DNA of 64,000 nt from Arcicella rosea (lineage in GTDB: Bacteria > Bacteroidota > Bacteroidia > Cytophagales > Spirosomataceae). The stretch spans positions 124,001 to 188,000 of the forward strand of contig NZ_JACHKT010000001.1 in the NCBI RefSeq assembly GCF_014204325.1, in the 5' to 3' direction. The notes under the pieces were generated by a model. The model searched no databases. It saw only the letters and a program-made list of their open reading frames with translations, and was not told the origin of the DNA. Both the position numbers and the translations under genes were made by a program. Within the stretch, counting starts at the first letter, position 1, and each line of letters begins with the position of its first letter. Of this stretch, positions 1 through 64,000 are shown in pieces.

Positions 1-2063
1 TCGGGAGGGAATTTTTCAATAACAATTTTGCGTTTATCGTTCGTCGGATTCCCTTCTTTATCATAGCCTTGCAGGATATAGCTCATTCTTCTCAATGCAC
101 GACCAGCTACTTGTTCACAAAGTAGTTGCGAACCAAAAGCACGTAAACCCATAATATGGGTAACGGTGTTGGCATCCCAGCCTTCGGTAAGCATAGAAAC
201 AGAAACTACACAACGGATATGAGAACCCAATCTTCCTTGTTGCCCAACGGTGTTTACAACTTCACGCAAGATTTCTGCATCCGTTATTTTATCTACACTT
301 CCTTGCCCATACATTCTCACATAATCCTTTTTAAACTCTTCAATTTCGGATGAGAAGATTTTCTTAAAATCATCGTTTACTTGTTCGCTATTTTCAAGAG
401 CATCACTATCAATCAAAAGCGTTGGAGGACGTTTAAGAGGTTTATTCGTTGATGGGTCATAATTAGAAAACAAATCTTTAGCACCATGAACAATGACGTT
501 ATCGCCATCGACATTGGTGTATTCATAACCAGCGATATATTTATAGACTTCTTTTGAAACAGAAGTATTATTACAAACGGCAATGAATACAGGAGGAGCT
601 GAAAACAAATTGGCTTTGGCTTCACGATTTTTTCGGATACCTAAATCATAATCAACATAATGATTGTAGAATTGGTCTAAAGCTCCTTTTACCAATGAAG
701 GAAGTTTGGGAGGTTGTTCTGAAATGGTTGAACCTTCCGCTAAGGCTTCTTTCTTTTTGGTACGTTGACCTTTCTTGGGTAAATCATCACGAATATGGTC
801 GTATAAATTACGTAAGATTGGAACAGTTAATTCTTGGGTATTATCACTTTCGGGTAAAAAAGGGATTTTCACTAATCCAGACTCTATGGCTTCAATAAGT
901 CCAAAATCTGAAACAACCCAAGGAAACAGACTGTAAGGAGTATGTCCAGAACCTGTTAAATAATAAGGTGTTGCAGAAAGGTCGTAAACAGATTGAAGTT
1001 TAAATTTTTTAGTGATTTCTTTGAGACCATTAAACCAAACAGCCGCACGAGCATTTTCGTCTGCTTCTTCGTTGTCAGTAGTTTTACTTCTGGACTTGGG
1101 CAAATAGCAGTGATGAGCTTCATCATTGAGAATGAGAACTCTACTACCAGCTTTAAATTTACCCAAAGTTCTTTTTACTACTTGTGAAAAATCTTCCTTG
1201 TTATCAGTATCAATTTTTTCACCTTGTAAATTTGTTTTACCATCAAAAGGACTACGTTTGTTACCTTGTAATATTTTAGGTTCAAATGAATGATAATTGG
1301 TGATGACCAACCTTGCATTTAAGTTTTCTAAGCGATGTTCCATGTTGGCAGGAATCAACCCACGCATACGATAGTAATCACTTATATCTCTAGGATTTTT
1401 GTTTTCAGTGTCAACAAACAATACACCTAATCTGCTTTTGATAGTAACCCCCGGAGCAATAATCAAAAAGTAATCAGCAAAACGTGTGTCATTTCTATAC
1501 TCTTGTCGGTTAAAATAGTGATAACAGATTAAACAAGCCATTACAACAGTCTTACCGGAACCAGTTGCCATCTTAAAAGCAATTCGAGGTAATTGGTCAG
1601 CTATATCTTCACTTACTGTTTGTTGTCCATCACGAAGTAAATTTAAAATATGTTGTCCAGCATTTGATTTTTCAGCTACTTCATTCAGCCAAATAGCTGT
1701 TTCAACTGCCTCTTGTTGAGCAAAGAATAATTTTTTGGTCACTAACCTTTCAGGATTATCAAACCAAAAGGATAATAATTCTTTAGAAACACGGGTAGTA
1801 TTTGGATATTTAGCATTTCTCCAGAGTCCAATTTCTTTTCTACAATGATTAATAATATGAGTACCATATTGAAGGGCATCATCATTCCACTCAAACACTT
1901 CTTTTTGTCCTTTTTGTCTTGAGGGAATAACAGCAGAGTCTTGTTTAAACACTCTTCTACCTTTACAAATGTCTGTATAATCTAAACTTCCTTCGCTGTT
2001 TGTATTATAGTGTAGTTTAGGCTCGTGATATGGGCTATTTAAAATTGGATTATCAGCTATCAT
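1..2063 (-). CDS. Type III-like restriction endonuclease / SF2 helicase subunit, 3' end beyond window
   Basis: ATP-dependent DNA helicase/restriction subunit, resembling the BPTD_3080-type and type III Res proteins. About 687 codons are visible and the C-terminus, where the nuclease domain should lie, is cut by the left edge. Seen by translating the minus strand: Walker A MATGSGKT at residues 165-172, DEAH box at 314-317, a motif-III-like SATPYYL about 50 residues later, and a motif VI stretch QVAGRALRR from about residue 651, preceded by LTEGWDAN. These motifs in this order define the superfamily 2 helicase core. The ATG at 2063 is the first in frame. The frame stays open about 14 codons upstream to a TAA, with a possible TTG start, so the N-terminus is uncertain. 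No methyltransferase partner is in the window; it would be expected to the left. No frameshift was seen. Confidence 0.88.
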
Positions 2064-2907
2064 TTGGTTTGAATCTATTAATTTTAATTGGGGAAGCAAG
2101 ATAAATAACTTTATTTAGAACTTTAACAGATATTCTTCATAATGGCTTAGTTAAAACTGTATTTTCACTTACACTGGATGGAATGGGTCATTACAAAATT
2201 ATCTAACTGTAAAGCCATTACTTATTTAATTGCAGTTTATCATAAAATAATAAGCATTTCATCTACTTAAACTTTTATTATTTCTTTGTAGATAAACACA
2301 ACCATGAAAACAGCCAACAAAACCTCTTTTCAACCCTACAAAACCACCATAGCAATCTACAAGGCAATTTTGTAAGTTTACATAGCTATTTTGTTGACTT
2401 ACATAGGTTTTTTGTAAGCATACAAAACAATTTTGTTGACTTACAATGCTTCTCTGTAAGCTTACATAGACATTTTGTTGACTCAATATTTTTAATGTAA
2501 ACTTACAAAACTATTTTGCTGACTTACAAAATTTCTCTGCAACCTTACAAAATTATTTTGCAAGGTTACAGAAAAGCTTTGCAGACATTCAATGAACCAT
2601 TGTAATGTTACAATAAAGCATTGTAATACAACAAAATATATTTTAAGGCTTTATCTGTCAATGTGTTGACATTATCTAACTTGATGTAAACTTACATTGA
2701 CATTACTTTTGTTAACGATAAAAGAACTTAAGTTAATCCCAATTTTACCGTTTAATAAGTTTTCAAAAAAAATGCTTGCTTGTTTTTCTTTTTGAAATAC
2801 AAAATTAATTATCTTTAAATCAACAAGAGAAACTCAGCTTTTTTAGGTAGTTGTGTCTCTTGTTTTCCTATTGTTAAATAATGTTCCAACTATTAACTCC
2901 TACTACT
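2064..2907. other. Divergent intergenic region holding a 21-bp array
   Basis: About 840 bases between the start of the restriction gene (minus) and the FN3-like gene (plus). The middle is a degenerate 21-bp tandem array, annotated separately. The rest is AT-rich with no ORF that looks coding. The minus-strand frame through the array gives a 7-residue peptide repeat, which is a by-product of the 21-bp period. No clear -33/-7 promoter pair was found, although both flanking genes must start from here. Confidence 0.6.
2290..2630. repeat. Degenerate 21-bp tandem array (array 1)
   Basis: The trinucleotide TAC, within a (T)TACA core, recurs at 2337, 2358, 2379, 2400, 2421, 2442, 2463, then 2504, 2525, 2546, 2567 and 2609, that is at multiples of 21 bp apart from one 20-bp unit near 2484. 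Units alternate between a form ending TTTTGTT or TTTTGCT and a form ending TCTGTA or TTTGCA. Unit sequence has drifted but spacing has not. It is not a CRISPR array: there are no conserved repeats with unique spacers. The period equals that of the arrays at 30.4 and 59.0 kb. Confidence 0.85.
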
Positions 2908-3405
2908 ATGTCATTAGTAAAAGTAATTGTTAGTTTTTCACGGCTAAGAGATGATGACCTCGACACCAAAAGCCAAGTAATTATCAACAGCCTCACAGGG
3001 AATGCAGATTTCCCAAATCCTGTTCCAACGTTAGCGGAGATTGCAGCAAGCAGAGAAGCTTATGTAGATGCTTTAACGGCAAATGAAACAGGCGGTAAGC
3101 AGGAAACCCTCAGAAAAAACCTTGCTCGTAAAGACTTGGAAAAACAATTGGGTTTATTGGGTTTGTATGTTCAAGCCAATAGTAAGGAGAGTGAATTGAT
3201 TGCCTTGAGTTCTGGTTTTGACATTCAAAAAAACAGAGCACCGATTGGTATTTTGGCAAAGCCCAATAATTTTAAGGTTGAGAATGGCCCATTAGCAGGA
3301 AGCTTGCAGGCAAGTTTGGATAAAATAGATGGGGCGAAATCTTATCTTTTTGAGATTACAAAAACGCCAGTAACGGAGGATAGTATTTGGAAAACGGAGT
3401 TGTAA
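2908..3405 (+). CDS. Fibronectin type III-like small protein, truncated by in-frame stop
   Basis: Resembles a family of roughly 210-residue Bacteroidota proteins that start MSLVKV or MALVKV, have a helical N-terminal part (residues about 1-110 here) and end in a fibronectin type III-like domain. An in-frame ATG lies upstream at 2881, but the family start and the SLVKV sequence favour 2908. The TAA at 3403-3405 interrupts the FN3-like part after WKTEL; the same frame then stays open for 40 more codons that complete the domain (next entry). The product is therefore either a truncated protein or an inactive gene. Function is unknown; members of the family are often found in multicopy. It is transcribed away from the restriction gene and followed by a strong terminator. 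Confidence 0.7.
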   Translation: MSLVKVIVSFSRLRDDDLDTKSQVIINSLTGNADFPNPVPTLAEIAASREAYVDALTANETGGKQETLRKNLARKDLEKQLGLLGLYVQANSKESELIALSSGFDIQKNRAPIGILAKPNNFKVENGPLAGSLQASLDKIDGAKSYLFEITKTPVTEDSIWKTEL

Positions 3406-3528
3406 ACTACTAAAACAATTTTAATTGAAGATTTGGTAGCAGGTACACAATATGCCATCAAGGTAGCGGGCGTAGGGTCTAATCCTAAAAAAGTATATTC
3501 GGATGTATTATTTAGGTTTGTACAGTAG
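3406..3528 (+). pseudogene. Detached C-terminal remnant of the FN3-like gene
   Basis: Directly after the TAA at 3403-3405 the same frame continues for 40 codons (beginning TTKTILIEDLVAGTQY) to a TAG at 3526-3528. GTQYAIKVAGVGS followed by VYSDV is typical of the last strands of an FN3 domain. Gene plus remnant from 2908 is 207 codons including the final stop, about the family's normal length, so a single nonsense change explains the structure without any indel. Confidence 0.7.
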
Positions 3529-3567
3529 CGTGTTTTGTAGATATATTTAGGTTAAAAAGTTTTATTT

Positions 3568-3606
3568 ACTCAGTGTTTCCGATAGGGAGGCACTGAGTTT
3601 TTTTTA
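3568..3606 (+). terminator. Rho-independent terminator after FN3-like gene
   Basis: Stem ACTCAGTG / CACTGAGT with a 15-nt loop, followed by nine T residues. Confidence 0.85.
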
Positions 3607-3610
3607 TACA

Positions 3611-3735
3611 GAGGCTGTCTAAAAAAAATGATAGCCAACTTTGCTAAAAGACCTCAGCCCTAACACGTAGCGTCAGTCGCCCTCTATTGGTACCAAATTA
3701 ACCAGCCACGGAAGTAAAGAAGCTCCCCGAATATA
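3611..3735. other. Possible insertion-sequence end remnant
   Basis: GAGGCTGTCTAAAAA at 3611-3625 resembles terminal inverted repeats of IS1182/IS5-type elements. No transposase ORF and no matching second end were found nearby, so at most this is a leftover end. The following 100 bases, up to the kinase gene, are more GC-rich than the surroundings and have no coding frame. Confidence 0.25.
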
Positions 3736-4275
3736 TTAAAGCTCAGATAGCTTCTTTAAGATAAGTTGAATTCTCTCTTGAGTACTATAATCTCCACGAA
3801 TTTCTAAAATGGGTATATTCATCTGTTTTAACCAATTTTCATGTGCATTCAATGTTCTGGTAGCAATACCCGTATGGTTGTCGTAGTCGGCTGACCAAGC
3901 TATAAAATCATTGTACTGTTTTATTCTAGTAAGGTCGGTATAAATAATATTTCCATAGCGACTAAACTCTCTTTCTTTAAGTCTTTCCATCCTAATATGC
4001 GGAGGTAACCACAAGAAAACGATTAAATCAAACCTTGGAAAAATATCTCCCCAACTGATTATCGAACCACCCAGAATCCAATCTTTTGCCTTTTCAATAT
4101 CTTTTTTTATCATCAAAGTCCTGTCGGATGGATTTCTTCTGATTGTAAACGGAGGGTCTGATTTCTCCCAATAATACTCATCGCTATCAAAATAAGGAAT
4201 ATTTAATTGTTGAGACAGAGCATTTCCTAATGTAGTTACTCCACTAGAGGATGCTCCTAAAATATGAATTTTCAT
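3736..4275 (-). CDS. P-loop nucleotide kinase-like protein (adenylate kinase-related)
   Basis: A 179-residue P-loop NTPase of the small nucleoside/shikimate kinase type. The N-terminus MKIHILGASSSGVTT carries a Walker A loop in which the usual lysine is a valine (G7-x4-G12-V13-T14). FDSDEYYW at about 35-42 is the strand-2 acidic region, and RMERLKERE at about 116-124 resembles the arginine-containing lid. The start at 4275 (MKIH) is preferred over the ATG 33 bases upstream because the P-loop must lie close to the N-terminus. Substrate unknown. It lies upstream of nothing obvious; the GNAT gene on the same strand is separated from it by an inverted repeat. A similar GSGVTT variant is, as I recall, common in this subfamily, so it need not be inactive. 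Confidence 0.75.
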   Translation of the reverse strand: MKIHILGASSSGVTTLGNALSQQLNIPYFDSDEYYWEKSDPPFTIRRNPSDRTLMIKKDIEKAKDWILGGSIISWGDIFPRFDLIVFLWLPPHIRMERLKEREFSRYGNIIYTDLTRIKQYNDFIAWSADYDNHTGIATRTLNAHENWLKQMNIPILEIRGDYSTQERIQLILKKLSEL

Positions 4276-4345
4276 TTTTTTGAAGAATTGATATACTAAG
4301 TATTTCACACCACGATTTTTCGGTCATCATTGAACTAAAAATCAT

Positions 4346-4394
4346 GATGCGTCACCATTTTTATTGAACGTTGATATAAAAATGATGAAACATC
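4346..4394 (-). terminator. Imperfect inverted repeat between GNAT and kinase genes
   Basis: Arms 4346-4364 and 4376-4394 pair at 14 of 19 positions around an 11-nt loop. It lies downstream of the GNAT gene (minus strand) and could end its transcript; there is no clear T tract, so this is tentative. Confidence 0.35.
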
Positions 4395-4419
4395 ACCAAG
4401 TTTTGTTAATCGTGCATTT

Positions 4420-4932
4420 CTAAAAAACCACCTTCAATAGCAGTAATTCATTTTCCTGATTAGAGAAAGAATACAAACCATCTAAACTAAGCCCAATTTT
4501 TTCTAAAAGCTTTTTTGAGCTTGTATTTTCGGGTTTCGTAATGCCATAAACTACGGGTAGTTTTAGTGTTTCTTTGGCATGAGTAATCGTGGCACTGGCA
4601 ATTTCAAAGCCGTAACCTTTGCCCATGTATTCTGGTAAAAAAGCAAAACCAATATCGGGAAAATCAAGATTATCTCTCTTAATTAATCCACACATACCAA
4701 TCGGGGTCAAATCGTCTTTGGTCGTTACCAAACTTAAACCATAGCCATTTTCAGCATAGCTTTTCATGGGGCCGTTTAGTAAGTAGGTTTTTGCATCTTC
4801 TTCGGTATGCACGTTTTTGTCGCCAATAAAGGCTAACCAACCTTCGCTGTTTAATAATTGAATGATAAATTGAGTATCGTCAAGATTGTATTCACGCAGG
4901 ATGAGTCTTTCGGTTGTTAGTATTTTATTCAT
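4420..4932 (-). CDS. GNAT family N-acetyltransferase (RimJ/RimL-like)
   Basis: 170 residues starting MNKILTTERLILREY, the usual opening of RimJ/RimL-type acetyltransferases that transfer acetyl from acetyl-CoA to an amino group. The acetyl-CoA-binding motif is seen as LPEYMGKGYGFEIA (Q/R-x-x-G-x-G/A type, here MGKGYG), followed by NTSSKKLLEKIGL, the conserved C-terminal motif of the family. The start at 4932 is chosen because the family begins a few residues before TERL; the open frame reaches 18 codons further upstream without support. Substrate cannot be inferred. The following kinase gene runs in the same direction about 145 bases downstream. Confidence 0.85.
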   Translation of the reverse strand: MNKILTTERLILREYNLDDTQFIIQLLNSEGWLAFIGDKNVHTEEDAKTYLLNGPMKSYAENGYGLSLVTTKDDLTPIGMCGLIKRDNLDFPDIGFAFLPEYMGKGYGFEIASATITHAKETLKLPVVYGITKPENTSSKKLLEKIGLSLDGLYSFSNQENELLLLKVVF

Positions 4933-5061
4933 GTTGATAGGATATTGATTCAAGTTCAAAAGTAATTGATAAACAATATCCTTCACACACTTTATGAGAA
5001 ATTGTAGAGAAATGAATGAAATGAAGCTTAGGAAATTAGAAAGGTCTTTTGAAGTAAAAAG

Positions 5062-5238
5062 CTAGTCGTCATTTTTCTTAAAGCCATAAGGACAATGCTT
5101 ACAGCCATTTTTACAACAATAACCTCTTTTTAAATGATAGGCTGCTGTAAAAACCATAAAGCCATTTTCATTTAAGTAAAAGTCTTCAGTTGTTAATCCA
5201 TGTCGAATACTACTGTTCTTTGTGTTTGTTTTTTTCAT
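5062..5238 (-). CDS. DUF5522 family small cysteine-rich protein
   Basis: A 58-residue protein read directly from the sequence. It begins MKKTNTKNSS and ends in a compact Cys-rich block CCKNGCKHCPYGF (residues 41-53) with four cysteines and one histidine. This CCxNxCxHCPYGF block, after a stretch like FYLNENGFMVFTAAYHLKRG, is the hallmark of DUF5522, widespread in Bacteroidota and also fused to other proteins elsewhere. The cysteine spacing suggests a metal site (inference). The ATG at 5238 is the only sensible start; stop TAG at 5062-5064. It is a single gene upstream of, and in the same direction as, the GNAT gene, with a gap of 129 bases. Confidence 0.85.
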   Translation of the reverse strand: MKKTNTKNSSIRHGLTTEDFYLNENGFMVFTAAYHLKRGYCCKNGCKHCPYGFKKNDD

Positions 5239-5698
5239 AATAGTAAATCAACACTCAATTTTGTAAAATGTTCAATACTTTGTAAATTTGAACTATGCGT
5301 ATTCAAAAAAAGAATAACGTATCTTCAAACATGAATGATTTTTATCCTAAATACCAACGATCAGCGATAGGCTTCAACAAGCATATCAGCAACCGTGTGT
5401 TTACGACAAGCTCATTGTATGGTCACTTCTGTAAAATTCATCGTATTCTTTCTGTATTTGTACTAATTCTGTACGTAATTGGTTTGTCTGGATTGAATGA
5501 TTGAAAAGTTGCTATTAGTTTTTAAAGGTTAATTTGTAGTGGCAACTCTTGCAGTTGCCGTTTCAGGCGAGGCAACCGCAAGGGTTGCCGCTACAACAAA
5601 TTATTGGTTAAACAAGCATTTTAAATGCTAGTAATACTAATTCTGAATAGAGATTTTAAAATCACTCATTCACAATTCACTCAATCACAATTCCAAAA
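5239..5698. other. Intergenic region with palindromic repeat and decayed ORF traces
   Basis: No convincing gene. A plus-strand 69-codon frame (5295-5504) and a minus-strand frame without a start over about 5400-5510 (reading QIQKEYDEFYRSDHTM before its stop) cross each other. Either could be a decayed fragment. The second half holds the large palindromic repeat at 5534-5596. No clear promoter for rocD was recognised. Confidence 0.5.
5534..5596. repeat. REP-like double palindrome
   Basis: TTGTAG(T/C)GGCAAC forms two arms (5534-5559 and 5571-5596) that pair at all but three positions around GTTTCAGGCGAG. Each arm is itself a small hairpin (GGCAAC-n7-GTTGCC). The sequence is far more GC-rich than its surroundings. 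The nested-palindrome design is that of REP-type elements, which are normally multicopy; only one copy is in this window. Confidence 0.7.
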
Positions 5699-6946
5699 AT
5701 GACAGCAGCATTATCAAACGCATCGGCATCAGAAAAAGCCATGCAATTAGAAAACCGTTTCGGAGCACACAATTATCATCCAATGCCAGTAGTCCTTCAA
5801 AAAGGAGAAGGCGTATTCGTATGGGATGTAGAAAATAAAAGATATTTCGATTTCCTTTCAGCTTACAGTGCCGTAAATCAAGGACATTGTCATCCCAAAA
5901 TTGTTCAAGCCTTAGTTGAACAAGCACACAAACTTACACTTACTTCTCGTGCTTTTTACAGCGACCAGCTAGGTATTTGTGAAAAATTCCTTTGTGAATA
6001 CTTCGGTTACGACAAAGTATTGATGATGAACTCAGGTGTAGAAGGAGGGGAAACTGCCCTGAAACTTACTCGTAAATGGGCTTACAAAGTAAAAGGTATT
6101 CCGCAAAACCAAGCTAAAACGGTTTATGCCGCAGGTAATTTCTGGGGAAGAACCTTGGCAGCGATTTCTTCCTCAACCGACCCATCAAGCTATGCTGATT
6201 ATGGACCACTTATGCCGGGATATGAAATCATTCCTTATAATGATTTAGATGCTTTAGCCGAAATTTTAAAAGACCCAAACATAGCGGGTTTTATGGTTGA
6301 GCCAATTCAAGGCGAAGCAGGAGTAGTAGTGCCAGACGAAGGTTATTTGAAAAAAGCTTACGAAATGTGTCGTGAAAAAAATGTATTATTCATTGCAGAT
6401 GAAGTACAAACAGGCATTGCCCGCACAGGAAAACGTTTAGCTTGCGATTATGAAGATTTTCAGCCAGACATTTTAATTTTAGGAAAAGCACTTTCTGGTG
6501 GTACTTATCCAGTGTCGGCCGTTTTTTGTAGAGATGAAATCATGCTTACCATCAAACCAGGTGAACACGGTTCTACTTATGGAGGAAACCCACTAGCTTG
6601 TGCCGTTGCGATGGCAGCATTATCAGTCGTTAAAGATGAAAATCTAGCCGACAATGCCATGAAAATGGGAGAATTGTTCCGTGAAAGAATGACAAAGTTA
6701 ATTGCCCAGCGTTCAGATTTAGTTAGATTGGTCAGAGGAAAAGGGTTATTAAATGCCATCGAAATCAATACAGACGAAGAAAGCGAGACCGCATGGAACT
6801 TATGCGTAGCTTTTAAGGAAAACGGATTATTAGCCAAACCAACACACGGAAACAAAATTCGTTTTGCTCCACCTTTGGTTATCACAGAAGCACAAATGAA
6901 TGAAGCCTGTGATATTATTGAAAAAGTAGTGTTGAATTGGGAGTAA
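5699..6946 (+). CDS. rocD: Ornithine--oxo-acid transaminase
   Basis: PLP-dependent ornithine delta-aminotransferase, converting L-ornithine and 2-oxoglutarate to glutamate-5-semialdehyde and glutamate and so linking arginine and proline metabolism. Class III aminotransferase features: [15 protein letters not shown] (about 54-68), [17 protein letters not shown] (about 110-126), [14 protein letters not shown] (about 231-244), and the Schiff-base lysine K263 in [22 protein letters not shown] is typical of OAT rather than acetylornithine aminotransferase. At 415 residues it is full length. It stands alone; no arginine genes are adjacent. It ends convergently with a Crp/Fnr gene, with a repeat element and terminator between them. 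Confidence 0.93.
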
Positions 6947-6947
6947 T

Positions 6948-7245
6948 AAACATGAGTCATCCCGAATTTTTTCTTAGAATAGTGAGGTTTAGGACGATTT
7001 GAGAGGTTTTTTTATTTATTATTGTACAATCCTTACTTTTCTTGTCTTGAAACAAGAAAAGTAACCGCAGCGGCGGCCGCAAAAGAAATTCAAGAATTCC
7101 TAAACTCGCTTCGCTCAAACAGTAGGAATTCATTGCTCATCAATCACAAAAAAGCGGTCAAAAACTAATTTTGACCGCTTTTTTGTGATTTTAAAATTCG
7201 GGATGACTCATGTTTGTGATTTTAAAATTTGGGATGACTCATGTT
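6948..7245. repeat. Structured non-coding repeat element with inverted termini
   Basis: The left end (6948-6970, AACATGAGTCATCCCGAATTTT) reappears inverted at 7193-7215 and again, with one change, at 7223-7245. Between the ends are three hairpins: CTTTTCTTGT / ACAAGAAAAG near 7035, ATTCCTA / TAGGAAT enclosing a GCTTCGCT-containing loop near 7100, and the terminator at 7143-7189. A GC-rich CGCAGCGGCGGCCGC lies between. No ORF. Inverted ends with a repeated right end look like a MITE-type or intergenic mobile element; the inner block resembles intergenic repeats common in Bacteroidota genomes. Confidence 0.65.
7143..7189. terminator. Bidirectional terminator between rocD and Crp/Fnr gene
   Basis: 21-bp arms around a 5-nt loop, stem ATCACAAAAAAGCGGTCAAAA with its complement, giving T/A tracts on both strands. 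It sits between two convergent genes. Confidence 0.85.
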
Positions 7246-7818
7246 TTATCGAGTAATTTCTCTTCTTAATCTACTTAATGACTGCGGTGTAATGCCTAAA
7301 TAATTTGCTAAGTAAATTTGTGGCGTTCGCCTGATAAGCTCAGGTTTTGTTTTTGATAATATTTCATAACGCTCCTTAGCTGTTTCAGAAATAAAAGAGC
7401 GAACCCTCATTTCCTGTAAAACAGTATAATTTTCATAGATTATTCTACCCAGACGTTCCCACTTCGGAGATTGAGCATAGAGGAGATGCAAATTTACTTT
7501 CGTAATCACGCATAAATCACAATCTTCAATCGCTTGGATGTATTCAGAACTTGGCAAGCCTAAAGAGTAAGAAGTAGTATTTGAAAAGATTTGATTTTCA
7601 ATGGTAAGGTCGAAAGTGATGTCAACTTTTTCTTTGATAAAATATGAACGAACCATTCCTTTATTGATAAAAGCAACATCAGCATTATACTCTCCTTCTT
7701 TAATCCAATGCTCCCCTTTTTTCAAGATGATATCTGTGAAATAAGGTTGAGCAATGTCAATATCTTCATCAGAAAAATCAACGAGCTTTCGCACGAAGGC
7801 TATCAAATTGTCTCTCAT
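7246..7818 (-). CDS. Crp/Fnr family transcriptional regulator
   Basis: 190 residues from the ATG at 7818 (MRDNLIAFVRKL). The N-terminal two thirds are a cyclic-nucleotide-binding-like beta-roll (ILKKGEHWIKEGEYNADVAFINKGMVRSYF is the conserved strand pattern, split here for clarity), and the C-terminus is a helix-turn-helix (RRTPQIYLANYLGITPQS, then LSRLRREI). The cNMP-phosphate-binding arginine signature is not obvious, as in many Bacteroidota Crp-like proteins, so the ligand is unknown. It is divergent from the YciI gene at 8018 with a 199-base gap and is the natural candidate to control it (inference). Confidence 0.85.
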   Translation of the reverse strand: MRDNLIAFVRKLVDFSDEDIDIAQPYFTDIILKKGEHWIKEGEYNADVAFINKGMVRSYFIKEKVDITFDLTIENQIFSNTTSYSLGLPSSEYIQAIEDCDLCVITKVNLHLLYAQSPKWERLGRIIYENYTVLQEMRVRSFISETAKERYEILSKTKPELIRRTPQIYLANYLGITPQSLSRLRREITR

Positions 7819-8017
7819 GTTAATGCGGTTGTGAAATTTTGTTTGGTTTTGGATAAGAATCAAACAACAAATTTTAAATAAATGTAATAGATTAATATTA
7901 ATTGTAACAAATTCAGATGATTAAGATGTAAATAGATGTCTGAAATACCTGAGTTTTATTCAATCGTTTGTTTTGACATAAATACCTTCATAAAGTCACA
8001 TCATAAATCATAATAAA

Positions 8018-8308
8018 ATGTTGCAGTATGTAATTAATGCCCTTGACGGAACAGATGGAGAGGCACAAAACCGTAGAATGCTTGCTCGCCCACATCATTT
8101 AGTCTGTGTCAGAAAATTGAAAGAGAACGGAAATTTTTTGTTAGGTGGAGCAATCCTCAACGAATCAGGACAAATGATAGGCTCAATAATGATAGTTCAA
8201 TTTGAAACTGAAAGTGCATTTCAAGATTGGTTCAACAATGACCCTTACAATACCATGGGTGTTTGGCAGAAAGTAGAAGTACGTCCTTTTAGAGTAGCCA
8301 ATGTGTAG
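8018..8308 (+). CDS. YciI family protein
   Basis: 96-residue ferredoxin-like alpha/beta-barrel protein. Family features visible: RRMLARPHHLVCVRKLKENG (the ARxxHL segment with the conserved His, about residues 20-39), GGAILNESGQMIGS (about 43-56) and FQDWFNNDPY (the conserved DPY, about 68-77). The His/Asp pair is the proposed active site. Function is mostly unknown; some relatives are dehalogenase-like or co-occur with regulators. It is divergent from the Crp/Fnr gene and followed by a terminator that overlaps the end of the convergent glycosyltransferase gene. Confidence 0.87.
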   Translation: MLQYVINALDGTDGEAQNRRMLARPHHLVCVRKLKENGNFLLGGAILNESGQMIGSIMIVQFETESAFQDWFNNDPYNTMGVWQKVEVRPFRVANV

Positions 8309-8318
8309 AACGAAGGAG

Positions 8319-8346
8319 AAGGATAGGAAATAGCCTATCCTTTTTT
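8319..8346. terminator. Terminator between YciI and glycosyltransferase genes
   Basis: Stem GGATAGG / CCTATCC followed by six T residues. Its right arm contains the stop codon of the minus-strand glycosyltransferase gene. Confidence 0.8.
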
Positions 8347-9084
8347 AAATAACTGTGCGATTTTAGAAAGCGGTTTCATCCACAGCGTGTACCAATGAGG
8401 CTTTAAATTATTGATTCTCCATGCTCTTCTATCTTCCATATTTGCCCTATATCGATGTTTCAAAGAGGCAGTACTTGTACCTCCATTACGCATAGTAGTA
8501 AGTGTTAGCGGTAAGTAATATGCCGAAAGCTTATTTTTATAAAGCATTCTTAACATCAATTCATAATCACCAGAACAAGTAAAGTCTGTGATATAATTGC
8601 CATATTTTTCAAAAGCTGATTTTTTTAAATAGAAAGAAAGGTGTGGAGGCATCCAGCCATTCAACCAGTTTTCTCTTGAATACTCACCTGCTTTCCAATA
8701 ACGAACGATTGTATGGATGTCGTCTGGGTTGATAAATTGTATGTCACCATAAACAGCATCCGCTTGAGATACAATAAAAGCTTTCGCCACTTCACTAATT
8801 ATTTGATTGTTAGGATAAAAATCATCGCCACCAATCGTGCCGATAGCATCGCCAGTTGCCAGTTTTAAACCTTTATTCATAGCATCATAAATCCCTTTGT
8901 CTGGTTCTGAAATAAATTTTATTTTATCTCCAAATGACTTTAAAATTTCTACCGTACCATCTTTTGAGGCACCATCAACCACAATGTACTCAAGTGCTGG
9001 GTAATCTTGTGCTAAAACACTTTCAATGGTTTGACGAATCGTGGCAGCGCTATTGAAGGAAACAGTAATGATAGAAATTTTCAT
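8335..9084 (-). CDS. Family 2 glycosyltransferase
   Basis: 249-residue GT-A fold enzyme transferring a sugar from a nucleotide-sugar donor, probably in surface polysaccharide or glycolipid synthesis. MKISIITVSFNSAATI at the N-terminus, VDGASKDGT (about 37-45), SEPDKGIYDAMNKGL (about 59-73) and the metal-binding IGGDDF (DxD-like, about 84-89) are the WcaE-like GT2 pattern. No membrane segment. It is not in a polysaccharide cluster here; its neighbours are unrelated. Transcribed from a good promoter at 9108-9136 and divergent from the ribosomal operon. Confidence 0.9.
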   Translation of the reverse strand: MKISIITVSFNSAATIRQTIESVLAQDYPALEYIVVDGASKDGTVEILKSFGDKIKFISEPDKGIYDAMNKGLKLATGDAIGTIGGDDFYPNNQIISEVAKAFIVSQADAVYGDIQFINPDDIHTIVRYWKAGEYSRENWLNGWMPPHLSFYLKKSAFEKYGNYITDFTCSGDYELMLRMLYKNKLSAYYLPLTLTTMRNGGTSTASLKHRYRANMEDRRAWRINNLKPHWYTLWMKPLSKIAQLFKKG

Positions 9085-9107
9085 AAAGGGTTATTTTGCT
9101 AAGTTTA

Positions 9108-9136
9108 CAAAGATAGGGATAATTTTATAGGTCAAA
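9108..9136 (-). promoter_or_regulatory. Bacteroidota-type promoter for the glycosyltransferase gene
   Basis: On the minus strand: TTTG (9136-9133), 17-bp spacer, TATCTTTG (9115-9108). This matches TTTG-N17..20-TAnnTTTG and lies 24 bases before the ATG. Confidence 0.65.
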
Positions 9137-9281
9137 AAAATCAACGAAACGTTCCGTCTTTTATCAGGAGAAATCGGGTAAAAGGAATGAGGTGAAAAAA
9201 TCAAAAATGAAACATATCACAAAGAAGTATTTTGATTGTAAAAAAAATGTAAAATAATTTTAATATTTTTTCTTTAACTCA

Positions 9282-9311
9282 TTGTAATTCAAAAAGAATC
9301 CTCTAATTTTG
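9282..9311 (+). promoter_or_regulatory. Promoter P1 of the ribosomal operon
   Basis: TTG (9282-9284), 19-bp spacer, TAATTTTG (9304-9311): full match to the Bacteroidota consensus. Confidence 0.75.
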
Positions 9312-9626
9312 CAGTCCAATTAAGAGAGAGCGTTTTCTTTGTTTTTATATGGGTTGGCAGAACTCAATAAAAAAATACGGAAATAGGCAAAACGCTAAAT
9401 CTCCTAATTCAAATTACCGCAAGTTTACTTGCAACAGTGTCAGAACTGATATTTTAATACAAAACTGAATGCCCAGTCTGTATTTTAAATATTAAGCTAC
9501 ACAAGAAACGTTTCGTTTTTCAACGCAATACGGTCTTTTCCGTCTCTTCGTCTGCATACGTGCACATCTTGTAGCTTTACTTCAATTCTGTCGCAAATTT
9601 TTATTCGTGAATTAATTAGTATAGAT

Positions 9627-9657
9627 TTTGTTATACCAAATTAAATCCCGACCTTTG
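9627..9657 (+). promoter_or_regulatory. Promoter-like site P2 before rplC
   Basis: TTTG (9627-9630), 19-bp spacer, GACCTTTG (9650-9657), differing from TAnnTTTG only in the first base. Like P1 it is followed by CAGTCC, about 80 bases before rplC. Confidence 0.5.
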
Positions 9658-9739
9658 CAGTCCGTTTTACGTTCCCAGTTGGGGTTTATTCGTAACTCGT
9701 TCATTTACAATCAATTATTTAACGTTTTATTCTAATAAA

Positions 9740-10357
9740 ATGTCTGGAATTATCGGAAAGAAAATCGGTATGACCAGCCTCTACAACGCTGATGGTTCTG
9801 CTGTCGCTTGTACGCTGATTGAAGCCGGTCCTTGTGTAGTAACGCAAGTAAAAACAGTAGAAAAAGAAGGTTATAGCGCTATTCAGTTAGGCTATGGCGA
9901 GAAAAAAGAGAAGCATACAACGCAACCTCTTTTAGGTCACTTCAAAAAAGCAGGAACTACTCCAAAGAAAAAACTCGTTGAGTTTAGATCTTTTGAAAAT
10001 GAGCTTTCACTTGGTGAAGTTGTCTCAGCTGAATTGTTCGTAGAAGGAGACTTCGTAGATGCAATCGGTACTTCAAAAGGTAAAGGTTTCCAAGGGGTTG
10101 TTAAACGCCACGGTTTTGCAGGGGTTGGAGGTCAAACTCACGGTCAGCACAACAGAGGTCGTCACCCAGGTTCAATTGGAGCTTGTTCATTCCCATCTCG
10201 TGTATTCAAAGGTATTCGCATGGCAGGTCGTACAGGTGGTAACCGTGTAAAAGTTCAAAACTTACAAGTATTGAAAGTTTATGCAGAGAAAAACCTAATC
10301 GTAGTCTCGGGTTCAATCCCAGGAGCGAAAAACTCTTACGTAATCCTTGAAAAATAG
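9740..10357 (+). CDS. rplC: 50S ribosomal protein L3
   Basis: 205-residue early-assembly protein that binds the 3' end of 23S rRNA and reaches towards the peptidyl-transferase centre. [16 protein letters not shown] is the L3 start, and the loop [18 protein letters not shown] with [16 protein letters not shown] is the extended central arm. It is the first gene of the block here; rpsJ, which normally precedes it, is absent. The 122-base spacer to rplD contains an inverted repeat. Confidence 0.97.
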
Positions 10358-10479
10358 TATCAATTTGAAGATTTGAAAATGTGCTAATTTGAAAATGATA
10401 TTTCATGACAAGTTAGGAAATTAAGATAAGTTTTATTTCAAATTTTCAAATAATCAAATTTTCAAATTAAGAAGAAATA

Positions 10480-11109
10480 ATGGAATTATCAGTTTTAAAC
10501 ATACAAGGCAAAGAAACAGGCAAAAAGGTGACCCTTTCTGACGAAATCTTTGGCATCGAACCAAACGAACACGTAGTTTGGTTAGACGTGAAGCAGTTCT
10601 TGGCAAACCAACGTCAAGGAACTCACAGAGCGAAACCAAGAGCAGAAGTTTCTCGCTCAACTCGCAAGATTAAAAAACAAAAAGGTACAGGTGGTGCTCG
10701 TGCTGGTTCAGCAAAATCTCCATTGATGAAAGGTGGTGGACGTATTTTCGGTCCAGTTCCAAGAGATTACTCTTTCAAAGTAAACAAGAAAGTGAAATCA
10801 TTGGCTCGCCAATCAGCTTATGCTGCTAAAGTACAGGCAGGTTCAGTAACAGTATTAGAAGGATTCTCTTTCGATGCTCCAAAAACTAAATCTTACTTAG
10901 CATTGTTGAACGCATTGTCTTTGAATGATACTAAGACATTGTTAATCTTGCCAGAAGAAGATCAAAATGTGTATTTGTCAGGTCGTAATCTTCCAAAAAC
11001 GAAAATTGCTTCAACAGGACAAGTTAACACTTATGATTTAGTTAACGCAACAAAATTGCTTATCGTAGAAGGAGCAATTTCAAAAATCGAATCATCTTTT
11101 AGTAATTAG
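10480..11109 (+). CDS. rplD: 50S ribosomal protein L4
   Basis: 209 residues, lining the exit tunnel and, in some bacteria, repressing its own operon. The basic tunnel loop is seen as KIKKQKGTGGARAGS (about 63-77) followed by GGGRIFGPVPRDYSFKVNKK. C-terminal part typical (LLILPEEDQNVYLSGRNLP). Length normal. Confidence 0.97.
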   Translation: MELSVLNIQGKETGKKVTLSDEIFGIEPNEHVVWLDVKQFLANQRQGTHRAKPRAEVSRSTRKIKKQKGTGGARAGSAKSPLMKGGGRIFGPVPRDYSFKVNKKVKSLARQSAYAAKVQAGSVTVLEGFSFDAPKTKSYLALLNALSLNDTKTLLILPEEDQNVYLSGRNLPKTKIASTGQVNTYDLVNATKLLIVEGAISKIESSFSN

Positions 11110-11162
11110 TTATTGGTTAATTGCGAAAGCAATAACGGATAATAAATAACGAAAATAAGAAA

Positions 11163-11450
11163 ATGAGCATTATCAAAAGACCAATTCTTACTGAGAAATC
11201 TCAGGGCTTACAGAAAGGCGGTCAGTACGTTTTCGAAGTAGCAAACAAGACTAACAAAATCGAGATTGCTAAAGAAATCAAGAAAATGTACGGTGTTGAA
11301 GTTACGGCTGTAAACACACTTCGCCAATTCGGTAAGAAGAAATCAAGAAGTACTAGAACTAAAGTTACTTCTGGTATTACTTCGACATTCAAAAAAGCAA
11401 TCGTTACTATCGCTAAAGGTGAAGTAATCGATTTCTATGACGGAATTTAA
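11163..11450 (+). CDS. rplW: 50S ribosomal protein L23
   Basis: 95 residues, at the tunnel exit where trigger factor and SRP dock. IIKRPILTEKSQ near the start and YGVEVTAVNTLRQFGKKKS in the middle are family hallmarks. The 119-base spacer to rplB contains an inverted repeat made of AATTTGAAAATTTG-like and CAAATCTTCAAATT words. Confidence 0.96.
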   Translation: MSIIKRPILTEKSQGLQKGGQYVFEVANKTNKIEIAKEIKKMYGVEVTAVNTLRQFGKKKSRSTRTKVTSGITSTFKKAIVTIAKGEVIDFYDGI

Positions 11451-11569
11451 ATTATAATTTGAATTAAGTTAATTTGAAAATTTGGAATTCGATTTCATCT
11501 TCAAGTTATCAAATCTTCAAATTACTTAACTATGGGAGTTCATCCCGATAAATTGAACAAAGCACAGAA

Positions 11570-12397
11570 ATGGCAGCTACTAGAAAATTAAAACCAACAA
11601 GCCCGGGCTCACGCCACAGGATTGCTGCGACCTTCGAGGAAATAACAGCCTCAAAGCCGTACAAACCTTTGTTAGCCCCAGTAAAAAGAACAGGTGGTCG
11701 TAATGCAGATGGACACCGTGCCATGCGTTATATCGGTGGGGGTCACAAACGTCGTTATCGTTTAGTTGATTTCTTCCGTAACAAATTCGATGTTGAAGCA
11801 ACAGTTTTAACAGTTGAATACGATCCAAACCGTACAGCTCGTATCGCTCTTATCGAATATGTCGATGGCGAAAAAGCATACATCATCGCTCCAGCAGGAA
11901 TCGTTGTTGGACAGAAAGTAATCTCAAGTGCTACAGCAGCACCAGAAGTAGGTAACACTATTCCATTGTCAAACATCCCAACAGGTACTATTGTTCACGC
12001 AATTGAACTTCGTCCAGGTGGTGGTGCTGAAATGGCTCGTTCTGCAGGTACTTATGCACAATTGTTAGCTCGTGATAGCAAATATGCTACGTTAAAATTG
12101 CCTTCAGGTGAAATGCGTATGGTATTGTCAAGATGTTTAGCAACAGTAGGTTCGGTATCTAACAGTGATCACATGAATACCGTAATGGGTAAAGCAGGTC
12201 GTCATCGTTGGTTAGGTCGCCGTCCAAGAGTTCGTGGTGTAGTGATGAACCCAGTCGATCACCCAATGGGTGGTGGTGAGGGTCGCTCATCAGGAGGTCA
12301 CCCTCGTTCACGTAAAGGTTTATTAGCGAAAGGTAAGAAAACTCGTACGCCGAAGAAACAATCAAATCGTCTAATCATCAGTAGAAAGAAAAAATAG
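11570..12397 (+). CDS. rplB: 50S ribosomal protein L2
   Basis: 275 residues, needed for subunit association and the peptidyl-transferase region. The conserved [17 protein letters not shown] segment with the histidine implicated in activity is at about 222-238. C-terminus basic ([20 protein letters not shown]). A 19-codon frame at 11532-11591 overlaps the start in another frame and is probably fortuitous. Only four bases separate it from rpsS. Confidence 0.97.
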
Positions 12398-12401
12398 GTA
12401 G

Positions 12402-12680
12402 ATGGCACGTTCATTAAAAAAAGGACCTTATATTGACTACCGCCTTGACAACAAGGTGCAAGTCATGACCGAATCAGGAAAAAAGTCAGTTATTAAGACT
12501 TGGTCACGTCGTTCGATGATTTCACCTGATTTCGTTGGGCACACTTTCGCAGTGCATAATGGAAACAAATTTATTCCAGTATTTGTGACAGAGAATATGG
12601 TAGGTCATAAATTGGGTGAATTTGCTCCAACACGCAACTTCCGAGGTCACACGGCAAAAAAAGATAAAGGCAAACGTTAA
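12402..12680 (+). CDS. rpsS: 30S ribosomal protein S19
   Basis: 92 residues of the 30S head, with S13 near the A site. [12 protein letters not shown] start, [22 protein letters not shown] core and [10 protein letters not shown] end are diagnostic. The following 74-base spacer is built from TCATAATTCA-like words forming an inverted repeat. Confidence 0.97.
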
Positions 12681-12754
12681 AATTATGAATTATGAGTTAT
12701 GGATTACTTAATATCAATTCATAATTCAAAATTCAAAATTCATAATTCAAAAAA

Positions 12755-13120
12755 ATGGAAGCAGTAGCTAAGTTAAATAATGTTCCGACTTCACCTCAGA
12801 AAATGAGAATCGTGGTAGACATGATTAGAGGTCAGAAAGTAAATAAGGCTCTCGGTATTTTGAAATACGAGCCTAAGGTTGGCGCAAGACACGTAGAGAA
12901 ATTATTACTCTCGGCTATCGCTAACTGGCAAAATAAAAATGAGGATGTAAAGTTAGAAGATGCTGACTTATACGTTAAAACCGTTACAGTAGATGGCGGT
13001 AGCTCATTAAAGCGTTTGCGTCCAGCTCCACAAGGTCGTGGTCATAGAATCTTAAAACGTTCTAACCACATTACACTTGTAGTTGCTTCAGCAACCGCAC
13101 CAACAATAATCACAGAATAA
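12755..13120 (+). CDS. rplV: 50S ribosomal protein L22
   Basis: 121 residues with a beta-hairpin in the exit tunnel. [19 protein letters not shown] is the N-terminal signature; [21 protein letters not shown] is the tunnel hairpin where macrolide-resistance changes occur in other bacteria. Short 27-base gap to rpsC. Confidence 0.97.
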
Positions 13121-13147
13121 TTAGAGAAAAAATCTAAATATCAAAAA

Positions 13148-14038
13148 ATGGGACAGAAAATAAACCCCGTTGGTTTTAGACTTGGTATCGTCAGAGGTTG
13201 GGATTCTAACTGGTATGGTGGTAAGAGTTTTGCCGATAAATTAGTTGAAGACGATAAGATTCGTAAATATGTTGCCGCACGTATTCCAAAGGGTGCAATC
13301 TCTAAGGTAATTATTGAGCGTACTTTAAAGCGAATTACTTTGACTATCAATACTGCTCGTCCGGGCGTTGTAATTGGTAAAGGTGGTCAAGAAGTTGATA
13401 AAATCAAGGAAGAATTAAAGAAAATCACAGGCAAAGATGTTCAAATCAACATTTTTGAAATCAAACGTCCTGAGATTGATGCGAAATTAATTGGTGAGGC
13501 TATCGCACAACAATTAGAAGCTCGTATTTCATTCCGTCGTGCTATGAAGCAAGCTATCGCATCAGCAATGCGTGTAGGTGCTCAAGGTATCAAATTGAAA
13601 CTTTCAGGTCGTTTAGGAGGTGCTGAAATGGCACGTTCTGAAGGATACAAAGAAGGTCGTATTCCTTTGCACACACTTCGTGCAGATATCGATTATGCAA
13701 TTTCTGAAGCATTAACTGTTTACGGAAAAATCGGTATCAAAGTATGGATTTTCCGTGGTGAAGTTTATGGTAAGCGTGATTTATCTCCAAATGCTGGAAT
13801 GGCTGCTCAACAAGCTGCTGGTGGAGCTGATGCTCGTGGAGGTAACAACCGTGGTGGACGTGGCGAAGATGGCGATCGTAAAGGTCGTGGTGGACGTGAC
13901 AACCGTGGCGGTGCTGGTGGTCGTGACGATGCACAACGTCGTAATAACAACAATAACAACCGTGGTGGCGGAGCTAACAAACCTGGTGGCGGTAATCGTC
14001 CTGGCGGTGGCAACAAACCAGCGGGTGGTAAGAGATAA
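13148..14038 (+). CDS. rpsC: 30S ribosomal protein S3 with long Gly/Arg/Asn-rich tail
   Basis: 296 residues. Residues 1 to about 215 are ordinary S3 at the mRNA entry channel: [14 protein letters not shown] start, KH domain with [14 protein letters not shown] (GxxG loop), and the [21 protein letters not shown]-domain. From about residue 218 follows an 80-residue low-complexity tail of RGG, GGN and RGGGxNKPGGG repeats ending in GGKR, with an acidic patch (RGEDGDR) and a run of six Asn. Many Bacteroidota S3 proteins have short extensions; an RGG-type tail this long is unusual. It is in frame and ends in TAA, with no sign of frameshift. Confidence 0.96.
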
Positions 14039-14097
14039 TTCGTAAATTCTCGTCAGTGGTCAGTAGTAAATAAAAGAGAAGAGTGTTTTTAACAACT

Positions 14098-14147
14098 CAT
14101 TTTCTTAATTCTTGAAACCACCGACCCATAGACTTAATAAGAAAATG
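14098..14147 (+). promoter_or_regulatory. Inverted repeat covering the rplP start codon
   Basis: CATTTTCTTA at 14098-14107 is perfectly complementary to TAAGAAAATG at 14138-14147, and the right arm contains the rplP ATG (14145-14147). In mRNA the pairing would close a 30-nt loop and hide the start codon. Proposed translational control; not demonstrated. Confidence 0.45.
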
Positions 14148-14570
14148 TTACAACCAAAAAGAACCAAGTTCCGTAAGCAACAAAAAGGTAGGATTAAAGG
14201 AAACGCTACTCGTGGTCATGAACTTGATTTCGGTACGTTCGCTATCAAAGCTTTGGAACCAGGACGCATCACTGCTCGTCAGATTGAAGCGGCTCGTATT
14301 TCAGTAACTCGTGCCATGAAACGTGAAGGTCAAGTTTGGATTCGTGTATTCCCTGACAAACCTATTACGAAGAAACCAGCAGAGGTACGTATGGGTAAAG
14401 GTAAGGGTGCTCCAGAATACTGGGTGGCACGTATCAAGCCAGGAACAATTTTGTTTGAATCGGCTGGTGTACCTTTAGAATTGGCACAAGAAGCGCTTCG
14501 TTTAGCCGCTCAAAAATTGCCACTTCGTACTTCATTCGTAGTGCGTAGAGATTATCAAGAAGCACAATAA
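14145..14570 (+). CDS. rplP: 50S ribosomal protein L16
   Basis: 141 residues, near the A-site tRNA elbow. [19 protein letters not shown] is the invariant start, so the ATG at 14145 is correct and the frame upstream of it is not translated. [22 protein letters not shown] contains the conserved loop with the arginine hydroxylation region of other species. The next spacer contains GATTTGAT / ATCAAATC. Confidence 0.97.
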
Positions 14571-14664
14571 TTTGAAAATTTGGTTAGTTACGATTTGATG
14601 GCTTTCCAAAGTTTATCAAATCAATTAATTAGTATTCAGATTATAATATTTCATAATCAAAGTC

Positions 14665-14850
14665 ATGAAAAACGCAGAAATCCAAAAATTAAGCGCAGAA
14701 GAATTAGTAAGTACTTTAGCCTCTGAAAAAGAGGCTTTAGCTCGCCTAAAGTTTGCTCACGCTATTTCTCCAATTGAGAACCCATTACGTATCCGTGAGG
14801 CTCGTAAAGTTATCGCTCGATTGGAAACTGCTATCTCAGCAGCGAAATAA
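14665..14850 (+). CDS. rpmC: 50S ribosomal protein L29
   Basis: 61 residues, a two-helix protein at the tunnel exit beside L23. LSAEELVSTLASEKEALARLKF and PLRIREARKVIARLET (split: first and second helix) fit the family. Normal length. Confidence 0.95.
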   Translation: MKNAEIQKLSAEELVSTLASEKEALARLKFAHAISPIENPLRIREARKVIARLETAISAAK

Positions 14851-14936
14851 ATCGAATTACTGAAAAGTAATTATAACAGACCTCATCAACATAACGCTTG
14901 AGGTCAATCGTGTAACAACAATTAAAAAATCCAACG

Positions 14937-15200
14937 ATGGAAGAATTAAAAAGAAATCTGAGAAAAATCAGAGTAGGGCGTGTAGTGAGCGACAAGATGG
15001 ATAAATCAATCACTGTAGCCGTAGAAAGAAAAGTAAAACATCCACTTTATGGTAAGTTTATGAAAAAAACTTCAAAGTTGATGGCTCATGATGAGAACAA
15101 TGAATGTGGTATTGGTGATACAGTGAAAGTGATGGAAACTCGTCCACTTTCAAAAAATAAACGTTGGAGATTAGTTGAAGTTATCGAGAAAGCGAAATAA
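14937..15200 (+). CDS. rpsQ: 30S ribosomal protein S17
   Basis: 87-residue OB-fold primary binder of 16S r[23 protein letters not shown] and [19 protein letters not shown] are the signature, with [18 protein letters not shown] at the C-terminus. Confidence 0.96.
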
Positions 15201-15269
15201 TTTCCTTCCCAACAATCAATATTATTAAGAAGTTAAATTTTTCGTTAAAATCAGTATTCCAATCATAAA

Positions 15270-15638
15270 ATGGTACAGCAAGAATCAAGACTCGGCGTAG
15301 CAGATAACTCAGGAGCTAAAGAAGTTCTAGTTATCCGTGTGTTGGGCGGTACAGGAAAAAGATACGCTTCAATTGGTGATAAAATTGTAGTGACTGTTAA
15401 ATCAGCACTTTCATCATCAAGCATGAAGAAAGGTACGGTTTCTAAAGCCGTAGTAGTAAGAACTAAAAAAGAGATTCGTCGTAAAGACGGTTCATATATT
15501 CGTTTCGAGGATAACGCAGCCGTATTGTTGAATGCCAACGACGAGCCACGTGGTACTCGTATTTTCGGGCCAGTAGCACGTGAATTGCGTGATGCAGGTT
15601 TCATGAAAATCGTTTCATTAGCCCCAGAGGTGCTTTAA
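15270..15638 (+). CDS. rplN: 50S ribosomal protein L14
   Basis: 122 residues at the subunit interface (bridge B8). [19 protein letters not shown] and the C-terminal [20 protein letters not shown] are diagnostic. rplX follows after 14 bases. Confidence 0.97.
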
Positions 15639-15652
15639 TCATAATTCGTATC

Positions 15653-15985
15653 ATGGAAAGAAAGTTTAATAAGCAGCCAAAACTGCACATCAAATCTGGT
15701 GATACAGTTATCGTTATCGCTGGAAACTCAAAAGGTAAGACAGGCGTAATCAAAAGAGTATTGGTTGATAAGAACCGTGCAATTGTTGAGGGTGTGAATC
15801 TTCAAACAAAACACGTAAAACCAAATGCTAATACTCCGCAAGGTGGTATTGAGAAACGTGAAGGTTCTATTCACATTTCAAATTTGGCAATCGCTGAAAA
15901 TGGTAAGCCAGTTCGTACTGGTCGTAAATTGAACGAAGAAGGAAAGTTGCAAAGATTTTCGAAAGCAACAGGAAAATTCATTTAA
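15653..15985 (+). CDS. rplX: 50S ribosomal protein L24
   Basis: 110 residues, an assembly initiator with a KOW motif: IKSGDTVIVIAGNSKGKTG (about 13-31). GVNLQTKHVKPN and GGIEKREGSIHISN follow as in the family. Confidence 0.96.
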   Translation: MERKFNKQPKLHIKSGDTVIVIAGNSKGKTGVIKRVLVDKNRAIVEGVNLQTKHVKPNANTPQGGIEKREGSIHISNLAIAENGKPVRTGRKLNEEGKLQRFSKATGKFI

Positions 15986-16041
15986 TTAAATCTCAAATAA
16001 ATAGTTTTGATGTATAATCAATAACTATTCAAATTGAAAAA

Positions 16042-16058
16042 GTGGGTCGGAAATCCAC
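16042..16058 (+). promoter_or_regulatory. 17-nt hairpin motif before rplE (copy 1)
   Basis: GTGGGTCGGAAATCCAC, 15 bases before the rplE ATG. It folds as a 6-bp stem (GUGGGU/AUCCAC, one G-U pair) with the pentaloop CGGAA. The only other plus-strand copy noticed is before rplR, differing only in the loop. Confidence 0.55.
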
Positions 16059-16073
16059 ATAAATTTTCATAAA

Positions 16074-16628
16074 ATGACAACTACAAGACTGAAAGATAAG
16101 TATGTAAATGAAATCGTTCCTGCTTTAAAGGAAAAATTTCAATACAAATCAGTAATGCAAGTTCCAAAAGTTACTAAAGTTGTAATCAACAAAGGTATTG
16201 GTGCTGCTGTGGCTGACAAGAAATTGATTGATACGGGTGTTGAAGAAATCACTCTTATCGCTGGACAGAAAGCTGTTGCAACAATTTCTAAGAAAGCAAT
16301 TTCGAACTTCAAATTACGTGAAAACATGCCAATTGGTGTTAAAGTAACGTTGAGAGGACAAAAAATGTACGAATTCCTTGATCGTTTGATGACTGTTTCG
16401 TTACCACGTGTACGTGACTTCAAAGGAGTATCAGACAAAGGTTTCGATGGTCGTGGTAACTATACATTAGGTGTTAAAGAACAAATTATCTTCCCAGAAA
16501 TTTCTATTGATAAAGTAAGTAAAATTTCGGGTATGGATATCACTTTTGTAACTACCGCAAAAACTGACGAAGAAGCGAACGCATTGTTAACAGCAATGGG
16601 AATGCCTTTCTCAAATCAGAAGAAGTAA
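16074..16628 (+). CDS. rplE: 50S ribosomal protein L5
   Basis: 184 residues, one of the proteins that bind 5S rRNA and contact the P-site t[19 protein letters not shown] at about 23-38, [21 protein letters not shown] in the middle and [20 protein letters not shown] are the family core. Preceded by the 17-nt hairpin motif shared with rplR. The 105-base spacer to rpsN contains the inverted words GTTATCTGT / ACAGATAAC. Confidence 0.97.
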
Positions 16629-16733
16629 TTGATTTAAGTTATCTGTGAACTGTTATTATTGATATTATTTTCTAAATAACATTTACCGATAACGGATACA
16701 GATAACCGATAACAAATAAAGATTCTCAACACA

Positions 16734-17003
16734 ATGGCAAAAGAATCAGTAAAAGCAAGAGAAAGAAAAAAAGAAGCAACAGTTGCTAAGTATGCCGCTA
16801 AACGTGCAGCCTTAAAAGCAGCTGGAGATTATTTAGGACTTGATAAGTTACCTAAAAATGCTTCGCCAGTTCGTTTACACAACCGTTGTAAGCTTACAGG
16901 ACGCCCAAGAGGTTATATGCGTAAGTTCGGTATCAACCGTGTTACTTTCCGCCAAATGGCTTCTGATGGGTTGATTCCAGGGGTAACTAAATCAAGCTGG
17001 TAA
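16734..17003 (+). CDS. rpsN: 30S ribosomal protein S14, zinc-independent type
   Basis: 89 residues of the 30S head. [22 protein letters not shown] is the family core. Only one cysteine is present where the zinc-binding short form has four, and the length (89 versus 61) is also that of the zinc-free class. Confidence 0.96.
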
Positions 17004-17065
17004 TATCAAACGACTTCAGATAATTGATAATTAAGTAATTAGATTTATTTTAATTATCAATTAAC

Positions 17066-17096
17066 TTGTCTTCTTAATTTTTATTCCGTAATTTTG
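17066..17096 (+). promoter_or_regulatory. Internal promoter candidate before rpsH
   Basis: TTG (17066-17068), 20-bp spacer, TAATTTTG (17089-17096), 42 bases before the rpsH ATG. As good a match as P1 of the operon; the 134-base gap after rpsN is among the longest in the block. Confidence 0.6.
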
Positions 17097-17137
17097 CGAG
17101 CCTTTTCAGGAAGGGTTCGTTTCAAATATCGAAAACA

Positions 17138-17533
17138 ATGACAGATCCAATAGCAGATTACTTAACACGATTGAGAAATGCCATCAAGGCACGCCATAGA
17201 ATCGTTGAAATCCCTGCTTCTAACATCAAAAAGGAAATCACTAAGGTGCTTTTTGATAAAGGATATATTCAAAACTATAAATTTGACGATACAACTGTTC
17301 AGGGTACCATCAAAGTTGCTTTGAAGTATAACCCAGTTACTAAGCAGTCGGCAATCGTTAAATTAGAAAGAATTTCTAAGCCAGGTTTACGTAAATACAA
17401 AGGTGCAACTGAGTTGCCACGGGTATTAAACGGATTAGGTATCGCAATTCTTTCGACATCAAAAGGGGTTATCACCGACAAAGAAGCTCGTGTGTTAAAC
17501 GTAGGTGGTGAAGTACTTTGCCACGTTTATTAA
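17138..17533 (+). CDS. rpsH: 30S ribosomal protein S8
   Basis: 131 residues, binds helix 21 of 16S rRNA and in E. coli represses the spc operon. [18 protein letters not shown] start and [18 protein letters not shown] end are diagnostic. A promoter-like site lies directly upstream. Confidence 0.97.
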
Positions 17534-17612
17534 TATTTCTTAACGCTGAAAGAAGCTTCTATTTAATCTTTTGATTATATGAGCTTCCATCTAAGCAAAA
17601 CAATTAACAATT

Positions 17613-18167
17613 ATGTCAAGAATTGGTAATAAAATCATTACGTTGCCAGCAGGTGTTGCTGTAACGATTGATAAAAATCATGTATCTGTTAAAGGACCTA
17701 AAGGAACTTTAGAGCGTACGATTGATCCAGATATTATCGTAGAAGTAGAAGGTGTTGAACTTGCAGTGAAACGTCCTACTGAACAAAAACGTCACAAAGC
17801 ACTTCATGGTTTGTATCGTTCTTTAATCAATAACATGGTTATTGGTGTGAGCGAAGGTTACAAATCTCAAATGGAAATTGTTGGGGTTGGTTACAAAGCA
17901 TCTAATCAAGGAAACATTCTTGAGTTAAGTTTAGGATATTCTCACGCTGTATTTGTTCAAATTCCTAGCGAATTGAAAGTTACTACTGCAATGGAGAAAG
18001 GTCAAAACCCTAAAGTAACTTTAGAAGGAATTGATAAAGAATTAATTGGCCAAGTTTCAGCGAAAATTCGTTCATTACGTAAAATCGAACCTTACAAAGG
18101 TAAAGGTATTCGTTTTGTTGGTGAGCAAATTCGTAGAAAAGCTGGTAAAACTGGTGGTAAAAAATAA
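17613..18167 (+). CDS. rplF: 50S ribosomal protein L6
   Basis: 184 residues, two tandem RNA-binding domains near the sarcin-ricin loop. MSRIGNKIITLPAGV start, GVSEGYKSQMEIVGVGYKA at about 78-96, and PYKGKGIRFVGEQIRRKAGK at the end. Confidence 0.97.
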   Translation: MSRIGNKIITLPAGVAVTIDKNHVSVKGPKGTLERTIDPDIIVEVEGVELAVKRPTEQKRHKALHGLYRSLINNMVIGVSEGYKSQMEIVGVGYKASNQGNILELSLGYSHAVFVQIPSELKVTTAMEKGQNPKVTLEGIDKELIGQVSAKIRSLRKIEPYKGKGIRFVGEQIRRKAGKTGGKK

Positions 18168-18249
18168 TCATAATTTGAAGATATTTGAATATTTGAGAGT
18201 TTTGTTTGATTTTCAAATATTCAAATTATTAAGTTTTCAAATTAAAATC

Positions 18250-18266
18250 GTGGGTCGGTAATCCAC
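18250..18266 (+). promoter_or_regulatory. 17-nt hairpin motif before rplR (copy 2)
   Basis: GTGGGTCGGTAATCCAC, 19 bases before the rplR ATG. Same 6-bp stem as the copy before rplE; the single difference (A to T) falls in the loop. L5 and L18 both bind 5S rRNA. Confidence 0.55.
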
Positions 18267-18285
18267 AAAACATACAAATATTACA

Positions 18286-18633
18286 ATGGCTACGCAAAAA
18301 GATTCAAGAAGATTACGCATAAAACGATCAATAAGAGCAAAGGTTTCTGGTACAGCTACCAAGCCAAGATTATCTGTGTTTCGTTCAAACACAGGTGTGT
18401 ATGCACAAATTATTGATGACGTTCAAGGACATACATTAGCAGCAGTTTCTACAAAGGAACTTGGTTTAGCTAATGGTAACGTCGATAATGCTAAACAAGT
18501 AGGAGTAAAAATCGCAGAGAAGGCATTAGCGGCTGGTATTTTAGCGGTTGTTTTCGATCGTAACGGATACTTGTATCATGGTCGTGTAAAAGCAATTGCT
18601 GATGGTGCAAGAGAAGGTGGTCTTAAATTCTAA
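18286..18633 (+). CDS. rplR: 50S ribosomal protein L18
   Basis: 115 residues, the second 5S-rRNA-binding protein of the block. [28 protein letters not shown] (arginine-rich start, split after GTA) and [22 protein letters not shown] are the family features. Normal length, preceded by the hairpin shared with rplE. Confidence 0.97.
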
Positions 18634-18694
18634 TTAGTTAATTTGATAGTATTTTATATATTTTCAAATTCACAAATTTTCAAATTCAGAAAAA

Positions 18695-19213
18695 ATGTCG
18701 CAATTAATATCAAAGCCAATAAAGGTTAACGAAGGCGAATTAAAGGAAAAAGTTGTTGCTATCAATCGTGTAGCGAAAGTAGTAAAAGGTGGACGTCGTT
18801 TCAGCTTCTCTGCAATCGTTGTAGTTGGTGACGGAAAAGGTATCGTAGGTTTCGGATTAGGAAAAGCTAACGAAGTAACTGATGCTATCGCTAAAGGTAT
18901 TGAGGATGCTAAGAAAAACGTATTCCAAGTAGCTTTATTGAAAAACTCTGTTCCTCACGAACAAATTGGTAAATTCTCAGGGGGGGTCGTATTGTTGAAG
19001 CCTGCAGCTCCGGGTACTGGAGTAATCGCTGGTGGTGCAATGCGTGCTGTATTAGAATCTGCTGGTGTACATGATGTATTAGCAAAATCTAAAGGTTCTT
19101 CAAACCCACACAACGTGGTTAAAGCAACAGTTGATGCTCTTGTGAAAATGAGAAATCCACATACAGTTGCTTTCCAAAGAAGCGTTTCCTTAGCAAAAGT
19201 ATTCAACGGATAA
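18695..19213 (+). CDS. rpsE: 30S ribosomal protein S5
   Basis: 172 residues at the mRNA entry with S3 and S4, involved in decoding accuracy. [20 protein letters not shown] and [14 protein letters not shown] form the double-stranded-RNA-binding domain, [20 protein letters not shown] the C-terminal domain. The next spacer holds a 12-bp perfect inverted repeat around TCATAATTCAGA. Confidence 0.97.
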
Positions 19214-19300
19214 GATAAGAGATATGAAATCTGAATTATGAGACATGAAATCAATATTAATTCACAAATCATAATTCAGAATTCACAATTCAAATAAGCC

Positions 19301-19480
19301 ATGTCAAAGGTAAAAATTACACAAGTTAAGAGTACAATCAGACGTCCACAAGTTCAAAAACGTACTATGCAAGCTTTGGGCTTGGGTAAAATGAATAGGA
19401 GCGTTGAGGTAGAAGTGAATCCTGCAATTCAAGGTATGATTCGTTCAGTTCAACACATGATTGTAGTTGAGAACATCTAG
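19301..19480 (+). CDS. rpmD: 50S ribosomal protein L30
   Basis: 59 residues read directly: MSKVKITQVKSTIRRPQVQK, then RTMQALGLGKMNRSVEV, ending MIVVENI. IRRPQxQKxTMxALGLGKMN is the L30 signature. Start ATG 19301, stop TAG 19478-19480; it lies between rpsE and rplO as expected. Confidence 0.95.
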   Translation: MSKVKITQVKSTIRRPQVQKRTMQALGLGKMNRSVEVEVNPAIQGMIRSVQHMIVVENI

Positions 19481-19559
19481 TATTATTGAGTTAGCTCATT
19501 AATACAGCGAGTTACTCCACAGGGGAGTAGCGTTTAGCAAACATTTAACAAAAAATACA

Positions 19560-20006
19560 ATGAATCTTTCTTCATTAAAGCCTGCTCAAGGCTCAACAAA
19601 AGTTAGAAAAAGAGTTGGTCGTGGTGCTGGTTCTGGTTTAGGTGGAACTTCTGCTCGTGGTCACAAAGGTGCAAAATCTCGTTCAGGTTATTCTCGTAAA
19701 GCTGGTTTTGAAGGTGGTCAAATGCCTTTACAACGTAGAGTTCCTAAGTTCGGATTTAAAAATATTAATCGTGTAGAATACAAGGCTATTAACCTTGATA
19801 CTTTACAAGCTTTAGCTGAATCTATTGGAGTATCAGTAATCAATCATGATGTACTTTACAACAATGGTTTAGTTTCTAAAAATGATTTAGTGAAAATTTT
19901 GTCACGTGGTGCTATCACATCAGCATTAGAAGTTACAGTAAAAGGTTTCTCTGAATCTGCGAAAGCTGCTATTGAAGCTGCTGGAGGAAAAGCAATTGTG
20001 GGGTAG
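19560..20006 (+). CDS. rplO: 50S ribosomal protein L15
   Basis: 148 residues, late-assembly protein. The Gly/Arg-rich [20 protein letters not shown] start and [18 protein letters not shown] are diagnostic. Followed by a 208-base gap before secY with a promoter-like site. Confidence 0.97.
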
Positions 20007-20022
20007 TTTGAAATTATGAAAA

Positions 20023-20053
20023 TTTGATACTGATAATCTTTTTTATATTTTTG
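20023..20053 (+). promoter_or_regulatory. Internal promoter candidate before secY
   Basis: TTTG (20023-20026), 19-bp spacer, TATTTTTG (20046-20053). Full consensus match; leaves a leader of about 155 nt before secY. Confidence 0.6.
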
Positions 20054-20214
20054 TAAGTATTCAGGTTTTCAAAATCCCGATTTTCAAATTAATTAGATAG
20101 ACAACAGAAATATTTGAGTAATCGTGTAAAAACTGGCAACAGATTTGTGATTAAAGAAAAAGTTGAACAATTTCAGTTTTCATTCATTATTTGACGATTA
20201 TTTAAACAGATAGC

Positions 20215-21537
20215 ATGAACAAGTTTATTAACACTATCAAAAACATTTTCTCAATTGAGGAGCTAAGAGGTAGAATCCTTAACACTCTGTTGTTTATCAC
20301 TTTTTTCCGTTTAGGTTCTTACATTGTTTTACCAGGTATTGATGCTGCAAAATTAGAACAAAAAGGAGAAGGCGGTTTATTAGGATTATTGAACATGTTT
20401 TCGGGTGGAGCATTTAATAATGCTTCTATATTTGCGTTAGGTATAATGCCTTACATCTCTGCTTCTATCGCTATTCAATTGTTAACAATTGCATTGCCAT
20501 ACTTTCAGAAGATGCAAAAGGATGGAGAATCAGGAAGAAAAAAGTTGAATCAAATTACTAGGGTTTTAACTATTTTCGTTACTGCTGCTCAAGCAACTGC
20601 TTACTTACAAACAACAATTCCTGCTGATGCGATTATCGTAAGTGCATGGTCATTCCGTTTATTTGCTGTGATTATCTTGATTGCTGGAACAATGTTCTGT
20701 ATGTGGTTAGGAGAAAAAATTACTGATAAAGGAGTTGGTAACGGTATTTCAATGCTAATTATGATTGGTATTGTATCTCGTTTTCCAGGGTCAATTATCG
20801 GTGAGGCTCAATCTCGTGGTATGTCAGGTGCTTTGTTATTTGTAATAGAAATTGTAGCGCTTTTCTTCGTAGTTATGGGTGCTGTAATGGTTACTCAAGC
20901 GGTAAGAAGAATCCCTGTTCAATATGCTAAACAAGTAGTCGGTAACAGAACTTCTTCAGTTGGAGGAGAGCGTCAGTATATTCCTTTGAAACTTAACTCT
21001 GCTGGTGTAATGCCTATCATCTTTGCACAAGCATTGATGTTTGTTCCAGGATTGTTAGCGGGTTCTTTTGCAGAGAAAAGTGAGTTTGCTCAATCAATAG
21101 CTCAGAAATTTAGTGATTTTACTTCATTAGAATACAACTTGTTATTTGCTTTCTTGATTATCGTATTTACATTTTTTTATACGGCTATTTCAATTAATCC
21201 AACACAAATTTCTGATGATATGAAAAGAGGCGGTGGTTTTGTTCCAGGTGTTAAGCCAGGTGAAGCAACTTCAACTTTTATCGCTGATATTTTAGATAGA
21301 ATTACTTTGCCAGGAGCTTTCATGTTAGCAATTATCGCTATCCTTCCAGCTTTAGCAAGTTTATTCGGTATCACTCGTGGTTTTGCATCTTTCTTTGGAG
21401 GTACTTCTTTACTTATCTTAGTTGGTGTAGTGCTAGATACTTTACAACAAATAGAAAGTTACTTATTGATGCGTAAATATGAAGGATTGATGCAATCAGG
21501 TAGAGTAAAGGGTAGAACAGAGGCGGTTGCTCAGTAA
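20215..21537 (+). CDS. secY: Protein translocase subunit SecY
   Basis: 440-residue channel of the Sec translocon in the inner membrane. Ten hydrophobic segments can be counted. Hallmarks: LGSYIVLPGID near the start (plug side), LGIMPYISASIAIQLL (TM2), MWLGEKITDKGVGNGISMLI (loop and TM5), and the cytoplasmic loop GFVPGVKPGEAT. Normal length. Position between rplO and map is the usual Bacteroidota order; adk is not present in between. Confidence 0.97.
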   Translation: MNKFINTIKNIFSIEELRGRILNTLLFITFFRLGSYIVLPGIDAAKLEQKGEGGLLGLLNMFSGGAFNNASIFALGIMPYISASIAIQLLTIALPYFQKMQKDGESGRKKLNQITRVLTIFVTAAQATAYLQTTIPADAIIVSAWSFRLFAVIILIAGTMFCMWLGEKITDKGVGNGISMLIMIGIVSRFPGSIIGEAQSRGMSGALLFVIEIVALFFVVMGAVMVTQAVRRIPVQYAKQVVGNRTSSVGGERQYIPLKLNSAGVMPIIFAQALMFVPGLLAGSFAEKSEFAQSIAQKFSDFTSLEYNLLFAFLIIVFTFFYTAISINPTQISDDMKRGGGFVPGVKPGEATSTFIADILDRITLPGAFMLAIIAILPALASLFGITRGFASFFGGTSLLILVGVVLDTLQQIESYLLMRKYEGLMQSGRVKGRTEAVAQ

Positions 21538-21572
21538 TAATTTTAGGATGTTATTTCCTAAGCTCAATAAGT

Positions 21573-22379
21573 ATGATTTATTTAAAAACAAATAGCGATT
21601 TAGACATAATCAGAGCCAACGGTATTATTCTTGGGCAAACTCATGCAGAGGTAGCTAAATTGATAAAGCCAGGGGTAACGACTAAAGAGTTAGATAAAGT
21701 AGCTTACGAGTTTATTAAAGATAATAATAGTACACCTTCATTTCTTAATTATAATGTAAGTGGAAACAAGTACCCTGCATCTTTATGTATTTCTGTAAAC
21801 GATGTAGTTGTTCATGGAATTCCCAATAATTATCAATTAAAAGACGGAGATATTGTTTCAATTGATTGTGGTGTTTTTAAAAATGGTTTTCACGCTGATA
21901 GTGCTTATACTTATGCTATTGGAAATGTAAATGAAGAAACCCTTCGTTTATTGAAAACTACTAAGGAATCATTATATGAAGGTATTGAACAAGCTGTACT
22001 AGGAAAAAGAATTGGTGATATTGGTTTTGCTATTCAAACTTACAGTGAAAAATTAGGTTTTACCATTGTAAGAGAATTAGTTGGGCATGGGGTAGGGAAA
22101 TCTCTTCATGAAAAACCAGAAGTAGCAAATTACGGTAGAAGAGGCGATGGTGCTAAGCTAAAGGAGAACATGGTAATTGCCATTGAACCAATGGTAAATC
22201 AAGGAAAGAAAGCTATTCATCAAGAAAATGATGGCTGGACTATCAGAACTCAAGATAGAAAGCCTTCTGCCCATTTTGAACACACAGTAGCAATTAAAAA
22301 AGACAAAGCAGATATATTAACTACTTTCAAATTTATTGAAGAAGTTATCGCTAAGTCAGAGTACATCGTTAATATTTGA
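21573..22379 (+). CDS. map: Methionine aminopeptidase, type I
   Basis: 268-residue metalloprotease removing the N-terminal methionine. The five metal ligands of the pita-bread fold are visible: two Asp in [19 protein letters not shown], His in [11 protein letters not shown], Glu in AIEPMVNQG and Glu in HFEHTVAI. No N-terminal zinc-finger extension, so type Ia. The stop codon lies 17 bases before the infA start, suggesting close coupling. Confidence 0.96.
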
Positions 22380-22396
22380 AATTTCAAATTGAATTT

Positions 22397-22615
22397 ATGG
22401 CAAAACAATCATCAATAGAAGTAGATGGAATTATCATTGAGGCTCTTTCAAATGCTATGTTTAGAGTAGAGTTAGAAAATACCCATCAAGTGATTGCCCA
22501 TATTTCTGGTAAGATGCGAATGAATTACATCAAAATCTTACCTGGTGATAAGGTGAAGTTAGAAATGTCACCTTATGACTTAAGTAAAGCAAGAATTGTG
22601 TATCGTTACAAGTAA
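22397..22615 (+). CDS. infA: Translation initiation factor IF-1
   Basis: 72-residue OB-fold factor binding the 30S A site. [17 protein letters not shown] start and [20 protein letters not shown] core are diagnostic, so the ATG at 22397 is used rather than the one 21 bases upstream, which overlaps map. Confidence 0.97.
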
Positions 22616-22705
22616 AACAGGCAGTTGGCAATTGATAGTTTCAGTAATTTATACGGATACTTTTTTGTAAAACTGTAATTAATAGAAACATTAATAAATA
22701 CAACA

Positions 22706-22822
22706 ATGAAAGTTAAAGCGTCTATCAAGAAGCGTAGTGCTGAATGTAAAGTAATCCGTCGTCACGGAAAACTTTATGTTATAAACAAGAAAAATCCAAA
22801 GTTCAAACAAAGACAAGGATGA
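22706..22822 (+). CDS. rpmJ: 50S ribosomal protein L36, zinc-ligand-free
   Basis: 38 residues: [20 protein letters not shown], then [18 protein letters not shown]. The zinc-binding form has Cys11, Cys14, Cys27 and a His near residue 33; here these are Ser, Cys, Asn and Phe, so only one ligand remains. This matches the zinc-free form common in Bacteroidota. ATG 22706, TGA 22820-22822. Confidence 0.96.
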
Positions 22823-22882
22823 TTATTAACATGGGGTAGTTGAGAAACTTCCTTCATTTAAAATCTAAAAAGCTAAAAAAGT

Positions 22883-23260
22883 ATGGCTCGTATTGCAGGG
22901 GTTGATATTCCCGACAAAAAAAGAGGCGAAATTGCTCTGACTTACATCTTCGGAATAGGTCGTAGCACTGCTCAGAAAATTTTAACACAAGCTAATATTT
23001 CTTTCGACAAAAAAGCTGGCGAATGGAACGATGAAGAGGCAAGTGCAATTCGTGCGATTATCGCTGGAGAATTCAAGACTGAAGGTCAACTTCGTTCTGA
23101 AATTCAGTTGAACATCAAGCGTTTGATGGACATCGGTTGTTACCGTGGTCTTCGTCACCGTAAAGGTCTTCCATTACGTGGTCAGAGAACTAAAAACAAC
23201 TCTCGTACTCGTAAAGGTAAGCGTAAGACTATTGCGAACAAGAAAAAAGCTACTAAGTAA
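22883..23260 (+). CDS. rpsM: 30S ribosomal protein S13
   Basis: 125 residues of the 30S head, contacting S19 and the P-site t[23 protein letters not shown] start and [20 protein letters not shown] end are diagnostic. The 114-base gap to rpsK has GAGTTC / GAACTC pairing potential. Confidence 0.97.
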
Positions 23261-23374
23261 AAATTAGGCTGAGTTTAAGAATAAATATTCTTAATTCGTC
23301 GAGTTCTAAGATGAGAAGGTTGCTCTTCGGAGAATGTACGAACTCAAAACTGGAATTGAAAAACAAAAAAACAA

Positions 23375-23770
23375 ATGGCACAGGCTAAAAGAAAAGACAA
23401 AGCAAAGAAGAGAGTTGTTGTAGTTGAGCAGCATGGTCAAGTACACATCAAGGCTTCTTTTAATAACATCATTATTTCTATTACTAACAGTCAAGGACAA
23501 GTAATTTCTTGGGCTTCTGCTGGTAAAATGGGCTTCAAAGGTTCTAAGAAAAACACTCCTTATGCTGCACAAACAGCCGCAACAAACTGCGCTGCTGTAG
23601 CTGTAGAAGCTGGAATGAAAAAAGCTGATGTTTTTGTAAAAGGACCAGGTTCAGGTCGTGAATCAGCAATTAGAACTATTTCTAACGCTGGTATCGAAGT
23701 AATTTCTATCAAAGATATTACTCCACTTCCTCACAACGGATGTCGTCCTCCAAAACGTCGTAGAGTTTAA
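23375..23770 (+). CDS. rpsK: 30S ribosomal protein S11
   Basis: 131 residues on the platform, near the Shine-Dalgarno helix. [32 protein letters not shown] and the C-terminal [15 protein letters not shown] are the family hallmarks. A hairpin with a T-rich tail follows. Confidence 0.97.
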
Positions 23771-23788
23771 TCTTCTTAAAAATTTACT

Positions 23789-23828
23789 GGAAACGTTAAT
23801 TAGTAATTATTAACGTTTTCTTTTATTT
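23789..23828 (+). terminator. Hairpin between rpsK and rpsD
   Basis: Stem GAAACGTTAAT / ATTAACGTTTTC with an 8-nt loop, followed by a T-rich tract. Could be a partial terminator or processing site inside the alpha operon. Confidence 0.5.
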
Positions 23829-23881
23829 ATCCTAATTACTTCATCGAACAAAAGAGGTTTGATGACTTATTAATTTTAGAA

Positions 23882-24487
23882 ATGGCAAGATATACAGGTC
23901 CAAAATCAAAAATTGCTCGTCGTTTTGGTGAGCCAATCTTAGGTCCAAGTAAAGCGTTAGCTCGCAAAAACTATGGTCCAGGTCAGCACGGTAAAGGTAA
24001 ACGTGGTAAAGTTTCAGAATATGCTTTGCAATTAAAAGAAAAGCAAAAAGTGAAATATACTTACGGTATCCTTGAAAAGCAATTTGAAAACTTATACCAC
24101 AAAGCGGCTGTAAGAGAAGGTATCAAAGGTGAAAACCTTTTGAAACTTTGTGAAGCTCGTCTTGATAACACTGTTTATCGTTTAGGAATTGCTCCTACTC
24201 GTCGTGCAGCTCGTCAGTTGGTTATTCATAAGCATATTCTTATTGACGGTGAAATTGTAAATATTCCATCGTATTCTCTTAAGCCAGGACAATTAGTAAG
24301 TGTACGTGAGAAATCTAAATCTTTAGAGGTTGTTTCTAACTCACTTGCTGGAAAAGCTGGAAAACGTTTCAACTGGTTAGAATGGGATGCTCCTACAATG
24401 ACTGGTAAATTCGTTTCTTATCCAGAACGTTCTGATATTCCAGAGAACTTCAATGAGCAAGCAATCGTTGAACTTTATTCTAAGTAA
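23882..24487 (+). CDS. rpsD: 30S ribosomal protein S4, zinc-free
   Basis: 201-residue primary 16S binder; in E. coli it represses the alpha operon. [16 protein letters not shown] start without the Cys knuckle of zinc-binding S4, S4 RNA-binding domain [20 protein letters not shown] and [12 protein letters not shown] strong terminator follows, separating it from rpoA. Confidence 0.97.
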
Positions 24488-24549
24488 TCATATATTTTGA
24501 CAGAGTAAATAGTCAAAAATATTCTGACAATTTAATTGAAAACTTTGTG

Positions 24550-24590
24550 ACTTAGATTTTACATATTTGTGTGTAAAATCTAAGTTTGTT
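24550..24590 (+). terminator. Terminator after rpsD
   Basis: Stem ACTTAGATTTTACA / TGTAAAATCTAAGT, 14 bp perfect with an 8-nt loop, then TTTGTTTG. Confidence 0.75.
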
Positions 24591-24742
24591 TGATTTTGTG
24601 TTTATTCAATATTAGATGTACAATAATTAATATTGTCTATTCTAAGGGTGCTTAAATTTTCTGTAATCTTGTAATATAGATGATTTCTTCTGAAATGTCA
24701 AGGTTTTATCGAAAAAATAGTGACCCTAAATGCTAAAATTAC

Positions 24743-24776
24743 AGAGTTAATTCGTAAATTGCGAATTGATTACTCT
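24743..24776 (+). promoter_or_regulatory. Leader hairpin before rpoA
   Basis: AGAGT-AATTCG pairs with CGAATT-ACTCT around a short loop, with single-base bulges. It lies 38 bases before the rpoA start and could be a control or stability element. Confidence 0.4.
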
Positions 24777-24813
24777 ATTCTTACACATTCCAAGGTAAAT
24801 TACGCTACGAAAT

Positions 24814-25803
24814 ATGTCAATATTAGCATTCCAAATGCCCGATAAAGTTGTCATGGAAAAGGCTGACGACTTTCACGGGTTATTTGAGTTTAAGCCACTC
24901 GAAAAAGGCTATGGCGTTACAATCGGTAATGCACTTCGTAGAATCTTGTTGTCTTCTTTAGAAGGCTACGCTATCACAAGCGTAAAGGTTGGTGGAGTTT
25001 TGCACGAATTTTCAGCCATTGAAGGAGTAATTGAGGACATGACTGAAATTATTTTGAATCTGAAGAAAGTTCGATTCAAAAAAAATCAGGAAATCCTTGA
25101 GAATAAAATCAATGTAAGAGTGAAAGGTCAAAGCACTCTTAAAGCAGGCGATATTGCTAAGTTTACAAATTATTTTGACATCTTAAATCCAGATTTAGTT
25201 ATCTGTAATTTAGATGAATCGAAAGAATTTGAGATGGAGATTATCGTTGAAAAAGGTCGTGGATATGTTCCTTCAGACGAAACTAGAAACACAGAACCTC
25301 CTTTTGGTCACATTCCGATTGATGCAATCTTTACGCCAATCAAAAATGTGAAATTCAGCATCGAAAATACTCGTGTTGAACAAAAGACGGATTATGAGAA
25401 ATTAGTTTTGGATATTGAAACTGACGGATCTATTCACCCTGAAGACGCATTAAAAGGTGCAGCATACATCTTGATTCAACACTTTATGTTGTTCTCTGAC
25501 CAAACTATGACTTTCGAGTCTATGAAGGCAGAAGAAGATAACGTGGTAGATGAAGAAATGCTTCACATGAGAAAATTATTGAAGACTGCTTTGGCAGATT
25601 TAGACTTGTCAGTTCGTGCTTACAACTGTCTAAAATCAGCTGATGTTAGAACTTTAGGAGACTTAGCTAGATTAGAAATTTCTGACATGATGAAATTCCG
25701 TAACTTCGGTAAGAAATCATTAACTGAATTAGAACAACTAATCGAAGAAAAAGGACTTCACTTCGGTATGGATGTTGCTCGTTATCGTTTAGACGAGGAT
25801 TAA
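24814..25803 (+). CDS. rpoA: DNA-directed RNA polymerase subunit alpha
   Basis: 329 residues. The N-terminal assembly domain shows [23 protein letters not shown] (split after NALRR) at about 32-54, the C-terminal domain after the linker shows [15 protein letters not shown] and [16 protein letters not shown], the DNA/activator-contacting helices. Normal length. Separated from rpsD by a terminator and from rplQ by a hairpin. Confidence 0.97.
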
Positions 25804-25827
25804 TATCCAATACTTACTTAGTAATAG

Positions 25828-25880
25828 AAAATTTTAGTGTTTGCTATCTTTAGTAAGCACTAAAATTTTAATTTTTAATA
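25828..25880 (+). terminator. Terminator-like hairpin between rpoA and rplQ
   Basis: Stem AAAATTTTAGTG / CACTAAAATTTT (12 bp perfect), followed by AATTTTTAAT. A second small hairpin, GTTGAT / AATCAAC, follows at about 25895-25911. Confidence 0.55.
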
Positions 25881-25977
25881 GTAGTAATAGGTGAGTTGAT
25901 GTGAATCAACTTAACCGCAATGATACCTTCTTTCCGCTGGGAACTGAGTGATTCATTTTAAACTTACGAACAACACA

Positions 25978-26514
25978 ATGAGACACGGTAAAAAATTCAA
26001 CCATTTAGGTAGAACTGCTCCTCACAGAGCCGCTATGTTATCGAACATGGCATCTTCTTTGATTCTTCACAAAAGAATCGAAACTACAGCTGCTAAAGCT
26101 AAAGAATTGAGAAAGTATATCGAACCTTTGATTACTAAATCAAAAGACGATAGCACTCACAATCGTAGAATTGTATTCTCTTATTTACAAAACAAAGATT
26201 CTGTTAAAGAACTTTTTGGTATTGTTTCTGAGAAAGTTGCTAACCGTCCAGGTGGTTACACTAGAATTATCAAATTGGCGAATCGTCTTGGTGATAATGC
26301 TGAAATGTGCTTAATGGAATTAGTTGACTTCAACGAAACTTTATTAGCAGCTACAGCTGAGAAAGCAGTGAAAACTCGTCGTGGTCGTCGTTCTGGAGCT
26401 AAGAAAACAGAAGATACTATCGAAGCTGCACCAGTAGCTGAGGTTCCTTCGGCTGAAGTAGTAGAAGATGAAACTCCTGCTGCTGAAACTTCAGAAGAAA
26501 AAACTGAAGAATAA
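25978..26514 (+). CDS. rplQ: 50S ribosomal protein L17 with acidic C-terminal extension
   Basis: 178 residues; [20 protein letters not shown] is the invariant start, so the ATG at 25978 is used. The L17 core ends at about residue 120. The rest is a basic [12 protein letters not shown] patch and an Ala/Glu/Pro-rich acidic tail, an extension seen in various lengths in Bacteroidota. Last gene of the block; terminator follows. Confidence 0.97.
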
Positions 26515-26538
26515 TCTAATTTAGATTTTTCTATTTTT

Positions 26539-26580
26539 CAAAAGGACTTTGACTTTGGTCGAAGTCCTTTTGTTATTTTT
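26539..26580 (+). terminator. Terminator of the ribosomal block
   Basis: Stem CAAAAGGACTT / AAGTCCTTTTG with a 12-nt loop, followed by TTATTTTT. Confidence 0.85.
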
Positions 26581-26634
26581 GGTCGATTGTAAATTTACAC
26601 TACTTATATCAATAGACATCCGTAATTTTGTAAT

Positions 26635-27174
26635 ATGAAATCATCCATTACAATACTTGTTGTGCTTATGTTGTGTGTTTCTTGTAAAGAGGAATCTACA
26701 ACGACTGTTCATAAATACTTTGATTTGAAAACTGCTATTACCCATCAAATCAGTGTGCTTGATAAAACCAAACCTACTTTTTCTAAAACTGTTTGGAGTG
26801 AAAATGTTCCTGAAACGAAGGAAGTAAAGATTGAAGACTGGTCTAAAGAGTTTGAATTATTCTTACAAACAGATTTGAACAAACCTGCTTATTTGAATAG
26901 CTATGAAGTAAGTAAATCTGACTCTTCAATTGTTTATCAGCTAAAGAAATCTGAAAATTTACCTGTAAAGAACATCAAAATTCTGCTGAAAAATAATCGG
27001 TTAACTGCATTAGACGCTACAATTGCTAATCAAAATTATCTTTATGAAACTGATAAGCATGTTAAAATGACTTTGGTGGATAATGTTGTGAATTATTATT
27101 TAATAGAAGGTACTCAGAAATTAGTTTTTGGAGATAAAAAGGCATTTAAGGTTGAAGCAAAAGTAAAGAAATGA
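26635..27174 (+). CDS. Putative lipoprotein of unknown function
   Basis: 179 residues. A short hydrophobic N-terminus (SSITILVVLMLCVSCKEES) has a possible lipobox at Cys17, with Cys rather than Leu at -3, and acidic residues soon after the Cys. The mature part is mixed alpha/beta without a family I recognise. A perfect -7 element TAATTTTG ends five bases before the ATG, so either the message is leaderless or a later start is used; no -33 partner was found. The stop overlaps the next start by four bases (ATGA), indicating translational coupling with the SGNH-like protein. Confidence 0.7.
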   Translation: MKSSITILVVLMLCVSCKEESTTTVHKYFDLKTAITHQISVLDKTKPTFSKTVWSENVPETKEVKIEDWSKEFELFLQTDLNKPAYLNSYEVSKSDSSIVYQLKKSENLPVKNIKILLKNNRLTALDATIANQNYLYETDKHVKMTLVDNVVNYYLIEGTQKLVFGDKKAFKVEAKVKK

Positions 27175-28130
27175 TAGAAAGATTTTTCAAGAAAATAGTT
27201 TTGTTGTCTTTTCTAATTATCATTAGTTTATATGCTTTGGCTTTTGTGGTTGATAATGGTTTAAGGAAATCTAGAAATGAATATTATGCTGCTTGGAATG
27301 ATTTATTCGATGCTAAAATCAATGCTGATTTACTCATTTTAGGTTCATCAAGAGCTGAGTTTCATATTTCTCCTAAAATTATTGATAGTACTCTTCATCT
27401 TAATTCCTATAATTTGGGTATGTCTGCTTGGCATTTTGATATGCAATTGGCTCGTTTTAAGTTATACTTAAAACATAACAAAAAGCCCAAATTTATTATC
27501 CATAATGTTGATGTGTATGGCTTTGCTAAAAGAGCAGATGTAGTGAATCCTGAACAATTTTTACCTTTTATCAATGAGCCGATTATCTTAGAAACTACTA
27601 AAGGACATAAAGGTGAGTTTGATATTTATCAACAAAACATTCCCTTGTTAAAGTATAAAAATCGACAATCCTTGGTTTGGGAAGGAATTTGTAATTTTGT
27701 AAATCTGACTGCTTTGTATGATACTACCACAAAATACAAAGGCTACAGAGGTAATGTGTATGACTGGAACCAAGATTTTGAACGTTTCAAAAAGCGTTAT
27801 CCAAAAGGAGTGAAGTACTCTTTTAATAAAGAAATAAAAAAACAGTTTGAAGAATATCTCGCTTTTTGTGAACAGCAACATATCAAAGTAGTGCTTTTGT
27901 ATGCACCAGAATATTACGAAGTTCAGCCTTTGTATAAGAACAAAGCAACAATGATTGAAATGTGTAAAAATGCTACAAAACGTTATCATTGTTACTTTTT
28001 AGATTATTCAATCGATTCACTTTGCTATCAACGAAAGTATTTCTACAATTCTCAACATTTGAATAAACGTGGTGCTGAGATTTTCTCTCAGAAATTAGCA
28101 CTAGATGTAAAGCGTTTATTTCATCTTTAA
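27171..28130 (+). CDS. SGNH/GDSL-hydrolase-like protein with N-terminal membrane anchor
   Basis: 319 residues. One transmembrane helix (about 7-27), then an SGNH-like fold: LLILGSSRAEFHISPKII (block I, GSSR with the candidate nucleophile Ser at about 59-60), IHNVDVYGF, VVLLYAPEYY, and near the C-terminus NSQHLNKRGAEIFS, corresponding to block V with the catalytic His. DUF1574-like proteins of this kind are often involved in modifying surface polysaccharides. Coupled to the upstream lipoprotein gene by a 4-base overlap, suggesting a joint role at the cell envelope (inference). Confidence 0.75.
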   Translation: MIERFFKKIVLLSFLIIISLYALAFVVDNGLRKSRNEYYAAWNDLFDAKINADLLILGSSRAEFHISPKIIDSTLHLNSYNLGMSAWHFDMQLARFKLYLKHNKKPKFIIHNVDVYGFAKRADVVNPEQFLPFINEPIILETTKGHKGEFDIYQQNIPLLKYKNRQSLVWEGICNFVNLTALYDTTTKYKGYRGNVYDWNQDFERFKKRYPKGVKYSFNKEIKKQFEEYLAFCEQQHIKVVLLYAPEYYEVQPLYKNKATMIEMCKNATKRYHCYFLDYSIDSLCYQRKYFYNSQHLNKRGAEIFSQKLALDVKRLFHL

Positions 28131-28251
28131 TAAAAAACTGCCTACGTTTTCTTTGATGCTATGTTTATACAAAACATCATACTCAATTGAAATCCTTTAT
28201 CAATTTCCAATAAGTTTATCCATAAATTTGTATTCTAAGATTCAAAAAATA

Positions 28252-29181
28252 ATGACTATCAATACTGATTACCATCGCCCAATTATGCTTCAAGAATGTC
28301 TTGATGGACTTAATATTCGTCCTGATGGCGTTTATGTAGATGTTACTTTTGGTGGCGGTGGGCATTCAAGAGCTATATTAGCACAATTGGGAGAGAAAGG
28401 TAAGTTATATGGTTTTGACCAAGATCCAGACGCTAAAGTAAATGCTCAGGCTTTTGATGACCCACGTTTTACTTTTATTGAAGCTAATTTCAGAAACATC
28501 AAAAAGTATTTGCGTTTATATGGCGTAAAGAAAGTTGATGGTATCTTAGCCGATTTTGGTATTTCATCGCATCAAATTGATGAACCAACTCGTGGGTTTT
28601 CGACACGCTTTGAAGGAGATTTAGATATGCGGATGAATCAAAAGGCAGATGTTTCGGCATATACTATTGTCAATGAATATTCTGAAGCACAATTACATAA
28701 AATTCTGGGTATGTATGGCGAAATCAAGAATGCCCGAACTTTGGCAAACGCTATTCATAGTGCAAGATTGAATTCTCCTATTAAGACAACGGGTGAATTG
28801 AAGGCTATTTTAGAAAAGTATGCCCCTAAATTCAAAGAGTTCAAGTATTTTGCACAGGTTTTTCAAGCCATTAGAATTGAAGTAAATCAAGAATTGGAAG
28901 TGATTGAAGAGTTTTTGGAACAGATTCCTGATTTGTTGAAAGACGAAGAAAGTAGATTATGTATCATGACTTTCCATTCTTTGGAAGATAGATTGGTGAA
29001 GAATTATATCAAAGCTGGAAACTTCAAAGGCGAACCCGATAAGGATATTATTTACGGAACTGTTACAAAGCCTTTGATGGCAATCAATAAAAAACCGATA
29101 GAAGCTTCTCCTGAAGAATTATCTATCAACGGAAGAAGTAGAAGTGCTAAACTTAGAATTGCAGCTTTAGCTGAAAAATAA
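28252..29181 (+). CDS. rsmH: 16S rRNA (cytosine(1402)-N(4))-methyltransferase
   Basis: 309 residues from the ATG at 28252; the longer open frame upstream is not family sequence. DYHRPIMLQECLDGLNI start, SAM-binding VDVTFGGGGHSRAI (about 35-48) and GFDQDPDA, ADFGISSHQID (about 103-113) and TFHSLEDRLVK (about 240-250) are diagnostic. First gene of the dcw (division/cell wall) cluster here. mraZ, which usually precedes it, is missing. A -7-like TAAATTTG ends 21 bases before the ATG. Confidence 0.95.
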   Translation: MTINTDYHRPIMLQECLDGLNIRPDGVYVDVTFGGGGHSRAILAQLGEKGKLYGFDQDPDAKVNAQAFDDPRFTFIEANFRNIKKYLRLYGVKKVDGILADFGISSHQIDEPTRGFSTRFEGDLDMRMNQKADVSAYTIVNEYSEAQLHKILGMYGEIKNARTLANAIHSARLNSPIKTTGELKAILEKYAPKFKEFKYFAQVFQAIRIEVNQELEVIEEFLEQIPDLLKDEESRLCIMTFHSLEDRLVKNYIKAGNFKGEPDKDIIYGTVTKPLMAINKKPIEASPEELSINGRSRSAKLRIAALAEK

Positions 29182-29193
29182 AAGGAAATAACA

Positions 29194-29571
29194 ATGGCAA
29201 AAAATGTATCACGTGCACCCAAAGCTAGTCAGTCAACTAACAGACCTAGCAAAGGTATTTTTGCTTTTTTTGATAAGATTTTTAACATGGATAGAATATT
29301 GGGTGGCGAATTTCCTGCCAGCCAATTACGCTATGTATTGTGGGTTTCAGCATTGATTGTGATTTACATCGTTTCATCACTAAATGCTGAAAGTTTAATT
29401 CATAAAATAGACAAAGCGAAATTTGCTTTGGAAGAGAAAAGAGCAGATTATACTACCCAAAAAGCTGATTTTATGAAAGCTGGAAAGCAATCTGAAATCA
29501 TTAAAAAGGTAGAACCAATGGGTTTGGAGGAAAACAAAGTACCACCAACTAAAATTGTGGTAGAAGAATAA
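29194..29571 (+). CDS. ftsL: FtsL-like cell division protein
   Basis: 125 residues: cytoplasmic basic N-terminus, one transmembrane helix at about 51-67 (VLWVSALIVIYIVSSLNA), then a coiled-coil-prone segment. This topology and position, 12 bases after rsmH, fit the Bacteroidota FtsL-like protein that bridges FtsB/DivIC and FtsQ at the septum. FtsL sequences are poorly conserved, so position carries much of the call. A FtsB/DivIC partner lies at 52.1 kb. Confidence 0.8.
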   Translation: MAKNVSRAPKASQSTNRPSKGIFAFFDKIFNMDRILGGEFPASQLRYVLWVSALIVIYIVSSLNAESLIHKIDKAKFALEEKRADYTTQKADFMKAGKQSEIIKKVEPMGLEENKVPPTKIVVEE

Positions 29572-29587
29572 GAAAATTCGCTAATGC

Positions 29588-30172
29588 TTACATCTTAATA
29601 CTGTTGATTAACTTACTGAAATTGCTCGGGTCAATGCCAATATAATTTGCTAAGTATTTATGCGGCACAATTTGTAAAATGTGTGGACTTCTTCGTAATA
29701 ATTGTTGAAACTTTTCTTCCGACGAAAAGCATTGTAGTTCTACCAATCTCTCTAATATACCCGAAAACACTCCCGTTAATCCTTTTCGTAATAAAACTTC
29801 TATTGCTGGTTTATTAATCAACAATTCCTCTATTTGAGCGTATGAAGCCCGCAAAAAAACTGATGGACTTAGCGTTTCATAATAATATCGGGAAGGTTTT
29901 TGATTCATCATTGAATCCAACACTCCACCGAAATTAGCTTGATAAGAGAATACCAACGTTGCTTCACGATGATGCTCATCCAAATAATACAATCTTTGTA
30001 AGCCCTCCAGTACGAAATACAAATACTTTTCCACACTCCCAGCTTGTGTTAATACTTCCTTTCTTTTTGCTGTATAAGGTTTAAACAAAGTATAAAAATC
30101 CTCAAAGTCTTCTTCTGATAGCGGATGAATATGATTGACTGTTTGTTGGAGTAAAAGCTTTTGATGATTCAT
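29588..30172 (-). CDS. Crp/Fnr family transcriptional regulator
   Basis: 194 residues: cyclic-nucleotide-binding-like domain (about 25-110, with VLTQAGSVEKYLYFVLEGLQRLYY in two strands split after EKYL) and a C-terminal helix-turn-helix HKYLANYIGIDPSNFSKLIN. Its gene points towards ftsL and interrupts the division cluster. Its own upstream region runs into the 30.4-kb tandem array. Paralogue of the regulator at 7.2 kb, with low identity apart from the HTH pattern. Ligand and targets unknown. Confidence 0.85.
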   Translation of the reverse strand: MNHQKLLLQQTVNHIHPLSEEDFEDFYTLFKPYTAKRKEVLTQAGSVEKYLYFVLEGLQRLYYLDEHHREATLVFSYQANFGGVLDSMMNQKPSRYYYETLSPSVFLRASYAQIEELLINKPAIEVLLRKGLTGVFSGILERLVELQCFSSEEKFQQLLRRSPHILQIVPHKYLANYIGIDPSNFSKLINSIKM

Positions 30173-30992
30173 TGTTTATCGTTTTGTGCATCAATCAAAT
30201 ATAAGGTAATTTGTAAATTGAACAGATTGACACTTTCATAGTACTAGCAATTTTCAAGAAATTAAATTTAATGATGTTGCATAAAGAGAAATTTTTGCTA
30301 ATACTTTAGGCTGTTGTTTAAGAAGATTGAGAAATCTATTTTTTAACAATGGTTGAATTTTTTAAAAGATGAAAATATGTATTTTTTCATTATGATGAAA
30401 TTTTTCCTATAAGCTGAGAGATTTTTCGTATGAGAAACAGAGCATCTCTTATACGAAAAATTATTTTTCCTATAGATGACAAAGCATTTCTTATAGACGA
30501 TAAAGTTTTTCTTGTAGGATATAAGCATTTCCTATAAGCGAAACTATTTTTCCTATAGATGATAGAGCATTTCTAGTTTACGGAGAATTTTTTCTTGTAG
30601 GAAATAGAGCATTTCTAGTTTACGGAGAATTGTTCCTTGTAGGAAATAGAGTATTTCTGGTTTACGAAAATATTTTTCTTGTAGGAAATAGAGCATTTCT
30701 GGTTTACGGAGATTTTTTTCTTGTAGGAAAAAGAGTATTTCTAGTTTACGGAGAAGTTTTTCTTGTAAGAAATAAAGCATTTCTAGTTTACAAAAAACTA
30801 TTGCTGACAAGAAAAATAGCTAAAAAAGGCGTTAAAAGACTGTGTTTGGGTTTGTTTATTTTCTAGCAATCGCTTTTAAACACCATAATTGCAGATGAAT
30901 AATTAACCAATCTAAGCGACAGAAAAGGCTTGAAATATTAAAGAACCTCGTTAAATTGAGGCAAATAATACTTTTAAACAATTTAATTTATC
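30173..30992. other. Divergent intergenic region with 42-bp tandem array
   Basis: 820 bases between a Crp/Fnr gene (minus) and the Kelch gene (plus). More than half is the array at 30380-30805. The flanks are AT-rich without a gene. Several ORFs that cross the array on both strands are products of its period and are not accepted as genes. Confidence 0.6.
30380..30805. repeat. 42-bp tandem array made of two 21-bp half units (array 2)
   Basis: ATTTC(T/C) occurs at 30486, 30527, 30569, 30611, 30653, 30695, 30737 and 30779: six consecutive steps of exactly 42 bp, preceded by one of 41; an ATCTC variant at 30444 extends it by 42. Each unit consists of a half like GCATTTCTAGTTTACGGAGA and a half like TTTTTTCTTGTAGGAAATAG, each 21 bp. 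The 3' half of the array is nearly uniform, the 5' half has drifted but kept phase. Not CRISPR: no unique spacers. Confidence 0.9.
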
Positions 30993-31973
30993 ATGAAAAT
31001 TTATCGACACATTTTAACGCTTTCTTTATTGTTTATTACTTTGATAAACAATTACTTACATGCACAAACTTGGGAAACTATTAGTCCTGAAAACAATTGT
31101 ACTAAGCGATTAGAAAATACACTCGCCGCTGTTGGGGATAAATTAGTTTTATTAGGTGGAAGAACCGTAAAATCAACAGAAGTTTATGACATTAAAACAA
31201 AAACATGGACAAAACTAGCCGATGCTCCTTTAGAAATTCATCATTTACAGGCTGTTACTTTTCAAAATGAAGTTTATGTAATGGGTGCTTTGACGGGACA
31301 ATATCCGCATGAAACGCCCATTCCTAATATTTACATTTTTAATCTTCAAAAGAATGAATGGCGAAAAGGTCCAGAAATTCCTAGCGATAGATTAAGAGGG
31401 TCTGCGGGTTGTGTGGTATATAAAAATAAAATTTACATGGTTTGTGGTATTCAAGATGGACATTGGGACGGTCATGTTGCATGGTTGGATGAATATGATC
31501 CACAGAAAAACACTTGGCGTAAGCTTGCCGACGCTCCGCATGTTCGTGACCACGTGAGTGTAGCCGTGATTAAAGATAAATTATACTTGGCAGGAGGAAG
31601 ACGTTCAACGGCAAAGATTAATCAAGTATTAAACTTAACAGAACCTGCTGTAGATGTTTATGATTTTAAACAAAATACTTGGGAAACATTGCCTGAAAAT
31701 TTAAACATTCCAACACAAAGAGCGGGATATTCAGCAGTAGCATTGGGGAATAAAGTGTTGATTATTGGGGGTGAAAGTCCTGCACAAGTTCCTGCCCATA
31801 GCGAAGTAGAAGCTTATGATGTTGATAAAAAAGCATGGTTAAAATATCCAAGTCTAAATCAAGGTCGTCATGGAACAGGAGCAGTTGTGGTAAAAGGAAA
31901 AGTATATACCATAGCAGGTTCAGGAAACAGAGGCGGTGGCCCAGAACTTGAAGCAATAGAAGTATTAAAATAA
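30993..31973 (+). CDS. Secreted Kelch-repeat beta-propeller protein
   Basis: 326 residues with a signal peptide (about 1-25, ending LHAQ). About six Kelch repeats follow, each with a DxxxxxW(E/R)KL-type strand: VYDIKTKTWTKLADAP, IFNLQKNEWRKGPEIP, EYDPQKNTWRKLADAP, VYDFKQNTWETLPE, AYDVDKKAWLKYPS, with GG pairs between (LLGGRTV, LAGGRRS, IIGGES). Such propellers bind proteins or sugars; some are galactose-oxidase-like, but no copper/tyrosine site is evident. It precedes an orphan LytS-type kinase with a hairpin between them. Confidence 0.9.
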   Translation: MKIYRHILTLSLLFITLINNYLHAQTWETISPENNCTKRLENTLAAVGDKLVLLGGRTVKSTEVYDIKTKTWTKLADAPLEIHHLQAVTFQNEVYVMGALTGQYPHETPIPNIYIFNLQKNEWRKGPEIPSDRLRGSAGCVVYKNKIYMVCGIQDGHWDGHVAWLDEYDPQKNTWRKLADAPHVRDHVSVAVIKDKLYLAGGRRSTAKINQVLNLTEPAVDVYDFKQNTWETLPENLNIPTQRAGYSAVALGNKVLIIGGESPAQVPAHSEVEAYDVDKKAWLKYPSLNQGRHGTGAVVVKGKVYTIAGSGNRGGGPELEAIEVLK

Positions 31974-31980
31974 AAAGAGA

Positions 31981-32022
31981 ATCCCTGCTGAAAGCTATAG
32001 AATACATGTTTTCAGCAGGGAT
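31981..32022 (+). terminator. Stem-loop after the Kelch gene
   Basis: Stem ATCCCTGCTGAAA / TTTCAGCAGGGAT, 13 bp perfect, without a T tract. Transcription stop or stability element. Confidence 0.6.
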
Positions 32023-32084
32023 GTCAGTGAAAATGGAATTTATCAATAAACAAACACAATTTAAGCGTAAACCTATTTTTTGTA

Positions 32085-33185
32085 ATGGAAAAAATTACCG
32101 ATTTATTTCTGAGAGTATATCCAATTGAAGGAGTTTCTAGTCAAAGGAGAGTATTGTTGCATATTGTATTTTGGGTATTGCTCTATTTGTCTTTTTGGGT
32201 AATTTTAGTTTTACCTACAGCGAGTTTAGGTTACAAGTTCATATCAGTAACTTATATTTCTACTCTTAATATGATTTTGTTTTATTCAATCATCTACTTA
32301 ATATTACCAAGTTGGGGATCTAATGGAATTAAAAAATATGTCATAACATTTTTGGGTACAGTTACTATTCTTTTAATAATGGCTGTACTTTCATATTTAA
32401 GGGTTAAGATAGTTGTTGAAAATAAGTGGTTAATTTATCAGTTGTCCAGTGATAAATATTGGAAGCATTATTATAATGAAGGAGTATGGTATTTCTTTAA
32501 AACTAGAGATATGATTGGTTATACTCTTGAAATCTTTCTTACTGCCTTACCAGCCTTTTTTATTAAACTTACTCGTTCATTGGCTAAAAGCGTTTCTGAA
32601 AAGAAGCAAATAGAAATCGATTATCTAAGAACACAAATTAATCCTCATTTCTTAACCAATACACTTAACAATATCTACAGCCTTACTATTACAGAAGACA
32701 AACGTAATGGTGATGCAATATTATCGTTATCAAGTTTGTTAGATTATGTACTTTATGAATCTAATCAACATACCATAAGCTTAGAAAGAGAAGTTAATTT
32801 CTTGGCAAATTTTATAGCATTAGAGAAAATCAGAAATACCAAAAGACTGGAAGTAAGTTTTGATATAGAAGGGGAAATTAAGGGGAATATTCCTCCGATG
32901 ATACTCATTACTTTTGTTGAAAATGCTTTTAAACACAGTATCGGAGATTTAAACTCAAAATGCTACATTAAAATACTTTTAAAAGTTGACAATAATAATT
33001 TGGTGTTTGAGGTAGTAAATAGTAAATCCGATACTTCAGCAACAAACAGAAAGAAAACTTTCGGAGGGATAGGTTTAAATAATGTAAAAAAACGTTTATC
33101 AACACTTTATCCAAATAAGCATGAACTTGAAATACACAATCAAGCAGAAACCTATATCATTCAGCTCAAGTTGCCTTTATCTTAG
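32085..33185 (+). CDS. LytS/YehU-type sensor histidine kinase
   Basis: 366 residues of the His_kinase (PF06580-type) family. Four hydrophobic segments at about 25-44, 55-74, 85-103 and 145-162 anchor it in the membrane. The phospho-acceptor motif is QINPHFLTNTLNNIYSL with His188; the ATPase lobe shows FVENAFKHSI (N box) and GGIGLNNVKKRL (G box). Such kinases are usually followed at once by a LytTR response regulator; none is here, so it is an orphan and its partner must be elsewhere. It sits inside the split division/cell wall cluster, upstream of the penicillin-binding protein gene. Confidence 0.9.
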   Translation: MEKITDLFLRVYPIEGVSSQRRVLLHIVFWVLLYLSFWVILVLPTASLGYKFISVTYISTLNMILFYSIIYLILPSWGSNGIKKYVITFLGTVTILLIMAVLSYLRVKIVVENKWLIYQLSSDKYWKHYYNEGVWYFFKTRDMIGYTLEIFLTALPAFFIKLTRSLAKSVSEKKQIEIDYLRTQINPHFLTNTLNNIYSLTITEDKRNGDAILSLSSLLDYVLYESNQHTISLEREVNFLANFIALEKIRNTKRLEVSFDIEGEIKGNIPPMILITFVENAFKHSIGDLNSKCYIKILLKVDNNNLVFEVVNSKSDTSATNRKKTFGGIGLNNVKKRLSTLYPNKHELEIHNQAETYIIQLKLPLS

Positions 33186-33323
33186 AAACTTTCTATCAGC
33201 ATATTTACCATAGTTTTTTCATTTCATCCTTTTCTCGCTTTCTTCAAGCTTTTAGTATCTTTGTGGATATGGTAGTTTGCAACAAGTACTTCCAGCCATT
33301 TTATTGTTAGATTTCTTATATCA

Positions 33324-35438
33324 ATGAACATCAAAAAAGACATAGTCATGAGGCTTCGCTTCGTGTTTTTGCTAATCCTTCTCTTTGCAGGAGGTATTAT
33401 TTGGCGTATTGTTCAATTGCAAAATATCGAAGGGGAAAAATGGCGTAAAGCATCTAGTCTCAGATACGTTAGTGAAAGAACGATTGAAGCTGTTCGTGGG
33501 AATATTTATGCTGATGATGGTAGTTTATTAGCTACTTCTTTACCGAAATATCGTTTAGGCTTTGATCCGCTTGTTTCTTTGTCAGATAAAAACAGAAGGA
33601 TTTTTGATGATGGAATTGAAGAACTTTGTAAAAAACTCTCCAACTTTTATGGTGATAAAGACTGGAAAGATTATTATTCAATGATTAATCTGGCTCGTCA
33701 TGAAAAAGACCGCTACATTCTTTTAAACAATTCTTTGATTGATTTTCAAGATGTAAAAATGATGAAGAAATGGCCAATTTTTAAAGAAGGAAAATATAAA
33801 GGCGGAGTAGTTTTTGAAAAAGTAAATGTTCGTTATAACCCTTTTGGTAAAATGGGTTTCCGAACCATTGGGTATAAAAAAGACAAAGAGAAAGTAGGCA
33901 TTGAAAATAGTTTTGATAGTCAATTAGCGGGAGTTCCCGGTAAAGGTATTTTTGAAAAGATAGGACAAGGAAGTTTCCGTCCGATTGATGGCGGAGAAGA
34001 AGCGATACCTATTCCGGGTTTAGATATTCATACCACTATTAATGTCAATATTCAAGACGTTGCAGAAAGTTCTTTACTGAGAGCCTTGAAAAGGTCGGGT
34101 GCAGATAAAGGTTGCGTTGTTGTGATGGAAGTAGCCACAGGAGAAATCAAAGCGATGACTAACCTTACTAGAATGCGTGATACTTCTAATTATGCAGAGA
34201 CTTATAATCATGCTGTATTAGGTTTGACCGACCCCGGTTCTGTATTCAAATTAGCTTCGATGGTTGCTTTAATGGAAGAATGGAATCTATCTAATGAAGA
34301 ATTAGTAGAAACAGGAGATGGCAAAATGAAGATTGGAGACAAAATTCTGGAAGATTCTAAAACAACAGGTTATGGAACAATAACAGCCCAATCTGTTTTT
34401 GAACACTCTTCAAATGTTGGTACTGCTAAATTGATGTTAAAGTATTTTGGAAAAGGAAATGAAAAGAAGTATTATAAAAAATTGCATGATTTTCATTTAG
34501 ATCAACGACTGAATTTTCAATTACGGCCTGACGCCATTCCTAGAATTAGTCCGCCGAAAAAAGGAGACATTACAGGTTTGCCTTGGAATTCTATCGGATA
34601 TGGGATGTTATTAACGCCACTTCAAATGTTAACCTTTTATAATGCCATTGCAAATGATGGCAAATGGATTCAGCCTATTATCGTAAAAGAAACCAGAGTA
34701 GCCGATAAAGTAGAAGATGATTTCAAGTTGAAACAAGAAGTAGATGAAAATCCGATTTGTTCAGAAGAAACACTTAAAAAAGTAAGAAAAATGCTTGAAG
34801 GTGTGGTAGAAAGAGGAACAGCATCGAACATCAAAAATGATTTATATAAAATTGCAGGAAAAACAGGTACTTCTCAAAAACTAATCAATGGTAAGTATCG
34901 CAAAGGAATGTATTACACTTCATTCATTGGTTATTTTCCTGCTGATGCACCCAAATACAGTTGCGTAGTAGCGATTGATAATCCGAGAGGAGTAAAAAAA
35001 GAAGCACTTTTTGCGAGTGATGCCTCTGCACCAGTATTCAAAGAAATTGCGGATAAGATTTACGCTTGTGATATTCAAATGCACAAATTATTAGCAAAAG
35101 ATGCAAACGGAGGAGTAAAGCTTACGAGTCAGAAACAGATAGCACATACTTCGGACATTAAAGCAATCAATGAAGAATTTGGTATTGAAAGAAAACCAAG
35201 CAACGAAGGTTGGTCAGTGATGCAAGCTGAAAACGGTAAAGTACATTATGAAGAACACAGTAATCCTAAAAATAAAGTACCTGATTTAAGAGGAATGTCT
35301 CTGAGAGATGCACTTTATGTGTTAGAAAACAAAGGTTTTAAAGTAAGTTACTCAGGTTTTGGAAAAGTGAAAAGTCAATCCATTCCTCCAGGAGTATTTG
35401 CTGCGAAGAATAGAACCATTGGTTTAGTATTGAATTAG
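33324..35438 (+). CDS. ftsI: Penicillin-binding protein (FtsI/PBP2-like) with C-terminal PASTA domain
   Basis: 704-residue class B PBP, the septal transpeptidase. One N-terminal transmembrane helix (about 9-27), dimerisation domain with RGNIYADDGSLLATS, and transpeptidase motifs: SxxK at S306-K309 (GSVFKLA), SxN at S362-S363-N364, KTGT at 513-516. A single PASTA domain closes the protein (VPDLRGMSLRDALYVLENKG). The ATG at 33324 is used; MRLRF eight codons later is possible. It should follow ftsL directly in the canonical cluster but is 3.75 kb away here. Confidence 0.94.
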   Translation: MNIKKDIVMRLRFVFLLILLFAGGIIWRIVQLQNIEGEKWRKASSLRYVSERTIEAVRGNIYADDGSLLATSLPKYRLGFDPLVSLSDKNRRIFDDGIEELCKKLSNFYGDKDWKDYYSMINLARHEKDRYILLNNSLIDFQDVKMMKKWPIFKEGKYKGGVVFEKVNVRYNPFGKMGFRTIGYKKDKEKVGIENSFDSQLAGVPGKGIFEKIGQGSFRPIDGGEEAIPIPGLDIHTTINVNIQDVAESSLLRALKRSGADKGCVVVMEVATGEIKAMTNLTRMRDTSNYAETYNHAVLGLTDPGSVFKLASMVALMEEWNLSNEELVETGDGKMKIGDKILEDSKTTGYGTITAQSVFEHSSNVGTAKLMLKYFGKGNEKKYYKKLHDFHLDQRLNFQLRPDAIPRISPPKKGDITGLPWNSIGYGMLLTPLQMLTFYNAIANDGKWIQPIIVKETRVADKVEDDFKLKQEVDENPICSEETLKKVRKMLEGVVERGTASNIKNDLYKIAGKTGTSQKLINGKYRKGMYYTSFIGYFPADAPKYSCVVAIDNPRGVKKEALFASDASAPVFKEIADKIYACDIQMHKLLAKDANGGVKLTSQKQIAHTSDIKAINEEFGIERKPSNEGWSVMQAENGKVHYEEHSNPKNKVPDLRGMSLRDALYVLENKGFKVSYSGFGKVKSQSIPPGVFAAKNRTIGLVLN

Positions 35439-35478
35439 AAGTAAAGATTAAAAATAAAATTTCTTTTAAAAATTTATC

Positions 35479-36939
35479 ATGCAAATCCTGTCCAATCTTT
35501 TAAAAAATATTAAAACAATTACCATCATTGGTGATTCATCGGTTGAAGTATCCTCTATAATCATTGATTCTCGTGTAGTAACAGAAGGCTCAATGTTTGT
35601 GGCATTGAAAGGAACACAAGTAGATGGACATACTTTTATCGAAAAAGCAATTGGATTGGGAGCAAAATCAATTCTTTGTGAAGATTTACCAGCAGTACAA
35701 GCAGAAAACATTACTTATATCCAAGTAAAAGATGCGTCAGAAACGTTGGGTTATGTTGCTGCTGCATTTTATGGTAATCCTTCAGCGAAATTAAAATTAG
35801 TTGGCATTACAGGAACTAATGGAAAGACGACAACCGTGATGTTATTATTTCGTTTGTTTCGTCAATTAGGTTATCGCTGTGGATTAATTTCAACTGTTCA
35901 GAATCAGATTGATGAAGAAGTAATTGCTTCAACACATACCACGCCCGATGCCGTAAGTTTAAACAAACTTTTGGCAGAGATGGTACAAGCTGGCTGTACT
36001 CATGCTTTTATGGAAGTAAGTTCTCATTCAGTGGTGCAACATCGTATTACAGGAGTAACTTTTGCAGGAGCAATTTTCTCAAACATTACACACGACCATC
36101 TTGATTTCCATGGAACGTTCGATAATTATATCAAAGCAAAAAAAGGTTTTTTTGATGCTTTACCCAAAACAGCTTTTGCCTTAATCAATGTAGATGACCG
36201 TCGTGGTTCGGTAATGGTGCAAAATACCAAAGCAAGTATCAAAACGTATTCTTTAGAAACACTTGCAACCGTAAAAGGCAGAATCGTTTCAGATAGTATT
36301 TATGGATTACAAATGGAAATAGATGGACGAGAAATACATTTCCAGCTTATTGGTACTTTCAATGCTTATAATTTAATGGCTATTTATGGTGCAGCTACGC
36401 TATTAGGCGAAGACCCAGACGAAGTATTAGTTGAAATGTCTGGCTTAAAAACAGCACCGGGAAGATTTGAACAAATCGTTTCTATTAAAGATAAAAAAGT
36501 AGGCATCGTAGATTATGCCCATACGCCAGATGCTCTTGAAAATGTGTTGAAAACTATCAAGCAAATTAAAGGAGACGATCAACAAGTAATTACGGTAGTA
36601 GGTTGCGGAGGAAACAGAGATGCTACCAAGCGACCAATCATGGCAAAAATTGCTTGTAGTTTATCAAACAAAGTAATCTTGACATCCGATAATCCAAGAA
36701 AGGAAGACCCGCTCGAAATCTTAGCACAAATGCAAAAAGGTGTTCCACCGATTGATTTCAAGAAAACTAAAACGATTGAAGATAGAAAAGAAGCCATTTT
36801 TTATGCAGTAAATACGTTAGCACAAGCAGGAGATATTATTTTAGTAGCAGGAAAAGGACATGAAACTTATCAAGACATTCAAGGAGTGAAACATGATTTT
36901 GATGATAGATTAGTGTTGAAAGAAGCTTTCGGGAACTAG
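35479..36939 (+). CDS. murE: UDP-N-acetylmuramoyl-L-alanyl-D-glutamate--2,6-diaminopimelate ligase
   Basis: 486 residues; adds the third amino acid of the peptidoglycan stem. ATP-binding GTNGKT at 112-117, YAHTPDALENVL (central/ligand domain) and DNPR at 404-407. DNPR marks meso-diaminopimelate-specific MurE, so the stem peptide probably contains meso-DAP as expected for the phylum. 41 bases after the penicillin-binding protein gene, probably cotranscribed. Confidence 0.95.
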   Translation: MQILSNLLKNIKTITIIGDSSVEVSSIIIDSRVVTEGSMFVALKGTQVDGHTFIEKAIGLGAKSILCEDLPAVQAENITYIQVKDASETLGYVAAAFYGNPSAKLKLVGITGTNGKTTTVMLLFRLFRQLGYRCGLISTVQNQIDEEVIASTHTTPDAVSLNKLLAEMVQAGCTHAFMEVSSHSVVQHRITGVTFAGAIFSNITHDHLDFHGTFDNYIKAKKGFFDALPKTAFALINVDDRRGSVMVQNTKASIKTYSLETLATVKGRIVSDSIYGLQMEIDGREIHFQLIGTFNAYNLMAIYGAATLLGEDPDEVLVEMSGLKTAPGRFEQIVSIKDKKVGIVDYAHTPDALENVLKTIKQIKGDDQQVITVVGCGGNRDATKRPIMAKIACSLSNKVILTSDNPRKEDPLEILAQMQKGVPPIDFKKTKTIEDRKEAIFYAVNTLAQAGDIILVAGKGHETYQDIQGVKHDFDDRLVLKEAFGN

Positions 36940-36982
36940 CGATAGTTTTCAACAAAAGAGATGTAGGATTCGGAAGTAAATA

Positions 36983-37015
36983 TTGCTTTAAAACTCAATA
37001 ACATTAGTAAATTTG
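36983..37015 (+). promoter_or_regulatory. Promoter candidate before mraY
   Basis: TTG (36983-36985), 22-bp spacer, TAAATTTG (37008-37015). The spacer is longer than usual; the -7 element is perfect. Lies in the 150-base gap after murE. Confidence 0.45.
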
Positions 37016-37089
37016 CTACTTGTTTTATTTTTAAGGAGCTATTTGAGTAAATCCACTTAATTTTTCGCCATCATTCTAACCAAATTATT

Positions 37090-38304
37090 ATGCTTTATTA
37101 TCTATTTGATTATTTAGATAAACACTTCAATTTTCCTGGGGCAGGATTATTTCAATACATCACTTTCCGTGCTTTTGCAGCGGTAATTACTTCTTTAGGA
37201 ATTGCTGCAATTTGGGGAAAAACAGTTATTAATTTACTCAGAAAATTACAAATTGGCGAAGCCATCAGAGATTTAGGATTAGAAGGACAAATGCAAAAAA
37301 AGGGTACTCCAACAATGGGAGGTTTCATCATTTTGCTTTCATTAATTGTGCCTACACTTTTGTTTGCCAAACTTGATAATATTTACATCATCTTATTATT
37401 AGTGACAGCAGTTTGGTTAGGTGCTGTAGGTTTTATTGATGATTATATTAAAGTATTTAAAAAGAATAAAGAAGGACTTTCTGGCAAATTCAAAATCGTT
37501 GGTCAGATTGGTTTAGGTTTAATCGTTGGGCTTACAATGTGGTTCAACGATGACATCAAAGTACGTTTTTACGAAAAAGCTAAAATTGCATCTAACATAG
37601 GCGAAGTACATAAATTTACAGATTCAAAAGCCTTGATTTCAACTGTACCTTTCTTGAAAAACAACCAATTTGATTATAGCTACTTGATTCCTGATTTCTT
37701 AGGATTAGATGAATATACTTGGGTAGTTTATGTAATTGCAGTGATTTTCATCATTACTGCGGTTTCAAACGGAGCTAATATTACCGATGGTATTGATGGA
37801 TTAGCCGCAGGAACTTCAATGATTATCGGAATTGGTTTAGCCATTTTAGCTTATGTTTCTGGTAACAAAGTATTCTCTCAGTATTTGAATGTAATGTTTA
37901 TTCCTAATTCAGGAGAATTAGCGGTGTTTTGTGCCGCTTTTGTGGGTGCTTGTATTGGCTTTTTATGGTATAATTCATTCCCTGCACAAGTATTTATGGG
38001 TGATACAGGAAGTTTGATGCTGGGCGGAGTAATTGCTACTTTGGCTATCGTAATCAGAAAAGAATTATTGATTCCTGTTTTGTGTGGTATTTTCTTGATA
38101 GAATTAGTTTCCGTAATTATTCAAGTAAGTTATTTCAAATATACCAAGAAAAAATTTGGCGAAGGGCGAAGGATTTTTCTGATGTCGCCATTGCATCACC
38201 ATTTTCAGAAAAAAGGCTACCATGAAGCTAAATTGGTAACTCGTTTCTGGATTATTTGTATTCTTTTAGTAGTAGTTTCTTTGGTAACATTGAAATTAAG
38301 ATAA
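37090..38304 (+). CDS. mraY: Phospho-N-acetylmuramoyl-pentapeptide-transferase
   Basis: 404-residue integral membrane enzyme making lipid I from UDP-MurNAc-pentapeptide and undecaprenyl phosphate. About ten transmembrane segments. Signatures: KKGTPTMGG (about 70-78), FIDDYIKV (Asp-Asp, about 116-123), [12 protein letters not shown] and the [11 protein letters not shown] loop near the C-terminus. The insert around residues 160-215 is typical of Bacteroidota. murD, ftsW, murG, murC and ftsQAZ, which normally follow, are absent, and a terminator ends the unit. Confidence 0.96.
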
Positions 38305-38323
38305 ACAGAAAATACTTTTATGG

Positions 38324-38357
38324 AAACTCCTTTGAACCATCAAAGGAGTTTTTTTAT
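38324..38357 (+). terminator. Terminator after mraY
   Basis: Stem AAACTCCTTTGA / TCAAAGGAGTTT with a 4-nt loop, then seven T residues. Confidence 0.9.
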
Positions 38358-38577
38358 CCCCAAATGTTACCATTCATAAAAACTTCATAAAATTTGCATT
38401 GCTCCCAAAAACTAATTTGTAAATTTGACGTTATCAATTCATGAAATCTATAATTGATTTAGCTTTAGAAAAATACATTAACCAACTGATACTTGTTAGT
38501 TTTTGCAGAAGATAAGCGATATTTTTCTAATTTTGAAAGCTATTTTTTTACTTGATACATTAATCCATCGAATAAAA

Positions 38578-38832
38578 ATGTTAAAATTCCTGCTTATATT
38601 ATTTCTTATTCTATTTATTTTTCCACGTTTATTGAAATGGGCTTTAAGAGGTTTTGTAGTGTCTCAGTTAAATAAAACACAACAAGATTTTCAACAAAAA
38701 CAACAAACTTACAGCAATACGAGCCGTAAACGAGAAGGAGAAATAGACGTAGATTTTATTCCTCCTAAAAATGGTAAAAGTTCTGAGAATTTTAATGGAG
38801 GAGAGTATATAGATTATGAGGAGGTCAAGTAA
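38578..38832 (+). CDS. DUF4834 family small membrane protein
   Basis: 84 residues from the ATG at 38578 (MLKFLLILFLILFIFP); a longer frame reaches upstream to 38503 without family support. One transmembrane helix at the N-terminus, then a hydrophilic tail with IDVDFIPPKNGKS and ending GGEYIDYEEVK. The GEY(I/V)(D)YEEV ending is characteristic of DUF4834, found only in Bacteroidota. Function unknown. Transcribed alone. Confidence 0.8.
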   Translation: MLKFLLILFLILFIFPRLLKWALRGFVVSQLNKTQQDFQQKQQTYSNTSRKREGEIDVDFIPPKNGKSSENFNGGEYIDYEEVK

Positions 38833-38936
38833 AAGACCTCTTTTTATTTTGTACTTATTTAATGATAGTGCATTTGTGAAAGATTCTGTAATCTAGTCTG
38901 ATTTTTATACGTTTATCTAATAATTATCGAATAAAT

Positions 38937-38966
38937 TTTGATTTAAGGTTTAAAATTGTATTTTTG
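38937..38966 (+). promoter_or_regulatory. Promoter before the unknown exported protein gene
   Basis: TTTG (38937-38940), 18-bp spacer, TATTTTTG (38959-38966): full consensus, 23 bases before the TTG start at 38990. Confidence 0.65.
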
Positions 38967-38989
38967 TTGAATAAAAAATTGCATTTTTC

Positions 38990-39523
38990 TTGAAAATAGC
39001 TTTAAAACATATCTTTTTTTGCATTCAATGCACATTTTTGATTTTTCTACTTATCAAAACAAACTCAATATTTGCACAGAAAAATTGTACTAATCCAAGT
39101 TTTTTTATTGTTGGAAATAGTGTTCATAAACCTGTTGTTTTAATACTTTCTACCAAAAAAATCAGCAAAGTAATCGCTCTGTCATGTCAAAACGCAGATA
39201 ATGTATCAAGACGATACAAAACGCTAAAAGACTTTCAAAAACATACTCGCTTTTTCCCATTAAGTAATTTATTTTTTGGTTTTGATGACTCCGAATTAGA
39301 AGAGGAGGAGGAAGAAGACAGTGTTCAGAAAAAAAGTAAAACCGCAAAACGTAACCGTTCTGCATACTTAGTTGGCTTTCTGAATACTCCTGAGTCTTCA
39401 CAATTTGACGAAGAAAAAATACTGCAAAAAACTACTTTTAATCATTTTCTTAATCCATTTTATCTTGATGTAATAATTCAATTACATTCACCACCTCCAG
39501 AATTATTTTACTTATCGGCTTAA
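38990..39523 (+). CDS. Exported acidic protein of unknown function
   Basis: 177 residues with a TTG start; a signal peptide (hydrophobic CTFLIFLLIKTNSIFAQ, cleavage after about residue 30). The mature part has a run of six Glu after DDSEL (about 101-111) and a basic SVQKKSKTAKRNR block directly after, and ends SPPPELFYLSA. No family recognised. A full-consensus promoter lies just upstream, which supports expression. It precedes the RND efflux operon by 270 bases; similar small exported proteins with a SPPP ending are sometimes seen beside efflux genes, but I cannot show a link. Confidence 0.5.
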   Translation: MKIALKHIFFCIQCTFLIFLLIKTNSIFAQKNCTNPSFFIVGNSVHKPVVLILSTKKISKVIALSCQNADNVSRRYKTLKDFQKHTRFFPLSNLFFGFDDSELEEEEEEDSVQKKSKTAKRNRSAYLVGFLNTPESSQFDEEKILQKTTFNHFLNPFYLDVIIQLHSPPPELFYLSA

Positions 39524-39797
39524 TACAATCCAAAACATTCTCAATAAAGCACTAATTTCTTCATACAAGAAATATCGCTAATTTCTATTCTGTTATTTCG
39601 ATAGAGTAAAAATAGTTTTGAGTATTGTTCAAACGGACTTGTTGTTGTAATGAATCTCATCAAAAATGGGTTTCCATGTATTGTTTTGGCTTTTCCATTC
39701 GATATGTTGAAAACCATAATCTATCTATTGCTTCTACTTTGCTTATTTGTCCTAAAGTTGAAGCCAAACCAATCAATTTCACTTAATCATTCATATA
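39524..39797 (+). other. Gap upstream of the RND efflux operon
   Basis: 274 bases. A TAGTTTTG (-7 type) lies at 39613-39620 without a clear -33 TTG. A 75-codon frame starting at 39650 runs into the adaptor gene in another frame and is rejected. Confidence 0.45.
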
Positions 39798-40919
39798 ATG
39801 AAAAGAGTATTTGTATTTCTCAGCACAATTATTATTTGTTTACAGTTAGCGGCTTGTTCAACAAACAAAGACAGTAAAGAAAAACAAGAAGAATTTCCGA
39901 CGACTAGCCCAATCGTCATTGATACTGAGTACAATAATGACTATGTATCAGATATTAACGCTATCAAGAATGTTGAAATTCGTGCGAGAGTAAAAGGCTA
40001 CATCGAGAAAATCCATGTGGATGAAGGAAAATTTGTAAAGCAAGGACAAATATTATTTAGCATCAGTAGTCAAGAATATAAAGAAGAAATCTTGAAGGCA
40101 AAAGCGATGCTAAAAAGTACTATTGCTGAAGCAAAAGCTGCTGAGTTGAATCTACAAAACGTAAAACTGTTGGTTGACAAAAATGTAGTTTCTAAAACAG
40201 AATACGAAATGGCAAAAGCAAAATTAGATGCTTTGAATGCCAAAATTGAAGAAGCTCAATCGCATGAAACCAGTGCGAAATTGAAATTATCATTTACTGA
40301 AATCAAAGCACCATTTGATGGTATTGTTGATAGAATTCCGAACAAAATAGGAAGTTTAATCGACGAAGGGACTTTGTTAACAACCATTTCAGATAATAAA
40401 GAGGTATTTGCCTATTTCAACGTATCGGAAAAAGAGTATTTAGATTTTGCAAAAACCATTCGTGAATCAGCCAAAAGTGAAGTGTCTTTGATTTTGGCAA
40501 ACAACGAAACGCATGATTATAAAGGAAATATTGAAACAATCGAAGGAGAATTTGATAAAAATACAGGAAGTATCGCTTTCAGAGCAAGGTTTTCAAATCC
40601 AGAGAGAATCTTAAAACATGGCTCAAGCGGTAAAGTAAGAATTAAAAATCATGTAAAAAATGCTTTGGTAATTCCACAGAAATCAACTTTTGAAATTCAA
40701 GATAAAGTCTATGTTTTTGTAGTGGATAAAAACAATAAAATTCAAACCAGAAATATTGTTCCGAAGCTACGAATCCCACACTTATTTATCATACAATCAG
40801 GTGTTTCCACAAGTGATAGAATTATTTATGAAGGTATTCAAAATCTAAAAGACGGCATGACGATTATTCCAGAGATGATAGCGATGGATAAAATCATCAC
40901 AGAGTTGAGAAGTAAGTAA
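39798..40919 (+). CDS. RND efflux periplasmic adaptor (membrane fusion protein)
   Basis: 373-residue AcrA/MexA-type lipoprotein: lipobox LAAC with Cys20, then the beta-barrel/lipoyl half AIKNVEIRARVKGYIEKIHV, a helical hairpin at about 100-160, and the second lipoyl half IKAPFDGIVDRI with GSLIDEGTLL. It connects the inner-membrane pump with the outer-membrane channel. First gene of a three-gene operon; the pump follows after 34 bases. No regulator gene is adjacent, unlike typical AcrR-controlled systems. Confidence 0.94.
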   Translation: MKRVFVFLSTIIICLQLAACSTNKDSKEKQEEFPTTSPIVIDTEYNNDYVSDINAIKNVEIRARVKGYIEKIHVDEGKFVKQGQILFSISSQEYKEEILKAKAMLKSTIAEAKAAELNLQNVKLLVDKNVVSKTEYEMAKAKLDALNAKIEEAQSHETSAKLKLSFTEIKAPFDGIVDRIPNKIGSLIDEGTLLTTISDNKEVFAYFNVSEKEYLDFAKTIRESAKSEVSLILANNETHDYKGNIETIEGEFDKNTGSIAFRARFSNPERILKHGSSGKVRIKNHVKNALVIPQKSTFEIQDKVYVFVVDKNNKIQTRNIVPKLRIPHLFIIQSGVSTSDRIIYEGIQNLKDGMTIIPEMIAMDKIITELRSK

Positions 40920-40953
40920 TTTGTCTTTCAAAGATTTTTAAAAAATAAGAAAT

Positions 40954-43900
40954 ATGTTTTCAAAATTCATCAATAGACCCGTGTTGTCGATTGTGATTTC
41001 GTTGATTATCGTCTTTTTAGGCGTATTGGCGGTGACACAATTGCCCGTGACACAATTCCCTGATATTGTTCCTCCAGCCGTTACTGTAACTACAAAATAT
41101 ACAGGAGCAAATGCCGAAGTATGTGCCAAAGCCGTAGTAACACCCTTAGAACGTGCCATCAACGGAGTATCAGGCATGACTTATATGACCTCGGTTTCAG
41201 GAAATGACGGAACGAGTATCATCCAAATTTATTTTCAAGTAGGAACAGACCCAGACATTGCGGCAGTAAACGTTCAAAACAGAGTTTCGACAGTATTAGA
41301 TGAATTACCCGAAGAGGTAATCAAAGCAGGGGTTTCAACCGAAAAAGAGGTAAACAGTATGTTGATGTACTTAAACATCATGACGAACGATACCACAGCG
41401 GATGAAAAATTTCTTTACAACTTTACCGACATCAATATTTTGGCAGAATTAAAAAGAATTGATGGGGTAGGTTTTGCGGATATTATGGGGCAGAGAGAGT
41501 ACTCTATGCGTGTATGGTTAAAACCAGATAGAATGATTTCCTATAATGTTTCTGCGGAGGATGTAATAAAAGCCCTAAAAAGCCAAAACGTAGAAGCTGC
41601 TCCCGGAAAAATAGGTGAAAGTTCGGGTAGAAAAGCTCAGTCTTTACAATATGTATTGAGATACACAGGAAAATTCACACAGATTTCGCAGTATGAAAAT
41701 ATCATCATTAAGGCAAACGCTACGGGCGAAATACTTCGTTTGAAAGATATTGCTGATATTGAATTTGGTTCTTTAGATTACGATGTACTTTCTAAAGAAA
41801 ACGGACGACCATCAGCAGCAATCATTATGAAACAAAGACCGGGTTCAAACGCAAGTACGGTTATCAGTAATGTGAAAAAAAGAATGGCTGAACTAAAAGC
41901 TACTTCGTTCCCGCCCGGAATGGATTATACCATTAGTTACGACGTATCAAGATTCTTGGATGCTTCTATTCATGAAGTAATCAAAACCTTGATTGAAGCT
42001 TTTATTTTAGTGGCTTTGGTGGTGTTTCTTTTTTTACAAGATTTCCGCTCAACGCTTATTCCAGCCATAGCGGTTCCAGTTTCATTGATTGGTACTTTCT
42101 TTTTTATGCAGCTTTTTGGTTTCTCCATCAATATCCTTACGCTTTTTGCTTTGGTGTTGGCTATTGGTATTGTGGTGGATGATGCGATTGTAGTAGTGGA
42201 AGCCGTTCACGCAAAAATGGAATCCGAACACTTAGGACCTAAAGAAGCAACCATTGCCTCTATTAACGAAATTAGTGGTGCTATTTTGGCAATTACTTTG
42301 GTAATGACTTCCGTATTTATTCCAGTTGCCTTTTTGTCGGGGCCAGTGGGGGTTTTTTATAGACAGTTTTCAATTACGATGGCAATCGCCATTGTGATTT
42401 CCGCCGTCAATGCCCTTACACTTACGCCAGCTTTATGTGCGATTATTTTAAAAGATAATCATGGAAAAGCCAAAAATAAGAATTTATTAGACCGCTTTTT
42501 CGACCAATTCAACCAAAAGTATGATGCCCTTTCTGAAAGATACAGAAAAGTACTTCGAGTAATTGTGAATAGGAAAGTAGTAACCTTCGCAATGTTGATT
42601 TTCTTTATTGTGGCTACTTATGGCGTGAACATCTTCTTGCCATCAGGTTTTATTCCAACAGAAGACCAAGGAACAGTGTATGCCAACGTAACTACGCCAA
42701 CGGGTTCGACGATTGAAAGAACCGAAGCCGTAATGGACGAAATCCAGAAAGCCGCCAATGCAACCGATGCCGTTGAGTCGATTTCTACTTTGGCAGGTTT
42801 TAGTCTTCTTACGGATGGTTCGGGTGCTTCGTTCGGTATGGGTATGATTAACCTAAAGCCATGGGAACACCGTAAAGAATCGGTAGATGAAGTAGTAGAT
42901 ATTCTGACAGAAAAAACTAAGAAAATCAAGGATGCAAGTATTCAGTTTTTTCCACCGCCAGCAGTTCCCGGTTATGGAAATGCCAGTGGTTTTGAATTAA
43001 GAGTACAAGACAAATCAGGAAGTGGAGATTTACAAAAATTACAAAAAGTAACCAAAGAATTTGTCAATGAACTCAATAAACGCCCTGAAATAGCGAATGC
43101 CTTTACCAGTTTTGATGCGAATTTTCCACAATATTTAATCAATGTGGATAACGAAAAAGCAGCACAAAAAGGCGTAACCATTGATAATGCCATGGATAAC
43201 CTCCAGTCTTTAATAGGTAGTTATTACGCCACCAACTTTATTCGTTTTGGACAAATGTACAAAGTAATGGTTCAGGCTTTACCTAAGTACAGAGCCCAGC
43301 CAGATGATATTCTAAGAATGTACGTGAAAAATGATAAAGGTGAAATGGTACCTTACTCGGCATTTATCAAAGTAGAACGTGTTTACGGCCCAGAACAATT
43401 GACACGCTACAATATGTACACCTCAGCAATGGTAAATGGCGAGCCAGCCGAAGGTTTTAGTAGTGGAAAAGCCATTGAAGCCATTAAAGAAGTAGCGGCT
43501 ACAAAATTGCCTAAAGGCTATACTTACGACTGGTCGGGGATGACAAGAGATGAAATTTTATCGGGAAATCAAGCGATTTATATTTTTATCATCTGTCTTA
43601 CTTTCGTTTACCTTTTATTATCGGCACAGTACGAAAGCTTCATTTTGCCAATACCTGTAATTCTGTCTTTACCGACAGGTATTTTCGGAGCATTCTTCTT
43701 ACTCTGGGCATTGGGTTTACAAAACAACATTTATGCACAAGTTGCCTTAGTCATGTTGATTGGGCTTTTGGGAAAAAATGCGATTTTGATTGTAGAGTTT
43801 GCCATCATGAAAGAAAAAGAAGGCGTTACGCCATTTGAAGCCGCCATAGAAGGTGCCGTTTCAAGACTTCGTCCGATTTTGATGACTTCCTTTGCCTTCA

Positions 43901-44094
43901 TTGCAGGACTTATTCCTTTGATGATAGCCACAGGAGCAGGGGCAATCGGAAACAGAACCATCGGTACAGCCGCCGCAGGAGGGATGCTCTTCGGAACGGT
44001 CTTTGGCGTTGTACTGATTCCCGGCTTATACTTCGTTTTTGCTTCTTTAGCACAGAAAAAAGAGAAAAAGGCTTCGGTGTCGCCTGTACATTGA
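40954..44094 (+). CDS. RND efflux inner-membrane transporter (HAE1 family)
   Basis: 1046-residue proton-driven multidrug pump of the AcrB/MexB type: MFSKFINRPVLSIVISLIIV start (TM1), porter domains, and TM4 motif GIVVDDAIVVVEAVH with Asp409-Asp410, which mark drug pumps (HAE1) rather than metal pumps. PAIAVPVSLIGTFFFMQLFG and the C-terminal GLLGKNAILIVEFA are family features. Twelve TM segments as expected. Substrates cannot be told from sequence. Confidence 0.95.
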   Translation: MFSKFINRPVLSIVISLIIVFLGVLAVTQLPVTQFPDIVPPAVTVTTKYTGANAEVCAKAVVTPLERAINGVSGMTYMTSVSGNDGTSIIQIYFQVGTDPDIAAVNVQNRVSTVLDELPEEVIKAGVSTEKEVNSMLMYLNIMTNDTTADEKFLYNFTDINILAELKRIDGVGFADIMGQREYSMRVWLKPDRMISYNVSAEDVIKALKSQNVEAAPGKIGESSGRKAQSLQYVLRYTGKFTQISQYENIIIKANATGEILRLKDIADIEFGSLDYDVLSKENGRPSAAIIMKQRPGSNASTVISNVKKRMAELKATSFPPGMDYTISYDVSRFLDASIHEVIKTLIEAFILVALVVFLFLQDFRSTLIPAIAVPVSLIGTFFFMQLFGFSINILTLFALVLAIGIVVDDAIVVVEAVHAKMESEHLGPKEATIASINEISGAILAITLVMTSVFIPVAFLSGPVGVFYRQFSITMAIAIVISAVNALTLTPALCAIILKDNHGKAKNKNLLDRFFDQFNQKYDALSERYRKVLRVIVNRKVVTFAMLIFFIVATYGVNIFLPSGFIPTEDQGTVYANVTTPTGSTIERTEAVMDEIQKAANATDAVESISTLAGFSLLTDGSGASFGMGMINLKPWEHRKESVDEVVDILTEKTKKIKDASIQFFPPPAVPGYGNASGFELRVQDKSGSGDLQKLQKVTKEFVNELNKRPEIANAFTSFDANFPQYLINVDNEKAAQKGVTIDNAMDNLQSLIGSYYATNFIRFGQMYKVMVQALPKYRAQPDDILRMYVKNDKGEMVPYSAFIKVERVYGPEQLTRYNMYTSAMVNGEPAEGFSSGKAIEAIKEVAATKLPKGYTYDWSGMTRDEILSGNQAIYIFIICLTFVYLLLSAQYESFILPIPVILSLPTGIFGAFFLLWALGLQNNIYAQVALVMLIGLLGKNAILIVEFAIMKEKEGVTPFEAAIEGAVSRLRPILMTSFAFIAGLIPLMIATGAGAIGNRTIGTAAAGGMLFGTVFGVVLIPGLYFVFASLAQKKEKKASVSPVH

Positions 44095-44139
44095 TAGACT
44101 TTTGTCGAAGAATTTTTCTTAAAAAATATTTATAATAAT

Positions 44140-45585
44140 ATGATGCTTAAAACAAAATATCAAATACTTGCTTTAGGAATGTTGATTTTTGGACTGTTTA
44201 CTCATTGTAAACCGCTCCAAAGTTTTCAGCAACCTTCCTTAAAAGCTTTGCCAGAGAGTTTTCAGAGTAAAAAAGATTCAACCAACGATGCCGTTGTGAA
44301 CTGGAAGAGCTATTTTACAGATGAAACATTAATCGGATTGATTGACACGGCACTGACCAACAATATTGATTTGTTAATGACTTTGCAAAAAATTGAAATG
44401 GCACAACAGCAACTCAATTTTGCAAAAGTGTTAGGAAAGCCATTTGTAAGTGCTGGTGTTTCAGTCGGACAAAAAAGATTTGGGAAATATACGATGGATG
44501 GAGTGGGTAACTACGATACCAATTTTTCAAATAATATTACCGACGACCAAAAAATACCAGAACATCTTCCTGATTTTAATATCGGTTTGCAAAGTTCTTG
44601 GGAAGTAGATATTTGGGGAAAATTACGCAATAAAAAAATGGCAGCCATTGCTCGTTATTTAGCAAGTGTTGAAGGTAAAAACTGGATTATTACTAATTTG
44701 ATTTCTGAGATTTCAGCAAGTTATTATAGTTTGATTGCTTTGGATAATGAATTGGATATTATCAAAGAAACCAGAAATCTTCAATTGAATCAGTTGCAAA
44801 TTATTAAAGCTCAAAAAGAAGCTGGTTATGCCAATGAATTAGCGGTAAAGCAATTTGAATCTAGAATCCTCAATACAAGAAGTTTGGAAGTAGAAATTTT
44901 GCAGTCGATTGTTGAAATTGAAAATAAAATTAACTTTTTGTTGGCAAGGTATCCGCAGCCTATTTATCGTGATAAATTGCAATTTACCAAACCTTTGCCA
45001 ACGCAAATCCGAATGGGAATTCCGACACAATTATTGAGAAATCGCCCAGATGTGAAAAAAGCAGAGTATGAAGTAATGGCAGCCAAAGCAGATGTTGAAG
45101 CGGCACGTTTGGCTTTTTATCCTTCATTGAACATCAATGCGAATCTTGGATTCCAAACCTTTAATCCTGCTTATGTTGTTTCGCCACAGTCAATCGCCTA
45201 TAACCTTTTAGGCGGTTTGTCTGCTCCAGTAATCAACAGAAAAGGATTAAATGCAGATTTCGGCATGGCGAATGCCATTCAAACAGAAGCTTTGTATAAT
45301 TACCAAAAAAGTATCATAGGGGCTTATACAGAGGTTTATAACGAAATGTCGAACATTAAAAACCTTAATTTAATTCAAGATTTAAAGAGTCAAGAAGTAA
45401 GTATTTTAACGGAATCTATCGTTACTTCTACCGATTTATTCAAAACTGGTAGAGCCACTTACTTAGAGGTTTTAATCACACAAACCAATGCTTTACAAGC
45501 TAGAATTGAATTGATAAATGTGAAGAAACAACAATACGATGCTGTTGTGAATATTTACAAAGCATTAGGCGGAGGCTGGAGATAA
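44140..45585 (+). CDS. RND efflux outer-membrane channel (OprM/TolC-like lipoprotein)
   Basis: 481 residues of the NodT/OprM family. N-terminal signal with a candidate lipobox ending in Cys24 (GLFTHC). Two repeats of the outer-membrane-factor domain: WEVDIWGKLRNKKMAAIARY and LLRNRPDVKKAEYEVMAAKA are the classic segments. The second Met (44143) is equally possible as start. 45 bases after the pump gene, completing a tripartite system. Confidence 0.93.
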   Translation: MMLKTKYQILALGMLIFGLFTHCKPLQSFQQPSLKALPESFQSKKDSTNDAVVNWKSYFTDETLIGLIDTALTNNIDLLMTLQKIEMAQQQLNFAKVLGKPFVSAGVSVGQKRFGKYTMDGVGNYDTNFSNNITDDQKIPEHLPDFNIGLQSSWEVDIWGKLRNKKMAAIARYLASVEGKNWIITNLISEISASYYSLIALDNELDIIKETRNLQLNQLQIIKAQKEAGYANELAVKQFESRILNTRSLEVEILQSIVEIENKINFLLARYPQPIYRDKLQFTKPLPTQIRMGIPTQLLRNRPDVKKAEYEVMAAKADVEAARLAFYPSLNINANLGFQTFNPAYVVSPQSIAYNLLGGLSAPVINRKGLNADFGMANAIQTEALYNYQKSIIGAYTEVYNEMSNIKNLNLIQDLKSQEVSILTESIVTSTDLFKTGRATYLEVLITQTNALQARIELINVKKQQYDAVVNIYKALGGGWR

Positions 45586-45747
45586 ATTATTAGGGGATTC
45601 TTCTTTGATGAATATTTTTCTTAAAAGAAGAATCCCATTTACAACATCGAAAAATATTAATGTAAGGTGTTTTGAGAAAATGGCGAAAGAAAGGTTTCCA
45701 AATAATTTCCTTAAATTCGTATCATCAATAAATTAAAATTACCTTTC

Positions 45748-47340
45748 ATGAAAAAAAATGCACTTCTAATCAGCATCTTGTGTTTATCAGCTACTTTTTT
45801 CCAGACAAATGCTCAGAAAATCGCTGAAAAATATGCTAAAACCATTACGGTAAAAGACCTAAGAAAACACCTTACTTTTATCGCTTCTGATAGTCTAAAA
45901 GGACGAGACACTGGTTCGCCAGAACAAAAAGTAGCCGCAGAATATATCGCCAAACAATTTGATAGTTATGGTTTAAAAGGTCCAGTTAATGGAAAGTCTT
46001 ATCTTCAACCAGTAGATTTAATAAAACGTGGTTGGGGAGATTTTTACTTGAAAACAAAGACGAAAGAATTCAAATACTTGTTTGATTTTATTGCCAATAC
46101 GATTTCACCAATGCCACAAGAAGAAAACTTTGAAGTAGTTTTTGTAGGATATGGCATTGAAGATAAAGCTTTAAACGATTACGAAAGTACAAATGTAAAT
46201 GGTAAAATCGTTGTCGCTTTTGAAGGTGAGCCACGTTTAGCAGATGGAAGTTACTTGATTTCAGGCAATACAGAAATGTCTAAATGGAGTAAAGGAGAAG
46301 CTTGGAAAGAGAAAATGGCTACAGCTAAAAGTAAAGGAGCAAAGGCTCTATTGTTGATTTCAAAACAAAGTGTTGAAGAGTTTGATAAAGTAATCAAGCA
46401 ACGTCAAACGATGCTAAAACGCTTTGGTAATGCAAGACTTGGCTTTGCTGACCAAAAAGACCCACAAGGTTCTGACTTTGCTGTTTTAACAGTTGGACCA
46501 ACAATGGCTGCTGATTTATTTAATACAACGGTTGCTCAATTGGAAGTTCTAAAAGAAAAAGCCATTACAAAAAGTGTTGCTAATCAATTAGAAAAGCAAT
46601 CTGTTGGAATAAAAATTGAAAGAACGGCTCAACCAGTTGAGACTTACAATGTATTGGGTTACTTAGAAGGAACTGATAAAAAAGACGAATTAGTGATTGT
46701 TTCTGCACATTATGACCACGTAGGAGTAACCGACGGGAAAATCTATAATGGTGCTGATGATGATGGTTCTGGAACGGTTTCTGTATTAGAAGTAGCTCAG
46801 GCATTTGGTCAAGCCGCAAAAGCGGGAAATAAACCTCGTAGAAGTATGCTTTTTTTAACAGTAACTGGCGAGGAAAAAGGTTTATTGGGTTCTGAATTTT
46901 ATGTGACTCATCCAGTTTTTCCATTAGCAAGTACTGTCAGCGACATTCATATTGATATGGTTGGTAGGTCTGACAAGGAACACGAAGGCAAAGGAGATTA
47001 TATTTATGTAATTGGTTCTGATAAACTTTCTTCAGAATTACATGCTTCTTTGATTGAACAAAATGATAAACATAATCCTATCAATTTAGATTTCCGTTAT
47101 AACGACCCGAATGATCCAAACCGTTTTTATTATCGTTCAGATCATTACAATTTTGCTAAAAATAAAATCCCAGTAGCGTTTTTCTTCAATGGTGTGCATG
47201 ACGATTATCACCAACCTACTGATGATATTGAGAAAATAGAATTCGAGCAAATGGAAAAAAGAGCTAAATTGATTTTCTATTTAACTTGGGATGTTGCTAA
47301 TCGTGATAAGAGACTTGTTGTAGATTCAGATAAAAAATAG
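45748..47340 (+). CDS. Secreted M28 family metallopeptidase with extra middle domain
   Basis: 530 residues with signal peptide (cleavage after TNAQ, about 22). M28 zinc sites: SAHYDHVG, GADDDGSGTVSVLE, TGEEKGLLGSEFY, IDMVGR, and a final His in the DDYHQPTDD region. Between the N-terminal part and the catalytic domain lies about 170 residues (roughly 100-290) with a PA-domain-like character (EEVVFVGYGIEDK-like segment, GKIVVAFEGEP). Aminopeptidase-type activity likely. Followed by a shorter paralogue, from which it is separated by a 19-bp inverted repeat. Confidence 0.93.
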   Translation: MKKNALLISILCLSATFFQTNAQKIAEKYAKTITVKDLRKHLTFIASDSLKGRDTGSPEQKVAAEYIAKQFDSYGLKGPVNGKSYLQPVDLIKRGWGDFYLKTKTKEFKYLFDFIANTISPMPQEENFEVVFVGYGIEDKALNDYESTNVNGKIVVAFEGEPRLADGSYLISGNTEMSKWSKGEAWKEKMATAKSKGAKALLLISKQSVEEFDKVIKQRQTMLKRFGNARLGFADQKDPQGSDFAVLTVGPTMAADLFNTTVAQLEVLKEKAITKSVANQLEKQSVGIKIERTAQPVETYNVLGYLEGTDKKDELVIVSAHYDHVGVTDGKIYNGADDDGSGTVSVLEVAQAFGQAAKAGNKPRRSMLFLTVTGEEKGLLGSEFYVTHPVFPLASTVSDIHIDMVGRSDKEHEGKGDYIYVIGSDKLSSELHASLIEQNDKHNPINLDFRYNDPNDPNRFYYRSDHYNFAKNKIPVAFFFNGVHDDYHQPTDDIEKIEFEQMEKRAKLIFYLTWDVANRDKRLVVDSDKK

Positions 47341-47370
47341 GTTTCTCTTCCATCCATTTTACGTTAATTT

Positions 47371-47427
47371 AATAAATCTAGGCTTCAATTTGTGAATAAA
47401 TATTCCAGATTGAAGCCTAGATTTATT
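47371..47427 (+). terminator. 19-bp perfect inverted repeat between the M28 genes
   Basis: Arms 47371-47389 (AATAAATCTAGGCTTCAAT) and 47409-47427 are perfectly complementary around a 19-nt loop. No T tract follows directly. It lies between the first gene's stop and the ATG of the second, ten bases upstream of that ATG. Confidence 0.7.
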
Positions 47428-47436
47428 CGTTTATTT

Positions 47437-48465
47437 ATGAAAAAATATTTCTTTTTTCTGCTAATTCTATTCAGTGCTGTTTCTGATGAATTGACTGTTA
47501 CTTATTTTGCTAATACAATTTCTATCGAAAACTTACAAAAGCATTTAAGCTTTTTGGCAAGTGATAGTTTAAGAGGTCGCTTAACAGGTTCAAAAGAACA
47601 GAAAATTGCAGCGGAGTATCTGGCAAAGTATTTTCAAGAAAATGGATTGAAAGCGATTGTCACACAGAATACTTCTGATTCTTCATTTTTTCAGTCGTTT
47701 TACATCAAAAAGTATTTTGGCGGACAACACAGTATTATGTTGAATCCAACCAATAAAATGCGTCGAGCCAAGAATGTAATTGCTACCGAAAATGTAATTG
47801 GCTTTTTGGAAGGAACCGATAAAAAAGATGAAGTATTGGTTATTTCAGCACATTACGACCATATCGGCACAAAAAATGGAACAGTATTCAATGGTGCAGA
47901 CGACGATGGTTCGGGAACAGTAGCCATGATGGAAATGGCAAGAGTTTTTTCAGAAGCTAAAAAACAAGGTAAAAGCCCAAGAAGAAGTATTTTATTTATC
48001 GCTTTTGCAGGGGAAGAATATGGACTTTTAGGTTCAGAATATTATACCGAAAAGCCAGTAATTCCCTTGAAAAACACGATTTGTGATTTGAATATCGACA
48101 TGGTTGGAAGAATTGATGACTTCCACACCAATCAAAAAGACTATATTTATTTGATTGGTTCAGATAAAATTTCTCAAGAACTTCATGAACTAAGCGAACG
48201 TAATAATGAACTTTTCACAAAGCTAACATTGGACTATAGCTATAATTCAGAATCACACCCACAACAATTGTACTATCGCTCAGACCATTATAATTTCGCC
48301 AAAAATAAGATCCCAATCATCTTTTACTTCGATGGCGAACATCCAGATTATCATCAACCAACGGATGATGTCGATAAAATTGATTTTGAATTACTTAAAA
48401 AAAGAACCCAATTGGTGTTTTATACCGCTTGGGAAATTGCCAATCGTGAAGGAGCATTAAAGTAA
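47437..48465 (+). CDS. Short M28 family metallopeptidase, tandem paralogue
   Basis: 342 residues from ATG 47437 (MKKYFFFLLILFSAV). The open frame reaches a GTG at 47392 inside the loop of the inverted repeat, which is unlikely to be used. All zinc-site segments are kept: SAHYDHIG, NGADDDGSGTVAMME, AGEEYGLLGSEYY, IDMVGR, HPDYHQPTDD. Compared with the neighbour it lacks the middle domain of about 170 residues. Same ends (IPIIFYFDGEHPDYHQPTDD) show a tandem duplication followed by domain loss or gain. The signal sequence is weaker than in the first copy. Confidence 0.92.
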   Translation: MKKYFFFLLILFSAVSDELTVTYFANTISIENLQKHLSFLASDSLRGRLTGSKEQKIAAEYLAKYFQENGLKAIVTQNTSDSSFFQSFYIKKYFGGQHSIMLNPTNKMRRAKNVIATENVIGFLEGTDKKDEVLVISAHYDHIGTKNGTVFNGADDDGSGTVAMMEMARVFSEAKKQGKSPRRSILFIAFAGEEYGLLGSEYYTEKPVIPLKNTICDLNIDMVGRIDDFHTNQKDYIYLIGSDKISQELHELSERNNELFTKLTLDYSYNSESHPQQLYYRSDHYNFAKNKIPIIFYFDGEHPDYHQPTDDVDKIDFELLKKRTQLVFYTAWEIANREGALK

Positions 48466-48468
48466 TTC

Positions 48469-49035
48469 TTAACTAAGAATCGCTTTTTCGATTACTTCTG
48501 GAAAATGTTTATGTTCTAATACTTGTCCTTTTTTTGCAACATCTTCGGGCGTATCAGTTGGTAAAACTGGATAAGAAGCTTGGAAAATGATAGCTCCTTC
48601 GTCGTAATGTTCATTCACCAAGTGAATTGTAATACCCGATTCTGTTTCTTTATTTTCTACCACAGCTTCATGCACAAAATGCCCGTACATACCTTTTCCC
48701 CCAAATTTTGGTAAAAGTGCTGGATGAATATTGATAATTTTGTTTGGGAAAGCTTCTACTACATTTTTAGGAACAAGCCATAAAAAGCCCGCTAGAATTA
48801 CCCAGTCGATTTGGTTTTCTTTCAGAATATCAACTACTTCTCCTGATTTGAATTGTTGGCGATTGAACATCACCAAAGGAATATTTAGTCGTTCAGCTCT
48901 TTGAATTACTCCTGCTTCAGGGTTATTACAAAGAAAAAGTTTTACGTTGATTTCTTTTGAAGCTGAAAAGTATTCAACGATGCGTTCGGCATTTGAGCCT
49001 GAACCAGAAGCGAAAATGGCAATATTTTTAGACAA
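48469..49035 (-). CDS. purN: Phosphoribosylglycinamide formyltransferase
   Basis: 188 residues; transfers formyl from 10-formyl-THF to GAR in purine synthesis. MSKNIAIFASGSGSNAERIV phosphate-binding start, NIHPALLPKFGGKGMYG with the catalytic Asn-His pair, ITIHLVNEHYDEGAIIFQ with the catalytic Asp. Convergent with the M28 gene; stop codons three bases apart. Other purine genes (purE, purK) are 8 kb away. Confidence 0.95.
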   Translation of the reverse strand: MSKNIAIFASGSGSNAERIVEYFSASKEINVKLFLCNNPEAGVIQRAERLNIPLVMFNRQQFKSGEVVDILKENQIDWVILAGFLWLVPKNVVEAFPNKIINIHPALLPKFGGKGMYGHFVHEAVVENKETESGITIHLVNEHYDEGAIIFQASYPVLPTDTPEDVAKKGQVLEHKHFPEVIEKAILS

Positions 49036-49133
49036 AATAGATTGGTTTTAACAAATTACAAACAAATTTAAGCATAGATTTACAACCGAACTTAACTTTT
49101 CTACGTCTTTGTTAAAACTTAAATATCTAAATC

Positions 49134-49667
49134 ATGAAAAAGAATATTTATCGTACTGTAGCAGTTGCTCTATTAACAACTTTTGTTTGGGCATGTGGTA
49201 TAACGCTTGACCCAACACCATTATGCGGATGTTCGCCAGTTCTTAGTCTGAGTGACATCATGGTTGGGAAATGGAATTTTGTCGGTTATGTCAAAGAAGA
49301 TAGTTTGGTGATTGAAAAAGAGTTAGTCAAGGCAAGTACAGCAAAGTTTCCTGTTGATTTGGAGATAGCTCGTAATAATACTGCCCAAAATATCAACGAT
49401 TTAACAATCAATGGAAAATCAGCTGTTAATATCTACAATGGGAGCATGACACTAGCTACAAGTACTAGTTGGAGGGATTGGACTGGTTTGACAAGTGGAA
49501 GTTTAGGACAGACCAAAATGGCAGGTTCACCAACTGAAATGGCTTTTGAATTAAAGTATTTTAATAGTTTACTGGTAAGCGAACAAGTTAAAATTGAAGA
49601 TGGGATGAATCTCTTATTAAGAATCAAGATTCCAAATGATGAGATGCTTTTTGTAAGAAAGCGATAA
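49134..49667 (+). CDS. META-domain-like lipoprotein
   Basis: 177 residues. Lipobox VWAC with Cys21, then a short Cys-containing segment (PLCGCSPV). The remainder has the HslJ/META pattern: MVGKWNFVGYV, a KFPVDLEI strand, NGKSAVNIYNGSM, TKMAGSPTEMAFE (the conserved TxMA near Cys/Glu), and a final DEMLFVRK strand. In other bacteria META proteins relate to heat shock or envelope stress. Divergent from purN; its end shares a long terminator with the next gene. Confidence 0.75.
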   Translation: MKKNIYRTVAVALLTTFVWACGITLDPTPLCGCSPVLSLSDIMVGKWNFVGYVKEDSLVIEKELVKASTAKFPVDLEIARNNTAQNINDLTINGKSAVNIYNGSMTLATSTSWRDWTGLTSGSLGQTKMAGSPTEMAFELKYFNSLLVSEQVKIEDGMNLLLRIKIPNDEMLFVRKR

Positions 49668-49712
49668 AATAACAGAGGCGAATGAATTAATTTCATTCGC
49701 CTCTGTTATTTT
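49666..49712. terminator. Bidirectional terminator
   Basis: 21-bp perfect arms (AAAATAACAGAGGCGAATGAA and complement) around a 5-nt loop, between convergent genes; A/T tracts at both ends. Confidence 0.9.
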
Positions 49713-50424
49713 AAAGTTGATTCGTGATCATTTTCTGCAAAACCTTTTCTTCTAAATATCCTGTAGTTCGTTTTACTTGTTTCCCATTTTTGAAAATGAT
49801 AAAAGTCGGAATTTCATCTACTTTATAATTTTCTATAACTGCTTTGCTGGCATTAGCATCTACTTTTACAAATTTTACTTTTCCAGTTAATTCCTGTGAA
49901 AGCTTATCTACTGTTGGCATCATTTTGATACATGGGCCGCACCATGAAGCAAAAAAGTCTAGCACTACTACTTCGTTTTCTTTCAAAATAGCTTCAATAT
50001 CTGTTTTGCTATAACCCTTTGCATTAGTATTTTCCTTTGAACCTTCTACGGGTAAATTACTAGCAGTCCATTTCAAATAACCACCTTGAAGGTCGTAAAC
50101 AGTCGTAAAACCATTTTGCTTCAATACTTCAGCCGCTGCTTTGCTTCTTCCACCAGACAGACAATACACGAAAACAGGTTTAGTTTTATCTAAAGCATTT
50201 AACTTTTGAATAAAATCTGGGCTACGATAATCAATATTCTGTGCTTTTGTTAGATGTCCACCTCCATATTCGCCAGCAGTACGAACATCTAAAAGCTGTG
50301 CATTGCTAGTTTCAGAATATTTTTTCTGAAATTCATCAGTTGACAGAACTTGTGAGAGGCTTATGCTTATATTTGCAGTATAAAGTATGGTTAAAAATAT
50401 AAATGTGCGAATAATATTTTTCAT
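49711..50424 (-). CDS. Exported rhodanese-thioredoxin fusion protein
   Basis: 237 residues. Signal peptide (about 1-24, ending SLSQ), rhodanese domain at about 27-125 with LLDVRTAGEYGGGHL and the active loop VYCLSGGRS, then a thioredoxin domain at about 133-237 with FFASWCGPCIKMMP and the cis-proline IPTFIIF. This two-domain order points to periplasmic thiol or sulfur chemistry: persulfide carried on the rhodanese Cys could be reduced by the adjacent CxxC (inference). Convergent with the META gene and divergent from eno. Confidence 0.92.
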   Translation of the reverse strand: MKNIIRTFIFLTILYTANISISLSQVLSTDEFQKKYSETSNAQLLDVRTAGEYGGGHLTKAQNIDYRSPDFIQKLNALDKTKPVFVYCLSGGRSKAAAEVLKQNGFTTVYDLQGGYLKWTASNLPVEGSKENTNAKGYSKTDIEAILKENEVVVLDFFASWCGPCIKMMPTVDKLSQELTGKVKFVKVDANASKAVIENYKVDEIPTFIIFKNGKQVKRTTGYLEEKVLQKMITNQL

Positions 50425-50601
50425 TATTTTTAGTATTAAGATTAACTAACTGTGAAAGTATTAGAAAAGTACAAGCAATCTTGAAAAAAGGCTTAAATTT
50501 GTTCTCAATATTTAATTAAAGTATTCAAATCATGTTGAAATAGATTTTATTTTCAGCGATTGAAGAAATATTTTATTTGAACAACAGAGAGTATTATCTA
50601 A

Positions 50602-51927
<1,326 letters not shown>

Positions 51928-51945
51928 TTGGAAACAATATATTTG

Positions 51946-51987
51946 AAAGAGCCTTGCAACGTTTTTTGCAAGGCTCTTTCATTTTTT
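51946..51987 (+). terminator. Terminator after eno
   Basis: Stem AAAGAGCCTTGCAA / TTGCAAGGCTCTTT with a 6-nt loop, then CATTTTTT. Confidence 0.9.
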
Positions 51988-52080
51988 AGGGCTGAAATAC
52001 TTTATATTTGTATATCTAAAAAGCAACACTTGCCATTGTTTGTGTCTCTATAAGCAATGTAGTTCATGAAAACACGAATT

Positions 52081-52413
52081 ATGGCAGATTTTCTTGACAT
52101 CAACATGAAAAGATTACTCTTAGTAAAATATAGATTTTATACACTAACACTATCAGTATTGGTCGTATGGATGCTTTGTTTTGATGATAACAATGTGTTT
52201 GCACAGATAAAAATGTATCGAGAGTTAAGTCGATTGGAAGATGAAATAGCTTATTATGCTGAGAAATTGAAGGAAGTTGAAAGGGATAAAGTAGAAGTAA
52301 TGGGAAGTCCGAGTTTGATTGAAAAGTTTGCTCGTGAAAAATACCTTATGAAAAAGCCCAATGAAGAGATTTTTGTGATTGTCGATGAAGACAATCTGCC
52401 ATTAGAGAAGTAA
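52081..52413 (+). CDS. Septum formation initiator FtsB/DivIC-like protein
   Basis: About 110 residues: one transmembrane helix (FYTLTLSVLVVWMLCF), then a coiled coil (RELSRLEDEIAYYAEKLKEV) and SPSLIEKFAREKYLMKKPNE, the DivIC/FtsB signature. Start may be 52066, 52081 or 52105 (MKRLLL). A -7 element TATATTTG lies at 52003-52010. It is the expected coiled-coil partner of the FtsL-like protein at 29.2 kb. Position after eno is usual in Bacteroidota. Confidence 0.88.
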   Translation: MADFLDINMKRLLLVKYRFYTLTLSVLVVWMLCFDDNNVFAQIKMYRELSRLEDEIAYYAEKLKEVERDKVEVMGSPSLIEKFAREKYLMKKPNEEIFVIVDEDNLPLEK

Positions 52414-52439
52414 ATCTTTTCAAAATAAATGTAAATGAG

Positions 52440-52472
52440 CCTGTAATACTAAGCCGTTTTACAGGTTTTTTT
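52440..52472 (+). terminator. Terminator after the FtsB-like gene
   Basis: Stem CCTGTAA / TTACAGG with a 12-nt loop, then seven T residues. Confidence 0.75.
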
Positions 52473-52547
52473 GTGAAATTTGTAACCAGCTTTATTTTAT
52501 ACAATTCCTAGCTTCTGTCAAGATTTGAATTGTTTAGCGTTTTAAAA

Positions 52548-53045
52548 ATGATGTTAAAAATTTTATTTGTTTGTACTGGTAATATTTGTCGTTCGCCTAT
52601 TGCGGAGGAAACTTTTAGAAGAGCTGTAAAAGCCCGTGGTTTACAGCGTGTCATTCAGTGTGATTCTGCCGCTACTCATGCTTATCATATCGGAGATTTA
52701 CCCGACCCACGAACTCGTAAAAATGCGGAATCGCATGGCTTACAACTTACTCATCATTGTAGAAAACTTTCTGGCGAAGATTTTTCAGTATTTGATTATA
52801 TCGTAGCGATGGATTATTACAATATGGAAAATATTCAAACCATCAGCGCACGTTCTATCGGCATTAAACAATCGGAAGAAAATTGCTTTTTGTACAGAAA
52901 ATTTGACAATGTACTTCAAAATAAAGTAATGGAAGTACCAGATCCATATTATGGAAATTCTAATAATTTTGAAGAGGTTTATCAGATTGTGAATCGTTGT
53001 GCAGAAACTTTTATAGATTTTTTAATTGATAAACATCATTTGTAG
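52548..53045 (+). CDS. Low-molecular-weight protein-tyrosine phosphatase
   Basis: About 165 residues. The P-loop FVCTGNICRSP (CxxxxxR-S, catalytic Cys within the first 12 residues) and the general-acid loop VPDPYYG near the C-terminus are the two hallmarks. The start is the ATG at 52548 or the next codon; the frame extends six codons upstream. May act on tyrosine phosphoproteins or polysaccharide kinases. Its stop abuts the next gene's start with no gap, so the two are coupled. Confidence 0.93.
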   Translation: MMLKILFVCTGNICRSPIAEETFRRAVKARGLQRVIQCDSAATHAYHIGDLPDPRTRKNAESHGLQLTHHCRKLSGEDFSVFDYIVAMDYYNMENIQTISARSIGIKQSEENCFLYRKFDNVLQNKVMEVPDPYYGNSNNFEEVYQIVNRCAETFIDFLIDKHHL

Positions 53046-53645
53046 ATGAAAGGATTAGTCTTAATATTACTAACATTAATTTCAACTGAGATTTTAGCAC
53101 AATCTTATCAAGAAAGTATTGCAAAACACCGAGAGCATTATAAAAATGAGTTTTTGGAAAGTAGTAATAGTCCATTGAAAAAGGTGGATTTAGCTTTTCT
53201 TCGTTTTTATGAGCCTGATGAAAACTTCAAAGTAAATTGTACTTTCAAAAAATCTGATAATGTTAGTCCATTTAAGATGATGACTTCTTCTGGAAAAAAG
53301 AAAGAGTATTATAAATATGGAGTACTTTCTTTTCAGTTGCAAGGGCAAAATGTTGAATTGAATGTTTATAGAAGTATAGATTTGATGCGTGTTCCGAAGT
53401 ACAAAAATTACTTATTTATTCCATTCAAAGATGCAACAAATGGCAAAGATACTTATGGTGGTGGACGTTATTTAGAACTTGAAACTACCGATATTCAAAA
53501 TGATAGCGTAATTTTAGACTTTAATAAAGCATATAATCCTTATTGTGCTTTCAGTGATGGATATTCTTGCCCGATTCCTCCTAAAGAAAACCACTTAACG
53601 GTGTCGATTGAAGCAGGAGAGAAGACTTTCGGCAAAGAACATTAA
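53046..53645 (+). CDS. DUF1684 family exported protein
   Basis: 199 residues with signal peptide (about 1-18, ending ILAQ). DUF1684 features: FKDATNGKDTYGGGRYLELE at about 127-146 and NPYCAFSDGYSCPIPPKENH at about 164-183, then VSIEAGEKTF. The Cys-containing NPYCAYS...CPIPP stretch is the family core. Function not established. It starts on the base after the phosphatase stop. Confidence 0.88.
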   Translation: MKGLVLILLTLISTEILAQSYQESIAKHREHYKNEFLESSNSPLKKVDLAFLRFYEPDENFKVNCTFKKSDNVSPFKMMTSSGKKKEYYKYGVLSFQLQGQNVELNVYRSIDLMRVPKYKNYLFIPFKDATNGKDTYGGGRYLELETTDIQNDSVILDFNKAYNPYCAFSDGYSCPIPPKENHLTVSIEAGEKTFGKEH

Positions 53646-53839
53646 GTGATTATGGTGAATTGTGAGCGGTCCGCCGCAGCGGTGATGAGTTGTGAATAGT
53701 TTGGAGATAGTTTTCAAGATACTGATTTTCAATATGTTATTTGATTTATCGAATTTTAAAAATTATAATAAACTCAAAGCTCATTACTCAAAGCTTACAG
53801 CTAATTTCTAACGTTAATAAAACAAATCAAGCAATACAC

Positions 53840-55360
53840 GTGGACAAAAAAGTAATTTTAATCATCCTTGACGGTTGGGGAATAGCTCAGAAGGGTTATG
53901 AAGACCGTTCGGCAATCATTGCAGCCAAAACGCCATTTTATGATTCTATTTTGGCGAATAATCCAAACAGTACTTTGGTGACTTTTGGTCCTGAAGTAGG
54001 TTTACCAGAAGGTCAGTTTGGTAACTCAGAGGTTGGTCACATGAATTTAGGGGCTGGTCGTACTATCAAACAAAGTTTAGTACGCTTAAATGATGCGATT
54101 GAACAAGATACACTTCGCCATGAACCTGTTTTAGTGAAAGCGATTAAGTATGCAAAAGATAATAACAAGCCTTTCCATTTGATGGGTTTAGTGTCAGACG
54201 GTGGTGTACACGCACACATCAATCACGTAAAAGCATTATGTAATGTTTTGAAAGATAATGGTTTAGATAAAGTATATATTCATGCTTTTACAGATGGGCG
54301 TGATACTGACCCTAAATCTGGAAAAGGTTATATCGCCGATTTGTCTTCTTTCTTAACTACTTCAGTGGGTAAAATTGCCAGCGTAACGGGTCGCTATTTT
54401 GCCATGGACAGAGACAATCGTTGGGAACGTATTCAAAAAGCTTATGACGTAATGGTTAAAGGAATTGGAACTCAAACTGAAGATGTTTTGGCTTCAATTG
54501 CTGCTTCTTACGAAGCTGGAGTAACGGATGAATTCATCGAACCACTTTTAGTAACTGAAAATGGAAAACCTGTTGCTACTATCGAAGAAGGTGACGTAGT
54601 GTTATGTTTCAATTATCGTACAGACCGTCCGCAGGAAATCACAAAGGCTTTAACGCAACAAGATTTCCCTGAAAATGGTATGAAGAAATTGGATATTCAG
54701 TATTATACTTTAACGAATTATAATAAATCTTTCACAGGAATTAATGTAATTTTTGATGATAGTAACTTACCTGCTACTTTGGGTGAAGTATTGTCTGAAG
54801 CTGGTAAAAAACAAATCAGAATTGCAGAAACTGAGAAGTATCCACACGTTACTTTCTTCTTCTCTGGCGGACGTAACGAAGAGTTTGCAGGTGAAAGTCG
54901 TATTCTTTGTAATTCACCGAAAGTGGCTACTTATGATTTACAACCAGAAATGTCTGTTTATGAAGTACGTGACAGCTTAGTGCCTGCTTTAGCAGATGAA
55001 AAAGCTGATTTCGTTTGTTTGAACTTCGCTAATCCTGATATGGTTGGACATACTGGCGATTTCCAAGCGGTAGTAGATGCTTGCGAAGCAGTTGATAAAT
55101 CTTTAGAAGCCGTTGTAACAACAGGTATTGAACATGGTTATTCTGTCATTGTATTAGCTGACCACGGAAATGCTGATTATATGATTAATGATGATGGTTC
55201 ACCAAATACACAACACAGCTTAAACCTTGTGCCTTGTATTTTGATTGACAAAGATAAAAAAGCCATCAAAAATGGTAAATTAGGTGATATTGCTCCAACT
55301 ATTTTAGATTTGATGGGTGTTGAAAAGCCTGCTATTATGACGGGAGTAAGTTTAGTTTAG
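53840..55360 (+). CDS. gpmI: 2,3-bisphosphoglycerate-independent phosphoglycerate mutase
   Basis: 506 residues from the GTG at 53840 (VDKKVILIILDGWG). An in-frame ATG at 53741 would add 33 residues without family resemblance, including unstructured Ile/Lys/Asn sequence, so GTG is preferred. Alkaline-phosphatase fold: LDGWG metal site, GNSEVGHMNLGAGR with the phosphorylated Ser, TDGRDTDPKSG, and LADHGNADYM near the C-terminus. Mn-dependent glycolytic step; with eno nearby, two successive glycolytic enzymes lie 3 kb apart. A terminator follows. Confidence 0.95.
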   Translation: MDKKVILIILDGWGIAQKGYEDRSAIIAAKTPFYDSILANNPNSTLVTFGPEVGLPEGQFGNSEVGHMNLGAGRTIKQSLVRLNDAIEQDTLRHEPVLVKAIKYAKDNNKPFHLMGLVSDGGVHAHINHVKALCNVLKDNGLDKVYIHAFTDGRDTDPKSGKGYIADLSSFLTTSVGKIASVTGRYFAMDRDNRWERIQKAYDVMVKGIGTQTEDVLASIAASYEAGVTDEFIEPLLVTENGKPVATIEEGDVVLCFNYRTDRPQEITKALTQQDFPENGMKKLDIQYYTLTNYNKSFTGINVIFDDSNLPATLGEVLSEAGKKQIRIAETEKYPHVTFFFSGGRNEEFAGESRILCNSPKVATYDLQPEMSVYEVRDSLVPALADEKADFVCLNFANPDMVGHTGDFQAVVDACEAVDKSLEAVVTTGIEHGYSVIVLADHGNADYMINDDGSPNTQHSLNLVPCILIDKDKKAIKNGKLGDIAPTILDLMGVEKPAIMTGVSLV

Positions 55361-55384
55361 GAGCTGTTAATGATGAATGAACAT

Positions 55385-55421
55385 AAAAAAGGTCAGGTTT
55401 TAAAACACCTGACCTTTTTAT
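55385..55421 (+). terminator. Terminator after gpmI
   Basis: Stem AAAAAGGTCAGGT / ACCTGACCTTTTT with an 8-nt loop; A and T tracts make it usable for both strands. Confidence 0.9.
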
Positions 55422-55461
55422 ATGCTCTTTTTAAAATATTTTACATTAAACATTACATCTT

Positions 55462-56160
55462 TTAAGGTAATGGAATAATCAATTTTTCGCCTCTTTCTGT
55501 TAAATCCTTGGTCTTTTTATTAGCATCCATGATTAATTGTTTGCTAACGCCATATTTCTGAGCAACTACTCTTAAAATATCACCAGGCCCAACTGTATGA
55601 ATCGCCTTTACTTTAACATTCAATTTTGTAATACCCACTTTGATTCCTTCTGGTTTTATATCAGGATTAAGCGTTTGTAAAGCAGCTTTACTGATATGAT
55701 AACGATTGGCAATACCATAAAAAGTTTCCCCAGATTGTACAGTATGCACAAAAGTTGTTCCTTTTAAAGGTGCTTCCGTGGTTTTCTTTTCAGTTTTAGC
55801 TAGTTCTTCTGCCTTTTTGGCTTCTTCTTTTTTCTTCTCAGCTACTTTTTCGTCTTTAGCTTTATTATCTTGCTTTGCTGATTCATCAACGGTTGTTGAA
55901 GCTTTTTTATCTTCTTTCTCTGCACCTTCTTCTGGCATTTCTGTAACAGGTGCACTTACAAGGTCAGCATCTTCTTGTCCTTTCATCGCATCCGATTTTG
56001 GCGGAGTACTTAGCACAACTTCTGTTTTGGTGGTATCATCACTCATCGACTGCCAACCAACATAAAGCAAAGCAATTACCAATGCCACTAATACCAAAAG
56101 GGTAATCATGGGAATGTTTGAATTTTCTTCTGCTGGGCGAGGATTACGATAGTCTTCCAT
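55462..56160 (-). CDS. Membrane-anchored protein with two LysM domains
   Basis: 232 residues from ATG 56160 (MEDYRNPRPAEEN); the frame extends 16 codons further up. One transmembrane helix at about 18-36, then a long Lys/Glu/Ala-rich linker (about 50-130), and two LysM modules: VHTVQSGETFYGIANRYHIS and IHTVGPGDILRVVAQKYGVS, ending GEKLIIPL. LysM binds peptidoglycan GlcNAc. No catalytic domain, so an anchoring or scaffold role across the periplasm is likely. Downstream of purE on the same strand, 78 bases apart. Confidence 0.9.
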   Translation of the reverse strand: MEDYRNPRPAEENSNIPMITLLVLVALVIALLYVGWQSMSDDTTKTEVVLSTPPKSDAMKGQEDADLVSAPVTEMPEEGAEKEDKKASTTVDESAKQDNKAKDEKVAEKKKEEAKKAEELAKTEKKTTEAPLKGTTFVHTVQSGETFYGIANRYHISKAALQTLNPDIKPEGIKVGITKLNVKVKAIHTVGPGDILRVVAQKYGVSKQLIMDANKKTKDLTERGEKLIIPLP

Positions 56161-56238
56161 ATTTCGTAAGGATTGGTGAGGTTTGTTTAGCAAGAAAACA
56201 ATTTTCAACTACTAAAAGTATAAAAATCTCTAAAACTA

Positions 56239-56724
56239 TTATTTATTTCCTTTTAATTCGGTAACCATTTCTGCCACTTTTTCGCTAAGTTCTGCTTTAT
56301 AGTTTTGCAATTTAGTAGCAATTTCCTGATTTTCAATACCCAACATTTGAATTGCTAATATTCCCGCATTTTTAGCACCATTCAATGCAACAGTAGCAAC
56401 AGGAACACCAGAAGGCATTTGTAAAATTGAAAGTACTGAATCCCAACCATCAATTGAGTTAGAAGATTTTACAGGTACTCCAATTACTGGAAGTGTTGTG
56501 ATAGAAGCAACCATACCTGGTAAATGTGCTGCACCGCCCGCACCAGCAATGATTACTTTGATTCCTCTTTCTCTGGCTGTATTGGCATAATCAACCATTT
56601 TCAAAGGTGTTCTATGTGCCGATACGATGTCTATTTCATACGCTACGCCAAATTGTTTACAAACGTCGGCAGCTTCTTGCATGACTTTGATGTCTGAAAT
56701 ACTGCCCATGATGATTCCTACCAT
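56239..56724 (-). CDS. purE: N5-carboxyaminoimidazole ribonucleotide mutase
   Basis: 161 residues, class I PurE, converting N5-CAIR to CAIR. MVGIIMGSISDIKVMQEA start, DIVSAHRTPLKMVDY with the catalytic His, and AGAGGAAHLPGMVAS are diagnostic. Pairs functionally with PurK, whose gene is upstream on the same strand, but a terminator lies between. Confidence 0.96.
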   Translation of the reverse strand: MVGIIMGSISDIKVMQEAADVCKQFGVAYEIDIVSAHRTPLKMVDYANTARERGIKVIIAGAGGAAHLPGMVASITTLPVIGVPVKSSNSIDGWDSVLSILQMPSGVPVATVALNGAKNAGILAIQMLGIENQEIATKLQNYKAELSEKVAEMVTELKGNK

Positions 56725-56780
56725 TATATACTAACTAATTAAATTGCGTTAAATGAATACAAATTTAGGGCTAAAAATCG

Positions 56781-56816
56781 AAAAAGCCTCTATTTCAAAT
56801 GGAGTAGAGGCTTTTT
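56781..56816. terminator. Terminator between purK and purE
   Basis: Stem AAAAAGCCTCTA / TAGAGGCTTTTT with a 12-nt loop; symmetrical A/T tracts. It would separate purK from purE transcription. Confidence 0.85.
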
Positions 56817-56968
56817 CGGGTATTCTTTTATTTTGCTTATTCTTACTGAAAAATGTAGTGATTGGTAAATAGTAATTGGTGATTAGTATTTTTAATCTTT
56901 TAATTATCAACTATTTATGATAAGCAAAACATTGAGTATATTGTATTCGTTACTTAAAATCATGAGAT

Positions 56969-58102
56969 TTAAGCAATCACTTTTAGTTTTTCTTTCACGA
57001 TGTTTACTTTTTCTTTTAATGAATCTAAGTTTTCATCAACTACCGTAACGTGTCCCATTTTTCGGAATGGTTTCGTGATTTTCTTGCCATATAAAAATGG
57101 ATAAACGCCTGCTATTGCCAAGGCTTCGTTCATTCCAACATATTTTGCTTCGCCAGTGTAACCATCTTCGCCCAATAAGTTTACCATTGCTGCTTTTGAA
57201 TGTGCCGAAGTATCACCCAATGGCAAGCCTAAAACGGCTCTAAGGTGTTGTTCAAATTGTGAAGTATGATTAGCTCTGATAGTATGATGTCCACTGTTGT
57301 GTGTTCGTGGAGCAACTTCATTAATCAATATTTTGCCATCTTTTGTCAAGAACATTTCTACTGCTAAAAGCCCAACGATACCAAGTTTCTCTGCTGTTTC
57401 AATCGCAATTTGTTTTGCTTCTTCATGAATACTTTCCGTAACGGCTGCTGGAGCAAATAAATATTCAACCAAATTATATACTGGATGAAATACACATTCT
57501 ACCGTTGGGAAGGTTTTTATTTCTCCATGCTCATTTCTAGCAACGATTACAGCAATTTCTTTATCGAAATCAATCGCTTTTTCTAATAAACTTGGTTCGG
57601 TAAAAGCCAATGGTAAATCAATTTCTGAACTCAGCTTTTGTACGCCTCTACCATCATAACCGCCTTTTCCTAATTTGTTGAAAGCAGGTAAGAAATTAAG
57701 GTTTTTGCTGATGTCTTCTACAGAATCTGTCAAGATAAAATCAGAAGTAGGAAGGTTATTATCCAAGTAAAACTGCTTTTGGACACGTTTATCTTGAATG
57801 ATTTCTAGTACTTCTGGTTGTGGAAATACCTTTTTGCCTTCTGAACGTAGTTTCTTTAAAGCTTCTAAATTAACGTTTTCAATTTCGATGGTAATTACTT
57901 CACAATCTTGTCCGAATTGATAAACAGTATCATAATCAAGAAAAGAACCCACTACAAATTCTGGTGCAATCTTGGCACATGGTGCATCAGGGTCTGGATC
58001 AAGTGCTTTTACATGAATATCTAAATCGATAGCAGCTTGGAGTAACATTCTTCCTAACTGTCCGCCACCTAATAAACCTAATTTGAAATTTTTAGAAAAC
58101 AT
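56969..58102 (-). CDS. purK: N5-carboxyaminoimidazole ribonucleotide synthase
   Basis: 377-residue ATP-grasp enzyme making N5-CAIR from AIR, bicarbonate and ATP. KLGLLGGGQLGRMLLQAAID start, LGKGGYDGRGVQKL (ATP-binding loop), EKAIDFDKEIAVIVARN and INEVAPRTHNSGHHTI are diagnostic. Usually adjacent to and coupled with purE; here 245 bases and a terminator intervene. Confidence 0.96.
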   Translation of the reverse strand: MFSKNFKLGLLGGGQLGRMLLQAAIDLDIHVKALDPDPDAPCAKIAPEFVVGSFLDYDTVYQFGQDCEVITIEIENVNLEALKKLRSEGKKVFPQPEVLEIIQDKRVQKQFYLDNNLPTSDFILTDSVEDISKNLNFLPAFNKLGKGGYDGRGVQKLSSEIDLPLAFTEPSLLEKAIDFDKEIAVIVARNEHGEIKTFPTVECVFHPVYNLVEYLFAPAAVTESIHEEAKQIAIETAEKLGIVGLLAVEMFLTKDGKILINEVAPRTHNSGHHTIRANHTSQFEQHLRAVLGLPLGDTSAHSKAAMVNLLGEDGYTGEAKYVGMNEALAIAGVYPFLYGKKITKPFRKMGHVTVVDENLDSLKEKVNIVKEKLKVIA

Positions 58103-58233
58103 TTTTTATTGAGATAAAATGATTGGAGCTTTAAGATTTTGAGACTTTAAGACTTAGGACTTTAAGAATAATTTGTCAATGTTCTTTATCCCACAGATTT
58201 TTCATCTATTTTTAAATTTTCATCAAAATTACG

Positions 58234-58261
58234 TTGAAATCTGTAAACCTTAGTAAATTTG
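58234..58261 (+). promoter_or_regulatory. Promoter for the DUF6580 gene
   Basis: TTG (58234-58236), 17-bp spacer, TAAATTTG (58254-58261), 45 bases before the ATG. Confidence 0.65.
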
Positions 58262-58306
58262 TATATTCTAATATAAATTAGAATGGAAATTTAGGAGAAA
58301 ATATTC

Positions 58307-58873
58307 ATGAAAAATTCAATAAACCTTCGTTTTGGTGTATTAGTTGCTATCATTTTGGTTGCTATTGCCTTTCGTTTTTTAGCGGTGATTGCACCAACAT
58401 TATCCAACTTTTCACCTGTAGGAACAATCGCATTGTTCGGAGGGGCTTATTTTGCAAAAAAGCAATGGGCTTTTATTATACCAATGGCTGCCTTGTGGTT
58501 ATCTAATTTGGTGTTAAACAATGTTTTTTATAAGCAGTGGTATCCTACTTTTTCATTTGGTTTTGATTTAGGCACTTTCTTTTGTTTTGCTTTGGTAGTA
58601 GCGATAGGCATCCTTACGCTAAAGAAAGTAACAGTTACAAGCTTACTTACCGCTAATTTATTAGGCACAGTTGTATTCTTTGTAGTGTCTAACTTTTTAG
58701 TTTGGACTGGTGGTAAAATGTATCCACAAACTTTTGAAGGTTTAATGTCATGTTATACAATGGCTTTACCTTTCTTGAAAAATACTTTGACGAGTAATTT
58801 AATTTTCTCAGCAATCATGTTTGGTGCTTTTGAATATGCAAAATCAACTTCTAAAGTTTTACAATTGCAATAA
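58307..58873 (+). CDS. DUF6580 family membrane protein
   Basis: 188 residues with about five transmembrane segments. NFSPVGTIALFGGAYFAKKQ near the N-terminus, WLSNLVLNNVFY, and a C-terminal TFEGLMSCYTMALPFLKNTL are characteristic of DUF6580, a putative small-molecule transporter family resembling ECF S-components. In some bacteria it is under cobalamin riboswitch control; no such element is seen here, only an ordinary promoter. Divergent from purK, followed by a terminator and the third repeat array. Confidence 0.8.
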   Translation: MKNSINLRFGVLVAIILVAIAFRFLAVIAPTLSNFSPVGTIALFGGAYFAKKQWAFIIPMAALWLSNLVLNNVFYKQWYPTFSFGFDLGTFFCFALVVAIGILTLKKVTVTSLLTANLLGTVVFFVVSNFLVWTGGKMYPQTFEGLMSCYTMALPFLKNTLTSNLIFSAIMFGAFEYAKSTSKVLQLQ

Positions 58874-58900
58874 GAACCTTAGAAAATCAATCATATCAGC

Positions 58901-58933
58901 AATAGTGTAGGTAATCCCTGCACTATTTTTTTT
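58901..58933 (+). terminator. Terminator after the DUF6580 gene
   Basis: Stem AATAGTGTAGG / CCTGCACTATT (one mismatch) followed by eight T residues. Confidence 0.8.
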
Positions 58934-59014
58934 GTGCCTATTGCTGGGATTTATCCTAATTACCTAATTTTCAATTTTGTAAATATTGATTTATCATTGA
59001 CAAAACACTCTTCT

Positions 59015-59310
59015 TTTATGGTTAGAAATCCTATTTTTCACCCTTGAAAAATTATTTAATAAGGTAGAAACAAACATTTTCACCCCTGAAAAACTATTTT
59101 GTATGGTAGAAATAAATATTTTCACCCCTGAAAAACTATTTTGTATGGTAGAAATAAATATTTTCACCCCTGAAAAACTATTTTGTAGGATAGAAACAAA
59201 TATTTTCACCCTTGAAAAATTATTTAGTAGGGTAGAAACAAATATTTTCACCCTTGAAAAACTATTTTGTAAGGTAGAAAAAAACATTTTCACCCTTGAA
59301 AAACTTCTTC
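59015..59310. repeat. 42-bp tandem array made of two 21-bp half units (array 3)
   Basis: TTTCACCC starts at 59036, 59078, 59120, 59162, 59204, 59246 and 59288: six steps of exactly 42 bp. Half units are TTTCACCCCTGAAAAACTAT and TTTGTATGGTAGAAATAAAT (plus one base each). Units differ by only a few substitutions (CCCC/CCCT, GTATGG/GTAAGG/AGTAGG). No spacers, so not CRISPR. Confidence 0.92.
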
Positions 59311-59382
59311 ATTCGTCAGAAGCGATTCCTCAATCACTCATTACAAATAGGGGATAGGCATTTTAAAAAGTGGTATAGGCAT

Positions 59383-59426
59383 AAAAAAATAACAGATGAC
59401 TTGAATCAAATTCATGTCATCTGTTA
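59383..59426 (-). terminator. Terminator of the aroA transcript
   Basis: Stem TAACAGATGAC / GTCATCTGTTA; read on the minus strand it is followed by a run of T residues. Confidence 0.85.
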
Positions 59427-59472
59427 AAGTATTATTCACAAGTAATTGTTGATTTATCAACAGAATGATTGA

Positions 59473-60708
59473 TTATGCTTCAATATCAACAATCTTGGCA
59501 ATATGTTTCCAAAACGAAGGATATGATTTCACGACTACATCTGGTTCTTCAATCGTAATGTCTGAAACCAACGCTAAAGGAGCAAAAGCCATTGCCATTC
59601 TATGGTCATCGTAAGTATGAATAGCCGTATCTGCTTTAATGGCTTCTCCACTTGCCGTTAATAAGTATTTATGATTTTTTTCTATTTCTACTAAACTTCC
59701 GCCAATTTTGGCTAGTTCAGTTTGCAAAGCATAGATACGGTCGGTTTCTTTTACTTTTAAAGATTCCACGCCTGTTAATGTAAGTGGAATGTTTTTAGCC
59801 GCCGCCACAACACAAACTGTCTGAGCTAAGTCTGGACAATTGGTGAAATCCCAAGCCAAAGAAGCTTCCGCAGGAATTTTAGTCAATTTGAAGCCACGAC
59901 CAGTATATTCAGATTTCACGCCTAAATGACTCATGATGTCAGTAATCACAGAATCACCTTGTAATGAATTTTCTTTTAAGCCTAATAATTCTAATTCAGC
60001 ATCTTCAAATTCAGAAAGTGCAACCATCGAAAACCAATAGCTTGCTCCCGACCAATCTGATTCAATAGCATAAGGAATTACTTCATATTGTTGTGCAGGC
60101 ACGGTAATCGTCATGTTTTCCCAATCAGGAGTAACCGTAATACCGAAACTTTTCATTTGTTGAATCGTCATTTCGATATATGGCTTAGAGCCTAAATCAC
60201 CAGTAATGGTTAAAATTAGTCCTTCTGGCAATAAAGGGGCAATCATCAAGATGGCAGAAATGTATTGCGAAGAAACATCACCTCTAATGGATAAATTTTT
60301 ATTTCCAGAGAAATTAAAACCATTCAATTGCAGAGGCGGATAACCTTCTTTATTCAAATATTCAATATCAGCACCCAAAGAACGAAGTGCATCTACCAGA
60401 ATACCAATCGGACGCTCGCACATTCTTGGCGTACCCGTCATTGTTTTTTGTTGACCCGTTACCGAGAAAAAAGCAGTCAAGAAACGCATGGTAGTTCCAG
60501 CATCAATCACATCAGCGATGGCATCATCAGAAGCCAACAAACGCATCATCGTTTGAGTATCACGAGCTTCGGCAAGGTTCGATAAATTATCTTTTCCCTT
60601 TGCCAAGGCATTGATAATCAAAGCACGATTAGATTCTGATTTAGAAGAAGGTAATGGAATTTCCGTTTGGAAAGATTTTTGTACTTTGGGAAGGAATAGC
60701 TTTTTCAA
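59473..60708 (-). CDS. aroA: 3-phosphoshikimate 1-carboxyvinyltransferase (EPSP synthase)
   Basis: 411 residues; sixth step of the shikimate pathway. LPSSKSESNRALIINALAKG near the N-terminus (shikimate-3-phosphate site), DAGTTMRFLTAFFS (PEP/glyphosate site, with the N-DAGTAMRF-type motif), GDVSSQYISAILM and KVKETDRIYALQTEL towards the end. Slightly shorter than E. coli AroA (427), usual for Bacteroidota. Glyphosate-class assignment would need alignment. Stands alone. Confidence 0.95.
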   Translation of the reverse strand: MKKLFLPKVQKSFQTEIPLPSSKSESNRALIINALAKGKDNLSNLAEARDTQTMMRLLASDDAIADVIDAGTTMRFLTAFFSVTGQQKTMTGTPRMCERPIGILVDALRSLGADIEYLNKEGYPPLQLNGFNFSGNKNLSIRGDVSSQYISAILMIAPLLPEGLILTITGDLGSKPYIEMTIQQMKSFGITVTPDWENMTITVPAQQYEVIPYAIESDWSGASYWFSMVALSEFEDAELELLGLKENSLQGDSVITDIMSHLGVKSEYTGRGFKLTKIPAEASLAWDFTNCPDLAQTVCVVAAAKNIPLTLTGVESLKVKETDRIYALQTELAKIGGSLVEIEKNHKYLLTASGEAIKADTAIHTYDDHRMAMAFAPLALVSDITIEEPDVVVKSYPSFWKHIAKIVDIEA

Positions 60709-60849
60709 TGTGTGATTTCGGATTTATTTTCGGGAAAAAACACTCCCGATACACTTCTCTGATTCGTTTTTGGGATTTAAAGAACACAAAGATAAGGGAA
60801 AAGCTTGAAAAAGTCCTGAAAGAAAGCATACTTGATGAATGAGATTTGA

Positions 60850-61314
60850 TTATGGCAAAGGTTCATTATTCTCGATAATACTTTCCCTAAATCGTTCCTG
60901 ATACATTTCAAGCAACTGTTCTAATTGCCATGCAGTAATATCCAATTGTTGAATAGGAATTTCTTGAATTCTCCCATTATTGGTAAAAACCAACGTTTCG
61001 GAATAATGATTTCCCTTCACTTCTGGACGAATCTGTAATCCATGAACAAATGCCCAAGAAACAAAAGGTTGTCCAACTACTTGTATACCATCTTGACTTA
61101 TAATGAGTTTAGCCTTCACCTTGATTTTTTCTAAATACTGATAAATCAAAAATACACTAGTGAATAAACAAACAGCACTTGATAAGTATTCTGTTCTAAT
61201 CAAGAAATAAATAACATATAAAAACGTCCCTAAGCCGCCCAAGAGTAATAAATGTTGGTCGGAGGGACGAGTATTAATGATTGAAATATGAGGAATATTA
61301 TTGTTGTCAGACAT
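60850..61314 (-). CDS. Two-helix membrane protein with PH-like domain, unknown function
   Basis: 154 residues. Two transmembrane segments (LLLLGGLGTFLYVIYFLI about 22-39, and SAVCLFTSVFLIYQYL about 45-60) followed by a soluble beta-rich domain: AKLIISQDGIQVVGQPFVSW, LVFTNNGRIQEIPIQQLDIT, and a C-terminal amphipathic helix WQLEQLLEMYQERF. This is the layout of bacterial PH-like (YcxB/DUF304-like) membrane proteins. Starts two bases from the end of the YqgE gene, on the same strand and likely cotranscribed. Confidence 0.7.
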   Translation of the reverse strand: MSDNNNIPHISIINTRPSDQHLLLLGGLGTFLYVIYFLIRTEYLSSAVCLFTSVFLIYQYLEKIKVKAKLIISQDGIQVVGQPFVSWAFVHGLQIRPEVKGNHYSETLVFTNNGRIQEIPIQQLDITAWQLEQLLEMYQERFRESIIENNEPLP

Positions 61315-61315
61315 T

Positions 61316-61870
61316 TTAATTCAAGCTTGGATCGCTTGGATAATTCGCTAGTACTTTGAACGAGCCACCCATTTCTTTAAGAATTGTTCTCCAGAAATTT
61401 TCTGGAGGCGTATCAAAAATAACATCCGAAGTAGTACTTGAAACTATCCAAGAATCTTTTTTGAGTTCATTATCAAGTTGGTCATCTTCCCAACCTGAAT
61501 AGCCAATAAAACAACGAATATCTTTAGGCGATAATACTCCATTATTGAGGAGGCTCTTTACTTGTTGGAAATTTCCACCCCAAGTAACACCCTCCATCAA
61601 GGTAATTCCCCCGTCGATAATATCAGGACGGCGATGCACATAGTGCAGAGTATTATGCTGAACGGGACCACCGACATAAAGTGGTACGTCAGGATAAATA
61701 TTTTCTTCCAATACATCATCCAGATTGAGATTGGAAGTTTGGTTCAGAATCAATCCGAAAGAGCCTTGGTTCGTCTCATGTTCACAAATTAATACAACAC
61801 TTCGGTTGAAATTCGGATCCTTGAGAAAAGGTTCGGAAATGAGTATAGAGCCCTTTGTGATGTTTTTCAT
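61316..61870 (-). CDS. YqgE/AlgH family protein (UPF0301)
   Basis: 184 residues. GSILISEPFLKDPNFNRSVV start, ICEHETNQGSFGLILNQ, PLYVGGPVQHNTLHYVHRRP, and FIGYSGWEDDQLDNELKKDS are the conserved segments. AlgH regulates alginate in Pseudomonas; general role unclear, possibly a transcriptional or redox adaptor. Directly upstream of the PH-like membrane gene and divergent from folK. Confidence 0.93.
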   Translation of the reverse strand: MKNITKGSILISEPFLKDPNFNRSVVLICEHETNQGSFGLILNQTSNLNLDDVLEENIYPDVPLYVGGPVQHNTLHYVHRRPDIIDGGITLMEGVTWGGNFQQVKSLLNNGVLSPKDIRCFIGYSGWEDDQLDNELKKDSWIVSSTTSDVIFDTPPENFWRTILKEMGGSFKVLANYPSDPSLN

Positions 61871-62011
61871 GGTAGGTATTTAAAGGATTATTGGTGAATT
61901 AAGCGATATTTATAAATCTTTGCAAGAATATACACAACGAAAAGCGAATCGGTCTGTAATAATATAGATTATATGCTATGGAGCTTAAAAAGAAGTTTAA
62001 TTAAAAATACA

Positions 62012-62521
62012 ATGCAAAAGCTAAATCTCCAAACGACTTACTTACTTTTAGGGTCAAATTTAGGAAACAGAGTTGAAATGCTGGAAAATGCCATTCAATT
62101 AATAGCGAATAAGATTGGATTGATTGCCAAACGTTCAAAATTTTACGAAACAGCTCCTTGGGGTGTGGAAAACCAACCTAATTATTTAAACTTAGCTCTT
62201 GCTGTTGAAACAACGCTCAGTTCAAAAGAATTGTTGCTACAAGCACAAATGATTGAAGAAATGTTGGGGAGAGTGCGAATCGAAAAATGGGGTGCAAGGC
62301 TCATTGATATTGATATTATTTTTCATGGAAATCAAATTATTGATGAACCTTCGCTGACACTTCCACATCCTTTGATGCAAGATAGAAACTTTGTATTAGT
62401 GCCATTAGAAGAAATTGCAGCAGATTTTATTCATCCAGTATTTCAGAAAAGTATTCAAGTATTATACAATGTTTGTCCAGATATTGGCGAAGTAAAACCT
62501 TATTTAATCCCCACAGAATAA
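62012..62521 (+). CDS. folK: 2-amino-4-hydroxy-6-hydroxymethyldihydropteridine diphosphokinase
   Basis: 169 residues from ATG 62012 (MQKLNLQTTYLLLGSN); an ATG 39 bases upstream is less likely. Transfers pyrophosphate from ATP to hydroxymethyldihydropterin in folate synthesis. LLLGSNLGNRVEML start, FYETAPWGVENQPNYLNLAL, and GARLIDIDIIFHG (metal-binding Asp pair) with LPHPLMQDRNFVLVPLEEIA are diagnostic. Its last 22 bases overlap the 3' end of the opposite-strand kinase gene. Confidence 0.95.
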   Translation: MQKLNLQTTYLLLGSNLGNRVEMLENAIQLIANKIGLIAKRSKFYETAPWGVENQPNYLNLALAVETTLSSKELLLQAQMIEEMLGRVRIEKWGARLIDIDIIFHGNQIIDEPSLTLPHPLMQDRNFVLVPLEEIAADFIHPVFQKSIQVLYNVCPDIGEVKPYLIPTE

Positions 62522-63873
62522 GGAAGCAGTAAAGTAAAAAAAGTAGAATTATCAGAACAATGTGCGTTGATATTTCCTCCATGAAGTTTCACAATTCGGT
62601 TGACTAAAGATAAACCTACTCCATAACCTTTGATACTTGCCGTATTTTGGCTTCTGTAGAAAGGCTCGAAAACTAAGGCGATTTCTTTTTGTGCCATCGC
62701 ACCTTTGTTTTCAAATTGTACTTCAATTTGTTTTTCCAAGAAACGAATACTTACTCTCACCGTATGGTTTTCAGAGAATTTACAGCCATTTTCCATTAAA
62801 TTGACAAAAGCTGTTTTCAATAATTGTGCATTGCCTTGAATTACTAATTCTGAATCTTCGTCGATTTCACTGGTAAAGTTTACTTGTACTTGATAATCCT
62901 TTTCGGCTTGTAATAGTAAATCGCCAGCTTCCCAGATAATTTCATCGAGGCGAACCTCATCGTACATCAAACTATGGTTCAAATCACTTACTTTGGCTAA
63001 TTCTAACAAAGTATTTGAAAGCTGACCAAGTTCACGAATATCTTGTCTGACAGACTGCAACGTTGCCAAATATTGTTCTTCACTTCTGCTTTTCAATAAA
63101 GTAACATCTATTTGCGAACCGATTTTCATCAAAGGGTTTTTCATTTCATGAGAAACATTCGACACAAATAGATTTTGCAAACGAAATACTTCACTGATTC
63201 TTTCTAAAAGTTCGTTGAAAGTAGCAGTAAGTTGTCCAATTTCATCTTTAGGATTTTGAATCGTAAGCCTTTGATTAACGTTTTGTGGATAAATAGTTTT
63301 TACTTGTTTGATTACTTCAGAAATAGGCGACAAAGCACGAACAGAAAAATACCAACCCGTTACTGCCACGACAGCAATCACAATAAAAAACAAACCAAAC
63401 ATGGTGTTTTGAAGGTTTTTTAAATCTCGTTCCCCTGATAAATCTACTGCACCAGCAATGGTTACAACACGATTGAAACGGTCACGATAGAGGATTCCAA
63501 CAATTTTAAAATCTCCTTGTGTAAACCTTGAAACTCGCTCTTTTCTGACTTGGTTAAGCATTTCCGAAGAAATCTTAAAACCACTTGTATCATTACTTGA
63601 ATATACTTTTAGGTTTTCGTAATCGTAAATAATGAGGTTTTCACGATAAAGTACATCGTTATTAGTTTGGTTGATTTTCTTGAGTAATTTATAATTTACT
63701 TCGTTGATGGTAACCAATAATTTAGCTGAAGTAGAAGCTTTTTGAGTAAGACGATTATAAAATTCTTCTTTGACGTAATTATAACGCAAACCATAAATAA
63801 CGATAAAAATTGCCAAGACAATTACAGACACCAAAAGTGTAAATTGTAAAGTAAGTTTTGCCCGAATTTGCAT
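62500..63873 (-). CDS. Two-component sensor histidine kinase with HAMP domain
   Basis: 457 residues: TM1 (about 11-28), periplasmic sensor (about 29-157), TM2 (about 158-175), HAMP (about 176-230, ending EIGQLTATFNELLERI), HisKA with His242 in VSNVSHEMKNPLMKI, and HATPase with MENGCKFSENH (N box) and KGYGVGLSLVNRIVKLHGG (G box). The usual HELRTPL is HEMKNPL here. The response regulator gene lies just upstream on the same strand and runs off the window. Sensor ligand unknown. Confidence 0.94.
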   Translation of the reverse strand: MQIRAKLTLQFTLLVSVIVLAIFIVIYGLRYNYVKEEFYNRLTQKASTSAKLLVTINEVNYKLLKKINQTNNDVLYRENLIIYDYENLKVYSSNDTSGFKISSEMLNQVRKERVSRFTQGDFKIVGILYRDRFNRVVTIAGAVDLSGERDLKNLQNTMFGLFFIVIAVVAVTGWYFSVRALSPISEVIKQVKTIYPQNVNQRLTIQNPKDEIGQLTATFNELLERISEVFRLQNLFVSNVSHEMKNPLMKIGSQIDVTLLKSRSEEQYLATLQSVRQDIRELGQLSNTLLELAKVSDLNHSLMYDEVRLDEIIWEAGDLLLQAEKDYQVQVNFTSEIDEDSELVIQGNAQLLKTAFVNLMENGCKFSENHTVRVSIRFLEKQIEVQFENKGAMAQKEIALVFEPFYRSQNTASIKGYGVGLSLVNRIVKLHGGNINAHCSDNSTFFTLLLPYSVGIK

Positions 63874-63906
63874 GATTTATCTAGCGTTTTTTGATGTTAC
63901 CTTAAA

Positions 63907-64000
63907 TTACTCTTCAACCTTTAATACATAACCAACACCATATTGAGTATGAATCAATTTAGTATCATAGTTTTTATCGACTTTTTTGCGAAGCATCGTC
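63907..64000 (-). CDS. OmpR/PhoB-type response regulator, C-terminal fragment
   Basis: Only the last 30 residues are in the window (LRKKVDKNYDTKLIHTQYGV, then GYVLKVEE and TAA at 63907-63909). This is the end of a winged-helix DNA-binding domain: LRxKxD...IxTxxGxGY is the OmpR/PhoB wing. The N-terminal receiver domain lies beyond the right edge. Partner of the kinase at 62.5 kb, separated by 33 bases. Confidence 0.85.
   Translation of the reverse strand, partial: TMLRKKVDKNYDTKLIHTQYGVGYVLKVEE

Follow-up and report, generated by a model that had tools for sequence, protein, structure and literature searches.

The window, that is, the whole stretch of 64,000 nucleotides analysed here (G000:C1:124001-188000), comes from a genome of 5.31 Mb in 77 contigs and holds three tandem arrays in the gaps between genes. 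Array 1 is the 'home' array of a gene of a family termed F2 here, upstream of which it lies; array 2 occupies the divergent gap between a cNMP-binding-domain gene and a Kelch-repeat gene, and array 3 the convergent gap between a DUF6580 gene and aroA:

2337..2640, no strand: array 1, 21-bp period with palindrome-like CTTACAAAA..TTTTGTAAG units and one 41-bp step (from TACA steps and TRF)
2881..3405, + strand: F2 gene, window copy (ORF of 174 aa; two paralogues elsewhere in this genome)
29588-30172, - strand: cNMP-binding-domain gene
30397..30820, no strand: array 2, diverged 21-bp units at the left and 42-bp units after them (left edge by eye)
30993-31973, + strand: Kelch-repeat gene
58307-58873, + strand: DUF6580 gene
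59035..59305, no strand: array 3, 42-bp units (from TRF and word steps)
59473-60708, - strand: aroA

According to the original prediction, these arrays share a spacing of 21 bp or twice 21 bp. The shared period is real and better founded than had been claimed, with the correction that the elementary period is 21 bp and that two diverged halves alternate in the 42-bp units. In array 2, the word ATTTC is found at 30486, 30527, 30569, 30611, 30653, 30695, 30737 and 30779, so that the six steps of 42 bp are there as claimed, preceded by one step of 41 bp; according to TRF, 30562-30791 holds 5.5 copies of 42 bp. The six 42-bp steps announced for array 3 are likewise present, the word TTTTCACCC recurring from 59035 to 59287, and TRF counts 6.5 copies of 42 bp (59035-59305). 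For array 1, where TACA was thought to step by 21 bp, most steps between 2337 and 2627 are of this length (21 six times, then 41, 21, 21, 21, 42 and 18), the single steps of 41 and 42 bp and the last one of 18 bp being the exceptions; TRF returns a mixture of 21, 42 and 83 bp (2371-2570). The best cyclic identity between arrays 1 and 3 is 24/42, just over the 99% point of shuffles (23/42), and may be due to chance, because 24 is also seen between arrays of different genomes. Array 1 has a relative at C2:153087 and weaker ones on C32 and C12, and array 3 has relatives of 89-92% identity at C12:121608, C3:225325 and C10:133156. Neither array 2 nor array 3 has a neighbour of family F2 or of a second family, F1, and no home type can be clearly assigned to either (best 23 and 24 of 42). 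The aroA of the window is closest to Arcicella, Flectobacillus and related Spirosomataceae, with 78-84% identity in most of the best matches. In relatives (L027, L030, L031, L033-L036), aroA is followed, beyond a gap that contains no array, by a different small gene that looks PAS-like by eye.

Beyond the window, 77 stretches of 20 kb were chosen by place and three further 20-kb stretches for their relatives of array 3, i.e. not by place; together with the window they form a sample of 1.664 Mb (31% of the genome). In a scan of lags 10-130, counting as a region at least 70% identity across 126 bp, lag 42 was found in 20 regions, one heptamer microsatellite included, and lags 84 and 126, as multiples of 42, in 20 and 18. 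Lag 63 occurred in five regions, lags 105 and 123 in three each, and all remaining lags, multiples of 42 aside, in 0 to 2 each, which makes 42 bp by far the commonest tandem period of the sample. The autocorrelation across 31% of the genome thus bears out a dominance of 42 bp well beyond chance. Other arrays of this genome scatter in period and mostly comprise 2-3 copies; periods near 42 bp are rare (43 bp once, with 2.6 copies; 40 bp four times, with 1.9-2.7 copies). Only one array of many copies deviates from the common period by a single base; it lies at C7:57641-58034 (L152:17641-18034; 41 bp x 9.6 copies). A separate repeat (GTAGCACGGGTTTCCAACCCGT...; 61-62 bp, indels present) is also dispersed, with copies at L023:10323-10507 and 15606-15726.

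With 84-bp windows, 22 lag-42 regions were obtained, of which C5:109618 and C5:156838 were removed as heptamer-type simple repeats, leaving 20 arrays; 14 arrays from stretches chosen by homology and five at F1 or F2 genes bring the total to 39, and 34 of these constitute the set measured for copy number and clustering. The 34 arrays hold 6.5 units on average (sd 1.3), with a peak at 6-7 and a single period-42 array of two copies, although array lengths may be limited by read length because the assembly is a draft in 77 contigs, which may cap or collapse arrays. Copy numbers below 2.5 are seen in 29/42 arrays of other periods (at least 20 bp). Within a 42-bp unit, the first and second 21 bp match at a mean of 11.05/21 positions, and the even harmonics are on average stronger than the odd. 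Units are homogenised inside each locus and different from locus to locus, and solo dispersed units are few in 1.66 Mb. Substitutions by far outnumber gap events in the 20 arrays of period 42 (383 versus 19), significantly more so than in 21 intergenic arrays of other periods (144 versus 27; Fisher p 3e-5), although in several arrays the number of gap events is even, so that they may cancel.

Clustering of the 34 arrays by cyclic identity yields 5, 8, 11 and 15 clusters at thresholds of 24, 25, 26 and 28 of 42. A motif common to all arrays seemed apparent as long as related arrays were included and was gone with one array per cluster; among the eight cluster representatives at threshold 25, no shared motif was found (p 0.65). 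Dyad symmetry is confined to some families, so that a universal palindrome was discarded, and a contiguous core with a variable linker was not borne out as a general rule. The notion that the period is kept and not the sequence is thus upheld by the dominance of lag 42, by the gap and substitution counts and by the cluster analysis.

The 20 sample arrays sit between ORFs, one of them overlapping an ORF call by 19 bp (ORFs formed by the arrays themselves were set aside in this count). Seven are in convergent, seven in tandem and five in divergent gaps, and the remaining one is at the edge of a segment; for comparison, 172/1194 gaps in the whole sample are convergent. Neighbouring 3' ends are within 170 bp of the array in 18/21 cases, and 5' ends are at least 131 bp away in 16/18. 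Genes resembling Y1/IS200-type transposases adjoin two arrays (L229:11294-11743, by Pfam; L243:16679-17227, by eye only), a possible clue to array dispersal.

Neutral minisatellites, that is, slippage products that inherited one period from an ancestral array, would be in keeping with the clear relatedness of some arrays and with their location in gaps, closer to 3' than to 5' gene ends. The peak of copy number at 6-7, the rarity or shortness of arrays with near periods (40, 41 and 43 bp) and the low number of indels relative to other arrays all argue against this explanation, as does the linkage to F1 genes in other families of the order despite unlike array sequences (see below); we consider it improbable.

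A different kind of regularity becomes visible when each 21-mer of an array is treated as a row and the entropy of the columns is converted into a spectrum. With 21 representatives picked by hand, two of them from other genomes and all pairs at 24/42 identity or below, the column entropy has a 10.5-bp power of 1.84 (null 1.00, sd 0.21; p 0.0002; n=21), and taken over all harmonics the 10.5-bp power has p 0.0016 (n=21 representatives). Control arrays of other periods have a value of 1.15 at 10.5 bp (se 0.15; n=14). Under the strictest clustering, in which arrays linked at 24/42 are merged into 15 clusters, the 10.5-bp power is 1.53 (p 0.02). This rhythm is also present in the agreement between the two halves of the units (p 0.01; n=14 representatives) and, less strongly, in the substitutions within arrays (p 0.04). 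The rhythm is not uniform: 10.5 bp is the strongest harmonic in 7/21 representatives, and its signal is strong in about half of them and weak in the others. Read plainly, such constraint would correspond to two contact patches per unit, located on the same DNA face at a distance of one turn; in palindromic families, a hairpin per 21-bp unit could mimic two conserved patches. The rhythm of constrained columns is consistent with the protein-binding platforms that the original prediction envisaged.

Since 21 and 42 are divisible by three, the arrays might be coding DNA for protein repeats of 7 or 14 residues, heptad-like in character. Open frames are somewhat in excess, with 17/20 arrays containing one (13.8 expected, sd 1.9) and 29 such frames in total (22 expected; p 0.045). 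A codon-phase bias is nevertheless absent in 20/20 arrays (smallest p 0.09), and in the same entropy spectrum of 21 representatives the 3-bp power is not raised (0.67, p 0.96). Moreover, the array of period 41 maintains 9.6 copies, and no ORF of at least 70 aa overlaps the array in L268, one of the loci from other families described below, all of which makes a coding function hardly credible. Heptad-like peptides discerned by eye in arrays 1 and 3 (LQNxFAx) were dismissed on the same absence of codon-phase bias.

Transcribed arrays of RNA hairpins, serving for example as RNA-protein scaffolds or sponges, have some backing in family P, in which the hairpin stem exhibits 29 G-U, 5 A-C and 14 other non-pairs in 36 units, counts that are not independent events, and in which the best z per array ranges from -4.7 to -8.7; array 3 and its relatives fold too. 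The preference of G-U over A-C could mean that this family is transcribed in one direction. For 33 arrays (array 1, with fewer than four units, was left out of the 34), folding yields z < -2 on a strand in 14, mostly of families P and S, and 19 are without such a signal, so that RNA structure as a general property is not supported. Base-exact spacing is unexpected for RNA, and Rfam has 0 matches in the window at the gathering score. The chance that RNA hairpins explain the arrays is small. Family P arrays (L229, L230, L235, L140; C22, C45, C5) have much of their first unit in common, and also a leader with TTTGGTTT..AAACCAAA.

Intrinsic curvature of the DNA, requiring no sequence-specific protein, was the other function suggested at the outset, on the grounds that T-runs and A-runs fall on alternate half turns. 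A period of 21 bp does equal two helical turns, and the AA/TT power at 10.5 bp is above that of simple shuffles, 0/300 of which reach it. This alternation does not appear to be general, however: against a matched null of two related intergenic 21-mers, with one array per family, the AA/TT power is nothing special (p 0.11; 14 representatives). The predicted wedge curvature of the arrays is 0.88 (sd 0.38), similar to the 0.77 (sd 0.25) of 222 stretches of other intergenic DNA; arrays of shuffled units have 0.72 (sd 0.34). GC-rich arrays such as C7:38963 (48% GC) still hold the period. Curvature by itself is a very improbable explanation.

What makes the finding interesting is the linkage of arrays to two gene families, which had escaped the original prediction and lies outside its coordinates. 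Comparison of 66 array-neighbour proteins among themselves, of which the Pfam scan covered 30, revealed the families F1 and F2 in addition to a distant pair of M20 peptidases. According to protein searches of the whole genome, F1 (~240 aa) has eight genes and F2 (~206 aa) three. The window copy of F2 ends early compared with its paralogue; the region of homology extends to ~3522 and contains a single in-frame stop. Each F2 paralogue has an array about 200-250 bp upstream. Searches of Pfam, NCBIfam and PHROG at E<=0.001 found nothing for either family, and no solved structure matches F1 better than E 0.05; one longer F2 paralogue has a weak fn3 match (E 0.0045). No recognised DNA-binding domain was found in F1 or F2, the nearest being a sub-threshold Rok winged-helix match of one F1 protein (E 0.018). 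A homology between F1 and F2, which seemed likely by eye, was not supported by hhalign profile comparison.

An array is close by in 8/8 F1 and 3/3 F2 genes, always within about 250 bp; for F1, the distances from the end of the match to the TRF edge are 7, 109, 152, 131, 90, 180, 97 and 23 bp. As a background, 44/1305 sample ORFs (3.4%) are within 300 bp of an array. Four F1 genes and two F2 genes were first met as array neighbours, so the independent test of linkage comprises the four F1 genes and the one F2 gene that were found by protein search alone, and here the score is 5/5. The home array is upstream of the gene in 8/14 loci and downstream in six, so that it has no fixed promoter position. 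Arrays related to several home types lie in other parts of the genome: the C4:10535 type at six further loci, the C54 type on C20, C12 and C9, the C49 type on C40, the C11 types on C28, C55 and C18, the C9 type on C34, C10 and C18, and the F2 type of C8 on C33. The majority of arrays have no F1 or F2 neighbour. Co-divergence of gene and array is weak, and the evidence for it is mixed: the arrays of the closest F1 pair, C4:10535 and C4:43342 (proteins 69% identical), agree at 24/42 and those of the F2 pair C1/C26 at 25/42, and the closest F2 pair, C8/C1 (70% identical), has arrays with 18/42.

Outside this genome, F1 was found neither in any of the seven congeners (7/7; completeness 84-99%) nor in the 17 other family members searched. 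Among 38 relatives, it is present in G032, G028 and G025 and as a fragment in G026, and across the class its distribution is patchy, with 38/395 genomes including this one. Three F1 loci from other families, which were chosen for F1 alone, each have an array of 21-bp period upstream (3/3; about 160-320 bp), and the three are unlike one another by eye; linkage outside this genome refers to these three loci:

L266, upstream of F1: TTGGGCGCAATGCCTTAAGTT x 9.6
L267, upstream of F1: diverged 21/63-bp array
L268, upstream of F1: diverged 21-bp array

By comparison, 1.55 Mb of other relatives contain five lag-21/42/63 loci at equal threshold, mostly based on shorter units. In 400 kb of two congeners, no lag-42 array was detected except two built from shorter units. 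A mixture of 13 array types had no match in six of the seven congeners and one 29-bp match in the remaining one, G003, and array P had a single match in the congeners, of 38 bp and again in G003. The idea that orthologous gaps might contain arrays of equal period was not confirmed, neither at three loci compared across the genus nor in the 400 kb of two congeners; at these three loci, only one flanking gene is at its place in the congeners, and clean empty sites were not seen. An array of 21-bp period on a Roseivirga MAG contig (L087:9726-9895) has no F1 or F2 relative in the 10 kb covered. In Flectobacillus longus, a heptamer array (L034:11162-11285) consists of CCCTAAA x 17.7; CCCTAAA is the plant telomere repeat word. 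Searches of viral_contigs with F1 (profile A1), with one F2 protein and with two array patterns retrieved no relatives; those of plasmids retrieved none of one F1 and one F2 protein, and those of phages none of one F1 protein. Literature searches limited to open-licence PMC papers found no description of these arrays.

This distribution bears on a further possibility, a selfish or mobile module in which satellite-like arrays spread with F1 and F2 as copying or maintenance factors, and in which period and size originate from the copying machinery and not from a function in the cell. That the arrays were found here and not among the congeners searched would fit such a module, as would their homogenisation within and difference between loci, the scarcity of single dispersed units, the patchiness of F1 (38/395 genomes) together with its not being found in congeners, and the resemblance of two array neighbours to Y1/IS200-type transposases (one by Pfam, one by eye). 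Common ends or target duplications, in contrast, were not seen by eye in the flanks, except for the leader common to family P, and the 10.5-bp rhythm of constraint points to sites that are read. We regard a selfish origin as unlikely, though with an appreciable chance of being correct.

The interpretation that we favour, with slightly less than an even chance of being right, is that the arrays do not code for protein but string together protein-binding sites in phase with the helix, F1 and F2 being the likely partners. It is built on the period, the lack of a codon signal, the size of the arrays, the low number of indels, the 10.5-bp rhythm and the F1/F2 linkage, all of which are observed; from these we infer protein binding, the identity of the binders and the effect of binding. 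The co-occurrence of genes and arrays also speaks for it, since neither F1 in the seven congeners nor 42-bp arrays of this type in 400 kb of two of them were found, and so do the dispersed relatives of several home types. Against it stand the lack of a recognised DNA-binding domain in F1 and F2, the variable position of the home arrays, the many arrays that have no F1 or F2 neighbour, the weak co-divergence of gene and array, and the fall of the rhythm under the strictest clustering. The idea of a protein platform is newly supported by the helical rhythm and by a linked gene family that keeps the period, though not the sequence, in other families of the order. The arrays could function in the following manner: Each 21-bp unit would expose, on a single face of the DNA, two patches for contact that are separated by one helical turn. 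Units would recur every two turns, the period becoming 42 bp where two unit variants alternate, and about 13 sites could thus be aligned over roughly 275 bp. The sequence of the sites may vary between loci because every array type has a reader protein of its own, and the spacing may be kept because it sets the face of the DNA. The most likely readers are the F1 and F2 proteins, whose own genes each have a home array beside them, and the further copies of several array types would be distant sites dispersed in the chromosome. Binding may give rise to partition- or domain-like nucleoprotein complexes, or it may define a regulon.

A more far-reaching proposal, possible but doubtful at present, is that the arrays and their genes represent a new class of bacterial DNA-protein system. 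F1 and F2 paralogues, each with an array type defined by helical spacing and not by sequence, would have multiplied into orthogonal protein-array pairs in one chromosome, would have been moved between bacteria by horizontal transfer and would act as chromosome anchors or addressing sites. Should F1 and F2 indeed read the arrays, a single strain would provide 11 naturally diverged protein-array pairs of one geometry, a natural test of how protein and site change together in sequence under fixed spacing, and possibly a new layer of chromosome organisation in Bacteroidota. Even without this reading by F1 and F2, a non-coding element defined by its spacing would escape sequence-based searches.

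Several known systems resemble the arrays in part. Minisatellite or VNTR typing loci, of which Burkholderia pseudomallei offers an example (PMC1853098), are similarly tandem arrays detected by TRF. The 42-bp arrays are set apart by their constancy, whereas other arrays of this genome vary in period and mostly have 2-3 copies. REP/BIME elements are palindromic units of one sequence that also occur as solo copies. They share with the arrays the intergenic location closer to 3' ends, the palindromes of some families and, in the case of two arrays, the vicinity of Y1-type genes; they differ from the fixed 21/42-bp period, the about 13 sub-units, the small number of solo units and the unlike sequences in one genome that are seen here.

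Two further parallels are systems in which a protein gene is located beside its own sites. Iterons of plasmid origins are tandem sites about two helical turns apart, located beside the cognate Rep gene and differing between systems. The direct repeats of 21/42 bp, present in several copies beside a candidate partner gene, are alike in this respect. Dozens of longer arrays in one genome are unlike iterons, as is the lack of a Rep family match of F1 and F2 at E<=0.001 (one F1 protein is RepD-like at E 0.076, below the cut-off). In ParB-parS, Noc and ParR-parC, a protein gene has a home site as well as dispersed sites, and the site has one conserved sequence. No ParB domain was found in the F1 and F2 proteins scanned. 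The arrangement of a gene with a home site and dispersed sites is the same, but in the arrays described here it is the spacing that is kept, and the sequence varies between array types.
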